A DNA stretch of 22,986 nucleotides from a virus: the IMG/VR virus record IMGVR_UViG_3300042731_009285, positions 1 to 22,986 of that record, one strand, 5' to 3'. Below, in pieces: positions 1 through 22,986 of this stretch (position 1 is the stretch's first letter; each line of letters starts with the position of its first letter). The notes below the pieces were generated by a model. The model was not told where the DNA came from. It did no database searches and worked only from the letters and a program-made list of their open reading frames with translations. The position numbers and the translations under genes were made by a program.

Positions 1-1520
1 TGCTTTCTCTCGATAGAGGCATGCTCCAAAGATTCTATGATTATGAATCAATGGATGAATATTCTGATATTTCTAGTGCGCTGGATATTTATGCTGACGA
101 TTCTACTCAGGAGGATAGTTCTGACGGGAAAGTTCTATGGGTTGAATGTAATGATGATTCCATCAAAGAAGAATTGATGGATATGTATTACAAGCGAATA
201 GATATCGACAATAATATTTGGCCAATATCTCGTGGTCTTTGCAAGATGGGTAATGATTACGAGGAGATTATTGTTGGTGATGGTGGTGTTGTTGGTTTGA
301 GTTTTTTACCTGCAAAGACAATGCGCCGGATAGAAAACAAAAAGGGCGATCTTTTTGGTTTTATGCAAACATTTTCAGATAATTTGGATTTTACTCCAGA
401 GCAATTTGAAAAGTTCAGAATCAGTGGTGGTTCAGGAACGAATGACACTAAAGATGTTGCAGCCTTTGAGGATTGGAGAGTAGTCCATATGAGATTGACG
501 GCAAAGTATCGTGAATCTCTTTATGGGTGGTCTGTCATTGATCCAGCGAGATGGGTCTGGAAAAGGCTTATGTTGTTAGAGGATGCTGTTCTTGTTTACA
601 AGTTGACTCGAAGTCCAAGTAGATATGCGTTTTATATCGATGTCGGGAAAGTACCGAAGTACGAAGCACAAAAGATTTTGCGCGAATCTATGCAGCAATT
701 GAAAAAAAGGAAATTCATCAATCCGAAGACAGGTAAACTTGACCTCCGTGCCAATCCGATGTCGATGGATCAGGATTTCTTTTTTGCAACTAGAGAAGGA
801 AGAGAGACGACTAGGGTAGAATCTCTGATGGGGCCAGCATACCAACAGGTGGATGACGTGCAGTATTTTCTTTACAAGCTATATGCTGCCCTGAAGATTC
901 CACGTGCCTATATGGGATACGATGAGAATATGCCGAGTCGGGCAACGCTATCCCAAGAGGATGTTCGTTTTGCAAGGACCATTCTGAGAGTTCAGAGAGA
1001 GATCAGAAATGGAATGAAGAAGGTTGCAAGAGTGAACCTTGCGGCCAGAAGAATTGATCCAGCCGCTGTTGATTTTGACATAAAAATGACTGTTCCAAGT
1101 TCAATTTTTGAGCTTGGTCAGATGGAAGCCAGACGAGCAAGGGCTGATCTTGCGTCGATGATGGAACGTCATGTGAGTATGTATTGGCTGATGAAGCATA
1201 TTTACAAAATGTCGGATGATGAAATCGAAGATATTGCCAAACAAAAGAAAGCAGAGAGGGCGGCTGGTGTTGATCAGCAAGTGCAAGAAGACAACAGGGG
1301 TTTTGAATCTGTTTCTGGTGGTAGGATTATTCGAAATCGTTTTGGTCGTTCTGGCATGATAACAGAGAGAGAGCTTTTTTCTGGTAATCGTGAGGATGAA
1401 AAACGGATAGAAGGAATGGTTCGAAGGGAGATTGAAAATCCGAATAGTCTTGTTGGACGACAACTTCGTGAGAATGCAAACTTGTTGCGAGAGATTTTAC
1501 ATACTATGAAAGCTGCGTAG
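1..1520 (+). CDS. Portal protein, T4 gp20-like (5' end missing)
   Basis: The portal is the dodecameric ring at the head vertex through which DNA is packaged and to which the neck binds. The reading frame is open from the first bases of the window, and the residues before the first ATG (position 21) already fit the family: a basic stretch leading into YDYESMDEYSDISSALDIYA, the conserved N-terminal portion of gp20-type portals. About 506 residues are visible; T4 gp20 has 524, so probably only the N-terminal few dozen are lost. Further family-like stretches are the DPARWVWKRL and SRYAFYIDVGKVP segments, the NPKTGKLD segment and YFLYKLYAALKIPRAYMGYD. The C-terminal quarter is charged and helical. 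Position upstream of protease and capsid matches T4 gene order. The ATG at 21 is unlikely to be the true start because conserved sequence precedes it. Confidence 0.93.
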   Translation, partial: LSLDRGMLQRFYDYESMDEYSDISSALDIYADDSTQEDSSDGKVLWVECNDDSIKEELMDMYYKRIDIDNNIWPISRGLCKMGNDYEEIIVGDGGVVGLSFLPAKTMRRIENKKGDLFGFMQTFSDNLDFTPEQFEKFRISGGSGTNDTKDVAAFEDWRVVHMRLTAKYRESLYGWSVIDPARWVWKRLMLLEDAVLVYKLTRSPSRYAFYIDVGKVPKYEAQKILRESMQQLKKRKFINPKTGKLDLRANPMSMDQDFFFATREGRETTRVESLMGPAYQQVDDVQYFLYKLYAALKIPRAYMGYDENMPSRATLSQEDVRFARTILRVQREIRNGMKKVARVNLAARRIDPAAVDFDIKMTVPSSIFELGQMEARRARADLASMMERHVSMYWLMKHIYKMSDDEIEDIAKQKKAERAAGVDQQVQEDNRGFESVSGGRIIRNRFGRSGMITERELFSGNREDEKRIEGMVRREIENPNSLVGRQLRENANLLREILHTMKAA

Positions 1521-1551
1521 ATTTTTGTGGGATAATAGATCAATAAAATAA

Positions 1552-1573
1552 GCAATATCCAGTGAGATATTGT
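1552..1573 (+). promoter_or_regulatory. Intercistronic hairpin before the small helical gene
   Basis: CAATATC (1553-1559) and GATATTG (1566-1572) are perfect inverted repeats around a 6-base loop, with an extra G-U pair outside. Only three T residues follow before the SD site GGAGG at 1576, so it is a poor terminator. It may protect a processed mRNA end or affect ribosome access. The role is inference. Confidence 0.35.
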
Positions 1574-1591
1574 TTGGAGGAAGGTGATAAT

Positions 1592-1960
1592 ATGAGTACT
1601 AAATTGACTAGGGTAAATGGTTTTCTTGAGGATTTAAATGGTCTCATGGTTGGTGCAGAGATTGTTGAGTCATCAGACCCCATACAAGCAAGAAAAAAGC
1701 TTGGATATTTTAGGCAGGAGATTGTTGATATAAATAAAGATATTGAGGCAGTTACTTCCAGGATACTTTCGTTTTCGAAGGGGTTGGATTCCTTTATGCG
1801 TTCCTTAGGAGATGGTGTTTTGAGTAATAAAAATGTTAACGATATTGGAAAGAGTCACAAAAAAGCTGTACAGATCGTTCGTGATCTAATGGATGTGAAG
1901 AATGGTCTTATAAGTATTGTGGCACCTATTATCAATTCGATAAAATCTATAAAAAAGTAG
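1592..1960 (+). CDS. Small helical protein of unknown function (122 aa)
   Basis: I do not recognise this protein. The chosen ATG at 1592 has GGAGG at 1576-1580; an in-frame ATG at 1562 lies inside the upstream hairpin and has no SD, so it was not used. The product is almost wholly predicted alpha-helical, with heptad-like spacing of hydrophobics, a segment rich in I, D and K at about residues 40-60, and a hydrophobic, basic C-terminus ending in KSIKK. There is no signal peptide or cysteine motif. Its position between the portal and the prohead-protease group suggests a small internal-head or prohead-core component, as several T4-type phages carry there, but that is inferred from context only. 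Confidence 0.8.
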   Translation: MSTKLTRVNGFLEDLNGLMVGAEIVESSDPIQARKKLGYFRQEIVDINKDIEAVTSRILSFSKGLDSFMRSLGDGVLSNKNVNDIGKSHKKAVQIVRDLMDVKNGLISIVAPIINSIKSIKK

Positions 1961-2038
1961 TTTGAGCCTACCATGTGTCAACTAGGCATATACTAGACAT
2001 ATTCGTTCTCTAAAAAAAAATTAAACAGTTACGGTTTG

Positions 2039-2067
2039 TTGACATTGCATCTTTTTACATACGTAAT
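2039..2067 (+). promoter_or_regulatory. Possible sigma-70-type promoter (weak -10)
   Basis: A perfect TTGACA lies at 2039-2044. With a 17-base spacer the -10 position (2062-2067) reads CGTAAT, four of six matches to TATAAT. It sits in the widest gap of the head region and ends 22 bases before the ATG at 2090. The poor -10 makes this tentative; phage late genes often use other promoter types. Confidence 0.25.
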
Positions 2068-2089
2068 GGTGGATAGTGATGGTGAACTC

Positions 2090-2956
2090 ATGAGCAAAGA
2101 CAGAAAAACTGAGATTGTTGAGGCGAAAGAGTTAGAGAGATTGTTAAAGGGTTCTTACGAGAATCTTTTGCAGGCAATTTCTGAAGCCGTTGAGGAAAAT
2201 GAAAAATTTTTTGGTGGGAAGGCACATCTTTTTTCAACATATGCTGATCACGTTGTGGTTTTTGTTGAGGGAAAAGGCTTCCTGTCTTGTAATTATTCTA
2301 TGAAAAGTGGCATTGCCTTCACAGAGTTGAAGGAAGAAAAAGTGGCTGTTTTGAGCGAAGATACGCTTTTGACAATGGGATCTGAAGCTCTGTTGAAAGG
2401 TGATAAGGATAGAGTCAGTTCTATTCTTAGGACTTTGGCTACTGTTAATTCGACAACTACTGTTCCTGTAAAAGATCATATCGAGAGTGTGTTTGATAAC
2501 CAACGTACATGGATGAGCTATATATGTGGTGACCGTAAAGATGCCGTAACAGAATATGTTGGTGGTGATGTTGGTTCATTTGATAGGCGCTATGTTGGTG
2601 AGGATGGCAGTGTTGATGGTTATACGTTGACACGTTCTCTTTCTGATTTGTCTTCAAAATTGGGAGCTTTAAACGCCAAGGCGTTGTCGTCGATGGACGA
2701 TTATAGGGAGATGACAGGGGAGGGTAGATCTATTGAAGAGGAAGCCGTTTTATCTGAGTTTGATTCAGTTGCCGGTGATTTTCTTGAGGCGATAGATAGT
2801 GCAATTGATTTGGTTTCGGTTGCGTTGTCGAAGGCTAAAGCTGGTGATACCGATTTTGCAGCCAAAATTCATGACAGAGTTGCAGAGCAAATTGGGAACC
2901 TGACTCTCGGTAGTGATTTTGTATCGAAGATGTCAGGTGAATTGAAAGCGGTTTAA
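2090..2956 (+). CDS. Unknown head-region protein (288 aa)
   Basis: No family recognised. The frame is open from a TTG at 2036, and ATGs at 2066 and 2090 are also possible. I chose 2090 because the protein from there (MSKDRKTEIVEAKELERLL) looks like a natural charged, helical N-terminus and GGTGA at 2081-2085 can act as a weak SD. The first 120 residues look mixed alpha/beta, with hydrophobic strands such as DHVVVFVEG. A glycine- and aspartate-rich linker at about residues 165-190 is followed by a helical C-terminal half rich in Ala, Ser and acidic residues. There is no membrane segment. Its place between portal and protease genes suggests a prohead-core or internal head protein. The start is uncertain by up to 18 codons. 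Confidence 0.8.
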   Translation: MSKDRKTEIVEAKELERLLKGSYENLLQAISEAVEENEKFFGGKAHLFSTYADHVVVFVEGKGFLSCNYSMKSGIAFTELKEEKVAVLSEDTLLTMGSEALLKGDKDRVSSILRTLATVNSTTTVPVKDHIESVFDNQRTWMSYICGDRKDAVTEYVGGDVGSFDRRYVGEDGSVDGYTLTRSLSDLSSKLGALNAKALSSMDDYREMTGEGRSIEEEAVLSEFDSVAGDFLEAIDSAIDLVSVALSKAKAGDTDFAAKIHDRVAEQIGNLTLGSDFVSKMSGELKAV

Positions 2957-2971
2957 CCGTAGGAGGTAATT

Positions 2972-4195
2972 ATGAGAATGGCATCATTGGAAGAGAGCCT
3001 CCGCAGTTTAGGTTTGACCGATGCACAGATCAACGAGACTTTCCCCCTCCGAGAAGGAGAAGAGGATGAAGTAGAGGTTGATCCGTCGGACGAGCATGCG
3101 GAAGGAAATCTGGACACGGATAACTATCTCTCTCCGGAGATCGAAGAGGATGATGATGACGTGTTCGATTCCGACCAGGGCTATGAAGCCTTTGTTGAAA
3201 GCTTGGACGATGACGACCTCGAAGAGATTGCACAGGATCACAATCTGGAAGAGGGGTTCATCAAACTTGCTTCGCAGGGGGTTAGGAGAGTCCGTCGGAA
3301 GAAAATGAAGAAATGGCTGAAGACGTCTGAAGGTCGGAAGTACATGGCCAAAAAGGCCAGGAAGCAAGGGACGTCGATTGCCAAGAAGAAGCGGAAGAAA
3401 CATGAGAAGCAACTAAAATCCCGTGGTGGTCCAAAGAAGGGAAGAATATTCAGGAGTGAGTCAATGGATGGATATTCAAATCTTATGGAAGAGCTGAATG
3501 ATCTTGAGCACGCCTTGAACAATGATCCACAGGAGCGATTCCAAGAGTTCGTTACTGCCTTTAATCATGTATCTGACCTTGGTGAGTTGGCGGCGATGAA
3601 CATCATGGACGAGGACCAAGAGGCGGCGAAAAACATGCTTTCACTCACGGTGGGCGCCGACGATGTTCTTCGTCGGATGGAGAAGATGGGTGGCACAGTA
3701 ACAAGGGATCAGGATGCGATGCTTGAAGCAACGTTGGCTGATGCCATGGACTGTGTCGGAGAAGTATTGTCGGATCATGACATGCTCGAAGGAGTGGATG
3801 ACGATTTGTTTGAGTCTGATGGCTTTACGAACAGCTTCTCAGAGGCATCCGATCTTCTTCGGGAGAGCAATGGGAGACATGGTTCGGTTTTGTCCATTTG
3901 GGACAGTTCGAATTTTGTTGATGACTCAATGCTCGAAACAATGAGGCGCCTAAGGGACGGCAATTCTTTTCTCAATGAAAATGATGATAGCCTTATAAAG
4001 GCATGGAGAAGCGGTAATAATAAGGGAAAAGGTTTTGCGGTTGGAGATGAAGATGATACGCCTGGACAGGCGGCAAAAAGAGAAGGATATAAGAACATTA
4101 GAAAGATATCTCCCGATGGAATGGTAGTAGCAAAAAAAGGTAAAAGTACCGTTGTTATTGCTGATTCGAATGGTCCATGGGGTGTTGTTGTTTAA
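2972..4195 (+). CDS. Charge-segregated head-region protein (407 aa), possible prohead core or internal protein
   Basis: AGGAGG at 2961-2966 lies 5 bases before the ATG; a second ATG at 2978 is possible. No family assigned with confidence. The N-terminal 95 residues are strongly acidic, with runs such as EEDDDDVFDSD and ESLDDDDLEE. Residues about 105-155 are strongly basic (RRVRRKKMKKWLK, then KKKRKKHEKQLKSRGGPKKG), typical of a DNA- or scaffold-contacting segment. After SESMDGYSNLMEEL the protein becomes helical and acidic again, ending in a small, probably beta C-terminal domain (SPDGMVVAKKGKSTVVIADS). It sits directly upstream of the protease-scaffold gene and overlaps one possible start of that gene. 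An internal head protein processed by the protease is plausible from composition and position but not demonstrated. Confidence 0.85.
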   Translation: MRMASLEESLRSLGLTDAQINETFPLREGEEDEVEVDPSDEHAEGNLDTDNYLSPEIEEDDDDVFDSDQGYEAFVESLDDDDLEEIAQDHNLEEGFIKLASQGVRRVRRKKMKKWLKTSEGRKYMAKKARKQGTSIAKKKRKKHEKQLKSRGGPKKGRIFRSESMDGYSNLMEELNDLEHALNNDPQERFQEFVTAFNHVSDLGELAAMNIMDEDQEAAKNMLSLTVGADDVLRRMEKMGGTVTRDQDAMLEATLADAMDCVGEVLSDHDMLEGVDDDLFESDGFTNSFSEASDLLRESNGRHGSVLSIWDSSNFVDDSMLETMRRLRDGNSFLNENDDSLIKAWRSGNNKGKGFAVGDEDDTPGQAAKREGYKNIRKISPDGMVVAKKGKSTVVIADSNGPWGVVV

Positions 4196-4212
4196 CCTGG
4201 GAGCAATCGATC

Positions 4213-5769
4213 ATGAATAAAAGGGTGCGCAAGCTTATTGAGTCGAATGGCGGGAATGATGTGATCTTTGACGGATCGGGTGAGAAGAAGCCATTATTAG
4301 AAGATTTCTTTTGGCTTGAAGTTAAGCCTGGTGATCTAGTTGAGGAGAAGGGTAACGACGGCAAAAATCATTTCTATCTCAATGGTAGATTTGGTCTTGT
4401 TGAGGTTGCGACTGCTAATCGTCGGCTGTATCCAAGAAAGCTTATCGAGAGAGAGGTAAGCAGGCTTTCAGAGGCCATGGCGGCAAAGAAAGTTTATGGT
4501 GAGCTTGATCATCCCAGTGACGGAAAAACCAAGTTTTCTAGGGTTAGCCACTTTGTGCTTGGTGCAACGATCAATGAGAACAATGAGATCATTGGACGGA
4601 TAGAGATAATTCCAGGCACAAAGAATGGTGACCAGGCATTGGCGATTGCCAAGGCTGGTGGAACTCTTGGTGTGAGCAGTCGTGGTTTCGGTTCAGTCGT
4701 TCCCGATGCCAAAGGCAACCATGTTGTCCAGGAGGACTATAAGTTAGTGACTTGGGACATCGTGGCAGACCCGGCAAATGCCGGGGCGCATCCTGACTTC
4801 GTGGTCGAAGACAAGGAGGGTCTCATGGACATTGAAAAATTCATCAGAGAAAATCCTGAGCTGGTTCAGAAGTTGAAAGCTCAACTCCGTGAGGAAGTGG
4901 AGCCGGAAGCGAGGGATCATGCAAGGGCAGCATTACAGACCGAGGTTGAGAGACAGCTGAAGGAAGAAGGCGAAGCGATTCGTCAGGAAGCTGTGGAGCA
5001 AGCCAAGGAGACACTTCTCAATGATCCGGAAGTAGCTGCGGCGAAAACGGTGGTTGAGAGCATTAAGGAGTTGGTGTCGCCGTTCTTGTTCGAGGGAGAC
5101 GAGAACAAGGAGATTATCAGACTCAAAGACAAGATTCGTACTTTGGAGGAGCGAGTTGCTAATAGGGATAAAAAAGTTCATGAGCAAACTGAAGAGCTGA
5201 AGAGGGTCTCCAGTATTGCGAAAGAGCTTGGATACAATCTCTATATGGAGCGAGAGCTTGGAGAGAATGCGGATACGGTCAAGAGTCGGATTGGTGATGT
5301 CAACAGGTTCGACACGATTGAAGACTTCCAGGAGGCTGTCGAGGATGTTCTCGAACAGTTAAAAGAGGAAGAGGAAGAGCGTGTCGAGCAAGAGGCTGAG
5401 GTGGCCAAGCTGAAAGCAGAGGTTGAGCAACTCAAAGAGCAGCGAGACAGGGCTCTGTCGGTTTCTCATAAATTTGGACTCAGGGCATACCTCGAAAAGA
5501 AGATTGCTGGACATCCAAAAGCACCTGCGCTCCGTGAGCATGTCGAATCAGTCAATCCTCAGAAGAAGGAGGATATCGATAGGCTCATTGCGACGTACAA
5601 TAGGGAGAATCCACTGTCTGAGGAGTATCAGAGGATCCGTAGAGGTCTGAAAAGATCAACTCCGACAGATGATTTCAAATCCAATACGCCGGATAGCTTG
5701 GTCGAAGATCAGGAGGTTGTAATGGGTGTTCCAATGGATCTTCTGAAAACGGCATCGGAGAGACTTTAG
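4213..5769 (+). CDS. Prohead protease (T4 gp21-like) fused to scaffold domain
   Basis: Residues 1-205 match the prohead core protease family of T4 gp21: ATANRRLYPRKLIEREV, GELDHPSD with candidate catalytic His100, the nucleophile region GGTLGVSSRGFGSV with Ser155/Ser156, and VTWDIVADPANAGA with Asp182. The family cleaves scaffold, core and capsid proteins inside the prohead. Residues 205-518 are a long, highly charged coiled coil rich in E, K, Q and R, as expected of a scaffold (T4 gp22 analogue). T4 encodes the two parts as separate genes; here they share one frame. The ATG at 4213 was chosen for the GGGAG at 4199-4203; an ATG at 4177 overlaps the previous gene and adds a cysteine-rich, unconserved-looking stretch. 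The capsid gene follows 45 bases downstream. Confidence 0.92.
   Translation: MNKRVRKLIESNGGNDVIFDGSGEKKPLLEDFFWLEVKPGDLVEEKGNDGKNHFYLNGRFGLVEVATANRRLYPRKLIEREVSRLSEAMAAKKVYGELDHPSDGKTKFSRVSHFVLGATINENNEIIGRIEIIPGTKNGDQALAIAKAGGTLGVSSRGFGSVVPDAKGNHVVQEDYKLVTWDIVADPANAGAHPDFVVEDKEGLMDIEKFIRENPELVQKLKAQLREEVEPEARDHARAALQTEVERQLKEEGEAIRQEAVEQAKETLLNDPEVAAAKTVVESIKELVSPFLFEGDENKEIIRLKDKIRTLEERVANRDKKVHEQTEELKRVSSIAKELGYNLYMERELGENADTVKSRIGDVNRFDTIEDFQEAVEDVLEQLKEEEEERVEQEAEVAKLKAEVEQLKEQRDRALSVSHKFGLRAYLEKKIAGHPKAPALREHVESVNPQKKEDIDRLIATYNRENPLSEEYQRIRRGLKRSTPTDDFKSNTPDSLVEDQEVVMGVPMDLLKTASERL
4825..5769 (+). CDS. Putative nested scaffold protein from an internal start (314 aa)
   Basis: Inside the protease-scaffold gene and in the same frame, AAGGAGGG at 4813-4820 lies 4 bases before ATG 4825. 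This is as strong a ribosome site as any in the window. The protein from there, MDIEKFIRENPELVQKLKAQ onward, starts exactly where the protease homology ends and contains only the coiled-coil scaffold part. This parallels the known arrangement in lambda, where scaffold Nu3 is translated from within protease gene C. It would supply scaffold in excess over protease. The nested start is inferred from the SD site and domain boundary. Confidence 0.7.
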   Translation: MDIEKFIRENPELVQKLKAQLREEVEPEARDHARAALQTEVERQLKEEGEAIRQEAVEQAKETLLNDPEVAAAKTVVESIKELVSPFLFEGDENKEIIRLKDKIRTLEERVANRDKKVHEQTEELKRVSSIAKELGYNLYMERELGENADTVKSRIGDVNRFDTIEDFQEAVEDVLEQLKEEEEERVEQEAEVAKLKAEVEQLKEQRDRALSVSHKFGLRAYLEKKIAGHPKAPALREHVESVNPQKKEDIDRLIATYNRENPLSEEYQRIRRGLKRSTPTDDFKSNTPDSLVEDQEVVMGVPMDLLKTASERL

Positions 5770-5814
5770 TCTATCCAAATGGTTTGAACACAGGAATCTC
5801 AACGGAGGTTTAAA

Positions 5815-7311
5815 ATGAGAGAACTCAGTTTTTTGAATGAAGAAGCCCGGGATATGGTGGATAACACTATCCTCGATGAGGATCTGAACCGGTTGTTGAC
5901 GAAACGGTGGGGACGTCTGATGGAGGACCATTGGACGCCATGGACGAGGCGTTGTATGGCTCAGTTGTTCGAGAACGAACAACGAGAGATGGCGCGGCTG
6001 AAACGCAAGGTGCTTTCCGAATCTACCCTTTCCGGAAATATTCCGGACTTGGTCAAGTTTGTATTCCCAATCGTAAGGCGAGTGTGGGCGAACTTGGTCG
6101 CAAATGGATTGTTCAGCATTCAGCCAATGAACTCCCCCATCGGTGGAATCTTTTTCTGGGAGTACAAGTATGGTACCAATAAGGGTACCATTTCGGCGGG
6201 ACAAAACATGATCCAGAATTTTGATCGGTATTATTCTTCGGAGTATGTCGATCAAGAGGCAATTGCCGGTACAAACACAGACTTTGCTGGGACACTTAGT
6301 TGGTTTCCAGTAAAGCCAGCAGGGTTGGGTCAGGTTGGTGTAGAGTTTGTTGCTACTGCTGTATCGGATGGTTCTCAGAAGCGAATTTATGATGCTGATG
6401 GCACTGGTTTTCTTACTGGTGATGTTGGTGGTGTTGCGGCAGACAATGATATTGATTTTGCAACCGGTCAATATGATCTGAAGTTCAGCGAATCGGTTAC
6501 AGGTCTTGTCGCGAATTATTTCTATAATATGGAAGCAAATAGCGACAATGTTCCTCAAGTGAACATCGATATTCAGTTGGAGGCCATCAAGGCGTTCAGT
6601 CGGAAGTTGAAGTTCCTGTGGTCGTCAGAGGCGTCTGACGATATGAGGACCGTTCTCAACATGGACATCGAACCCGAGCTTACCAGTGGGGTCGCGAGCG
6701 AGATCGCGCTGGGAATCGATAGGGAACTCATCATGGCCGCATATGGTAGTGGTACTACCAATACCGCGACTTTCGATGCAGCTGTTCCTCCCGGGCGAAA
6801 CCAAGTTGATCACTTCCGGAATATCACGACCGTCATCGAGAAAGTCAGTGGTGTCATCAACACCAGAACTCACAGGGGACCTGGCAACTTCCTGATCATC
6901 GGTCCGGATGTCCAACCGGTGTTGGCTTCATTGGCAACCCATGGTGACCTGGTTCAGATCGTGAACAATCCCCCGATGCCACCGGCTGGACAGGGTGTGA
7001 ACGGTCGACCGGCATTCCCGCTTCCACAGGCGCCATCCGGATACGGTGTTTATCCGATGGGTTTCTTGCAGAGCAAGTGGTTGGTGATTGTTGATCCTCA
7101 TTTTCCGGCGGGCAAAATGCTCGTTGGGTTGAAGGGCACAATGTTTACCGACTCTGGGGTTGTTTATGCCCCATATGTGCCGTTGCAGGTGACATCGGCA
7201 TTCCTCGACCCGGCGGATTGGTCCCTGAGAAAGGGTATCAGGACTAGGTACACCAAAAAGGTGGTGAACGCTGACTTCTACGGGGTCATTACGGTCACGA
7301 ATCTCCCATAG
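5815..7311 (+). CDS. Major capsid protein, T4 gp23-like (498 aa)
   Basis: GGAGG at 5804-5808 is 6 bases before the ATG. The protein has the gp23 layout: an N-terminal charged helical propeptide (residues 1-69), then IPDLVKFVFPIVRRVWANLV followed by the SIQPMNSPIGGIFFWEYKY segment equivalent to the VQPM-GP region of gp23. The C-terminal half includes IEPELTSGVASEIALGIDRE and NFLIIGPDVQPVLASL. Length is close to T4 gp23 (521). Residues 67-70 read L-S-E-S, fitting the (L/I)-X-E cleavage rule of T4-type prohead proteases; T4 gp23 is cut after residue 65. Residues about 157-240 form an insert, more AT-rich than the flanks, that resembles a segment of the tail sheath. A strong terminator hairpin follows. 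Confidence 0.96.
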   Translation: MRELSFLNEEARDMVDNTILDEDLNRLLTKRWGRLMEDHWTPWTRRCMAQLFENEQREMARLKRKVLSESTLSGNIPDLVKFVFPIVRRVWANLVANGLFSIQPMNSPIGGIFFWEYKYGTNKGTISAGQNMIQNFDRYYSSEYVDQEAIAGTNTDFAGTLSWFPVKPAGLGQVGVEFVATAVSDGSQKRIYDADGTGFLTGDVGGVAADNDIDFATGQYDLKFSESVTGLVANYFYNMEANSDNVPQVNIDIQLEAIKAFSRKLKFLWSSEASDDMRTVLNMDIEPELTSGVASEIALGIDRELIMAAYGSGTTNTATFDAAVPPGRNQVDHFRNITTVIEKVSGVINTRTHRGPGNFLIIGPDVQPVLASLATHGDLVQIVNNPPMPPAGQGVNGRPAFPLPQAPSGYGVYPMGFLQSKWLVIVDPHFPAGKMLVGLKGTMFTDSGVVYAPYVPLQVTSAFLDPADWSLRKGIRTRYTKKVVNADFYGVITVTNLP

Positions 7312-7325
7312 GGAGTTGAGACGAT

Positions 7326-7367
7326 GGGGTATGGATTAGAAATATCCATACCCCTGGTTCTCTTTTC
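7326..7367 (+). terminator. Rho-independent terminator after the capsid gene
   Basis: GGGGTATGGAT (7326-7336) pairs perfectly with ATCCATACCCC (7344-7354) around a 7-base loop. A T-rich stretch, TGGTTCTCTTTTCT, follows. It lies 15 bases beyond the capsid stop codon and would end or attenuate the abundant capsid message. The T tract is interrupted, so partial read-through is likely. Confidence 0.75.
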
Positions 7368-7389
7368 TATGAGGAACAGGAGGTAAGGA

Positions 7390-7953
7390 ATGGAAATCAC
7401 AGTTGTTAATAAAAGAGCGACGGGTGGTGCCTCTGTATATTGTGTGGACGGAATTCAGGTGGATCCTGGTGAATCCCATGTGATGACAGGTCGCACGGCG
7501 GGTGAGCTGATTTTTCAGCAGGCATCAGCAGATGATGATGTTGCGGTAATTGCCAAGCTGGAAGGCTCAGACAGGGCACCAATTGTTTGCACGATGAAGG
7601 ATATTGCGGATCCGGCTGCTGATGCAACTACAAGTGCGGGAGAAGGCTTTGACCTTCTTACTGAAGCCGGAGCAGCGGCGAACGTGCAGCCACAGATGTA
7701 CCTTGGAGCTTTCGATGATGCGGATTGTACTGTTCCGGCAGTCAACGCGACGTTGAATACGGCGTCTACTGGAACAATTGTTTCTGGTGGAGGATCGAAC
7801 CTTTTGAAGGTCACTCCGGATGCTACGGGTGAGTTTGCGTGTACGTTGACGGATTCGGTTGTTGAGACGGTCTATCTCAGAGCGTGGCCGGTTGGCACCG
7901 ACTATGTTGTGGATAGTAGCGATACGACTTCAGCAACCTTCACAGAGTCTTAG
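7390..7953 (+). CDS. Putative capsid decoration or head-fibre-like beta protein (187 aa)
   Basis: AGGAGG at 7378-7383 is 6 bases before the ATG. The N-terminal 60 residues are strand-rich (MEITVVNKRATGGASVYCVD). A long Ala/Asp-rich middle leads into a C-terminal domain, about residues 100-187, with repeated short strands and Gly/Ser/Thr turns: STGTIVSGGGSNLLKVTPDA, then GEFACTLTDSVVETVYLRAW. This resembles Ig-like beta-sandwich modules of phage surface proteins. The gene stands alone between two terminators directly after the capsid gene, a common place for decoration proteins that stud the mature head. Function is inferred from fold-like composition and position; I recognise no specific family. 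Confidence 0.8.
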   Translation: MEITVVNKRATGGASVYCVDGIQVDPGESHVMTGRTAGELIFQQASADDDVAVIAKLEGSDRAPIVCTMKDIADPAADATTSAGEGFDLLTEAGAAANVQPQMYLGAFDDADCTVPAVNATLNTASTGTIVSGGGSNLLKVTPDATGEFACTLTDSVVETVYLRAWPVGTDYVVDSSDTTSATFTES

Positions 7954-7956
7954 GAG

Positions 7957-7972
7957 TCCCTTATGGAAGGGA
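7957..7972 (+). promoter_or_regulatory. Small hairpin overlapping the terminator's 5' arm
   Basis: TCCCTT (7957-7962) and AAGGGA (7967-7972) are perfect inverted repeats with a 4-base loop, just past the stop codon. The right arm shares three bases (7970-7972) with the left arm of the downstream terminator, so the two stems compete at their junction. Regulatory meaning is speculative. Confidence 0.3.
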
Positions 7973-8032
7973 GCGTCTACATGTTTGATTTCTACCCCGG
8001 ACATCGGCATGTGGACGCTCCTGACCTTTTTT
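7970..8032 (+). terminator. Rho-independent terminator after the decoration-like gene
   Basis: GGAGCGTCTACATG (7970-7983) pairs with CATGTGGACGCTCC (8008-8021) over 14 positions with one G-U pair, around a 24-base loop. Six T residues follow at 8027-8032. This is the clearest terminator in the window. It separates the capsid/decoration pair from the neck-gene operon. Confidence 0.8.
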
Positions 8033-8063
8033 ATCCATTTTGAAAACAGGAGATGTTTTGGCA

Positions 8064-8315
8064 ATGTACGAACTGAAGGAAGAAATCAGACGGACATTGA
8101 GACGGCATGCTCTATATGAGGATGATCTTGCTGAGTCCAAGAGCGCTGAGCAATGGTGGAATGGTATGTCAAAGAAGATGAAGGTGAAGGTTTCATCTGT
8201 TCTTGGGTTGAGCAAGAAAGAATCTGTCTTGTTTTCAAAGATGTCTCCAAGTGAAAAGAATGAGATAGAGGCTTACTTCGGGAAACACCGTGGAAAAGTA
8301 GAGAGCGTTGAATAA
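8064..8315 (+). CDS. Small basic helical protein, unknown (83 aa)
   Basis: No family recognised. AGGAG at 8048-8052 could serve either a TTG at 8058 (5-base gap) or the ATG at 8064 (11-base gap); the two proteins differ by two residues and I list the ATG. The product is helical and basic, beginning MYELKEEIRRTLRRHALYED. It contains SAEQWWNGMSKKMKVKVSSV, with a paired Trp, then an SxxEKNEIEAYF segment. It begins 31 bases after the terminator T-run, so a promoter should lie nearby or read-through must occur, but I see no clear promoter. It is the first gene of the head-tail joining group. Confidence 0.72.
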   Translation: MYELKEEIRRTLRRHALYEDDLAESKSAEQWWNGMSKKMKVKVSSVLGLSKKESVLFSKMSPSEKNEIEAYFGKHRGKVESVE

Positions 8316-8336
8316 CGCATAGATGGAGGACTTGTG

Positions 8337-8996
8337 ATGAAGTTTTATAAGAAAAATCCAGAAATAGAGCTGGAGAGCTTTGTTGTTCAGGGGAAATTGG
8401 TCACTGATGAGACGATTTTGTGCGGGAAAGAGTTTGCGCGATTTGCTGGTCCATCGACGTTTCCTGGAAAGATTCCGAAGTTGGTTGAGGTTGATTTTTC
8501 AGAGCTTACTGATGGTCAGAGGTTGGAGGCCAAAGGTATTGCTGAGGAGCAGGCCAGTAGACCACCTCGGCATCTTGGGGTGATAACATCTGAGAATATG
8601 GGTAGACCACCGGCGGGAAGAATTCGTATACCAAGTATACCGGATGTCACTCCGAAACAGAAGGCTAAGGCATCAGCACCTGTTGAGAAGCAACCTGGTG
8701 TGAAGCTTGCGGATAATCCGCCTATTCCTACTACCGAGGATGAAATTGCTGAGGTGTTCGATAATGAGCTTCCAAAGTTGTCTGCGATGTATGGTCAGGA
8801 GGATATGGCTGATGTGTTTCCTGGTGTCACATCAAGGAATGCTCAAATAGTGCTCAACAGTTTTTTGAATTTGGATGAGCTTTCTTCAGCGAGCAATTCT
8901 GAGCTTCGAAAGGCTGGTATTCGTGCAAACTTTTTTGATAGGCTCAGGAGAAAAGCTTCCGCAGAGAGGAAAGCTTACGAAGATGGAAACAAATAG
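8337..8996 (+). CDS. Unknown protein with helix-hairpin-like C-terminus (219 aa)
   Basis: GGAGG at 8325-8329 is 7 bases before ATG 8337; a GTG at 8334 is less well spaced. Residues 1-80 look like a small compact domain (FYKKNPEIELESFVVQGKLV, then a segment with CGKEFARFAGP). A Pro/Lys/Ala-rich linker spans about residues 85-130. The C-terminal part, TSRNAQIVLNSFLNLDELSS followed by ASNSELRKAGI, has the look of a helix-hairpin-helix-like or SAM-like fold. I do not recognise a family. A linker between two compact parts suggests a structural or tethering role, perhaps a small head or neck protein, but this is guesswork from its position. Confidence 0.82.
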   Translation: MKFYKKNPEIELESFVVQGKLVTDETILCGKEFARFAGPSTFPGKIPKLVEVDFSELTDGQRLEAKGIAEEQASRPPRHLGVITSENMGRPPAGRIRIPSIPDVTPKQKAKASAPVEKQPGVKLADNPPIPTTEDEIAEVFDNELPKLSAMYGQEDMADVFPGVTSRNAQIVLNSFLNLDELSSASNSELRKAGIRANFFDRLRRKASAERKAYEDGNK

Positions 8997-9005
8997 GGGT
9001 AATAG

Positions 9006-9530
9006 ATGGGAACTGGTCGTAGTATAGAGTTACTTGAGGTACTGAAAGACCATGTGGTGAGTGGGTCAACTGTTCCAAGGGATGAGGGCAGGCCGTTGCT
9101 TTCCCAGCAATGGGAAGAGCTTGCTGTTATTGCCAAGAATATTCTTGAGGCATGTCAAGGGAAGGATCTTGGTGGCGTTGCCAGTTCGACTCGGAAGATG
9201 AAAAATAAATTGAGGAAGAGACAGTTTCGTCGGCGTCTTGAGGCTCTTGAGGCAACGGATGATGCCGGAAAGAAAAAGATTGATGGTGCGTGTCAGTGTT
9301 CAAATTGTGGTGCCGTAATAGATGGTTCCAAGAAGCCATGTATAGAGGGAGCACTTTGTACGAAATGTGCATTGGATAAAAAGAAAGATGGTGATGACGA
9401 GGATACGGCCAGGAAGGCTTTAAAAGGGTCAGGTAAGGATGTTTCTTCGAAAGGGGCTTCTCTGAAAGGGACCTCTAAGGAGAAAGATAAAGCGGAGAGC
9501 GGAAGCAGTCTTCGTAGCAGGAGATATTAA
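9006..9530 (+). CDS. Zinc-ribbon-like protein with basic tail (174 aa)
   Basis: No named family recognised. A weak SD (AGGGG) precedes the ATG, only 9 bases after the previous stop. The N-terminal 85 residues are helical and basic, including STRKMKNKLRKRQFRRRLEA. Residues about 96-122 hold C-Q-C-S-N-C-G and later C-x8-C and C-T-K-C motifs, with spacing fit for a zinc ribbon. The last 50 residues are a low-complexity K/S/G/D-rich tail ending SLRSRRY, probably disordered. A nucleic-acid or protein contact role is possible. A second protein with clustered CxxC motifs occurs at 13863. Confidence 0.8.
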   Translation: MGTGRSIELLEVLKDHVVSGSTVPRDEGRPLLSQQWEELAVIAKNILEACQGKDLGGVASSTRKMKNKLRKRQFRRRLEALEATDDAGKKKIDGACQCSNCGAVIDGSKKPCIEGALCTKCALDKKKDGDDEDTARKALKGSGKDVSSKGASLKGTSKEKDKAESGSSLRSRRY

Positions 9531-9532
9531 AG

Positions 9533-10318
9533 GTGCGGTTACAGGAGTTCAAAACTTGGGTTAAGCGAGAGCTTGGTGAAGATGAGGGGTGTCCGAGTGT
9601 AAAAGTTGAGCTATCTGATAAGCAGATAGAGCAGTCTTTAAATAATGCGAAAGAGTGGTTTTGTGCTTTTGTTGGGATCTATAAAGAGGCTTCTTTTAAT
9701 CTTGTTTATGGTCAAAATGAATATGATTTGAGTTCTGTTACACCAAGAATTGGGGAGGTCGTTCAGGCAATTTTTCCATTGCCAGCTTCTAGGATAGATT
9801 TCAACACTCTTTATCCTGGTTTTTTGGATGTTAATGGCATTCCGTATGGGATGAACGGTGTTGCGGCATCTGGCGTATGGGGTGACAATAGTTATCCCCA
9901 GACGACGGTTGTTCAAACTATGCAGACTTTATCTGCAAATGAAAAGATTTTCAGTTCAGATCTTGATTGGGAGTATTATGATGATCCTACTGTTGAGCCA
10001 AATGTGAGGATATTGAGAGTCATGCCAGCTCCGACTCAGGATACTGGAATTTGTATTTATCGATACAGTGTCCTTTCAGAGGATATACGAATAGAGTGGT
10101 TTAATAAGAAATATCAGTATTTTTTGAAACAATGGGCTCTTGCAGATTCTAAATATAAACTTGGAAGAAAAAGAGCGAAGTTCAGTTCATATTCAACTGC
10201 CGGTGGTGAGAAGCAGTTAGATGGTGATTCACTCATAGCTGAATCCAGGGAAGATAAACAAATTCTTGAAGACAAGATCTTGGACGTACAGGGGCCTCCG
10301 ATGCCACTGTTGTATTAG
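9533..10318 (+). CDS. Putative neck / head-completion protein (261 aa)
   Basis: A GTG start at 9533 is served by AGGAG at 9519-9523, 9 bases upstream. The N-terminus (LQEFKTWVKRELG...KVELSDKQIEQSLNNAKEWF) and the YGQNEYDLSSVTPRIGEVVQ segment look like the beta-rich virion proteins that T4-type and related phages carry next to the neck. The C-terminal signature is alpha-helical LKQWALADSKYKLGRKRAKF followed by Gly-Gly, LDGD and an acidic helix, a layout I associate with phage neck/virion proteins of the gp13 type. It ends with a Pro-rich GPPMPLLY tail. The assignment to a neck role is from pattern and location and is only moderately sure. Confidence 0.85.
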   Translation: MRLQEFKTWVKRELGEDEGCPSVKVELSDKQIEQSLNNAKEWFCAFVGIYKEASFNLVYGQNEYDLSSVTPRIGEVVQAIFPLPASRIDFNTLYPGFLDVNGIPYGMNGVAASGVWGDNSYPQTTVVQTMQTLSANEKIFSSDLDWEYYDDPTVEPNVRILRVMPAPTQDTGICIYRYSVLSEDIRIEWFNKKYQYFLKQWALADSKYKLGRKRAKFSSYSTAGGEKQLDGDSLIAESREDKQILEDKILDVQGPPMPLLY

Positions 10319-10326
10319 GAGAGAGC

Positions 10327-10743
10327 ATGCTTTTTGAGTGGGAACTTTGGATGCATCCATATCCGACTGTTGTGAAGTCAAAGAGATATAGGATTAAAAG
10401 GTCTTTGTTTCGTTCCAACAGGGTTTACCAGGATGGTAGAGAGTTTGTTCGTATATCTGATCTGTTTCAAGAGGCTAGGAGGTCTACACCTCCACAGTTG
10501 AAACGATGTGTCCTTGCAATTGCAAAGAAGGCTCAAAGTGATGGTCTTGATTCGAGGGCAGCGACATCGAAGGGTTTTGCCATTTGTACGAGACAGCTAC
10601 AGAAGTATGGATATGTGAAACCAGGTACAAATCGTCCGACAAAAAAAGGGGAAAAGGCGGGTCGTTCTAAAGCTGCTCAGAAGAAGCATAAGAGTCGTGT
10701 TGCCGAATATGAGGAACTTTTGAAAAATGCGAGAGGTAAATAG
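10327..10743 (+). CDS. Basic protein with winged-helix-like end, paralogue A (138 aa)
   Basis: AGGAG immediately after the previous stop serves the ATG. The protein is strongly basic. Residues about 55-105 (LKRCVLAIAKKAQSDGLDSR...ICTRQLQKYGYVKPG...TKKG) resemble a helix-turn-helix with a wing. They align with residues of the protein at 12414 (YKHAVRAIFQKLRKDGEAFR...WMLKKYKY...LTAKG). The remaining C-terminus is a Lys/Ala-rich helix (GRSKAAQKKHKSRVAEYEEL). No known family comes to mind. The pair may be duplicated DNA-binding or virion DNA-contacting proteins; the role is inferred from sequence character only. Confidence 0.82.
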   Translation: MLFEWELWMHPYPTVVKSKRYRIKRSLFRSNRVYQDGREFVRISDLFQEARRSTPPQLKRCVLAIAKKAQSDGLDSRAATSKGFAICTRQLQKYGYVKPGTNRPTKKGEKAGRSKAAQKKHKSRVAEYEELLKNARGK

Positions 10744-10745
10744 CG

Positions 10746-11378
10746 ATGAAGATTGTATCGATAAATGCGTTACTCGGAAGGACTGTTCAAAATCTTATAG
10801 AGATGAACCGTGGTCATGTTGTTACCGTTAAAGAGCTTCCACAGTCTCTCCAGATTGTTTTGAAGAAAGTTGGGTACCATCGCAAGGATATATCAGTTGT
10901 TCCACAGGAGAAAGTGTCTCTGAGTGTTTCTGGTGGTGCTGGGAGTAGAGGGTTTGCGGCTATTGTTGATGTGTCAACAGGGAAGCACGAGATAACCTAT
11001 GGATCGTGGGGTGGTTCTAATATGTTTGTTCGGAATGCTGTCGATAGTGATAGCGCTCCTAAAAAATTACCTCGTAATGGAGCGGCTATAGTTGGAAGCG
11101 AAGGTGGTGGACATCCTGTATGGGCAACGATCTATGTTCATCCTGAGATGATTTCTGGAATGCTTCCTACGGAGGCAGATGTAACTGACAGGGAATCAAG
11201 GATTCTTGGATATTTCAGATCCTATACATCTTCTGCTCGAAAAGAGCAGTTTTCAAGGATGGGTGTCAAACCAGCTGAAATCGATAGTTTGGTGAAACGT
11301 GGTTATGTGAAGAAGAACAAGGCCGGTGCTACGTCGATAACGACAAAAGGTAAGAATGCGGCAGGGAAAGTATATTGA
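10746..11378 (+). CDS. Unknown conserved-looking phage protein with winged-helix-like C-terminus (210 aa)
   Basis: AGAGG at 10732-10736 precedes the ATG, 2 bases after the last stop. The core, about residues 30-125, is Gly-rich beta: ELPQSLQIVLKKVGYHRKDI, SGGAGSRGFAAIVDVSTGKH, then GSWGGSNMFVRNAVDSD. The arrangement of invariant-looking glycines and Asp suggests a specific, possibly enzymatic fold, though I cannot name it. The C-terminal 60 residues (RMGVKPAEIDSLVKRGYVKK...ITTKGKNAAGKVY) look like a small winged-helix domain. Helices followed by GYVK and T-KG also appear in the 10327 protein. It lies among neck genes, and the following gene starts within its stop codon. Confidence 0.83.
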   Translation: MKIVSINALLGRTVQNLIEMNRGHVVTVKELPQSLQIVLKKVGYHRKDISVVPQEKVSLSVSGGAGSRGFAAIVDVSTGKHEITYGSWGGSNMFVRNAVDSDSAPKKLPRNGAAIVGSEGGGHPVWATIYVHPEMISGMLPTEADVTDRESRILGYFRSYTSSARKEQFSRMGVKPAEIDSLVKRGYVKKNKAGATSITTKGKNAAGKVY

Positions 11379-12325
11379 CGCTTTTTGAACAAATTGTTGT
11401 TGGCGATGATAACGATGTCGATAGATTTGGCATGGACGCCAACACCCGAAAACGGTTGGGGCTAAAGTATAAGGCTTTAAGAAGAAAGAAGATGAAGCTG
11501 AGGAAACCAATACAGACGAAGATGCCGCGTAATCTTGCTGACATTGATGAGGCTTTATTGTCTGAGAGGGTTTGGTTTTCTACTCTTGGTTCAAAAGGTA
11601 AAGGGACAAAAGATCCTGTTGGATATGTCACAAGTCAGTTTTTTCATTCGACACCAGAATTGGAGAAATCTCTTGTTGATGTGAAGCAAAATAGGAATGG
11701 TTGGATAATTCAGGGTTCATGGCCATCCTCTGGTCCTCAGGTCTTTGATTGGGAGCTTGAGACATGGGGGGAACGCGGTGGTGCTGTTGTCGTGAAGTTT
11801 AATATGTGGAGCGCCAAGGGAAGGATGGATGGTCAGAATTATAGAACTACGGTTGCTACTGTAGGTAAACTTGTTCCGAAGTTTTTGAGGAAGGTTTTTT
11901 ATCCGACGAAGGCAGCAATGAAGCGTGAGGTTGGAGCAAAAATAGGAAAGAGGGAGAACTGGATGGAAAGTCTTCGAGGTAGTATAGATTTGTTGGATTC
12001 TGCTATTTCTATCCTGTCTGAAGGTTTTGAAGCGAGGACAATTATGCCTGGACCGATACCGAGCCTTAGACGGAATATAGGTGCCAAGGATATTCGGATA
12101 AAAGACATTACGAAGGAGACACGTATTACTCCAGAGAATCGGCTGTCTGTAGTTGCTTATGTTCCAAGGACAGATAAAAGATATACAGTAAAAACGAGAT
12201 GGTTTGGCCGTGATACGGCGTTTGATTCTCGTAGAGTTCAGAGTACTGTTCGTGCTGCTCTTTCAAAATATTTGAGCACGGGGAAAGGTCTTCAATTCGA
12301 TTCTGATGGGAATCTTTTGCTTTAG
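11375..12325 (+). CDS. Unknown neck-region protein (316 aa)
   Basis: The TTG start at 11375 overlaps the previous stop as TTGA, implying translational coupling; GGGAAAG upstream is a weak SD. An ATG at 11432 has no SD. The first 55 residues are basic and helical (DANTRKRLGLKYKALRRKKM). Residues about 60-180 are beta-rich with aromatic residues (GWIIQGSWPSSGPQVFDWEL). A central helix pair, MESLRGSIDLLDSAISILSE, is followed by a beta C-terminal domain (NRLSVVAYVPRTDKRYTVKT). No family is recognised. Its size and place fit a head-tail connector or tail-completion protein, but this is inference. Confidence 0.82.
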   Translation: MTLFEQIVVGDDNDVDRFGMDANTRKRLGLKYKALRRKKMKLRKPIQTKMPRNLADIDEALLSERVWFSTLGSKGKGTKDPVGYVTSQFFHSTPELEKSLVDVKQNRNGWIIQGSWPSSGPQVFDWELETWGERGGAVVVKFNMWSAKGRMDGQNYRTTVATVGKLVPKFLRKVFYPTKAAMKREVGAKIGKRENWMESLRGSIDLLDSAISILSEGFEARTIMPGPIPSLRRNIGAKDIRIKDITKETRITPENRLSVVAYVPRTDKRYTVKTRWFGRDTAFDSRRVQSTVRAALSKYLSTGKGLQFDSDGNLLL

Positions 12326-12335
12326 GAGATGAGCG

Positions 12336-12410
12336 ATGTTTGATTTGAGTAGAGTGGATAATACGATTCATGATTCTAGTGAAGTAAAAGTGATCAAGAG
12401 TGCTGGGTGA
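12336..12410 (+). CDS. Micro-ORF, 24 aa
   Basis: AGGAG at 12324-12328 lies 7 bases before an ATG that opens 24 codons (MFDLSRVDNTIHDSSEVKVI, then KSAG) and ends in TGA at 12408-12410. Three bases later comes the ATG of the next gene, which has no clear SD of its own. The stop-start proximity suggests that ribosomes finishing this peptide reinitiate on the next gene. There is nothing recognisable in the peptide. Either a short product or a coupling leader is possible. Confidence 0.5.
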   Translation: MFDLSRVDNTIHDSSEVKVIKSAG

Positions 12411-12413
12411 TGA

Positions 12414-12917
12414 ATGAGGTTCACGGTTAGAGAATCGATTATTATGTTGGAGAGCCTGGTTGAGGACCAGGTTGGGATGGGTTTATTCGAGGCAAAACAA
12501 TCAAAGTTGACACCATATCAGAAGGCCCAACAGAATAGGCGCCAAACCATTGCTCTACACACTCCGAGGCCATCGAAGCAAAGCGTGTTTTATAAACACG
12601 CTGTAAGGGCTATATTTCAGAAGCTTAGAAAAGATGGCGAGGCTTTTAGACAGGCTGCTAAAGGTGGTCAGTTGATTGCTCAATGGATGTTAAAGAAATA
12701 CAAATATGCAACTGGTTCAGTTGCTGATCCGTGGGCTGAGGGTGGTGGTTTTAGTTTGACTGCGAAGGGTCACAAGAGGAATCGTGATAAGCACCTAAAG
12801 GAGCCCAAGAGTGTCTTAAAGAAGAAAGCGAAAGCATATGATTGGATTATGGGTATCCAGAGACGTCAGGCTGCACAAAAGCAGGCTGTGAAGTCAAAAT
12901 CACTTGGGGCCGGATGA
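12414..12917 (+). CDS. Basic protein, paralogue B of the 10327 protein (167 aa)
   Basis: The ATG follows the micro-ORF stop by 3 bases and lacks a strong SD. The N-terminus RESIIMLESLVEDQVGMGLF is a short amphipathic helix. Residues about 60-125 (YKHAVRAIFQKLRKDGEAFR, WMLKKYKY, FSLTAKGHKRN) align with the winged-helix-like part of the 10327 protein; here the wing is longer by an inserted Gly-rich loop (DPWAEGGG). The C-terminus is a Lys/Gln-rich helix, very basic. Function unknown. Two diverged copies separated by two genes imply an old duplication inside the neck cluster. Confidence 0.82.
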   Translation: MRFTVRESIIMLESLVEDQVGMGLFEAKQSKLTPYQKAQQNRRQTIALHTPRPSKQSVFYKHAVRAIFQKLRKDGEAFRQAAKGGQLIAQWMLKKYKYATGSVADPWAEGGGFSLTAKGHKRNRDKHLKEPKSVLKKKAKAYDWIMGIQRRQAAQKQAVKSKSLGAG

Positions 12918-12918
12918 T

Positions 12919-13410
12919 ATGGGAACATTGTTCAACGATTGTGATGCTGAGTTTTTGGACTGTATTGCTCAAGAGAGCGTTGAGTTGGTTGGGACCAATG
13001 CAAAAATTTTTCAATTTGATGAGCAGGCGAGCCAGGTAGATCCGTTGTGGCAAGAAGAAATAACAACGGTCTATAAAGAGGATGAACATGGAAATGTTGG
13101 TATTGATTGTCCTGTGTTTTTTAAGGCTCCGAATAGATCTGCTTTAATGGGTGAAGAAGGTTTTCGTATACAGAGGACTTCTACTTTGCAGATAGCTGTT
13201 GCTGATATGAGGGAAAGGGGTCTCAGACGGTTGAGACAGGGTGATATAATCCTCCTATGGACTGATAAGTACTATGATGTTGTTGAATCAAGCTCTACTG
13301 ATGGACAGGTGTCTGATAGTGGGAGAAGTGTAATGTTGGAGTTTGATGTTGTGAGACGAACAGAGGGTGTTCCTGAGAGCTTCTGGAGACCGGGGGAAGA
13401 TAATGGCTAA
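12919..13410 (+). CDS. Putative head-tail connector protein (163 aa)
   Basis: ATG 12919 starts one base after the previous stop, with GGGG at 12906-12909 as SD; an upstream TTG at 12904 overlaps the previous gene and is less likely. The protein is compact and beta-rich: GTNAKIFQFDEQASQVDPLW, a YKEDEHGNVGIDCPVFFKAP segment, a region RIQRTSTLQIAVADMRERGL, then RQGDIILLWTDKYYDVVESS. The last stretch, a strand pair stating a limit and then a YYDV motif, is like phage head-closure or stopper proteins. It has no membrane or signal segment. The family is not certain; a head-closure role fits location between neck and tail-completion genes. Confidence 0.82.
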   Translation: MGTLFNDCDAEFLDCIAQESVELVGTNAKIFQFDEQASQVDPLWQEEITTVYKEDEHGNVGIDCPVFFKAPNRSALMGEEGFRIQRTSTLQIAVADMRERGLRRLRQGDIILLWTDKYYDVVESSSTDGQVSDSGRSVMLEFDVVRRTEGVPESFWRPGEDNG

Positions 13411-13753
13411 ATCAACAGGTGACATTCTAAACATGATCGCTGTTGCAAGGAAGCGATTATCAGGGAAGACATCCAAAAAAAAGAAAGTTGAAAAAGAGAA
13501 GCCTTCATCTCCTTCATTGAACGAGTTTGACAATTCAGATGACTGGATGATGACGATAATTTTAGTGGCGATTCTAAGGGCAAATCCAAAGGCCACAGAT
13601 GATGATGTGGTCAAAATAGGGAAGGATTTTGTCAAGCGTCTTCACATGCCTAGAACGAACCATTTGTGGAGAAAGCAGCTTGACAGGGTAAAGAGAACAG
13701 GAATAAGAGCTGCGGCATCGAGAATACGTCGAGAGCTGTTTGAGTTGATATAA
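13403..13753 (+). CDS. Unknown small basic protein (116 aa)
   Basis: ATG 13403 overlaps the end of the previous gene by 8 bases and has GGGGGAAG just upstream; a GTG at 13367 would give a longer overlap and no SD. The N-terminal 25 residues are helical, followed by a Lys-rich segment (GKTSKKKKVEKEKPSSPS). A hydrophobic helix WMMTIILVAILRANPKATDD is probably a buried helix rather than a membrane anchor, because it carries Arg and is short. A basic C-terminal helix (RRELFELI) closes the protein. No family recognised. Confidence 0.78.
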   Translation: MAKSTGDILNMIAVARKRLSGKTSKKKKVEKEKPSSPSLNEFDNSDDWMMTIILVAILRANPKATDDDVVKIGKDFVKRLHMPRTNHLWRKQLDRVKRTGIRAAASRIRRELFELI

Positions 13754-13762
13754 GGAGGAATT

Positions 13763-13807
13763 GTGTCTGATTTTTCTTGCCAGATTGAAAAAGGACAAGT
13801 GTTTTGA
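13763..13807 (+). CDS. Micro-ORF, 14 aa, GTG start
   Basis: AAGGAGG at 13752-13758 overlaps the previous stop and sits 4 bases before GTG, opening MSDFSCQIEKGQVF and then TGA. The SD is near perfect, yet no longer frame follows it. It fills the gap before a hairpin and the zinc-ribbon-like gene at 13863. It could be a real peptide, a leader, or the remnant of a lost gene. Confidence 0.4.
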   Translation: MSDFSCQIEKGQVF

Positions 13808-13822
13808 GATTTTGAGATATTG

Positions 13823-13850
13823 AGTACCAAGAAAAAGTAGTCTTGGTATT
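13823..13850 (+). promoter_or_regulatory. Intercistronic hairpin before the CxxC-rich gene
   Basis: TACCAAGA (13825-13832) and TCTTGGTA (13841-13848) are perfect inverted repeats around an 8-base loop, extended by a G-U and an A-T pair. No T run follows, so it is not a terminator. It ends 12 bases before the ATG at 13863 and could influence translation or mark an mRNA processing site. Confidence 0.4.
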
Positions 13851-13862
13851 ACGGGGTAAACG

Positions 13863-14255
13863 ATGGATAAGAAAAGAGTGCAAGAGGCTATGGCCAGTGG
13901 GTTGTCATTTATTTGTGCAACTTGTGAGAATTGGTACAAGGGTGTGGATGCCGGGCTAAAGGATGCTGATGGTGATGCGGTATGTCTTGAGCATAAAACC
14001 TGTTTTAGTCCCTTGTCAGGTGGTGGTTTTGAAAAATATCAAGGTCCAATAAAGGGGTATTTGATAAAGTTTTGTTACATGTGCGGGGAAAAGGCCGACA
14101 AAGCTGTTGAGGCAAAAGGGTCTGGCGACAGGATAGGTATTTGCTCCTCATGTCTTGAGGTGTTGAAAAACATTGCGAGAAGGGAAGCTGGTAGAAACAT
14201 TTTGTTTACAACAAAAAGGCGTGCTGGTGAAAATAAGTACGTTGAGTTGAAGTAG
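13863..14255 (+). CDS. CxxC-rich, zinc-binding-type protein (130 aa)
   Basis: GGGGT precedes the ATG. Three CxxC pairs stand out: CATC near residue 18, CYMCG near residue 71, and CSSC near residue 97, plus single Cys and His around residues 41-47 (CLEHKTC). These could form two zinc sites. Between them is a Gly-rich segment, FSPLSGGGFEKYQGPIKGYL. The C-terminus is basic. I do not recognise a family; small zinc proteins of this type occur among phage structural genes. The protein differs in spacing from the zinc-ribbon-like protein at 9006, so the two are not clearly related. Confidence 0.82.
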   Translation: MDKKRVQEAMASGLSFICATCENWYKGVDAGLKDADGDAVCLEHKTCFSPLSGGGFEKYQGPIKGYLIKFCYMCGEKADKAVEAKGSGDRIGICSSCLEVLKNIARREAGRNILFTTKRRAGENKYVELK

Positions 14256-14274
14256 GAGGAAGTAGGAGGCCACC

Positions 14275-14688
14275 GTGACGACTTACTATACCAGGCAGAT
14301 TCAGATTGAGGCATATCAGAAGCAAGGTGGAAGAAGTCCTTTATTCAAGAGGGGCGATGCAATTACCAAATTCAATGCTCTTGATGAGCTGGCAGAAGGT
14401 GGAATAAGGAAGCTCGCCATTCCGATACCTTCTGTTGATTTGGATCTGATGCAAGATGGAGTTGCTACAGGCAAGGCGTTGTATATAGAAACTGATACTG
14501 AGATAACGGTGAAGTTGAATAATACGAGCGATACCGGTGTGACGGTGTCTCCAATTGTCTCTACAAGGAATGACTTGTCAGATGCTCCGGGAGTTTTTTA
14601 TATCGAGGGTTCGTTTACACATGTGTATATTACTGTTTCTGGGGATCCAGGAGAAGCCAATATTGTTGTCGTGATGTTGGGAGAATAG
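14275..14688 (+). CDS. Beta-rich small virion-type protein (137 aa), GTG start
   Basis: GTG 14275 has GGAGG at 14265-14269. The SD region is doubled: AGTAGGAGGA is followed at once by AGTAGGAGGC (14251-14270). The N-terminus is polar (TTYYTRQIQIEAYQKQGGRS). From about residue 45 the protein is a run of short strands (RKLAIPIPSVDLDLMQDGVA, TEITVKLNNTSDTGVTVSPI) ending in EANIVVVMLGE, compatible with a beta-sandwich. It is probably a minor structural protein. No family recognised. Confidence 0.8.
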   Translation: MTTYYTRQIQIEAYQKQGGRSPLFKRGDAITKFNALDELAEGGIRKLAIPIPSVDLDLMQDGVATGKALYIETDTEITVKLNNTSDTGVTVSPIVSTRNDLSDAPGVFYIEGSFTHVYITVSGDPGEANIVVVMLGE

Positions 14689-14691
14689 CAA

Positions 14692-14757
14692 ATGTGTTTT
14701 TCAAGTGAATTGATGAAATTAAATATTGGTTACATGAGGATTTTTAGGATGAAGTGA
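14692..14757 (+). CDS. Micro-ORF, 21 aa
   Basis: GGGAG at 14679-14683 lies 8 bases before an ATG opening 21 codons, beginning MCFSSELMKLNIGYM and ending with a basic FRMK. Its TGA stop (14755-14757) overlaps the ATG of the next gene as TGATG, the classic reinitiation arrangement. It exactly bridges the gap between the two neighbours. The peptide has no recognisable motif. Confidence 0.45.
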   Translation: MCFSSELMKLNIGYMRIFRMK

Positions 14758-15587
14758 TGATCAAGATGAAGACAACCGGTCCATGGCGTCAAATTCTTTC
14801 CATTCTGAAGAGCTATCCAGACAGGCTCAGATTTGTAAGGATCAGGATAGGGGAAGATATTGCGAATGCTTTTGTTGAAAAGTTGAAGGAGTTGGCGCCT
14901 TCCGATGAAGAATACAGTGTCTATTTGAAATCTCTTAAAGTTGTTAGGTTGATAACTATGAAGAGAATTGTGGCGTTTGCTGTTGTATCATCGGACGTTT
15001 CTGAGACGATTGGAGAGATTGTTTCAGACGAAAGATCAAGAAAACGAACGGTAGTCTATATTGAGCAAGCATCTGGAGCTAAACCAGATCCCATCATTGA
15101 TCTCTTAAGTATGTCGAATCCATGGCCGGTGTATATGCTTCCTAATGGTATACCGAGGAACGGTGTAACTTTGGTTCATCAAGTTGTTACTGATGATGAA
15201 GTTTTGTGGGCTGAAAAACAGGCATCACGTTTCATATCTAAAAACAGGGGTGAGCTTCGTTCTCTTGGTATTTCGTTTGGTAAAATTGAAGATCCTGAAA
15301 AATCACCAGATGGATTAGAAAGTCTTCCTGATTACATGTCGTTGGCGTTGAGATCGGAGTTTGGAATAAATGCTGATCCTCATCCTCATTGGAGGCCAGC
15401 AATAAAATGGGTTCAGAAAAACTTATGGAAGATTGTAGAGGGAGATGAGAAGATAAAGAAGGCTCTTGGAGATTGGTTATTCAGAGAGCACAAAAGGGGT
15501 ATCGATTCTTCTGTTGAGACGATGTCTCCTGATGATTTCAAGAAAAAGGCTGGAAGGTTTCAAAAGAAAGTTATGATGAACGGATAG
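14757..15587 (+). CDS. Putative neck or tail-completion protein (276 aa)
   Basis: ATG 14757 overlaps the preceding micro-ORF stop; AGGAT upstream is a weak SD. The N-terminal portion GPWRQILSILKSYPDRLRFV, with IGEDIANAFVEKLKELAPSD and YLKSLKVVRL, resembles the start of tail-completion proteins of the HK97 gp10 type: a helix, AP turn, then strand. The middle (RTVVYIEQASGAKPDPIIDL, SNPWPVYMLPNGIP) and the C-terminal helical half (HPHWRPAIKWVQKNLWKIVE) have no match I know. The homology is only a pattern resemblance. It precedes another tail-completion candidate by 4 bases. Confidence 0.82.
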   Translation: MIKMKTTGPWRQILSILKSYPDRLRFVRIRIGEDIANAFVEKLKELAPSDEEYSVYLKSLKVVRLITMKRIVAFAVVSSDVSETIGEIVSDERSRKRTVVYIEQASGAKPDPIIDLLSMSNPWPVYMLPNGIPRNGVTLVHQVVTDDEVLWAEKQASRFISKNRGELRSLGISFGKIEDPEKSPDGLESLPDYMSLALRSEFGINADPHPHWRPAIKWVQKNLWKIVEGDEKIKKALGDWLFREHKRGIDSSVETMSPDDFKKKAGRFQKKVMMNG

Positions 15588-15591
15588 TGGT

Positions 15592-16338
15592 ATGAGTAGG
15601 ATAAGGAACAGCCGTATTGGTGATGTCTTTTTGAGAGACTTTGATACTGGCGTAATGAAGACGCTTGATGGTGTCATATTTGGAACAAGATATTATATTC
15701 CGACTTCTTTATTACCAGGTGTTGTTCCTCCTCTTTTTACGGAATTCACAGCTGATCCTTCTTTGAAGGGTCAGAAGATGCCTGGTATTCCAGCATCGAT
15801 GAATGAGTCATCGGATGTTTTGAGGTATTTAATACCTGGTATCCGAATAACACGGGAAGATCCGAGTCCAGCTTTAGAGAGAAGGCATTCACATGTTGTG
15901 AAATACAGGGCTCCTGCTGATGGAGCTCAAGAGCTTACCATTCAGTACGGTAATAGAGAAAAGACTGGATACACAGCCTATGAGGAACAGGAAGAGGGTA
16001 CACCTACTGATTTGTCATATACAATTTATGTTGAGGCGGGTGGTAAGGGTGCAAAGACACATGCCCATACGATGTTGAAGCATTGTATGAGCAAGTTTTG
16101 GCCGGAAGGAAAGGTTTATGTTCTTGATACTGAGGGGAGGACAAGGGGGTACTGGGTTCATACTGAAGGGCCATCTGGGCTTAGTTCTGTTTCTGACATA
16201 CGGGATAGGACGATAATTTATGCATTGTCATTGCGGGTACAGGGAGAACTGGATGTCCGTATGGCAAAAACACAGAAAACGGTGACATCTCCACCGAACA
16301 CTAATGTTCGTCAGATGTCTCAATTACCGGAAGAGTGA
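15592..16338 (+). CDS. Putative tail-completion or sheath-terminator protein (248 aa)
   Basis: The ATG is 4 bases after the previous stop with no good SD, suggesting coupling. The protein is mixed alpha/beta, with a Pro-rich region (TSLLPGVVPPLFTEF, MPGIPASMNESSDVLRYLIP), a central charged stretch with EEQEEGTPTDLSYTIYVEAG, and a strand-helix pattern AKTHAHTMLKHCMSKFWPEG. The C-terminus has DRTIIYALSLRVQGELDVRM, ending in a polar tail. This fold order, with an Ala/His helix and paired strands near the end, is similar to tail terminator or sheath-capping proteins, and the sheath gene is two genes away. Family not established. Confidence 0.83.
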   Translation: MSRIRNSRIGDVFLRDFDTGVMKTLDGVIFGTRYYIPTSLLPGVVPPLFTEFTADPSLKGQKMPGIPASMNESSDVLRYLIPGIRITREDPSPALERRHSHVVKYRAPADGAQELTIQYGNREKTGYTAYEEQEEGTPTDLSYTIYVEAGGKGAKTHAHTMLKHCMSKFWPEGKVYVLDTEGRTRGYWVHTEGPSGLSSVSDIRDRTIIYALSLRVQGELDVRMAKTQKTVTSPPNTNVRQMSQLPEE

Positions 16339-16347
16339 GGTAGGATT

Positions 16348-16782
16348 ATGAAAGAGACATTGTTGTTTCGAAGTAAAATTAATGGCCCACTCCCGATTGA
16401 ATTACCTGATGGCAACAGTATTTCTGTTGCTGCCAAAGGGTATTTTAGGTGTACTCCCAAGGAAGCTGAATGCCCAAGTGTCAAGAGGGAAAGGAAGGCA
16501 AAACGGATTGTTCTCGTAAAAAGGATTGTCGAGGAGGATTTTGTTGAGCCAGTATTGAAGGAGAAGAAGTCTGTTGTTGTTGATGAATCACCAGTTAATG
16601 TTTCAGTGGTTGAAATGAGTAATGATCCAGTGATTGTTGATGACGAAAAAGATGACGATTCTTTGACTTCTTCTTCAGAAATGGTGGAATCAGGGGAGGA
16701 GTTGGGAGATAACAATCTCGATGATGACGACAAAGGTCGCGAGAACAAAAAAGCCTCGAAGAAGAAGGGCAAGAAAAAATGA
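16348..16782 (+). CDS. Small protein with long disordered acidic/basic tail (144 aa)
   Basis: GAGGTAGGA precedes the ATG, 9 bases after the last stop. Residues 1-60 look like a compact beta domain (LLFRSKINGPLPIELPDGNS, ISVAAKGYFRCTP). The rest is low complexity: Val/Glu/Lys, then an acidic region with DDEKDDDS and NNLDDDDKG, then a basic end (KKASKKKGKKK). Such charged tails suggest a flexible linker or a DNA/protein contact. No family recognised. It is the last gene before the tail sheath. Confidence 0.8.
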   Translation: MKETLLFRSKINGPLPIELPDGNSISVAAKGYFRCTPKEAECPSVKRERKAKRIVLVKRIVEEDFVEPVLKEKKSVVVDESPVNVSVVEMSNDPVIVDDEKDDDSLTSSSEMVESGEELGDNNLDDDDKGRENKKASKKKGKKK

Positions 16783-16824
16783 ACATTCAGGCAAAATTAG
16801 CCTGTATATTGAAGGAGGAAGAAC

Positions 16825-18975
16825 ATGGCTGAATATCTTAGTCCTGGATTGTTCTTGAGTGAACGAAAGGCTTCAGCTGGCCCTGTTCAGAGCGTATCGA
16901 CTTCAACCTATGCATCGGTGGGATGGCTCCAGAAAGGGCCGGAGAATGTTCCACAGTTGATCACGAGTTTTGCCAGGTTCGTGAGCATCTTTGGGAGCTA
17001 CTGGAGGAACAGTTACATCCCATATATGATAGCTGGTTTTTTTCAGAATCAAGGTGCGAGAGCGTACATCACTCGGGTGACGCCTTCAAATGCCACGAAG
17101 TCTACGAATGCGACCAGTCTGGATGATGCAGCTACGGCGGCTGAGTTCATCGGAAAAACGCTTGCGGCTACTGTGGATCTTTCCACAAACAGTTACATTG
17201 CAATCACTATCGATGGTGGAACGAAACATGAAATTAATTGTGTTGGGTCGACTCCAGCGGAAACAACTCCAACAGAGATTCAGACTGCCATTACGACAGC
17301 AATTGGAGCTGAGGGTACGTGCACTGTTGATACTAACAGAATTAAAATTGTCAGTGCGTCAACAGGTTCCTCCTCTTCCATAAAGATAGAAGAGGCTGCA
17401 TCAACTGATGCGACACCGACGATCCTTGGCCTTCCGGTTTCTGCTGCTGAAACCTATACCTATACAGGTAAGGCAGCATCGGATTGGACGGTTGATGCCA
17501 GGTGGAAGGGTGCTTGGTACAATCTGGTCAGGGTTTGCATTGCTGGGAATATCGATTACGAAGATGATAATGGTGGTTACACGAGGTTCGATGTTGTAAT
17601 TGAGGCAGAGTCCGCACTCGGCGAAGGTGATTGGGAAACCCTTGAGACCTATACTGCTGTTGTTCTCGATGATGATACGTCGGATTATTTTATCGAGGAT
17701 GTTGTCAACGACAAAACTGAGTATGCGCAGTTTACGGCCGGTACGGATTATGGGATTCCAAGGGCGTTGTTGCCTACCTATAATCTTGCTGAATGGCTTG
17801 CTGATGGTGACGGGGCGGAGGTTACTTTCAGCGGTACGCTCAGGAATCCGGTAGTACAGTCTGGAACAATGGAAATTGTTGCTGGTGCAATTACGGCGAC
17901 GGACAATGGTGACGGGACCTTGTCTGGAACTGGGGTTACTTCTGCGACAATTGACTATACTACTGGAGAATGGTCAATTACATATGCGGTTGCACCAACG
18001 GGTGGAGTACCGATCATTTCTAGCTACTACAAGGCGGCTACATCTGAAGAAGTGTGTGCTCAGTTGGCTAGTGGTATTGATGGTACAGGACCTCTTTCCA
18101 GGGGTGAGGTTACTGATCCAGCTTTGCAGGCCAGTAAACTTGGTCTGTATTCGTTTGAGACACTGGATGAAATCTTGAACATCTCGATGCCTGATTTTGC
18201 TGGTAATACGACGGTTACCAACGATTTGATTTCGTATGCCGAAAGTTCAAATCCGAAGAACAGGTTCGTCATTTGTACAACACCGATAGGTACCACTCCG
18301 ACGGACGCAAAGAAATTCGTTACAATTACGGCGAAGTACAATACATCATTTGCGGCATTGTATTACCCGTGGGTCAAAATATATGACCCGATTTCCGACG
18401 ATGGTCGGACGGTAACGGTTCCTCCTGATGGGTTCATTGCCGGAGTATATGCTCGGACGGACATCACCAGAAACGTCGGTAAAACGCCAGCTGGTTTGAT
18501 AGATGGTAAAATCAACGGGATCGAAGATGTCGAGCGTGTACTCGACAAGGGAGAGAGAGATATTCTTTATCCTGTCCGAATTAATCCTATTGCTTCATCA
18601 GTCCAAACTGGTCTTGCGGTATGGGGTGGTAAGACGCTCAGTAAAGACGCTGAGTGGCTCAACGTCAACGCCAGAAGGTTGTTCATGTTCTGCGAGCAGT
18701 CGCTTTACAATGCAAGTTTCTGGGTTCCTTTCGAGAACAACGGACCTGGTCTATGGAGCAGGATGAAAAAGCAGGGAGAAGGTTTCCTGTTGAGACTGTT
18801 TAGGAATAATTATTTCAAGGGCAAGACTCCTGATGAGGCGTATGTTGTCATCTGTGATGAGAGCAATAATACGACCGAAGAACAGGATGCTGGTTTCGTT
18901 ACCATCGACTATTATTTGGCGCCTGGAAAACCGGCAGAATTCGTTAGGCTCAGGTTCCAACAGAAGGTCGACTAG
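16825..18975 (+). CDS. Tail sheath protein (716 aa)
   Basis: AAGGAGG at 16812-16818 is 6 bases before the ATG. The N-terminus MAEYLSPGLFLSERKASAGP and the ITSFARFVSIFGSYWRNSYI, FFQNQGARAYITRV segments are standard for contractile-tail sheaths, as is the C-terminal part LWVFVPF-like run (here FCEQSLYNASFWVPFENNGP), then LWSRMKKQGEGFLLRLFRNN, a KGKTPDEAYVVICDESNN segment and a PAEFVRLRF end. Two inserts enlarge it beyond T4 gp18 (659): residues about 110-215 (Thr/Ser-rich, beta) and about 335-403 (module resembling an insert of the capsid protein). The sheath forms the contracting outer tube around the tail tube encoded next. Confidence 0.97.
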   Translation: MAEYLSPGLFLSERKASAGPVQSVSTSTYASVGWLQKGPENVPQLITSFARFVSIFGSYWRNSYIPYMIAGFFQNQGARAYITRVTPSNATKSTNATSLDDAATAAEFIGKTLAATVDLSTNSYIAITIDGGTKHEINCVGSTPAETTPTEIQTAITTAIGAEGTCTVDTNRIKIVSASTGSSSSIKIEEAASTDATPTILGLPVSAAETYTYTGKAASDWTVDARWKGAWYNLVRVCIAGNIDYEDDNGGYTRFDVVIEAESALGEGDWETLETYTAVVLDDDTSDYFIEDVVNDKTEYAQFTAGTDYGIPRALLPTYNLAEWLADGDGAEVTFSGTLRNPVVQSGTMEIVAGAITATDNGDGTLSGTGVTSATIDYTTGEWSITYAVAPTGGVPIISSYYKAATSEEVCAQLASGIDGTGPLSRGEVTDPALQASKLGLYSFETLDEILNISMPDFAGNTTVTNDLISYAESSNPKNRFVICTTPIGTTPTDAKKFVTITAKYNTSFAALYYPWVKIYDPISDDGRTVTVPPDGFIAGVYARTDITRNVGKTPAGLIDGKINGIEDVERVLDKGERDILYPVRINPIASSVQTGLAVWGGKTLSKDAEWLNVNARRLFMFCEQSLYNASFWVPFENNGPGLWSRMKKQGEGFLLRLFRNNYFKGKTPDEAYVVICDESNNTTEEQDAGFVTIDYYLAPGKPAEFVRLRFQQKVD

Positions 18976-18994
18976 TAAAGGAGGATAGAAGAAG

Positions 18995-19492
18995 ATGGCA
19001 CGGACAACATCAGAAGATCAGATTCAGAGCTTCAGGTTTCGTGTTTTTGAGGATGCTAGTGGTCCTGGAATCTTTGCGGATGAGAATCCAATTGCAGGGT
19101 TCACAACAGTGACTACGCCTGAGATAACTTCGGAGACGGCGACTCATCGGACGGGGTCTGAGAAGACGACCAAAAAGTTTCTGGGATCTGTCGAATATGG
19201 CGATGGTACGCTGTCTCGGGGTATCCTTCTTGGGGACTCGACTTTCTACAACTGGATCGAAAGGTATCGGAACAAACAGCCGTTTCGTACAGATCTTGAG
19301 ATAAGGGTGTACAACCAAGAAGGTGATGGTACGTCTCCTGATGATCAGTATGTCAAGGCTGAAACTTGGAGGGAGTGCGTACCGACGTCTGTCAAGCCAC
19401 TTGGGGATCTCGATGCGGCATCAGCCGATGTGAACCTTCAAGAGATTACAGTTGCGGTCGAAGAGGTTGAGGTTGATTCCCCAACGGCTTAG
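18995..19492 (+). CDS. Tail tube protein, T4 gp19-like (165 aa)
   Basis: AAAGGAGG at 18977-18984 serves the ATG. At 165 residues it matches T4 gp19 (163). The pattern FRFRVFEDASG, IAGFTTVTTPEITSETATHR, then KKFLGSVEYGDGTLSRGILL and FYNWIERYRN is typical of the family: two sheets and a helix that stack into hexameric rings inside the sheath. It directly follows the sheath gene, the usual order. Confidence 0.93.
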   Translation: MARTTSEDQIQSFRFRVFEDASGPGIFADENPIAGFTTVTTPEITSETATHRTGSEKTTKKFLGSVEYGDGTLSRGILLGDSTFYNWIERYRNKQPFRTDLEIRVYNQEGDGTSPDDQYVKAETWRECVPTSVKPLGDLDAASADVNLQEITVAVEEVEVDSPTA

Positions 19493-19511
19493 TCGTTATT
19501 GGTTATGATGT

Positions 19512-20195
19512 ATGGCAAGGACTCAAATCCAGGACGATCTCTTATCGCATGAGTTCCACATTATTGATGTGGACGTGCAACCCCCGTTTAACCCACCTTT
19601 TGTTCTTTGGCCCACTGTAGGGTTCTCAAATATTTCTCCACCTGAGATGACGGTTGAGACAGAAACCATTTCAGAGGGGACTAGTGATTATGTTTACACG
19701 GTACTAAAAAAGGCTTCTACTTCGAGCATCACACTTTCGAAAGGTGTCAGTATGTTCAATGCTGATTTTTGGAAGTGGATGGCCGGTGCAATAGCAGGTA
19801 AGAATGAGAGTTCTCTTGGTCTTACGACGACGGCAAGTATTATACCTCCAGCGAGAAGGCGAAACCTGTTGTTGCTACATTCGTCTGGTTTATCTGTTGA
19901 AGGGATCAAGGAAATAATCGAGACTGGTTCATTTATTGACAAAGCGCGAGCGGTTCAGCTCTTACCGGCTGCTGGAGTTACGGCATTGACTTCTGCGGCC
20001 GTTTCAACATTGAGTCAGGGAGTAACAGACCTCAACATGTTGGCGGTCCCTGGAAGGGCATATATGCTGTTTGATTGCCTTCCGATAAGGTATCGTGCTG
20101 CTGGTGAATTTGATGCCAGTACGACTGCTGTGAGTATTGAGGAGCTTGAATTGTCATATACGAGATTTGAGCTAATGGGAGCGCTTGGGTCATGA
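19512..20195 (+). CDS. Second tail-tube-like protein (227 aa)
   Basis: The ATG has no strong SD; it lies 19 bases after the tube stop. The protein follows the same plan as the tube protein (MARTQIQDDLLSHEFHIIDV, ISPPEMTVETETISEGTSDY, then LKKASTSSITLSKGVSMFNA and FWKWMAGAI), with an added helical and loop region of about 60 residues (residues about 115-175), and an end (SIEELELSYTRFELMGALG) that mirrors the tube's last strand. It is probably a tail-tube paralogue that serves as tube-initiator, tail-tip or terminator subunit. Family membership is inferred from shared motifs. Confidence 0.85.
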   Translation: MARTQIQDDLLSHEFHIIDVDVQPPFNPPFVLWPTVGFSNISPPEMTVETETISEGTSDYVYTVLKKASTSSITLSKGVSMFNADFWKWMAGAIAGKNESSLGLTTTASIIPPARRRNLLLLHSSGLSVEGIKEIIETGSFIDKARAVQLLPAAGVTALTSAAVSTLSQGVTDLNMLAVPGRAYMLFDCLPIRYRAAGEFDASTTAVSIEELELSYTRFELMGALGS

Positions 20196-20410
20196 GTCTA
20201 AGGAAAAGAGGATATCTTTCAGAGCTTACTACTTCTTCAGATGTTCCTTCGATAGTGAAGCCGTTTGCTGTTGTGAGAAGACGTCGAGCGAGGGCTCTTG
20301 CGATTGATGTTTTGTCAAAGGCTTCTGAGCGAATCGGTTCGAGAAAACTCAAACCACCAAAGAAGAAAAGAAAAAGGGATAAAAACAGTTTGTTGCGTGG
20401 GTTGATGTAA
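20192..20410 (+). CDS. Small very basic protein (72 aa)
   Basis: The ATG overlaps the previous stop as ATGA, so it is probably translationally coupled. The protein is about one third Arg and Lys, including VRRRRARALAIDVLSKASER and a PKKKRKRDK run near the end. There is no recognised family; the basic composition suggests interaction with acidic tail proteins or nucleic acid. Its TAA is part of the palindrome that follows. Confidence 0.75.
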   Translation: MSLRKRGYLSELTTSSDVPSIVKPFAVVRRRRARALAIDVLSKASERIGSRKLKPPKKKRKRDKNSLLRGLM

Positions 20411-20430
20411 AAAAAACGTTTTTTTACTAT
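20402..20430 (+). promoter_or_regulatory. Promoter-like element with palindromic spacer (possible operator)
   Basis: TTGATG (20402-20407) and TACTAT (20425-20430), each 4 of 6 matches to the bacterial -35 and -10 consensus, are separated by exactly 17 bases. The region 20407-20427 reads GT-A8-CG-T7-AC, a palindrome off by one A. A ribbon-helix-helix gene starts 64 bases further on. The arrangement fits an autoregulated promoter. No experimental support is available; A/T tracts can also arise by slippage. Confidence 0.35.
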
Positions 20431-20472
20431 GCGACAAGTTGAATTGCTCAGTATGTGTACATTAAGCTGTTC

Positions 20473-20482
20473 TTGTGCACAA
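20473..20482 (+). promoter_or_regulatory. Palindrome TTGTGCACAA overlapping the SD region
   Basis: A perfect 10-base palindrome ends 12 bases before the ATG of the ribbon-helix-helix gene and overlaps its AAAGGAGG SD. A related TGTACA palindrome is centred 19 bases upstream (20456-20461). Two such sites on about the same face of the helix could be half-operators. Role inferred only. Confidence 0.3.
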
Positions 20483-20494
20483 AGGAGGCATAAC

Positions 20495-20701
20495 ATGGGC
20501 ACAGATGAGACACCCAAGGGAACATCAGAACATGACATGAAGAGGCTTCAGCTTCGGATACCAATGAGCCATTATAAAGAGCTAAAAATGCTTGCTGAAT
20601 ATGATGGTCGGACCGTTACGGACCTCATACGTCAAGTGCTTGGTTCGTTTCTGAGGGATACTGGACAAAGTACGGAAACAGAGTCAGGAGAAAAGAAATG
20701 A
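20495..20701 (+). CDS. Ribbon-helix-helix DNA-binding protein (68 aa)
   Basis: AAAGGAGG at 20481-20488 is 6 bases before ATG 20495; an upstream in-frame ATG at 20429 lies in the promoter-like -10 and adds a cysteine-rich stretch, so it was not used. The core MKRLQLRIPMSHYKELKMLA with EYDGRTVTDLIRQVLGSFLR is a textbook ribbon-helix-helix (Arc/CopG-type) domain: a basic strand of alternating residues, helix, turn, helix. These proteins are dimeric repressors. A DNA-binding regulator inside a tail-assembly block is unusual; upstream palindromes are candidate operators. It overlaps the next gene as ATGA. Confidence 0.85.
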   Translation: MGTDETPKGTSEHDMKRLQLRIPMSHYKELKMLAEYDGRTVTDLIRQVLGSFLRDTGQSTETESGEKK

Positions 20702-21510
20702 CTATTACTACGCTAGAAGATCCGAAGGTCCCGAGCGGTGAATTTGTTTTGCCAACGGGGGTTTTAATTAGGGATGCAAAAGGGGGGGTACATCTTCTAA
20801 ACAAAATTAAACTGAAAGAGATTTCAGGTGCTGAGGAAGATGTGATTGCAAACGACAAAATGGGGTTCACAGCAAGGATGCTTGATGTGGTTGCCGGTTG
20901 CACGGAGAGCCTATCCGATGAGGAAGGCAATGTGATGGATGACCCAAAAAGAATTTCGAAGCTTGTCAGAAAATTTGCTATCGGTGATTTGACGGCATGT
21001 TTGTTCTATATTCGGATTATTTCTGTTGGAACAGAATATCGCCAATTGGTCACCTGTCCATATCCGAAGTGTGATGCCGGTAATGGTAGGCCATATTCTT
21101 GGACGGCAAGGTTTGATCTTTTTAATGATTTTCCTGTCAAGAAATGCAAGCAAGATCCTATGAAAGATGTCCACGAGTATACCTCTAAAAAAGGTACTCA
21201 TATTACGTGGAAATACATGGATGGTGAGGCCAGGTTGAAGTTTGAGTCAAATGCAACTACGAGGGAAAGGGCAACTGCGGCTCTAATGATGCGTGTTGTT
21301 ACGGTAAATGGTGAACCTGCAACATTCAACAACTTGAGAAGTCTTGGCATGATGGATCGTAAAGAGATCCGTGATTATATGGTCGAGCAAGAGGGTGGCA
21401 TAGACACGACGGTTGAAGCTGAGTGCAAAAATTGTGGTCATGTCTTCAAGAATGAGCTGGAAATGGCAGGCTTTAGTTTTTTCGTCCCTTCGGAGACGTT
21501 GGAAGATTAG
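20698..21510 (+). CDS. Tail-assembly chaperone with zinc-ribbon motifs (270 aa)
   Basis: ATG 20698 overlaps the previous stop. The protein has the layout of the tail-assembly/baseplate-hub chaperones of T4-type phages (T4 gp26-like): an N-terminal strand-rich part (SGEFVLPTGVLIRDAKGGVH), the helical DVVAGCTESL segment, then RKFAIGDLTACLFYIRIISV and GTEYRQLVTCPYPKCDAGNG. C-P-Y-P-K-C near residue 121 and C-K-N-C-G near residue 243 are candidate zinc ligands. It ends LEMAGFSFFVPSETLED. Position just before the tape measure matches the lambda G-T chaperone pair. Its 3' end carries a slippery heptamer (21477-21483), and the -1 frame continues for 58 codons. Confidence 0.85.
   Translation: MTITTLEDPKVPSGEFVLPTGVLIRDAKGGVHLLNKIKLKEISGAEEDVIANDKMGFTARMLDVVAGCTESLSDEEGNVMDDPKRISKLVRKFAIGDLTACLFYIRIISVGTEYRQLVTCPYPKCDAGNGRPYSWTARFDLFNDFPVKKCKQDPMKDVHEYTSKKGTHITWKYMDGEARLKFESNATTRERATAALMMRVVTVNGEPATFNNLRSLGMMDRKEIRDYMVEQEGGIDTTVEAECKNCGHVFKNELEMAGFSFFVPSETLED
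21477..21483 (+). promoter_or_regulatory. -1 ribosomal frameshift site T TTT TTC
   Basis: The heptamer TTTTTTC is in the correct phase: chaperone codons 261-262 are TTT TTC, preceded by T. Slipping back one base re-pairs both tRNAs as TTT TTT. It is followed at once by CGTCCCTTCGGAGACG (21483-21498), able to form a hairpin with a cUUCGg tetraloop, one C-A mismatch and four outer pairs. The hairpin begins closer than the usual 5-9 base gap. Known phage tail chaperones, such as lambda G/T, use this kind of site. Confidence 0.75.
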
Positions 21511-21659
21511 AGGATGAAATTAATTTCCTCATGAGTTCACGTGGTATGAATTATGGGGACCTCTATAGAATGCCATCGTCTAGGAGATACAGGCTTGTTG
21601 AGTACCATGCAGATTTCTTAAAGAAGATGTTACAGCGCAATCCTTTTGGATTGTTTTAA
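21483..21659 (+). CDS. Frameshift extension of the tail-assembly chaperone (58 codons; fusion about 320 aa)
   Basis: The -1 frame is open from the slippery site to TAA at 21657. It reads RPFGDVGRLEDEINFLMSSR followed by GMNYGDLYRMPSSRRYRLVE and YHADFLKKMLQRNPFGLF. The motif of an acidic helix, a small polar turn, then MP-S-RR and an amphipathic helix is typical of the T part of phage G-T chaperones, which bind the tape-measure protein. There is an ATG at 21531, but the nearest GAGG is 17 bases away, so independent initiation is unlikely. The fusion would have 262 residues of the chaperone plus 58. Confidence 0.75.
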   Translation, partial: RPFGDVGRLEDEINFLMSSRGMNYGDLYRMPSSRRYRLVEYHADFLKKMLQRNPFGLF

Positions 21660-21746
21660 ATGTCCGGGGTAGAAAGAGGTGGTTGGGATATGGGTTTTTT
21701 TGAGAAAGGAGGTACGATATGCGCCGGTGGGTGCTTCCAAGAGTAA
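21660..21746 (+). other. Possible 28-codon ORF directly after the frameshift-extension stop
   Basis: An ATG abuts the extension stop (TAA ATG) in the same frame and opens 28 codons, rich in Gly, to TAA at 21744. GATATGGG and similar sequence does not give a convincing SD for it. The encoded peptide overlaps the micro-ORF at 21719 in another frame, so at most one is likely real. Listed because 21660-21769 has no other clear gene. Confidence 0.2.
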
Positions 21747-21769
21747 GACACTGTAAGGATGGTTGTTGA
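21719..21769 (+). CDS. Micro-ORF, 16 aa
   Basis: AAAGGAGG at 21706-21713 (near perfect) lies 5 bases before ATG 21719. The peptide MRRWVLPRVRHCKDGC is short, basic, and ends in TGA at 21767-21769. The ATG of the membrane-protein gene follows at once. It may be a leader that couples translation to the next gene, whose own SD is weak. Confidence 0.5.
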   Translation: MRRWVLPRVRHCKDGC

Positions 21770-22129
21770 ATGTCTCTTTTTTTTATTCTTTGCGTCGGGT
21801 TCTCAATATCGCATTCAATTGCGTATCTTCATATTTTTCACTGGTTCAGAAAGTTTATTTCCGGTGTTGATGACAAAACATTTTATCGGATAATAATCTG
21901 TAAAGAAGTTAAATTTAGGGTTGGTTTTTTTGGACGTCTTGTTAGGTGTCATGCCTGTCTTGGTTTCTGGGTTGGTGTTTTCTTGTACTGTTTCAACGGT
22001 AATCCTATAGTGAAAGAGATGATTACCTTTGGTCAAATTGCTGAGACAGTTGGTTTTGCTTTTTTGCAGCTTGGATTCAACAGTCTTGTTTGGTTGATAC
22101 TTCGACGTCTCGGAGCAGAGGAGCTTTGA
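21770..22129 (+). CDS. Small membrane protein with CxxC-FW motif (119 aa)
   Basis: The ATG abuts the micro-ORF stop; AAGGA about 11 bases upstream is a weak SD. A hydrophobic N-terminal helix (SLFFILCVGFSISHSIAYLH) is followed by a basic loop, then RLVRCHACLGFWVGVFLYCF, with Cys-x2-Cys before the second membrane helix, and a third hydrophobic stretch ending LVWLILRRLGAEEL. The C-H-A-C-L-G-F-W-V-G signature recalls small membrane proteins of the DUF1360 type seen in phages and bacteria, whose function is unknown. Three membrane segments are likely. It lies between chaperone and tape measure, and it may be a tail-associated membrane factor; that is inference. Confidence 0.82.
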   Translation: MSLFFILCVGFSISHSIAYLHIFHWFRKFISGVDDKTFYRIIICKEVKFRVGFFGRLVRCHACLGFWVGVFLYCFNGNPIVKEMITFGQIAETVGFAFLQLGFNSLVWLILRRLGAEEL

Positions 22130-22130
22130 C

Positions 22131-22986
22131 ATGGCAAATAATTTTGATGGTCTTGGTGTCGGCTTCGAGGTAGAAGACAATGATTCAACAAAAAATGTAG
22201 ACAACCTTGCGTCATCATTTACTGATTTGTGGGGAACTCTGAAGCGGGTAGGAAGTGCTGTTCCAAGAGTTGGGGCCAGTATGACCCGTGGTTTTCGTAG
22301 ACTCGGGGCCTCTAGTGCTAAATCAGTTGGGATGATGAGCACAGCTGTTGGTGCATTGATAGATAAGGCCATGGATCCTCAATTGGATTCGGCATATGCC
22401 TCGATGTATGCTGGTTTTAACAAAGAATTCTCGGCGTTGACAGCTGGCATGAAAGAGACGGAAGGTGACCTTACCCGGTCGAGAAAGAGGATTGGTGGAA
22501 TCGCTCAAGGGATGGGGGAAGATATGAATCAAGCTGCTCAGAACTGGCTGGCTTTTGAGCAGAGGGGTATTGAGTTAGATAAGGTGCTCGGGACTCAAGG
22601 GTTGACCAAGACAATGCAGGGCATGATCAAGGTGACTTCTGTCTTTGGTCTGGAAGGACGTCAGTGGGCAAACATTGCTGCCAGTCTAAAAAATTCATAT
22701 GGTCTAACGGAAGAAGCAATTGGGGGTCTAGGGGACAAGATTGTTGCTGTTGGTAGAGAGTTCAATATGGGGCGTGAGGCGATACAGTCTTGGCCCAATA
22801 TAATGCAGGTGTTAAATAAGGAGCTCGCTGATTTTGGTCAGGAGATAACACCAGACAAATTGGATAAGCTCACAACATCGCTGGTCCAGTTGGGAGGTGG
22901 ATTTAAGCAGGCTCTTGGTATTGATCCAGCTGAAGCGATGGAGTTGGCAACACAGTCGTTTTCAACATTAGCGGCTGAGAGGAAAA
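22131..22986 (+). CDS. Tape-measure protein (N-terminal part, 3' end missing)
   Basis: GAGGAG at 22118-22123 lies 7 bases before ATG 22131, one base after the previous stop. The frame stays open to the window end, 285 codons. The N-terminal sequence MANNFDGLGVGFEVEDNDST is followed by a Gly/Ala/Met-rich, long helical region (SVGMMSTAVGALIDKAMDPQ, ASMYAGFNKEFSALTAGMKE) and then continuous amphipathic helix with alternating hydrophobic and charged residues, as in phage tape measures, which set tail length inside the tube. Position directly after chaperone and membrane protein fits this. It is truncated by the window, so its C-terminal features cannot be seen. Confidence 0.85.
   Translation, partial: MANNFDGLGVGFEVEDNDSTKNVDNLASSFTDLWGTLKRVGSAVPRVGASMTRGFRRLGASSAKSVGMMSTAVGALIDKAMDPQLDSAYASMYAGFNKEFSALTAGMKETEGDLTRSRKRIGGIAQGMGEDMNQAAQNWLAFEQRGIELDKVLGTQGLTKTMQGMIKVTSVFGLEGRQWANIAASLKNSYGLTEEAIGGLGDKIVAVGREFNMGREAIQSWPNIMQVLNKELADFGQEITPDKLDKLTTSLVQLGGGFKQALGIDPAEAMELATQSFSTLAAERK

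Follow-up and report, generated by a model that had tools for sequence, protein, structure and literature searches.

A beta domain common to the gp23-type capsid and the contractile tail sheath of a myophage

The window considered here, the whole stretch of viral DNA that was analysed, is a complete IMG/VR record of 22,986 bases that ends early within the gene following position 22131. On its plus strand, 5815..7311 encodes a gp23-type major capsid protein of 498 amino acids, which matches the Pfam Gp23 family (PF07068) at 2e-54, PHROG 138 (major head protein) at 1.6e-55 and the T4 gp23 chains of solved structures at 5e-20; by homology it is a gp23-family capsid protein of the HK97 fold. The contractile tail sheath protein, of 716 amino acids, is encoded on the same strand at 16825..18975 and is recognized by Pfam Phage_sheath_1 (6e-9) and PHROG 23 (tail sheath, 5e-60), with matches to solved sheaths down to 3e-69. 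The best solved sheath covers only residues 1-115 and 468-713 of the protein, which is, as aligned, a conserved N- and C-terminal core with additional domains in between. The window may also encode two tube-like proteins, as the consecutive genes 18995-19492 and 19512-20195 each have a match in PHROG 4542, a tail tube family (1.6e-9 and 6e-4).

An initial annotation of the window proposed that capsid residues 157-240 (nt 6283-6534) and sheath residues 335-403 (nt 17827-18033) are the same module, and it suggested profile comparison and structure prediction as checks; its coordinates, reading frames and quoted peptides were all exact. The capsid copy is here delimited somewhat more broadly, at residues ~150-242 (6262..6540, plus strand), and the sheath copy at residues ~327-407 (17803..18045, plus strand), immediately N-terminal of the C-terminal sheath core. 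When an 85-residue sheath segment was compared with phage genomes by tblastn, it was head proteins that came back, and not sheaths: the major head protein of QdP_Psa3 (5e-7), the major capsid protein of SP-15 (2e-6) and a gene of phiXF1 (8e-8) that is annotated as hypothetical but matches gp23-type capsids. The capsid segment found a sole, weak match in the same search, to SP-15, and a consensus-like module query against the phage collection found phiXF1 only. A profile built from the capsid copies of seven other phages, without any window or sheath sequence, recognized residues 327-402 of the window sheath with 45.6 bits (E 3e-13, Z=1000), and residues 137-243 of the window capsid at 3e-11. 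Profile-profile alignment by hhalign of the capsid family (21 copies) with the sheath family (30 copies) gave a probability of 99.2% and E=6e-20, a significant match that bears out the proposal and confirms the two segments as homologous copies of one beta domain of ~75 amino acids.

Structure prediction agreed. AlphaFold2 models were made from separate alignments, one of capsid copies only and one of sheath copies only, and both segments emerged as confident, nearly all-beta domains, with a mean pLDDT of 83.4 for the capsid copy and 87.1 for the seven-stranded sheath copy. Their strands fall on corresponding residues in the same order (capsid/sheath: DFAGT/TFSGT, VGVEFVA/EIVA, QKRIYD/ITATD, FLTG/TLS, DID/VTSATI, QYDLKF/EWSITY and LVANYFY/ISS, the final two being given as one long run in the capsid model). 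Searched with Foldseek against the PDB, the sheath copy had as its top match a capsid protein, gp23 of phage P1 (9ukm; probability 1.00, E 0.046, TM 0.69 by query length). In BFVD, both major capsid proteins and a tail sheath (TM 0.78) are among its top matches. The capsid copy model had no PDB match at E<=0.001 (highest probability 0.69), and 9ukm is absent among its 50 best PDB matches, so that what can be said of its fold comes from the model and from homology. The BFVD phage proteins A0A6J5LGE5 and A0A6J5L3G3, labelled "Ubiquitin-activating enzyme E1, FCCH domain containing", also match the module (TM 0.56-0.60); a literature search for "FCCH" with phage returned nothing relevant, and the label is probably an automatic misnomer that implies no ubiquitin-related function.

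The initial annotation regarded the capsid segment as an insert in an otherwise normal protein, a description that does not hold. Alignment of capsids, together with profile alignments to the gp23 proteins of T4 and P1, puts the module in the stretch from the E-loop start (MNSPIGGIFF..AG) to the spine-helix block (IKAxSRKLKxLWSSEA), which is the regular I-domain site of this capsid family, and the module is present there in all close relatives. It is the I-domain of a gp23-type capsid rather than a foreign insert. Compared with all PDB sequences, the module profile found residues 226-296 of P1 gp23 (E=3e-4) as its sole match below 0.1, and in the profile alignment the flanks of that P1 segment are in register with those of the window capsid. 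The two proteins share the gp23-type HK97 fold and the slot between the E-loop strands, and the P1 domain, divergent as it is, remains recognizable by sequence and is also the top structural match of the window's sheath copy. The greater AT content attributed to the capsid insert is real but slight: the copy has 43.7% GC against 50.2% for the capsid gene and 45.6% and 52.0% for its 252-nt flanks, a value that is ordinary for the window, 43% of which lies at or below it. The sheath copy, at 48.3% GC, is similar to its gene (47.5%). A reading of the module as foreign DNA was rejected, since the AT excess is mild and is absent from the sheath copy.

Not every gp23-type capsid fills this slot with the same domain. 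The slot contents of 69 other gp23-type capsids, T4-like ones included, showed no convincing relation to the module by hhalign or hmmsearch, and among those listed they range from 51 to 147 residues. For T4-type slot sequences hhalign gave probabilities of 0.1-0.3% (E 0.2-0.6), and homology with them was discarded, there being no hhalign signal and nothing convincing by hmmsearch. The I domain of T4 gp23 and gp24 has the same place as the module, on the E-loop of gp23-family capsids, but no sequence relation to the module was found for the slot contents of T4-like capsids (hhalign probability 0.3%). In the capsids of four other loci (L112-L115) the slot insert, of ~140 residues, resembles the module only marginally (best E about 0.002), and the sheaths of these phages have two or three copies of the module. 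In Bacillus phage SP-15 (L027, 4563-7080) a putative endonuclease gene interrupts the capsid gene shortly after the module, and the capsid is annotated in that record as a joined CDS.

Among 10,727 ORFs on 175 loci, the module was found in 33 capsids and 37 sheaths, with two further matches, to a half of the split capsid of SP-15 and to a truncated sheath. It occupies a single constant slot in every capsid that carries it. Sheath copies occur in at least two slots, at residues ~130-200 or ~330-405, with one to three copies per sheath (the L013 sheath has two). In the window sheath, the position used by the module in other phages' sheaths is taken by a second added domain, unrelated to the module (residues ~110-214; 17152..17466, plus strand), which was delimited by alignment and by its own profile; that profile matches only sheaths of the same clade and, weakly, L107. 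The domain shows the pattern ITIDGG...EI..AI...ILGL. A search of a genome collection gave one weak relative of the sheath, on a contig (L216) of a Spirochaetia metagenome-assembled genome (36% identity, E 5e-16), a match that yields no host assignment.

The proposal that the module is shared by head and sheath is correct as far as it goes, but the distribution is wider and, in near relatives, takes in the baseplate and further tail proteins. Copies were found in a baseplate wedge protein (PHROG 219, 2e-33), in a P2 gpI-like protein (Tail_P2_I, 2e-7) and in several unnamed proteins of related records. One copy also occurs in an NHL propeller-repeat protein of a related phage (L209, 9798-13001). 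Near relatives have six copies (G001) and four (G002), and other related records up to ten, counts that cover only part of several of the genomes. Each of seven isolated phages has a single copy, which lies in a gene annotated as capsid in six of them and in the gp23-like "hypothetical" gene of Xanthomonas phage phiXF1 in the seventh, whereas tail copies were seen in uncultured phages only. From this we infer, on a biased sampling, that the capsid is the older home of the module.

How the resemblance between the two proteins arose can be read in several ways. Segments rich in Gly, Thr and Asp that form beta strands could resemble each other by chance, and direct comparison does little against this: BLASTP of the window capsid with the window sheath gives 28% identity over 88 amino acids at E=0.047, which is only suggestive. 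Profiles of the window clade are similarly faint (sheath-clade to capsid 0.057, capsid-clade to sheath 0.021; best domain, Z=1000), and the direct match is faint because such profiles alone are too narrow. The Smith-Waterman score of segment against segment is nonetheless 57, where composition-preserving shuffles average 27.2 (sd 5.1) and none of 5,000 scored as high; the sheath copy is the top scorer among 867 overlapping 69-residue pieces from all ORFs of the window; and with the seven-phage capsid profile, which gives the real sheath 45.6 bits, none of 2,000 shuffled sheaths scored above 12.1 bits. With these controls and the hhalign result, chance similarity is ruled out as an explanation and is to be considered extremely improbable. 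The segments might instead be ordinary members of the immunoglobulin-like family known to be promiscuous among phages. The model is beta-sandwich-like, Foldseek gives weak matches to Ig variable domains, and Bact_surface_Ig-like (5e-4) and He_PIG (0.003) each match one of 35 copies. Against membership, any one Pfam family matches at most three of the 35 copies, the window sheath copy matches none meaningfully, and the Ig matches have TM values of 0.41-0.58, below the 0.69 of P1 gp23; we consider this assignment unlikely. Among PHROGs, too, the module has no named family, and only 6128, 9261 and 1014, all of unknown function, were found.

As to the origin of the two copies, the initial annotation envisaged transfer within the genome or two acquisitions. 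A recent copying of the module between capsid and sheath inside the phage lineage would account for both copies being found together in a genome and across the same neighbouring lineages, and among contigs that hold both genes, 15 loci have both copies and none has the capsid copy only, a count in which redundant contigs were left unmerged. The tree of 81 module copies over 86 columns largely refutes it. The window's capsid copy falls in a group with ten further copies from capsids (support 100/99), its sheath copy in one with four from sheaths (98/97); judged by their sequences, copies group by host protein and not by genome across the clade, so that both window copies predate the split of their clade. 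The window sheath copy is, moreover, closer to the capsids of other phages (5e-13, 2e-12) than to the capsid copy of its own genome (blastp E=0.047), and recent transfer is thus very unlikely. A different history, in which two or more independent, old acquisitions drew on a shared pool of phage structural domains in place of one old duplication from one protein into the other, is a real possibility, somewhat below even chances. Sheath copies sit in differing slots and in several separate groups of the tree, which shows 12 changes of location where the least possible is 3 and shuffles give 41.8. Many forks are, however, open on 86 columns, and for the capsid and for sheath site II the least number of origins forced is 1. 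Sheath site I copies group with those in P2-gpI-like and neighbouring tail proteins (98/89), which hints at exchange among tail genes.

The account that we favour is of one promiscuous beta domain of ~75 residues that this group of myophages would have reused on the exterior of its virions. In the head, the module is the I-domain of the gp23-type capsid, and the linkers of the E-loop carry it, as they do in phage P1; the homologous copy of the sheath is one added domain between the N- and C-terminal core. Surface exposure, which the initial annotation had assumed for both copies, agrees in each case with position. The capsid copy aligns to the P1 I-domain, which protrudes outward, touches the P-domain of the adjacent capsomer and is structurally similar to that of T4 (PMC12810830). 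The T4 I domain, of about 60 residues, is described as chitin-binding-like (PMC9958956, PMC3185693); it rests on the neighbouring subunit and reinforces the capsomer (PMC9958956). For the sheath, "Evolution of Phage Tail Sheath Protein" describes additional, often Ig-like domains in types 2 and 3 of the protein, located away from the tube and proposed to stabilize the sheath or to aid adhesion (PMC9230969). The module is therefore taken to be exposed on head and sheath alike. By analogy with T4 and P1, the capsid copy may clamp neighbouring subunits, resting on an adjacent subunit or capsomer and so stiffening the shell, and the sheath copy may pack laterally in an outer layer, give weak adhesion, or both. 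Taken as a whole, this picture of a packing domain that faces outward and may also adhere weakly is in our judgement probable, the adhesive part being held with less confidence than the rest.

Promiscuous beta domains of phage virions are a known kind, to which the module adds a tie to a capsid I-domain. The Ig-like domains of Fraser et al. 2006, as cited in PMC9230969 and PMC10385173, are likewise small beta domains that occur across unrelated virion proteins and are thought to be accessory and adhesive; the module differs from them in lying outside the Pfam Ig families at any reliable score and within the chains of capsid and sheath. Sharing between head and tail is not described in the portion of PMC12810830 that was available, nor does the available text of PMC9230969 link added sheath domains to capsid or baseplate, where the window's added domain has identifiable relatives. 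Capsid I-domains and extra sheath domains are usually treated apart and as phage-specific, and here one uncurated family joins them.

A bolder version would have the outer surface of head, sheath, baseplate and other tail parts built from one capsid I-domain family with a common binding face. We regard this as a long shot; if it were true, one partner could bind along the entire virion, and this might be a decoration protein of the phage, a glycan on the host surface or a neighbouring particle. The question that follows is whether the copies share a ligand or merely a stable fold. On the practical side, the module is without a Pfam family, and a new model for it would be of use and could annotate many unnamed phage proteins, among them members of PHROG 6128 and the "FCCH domain" phage proteins. 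For this group of phages, the module offers a concrete case of domain reuse across the virion, one that runs from head and sheath to a baseplate wedge and further tail proteins and reaches ten copies in a single record.
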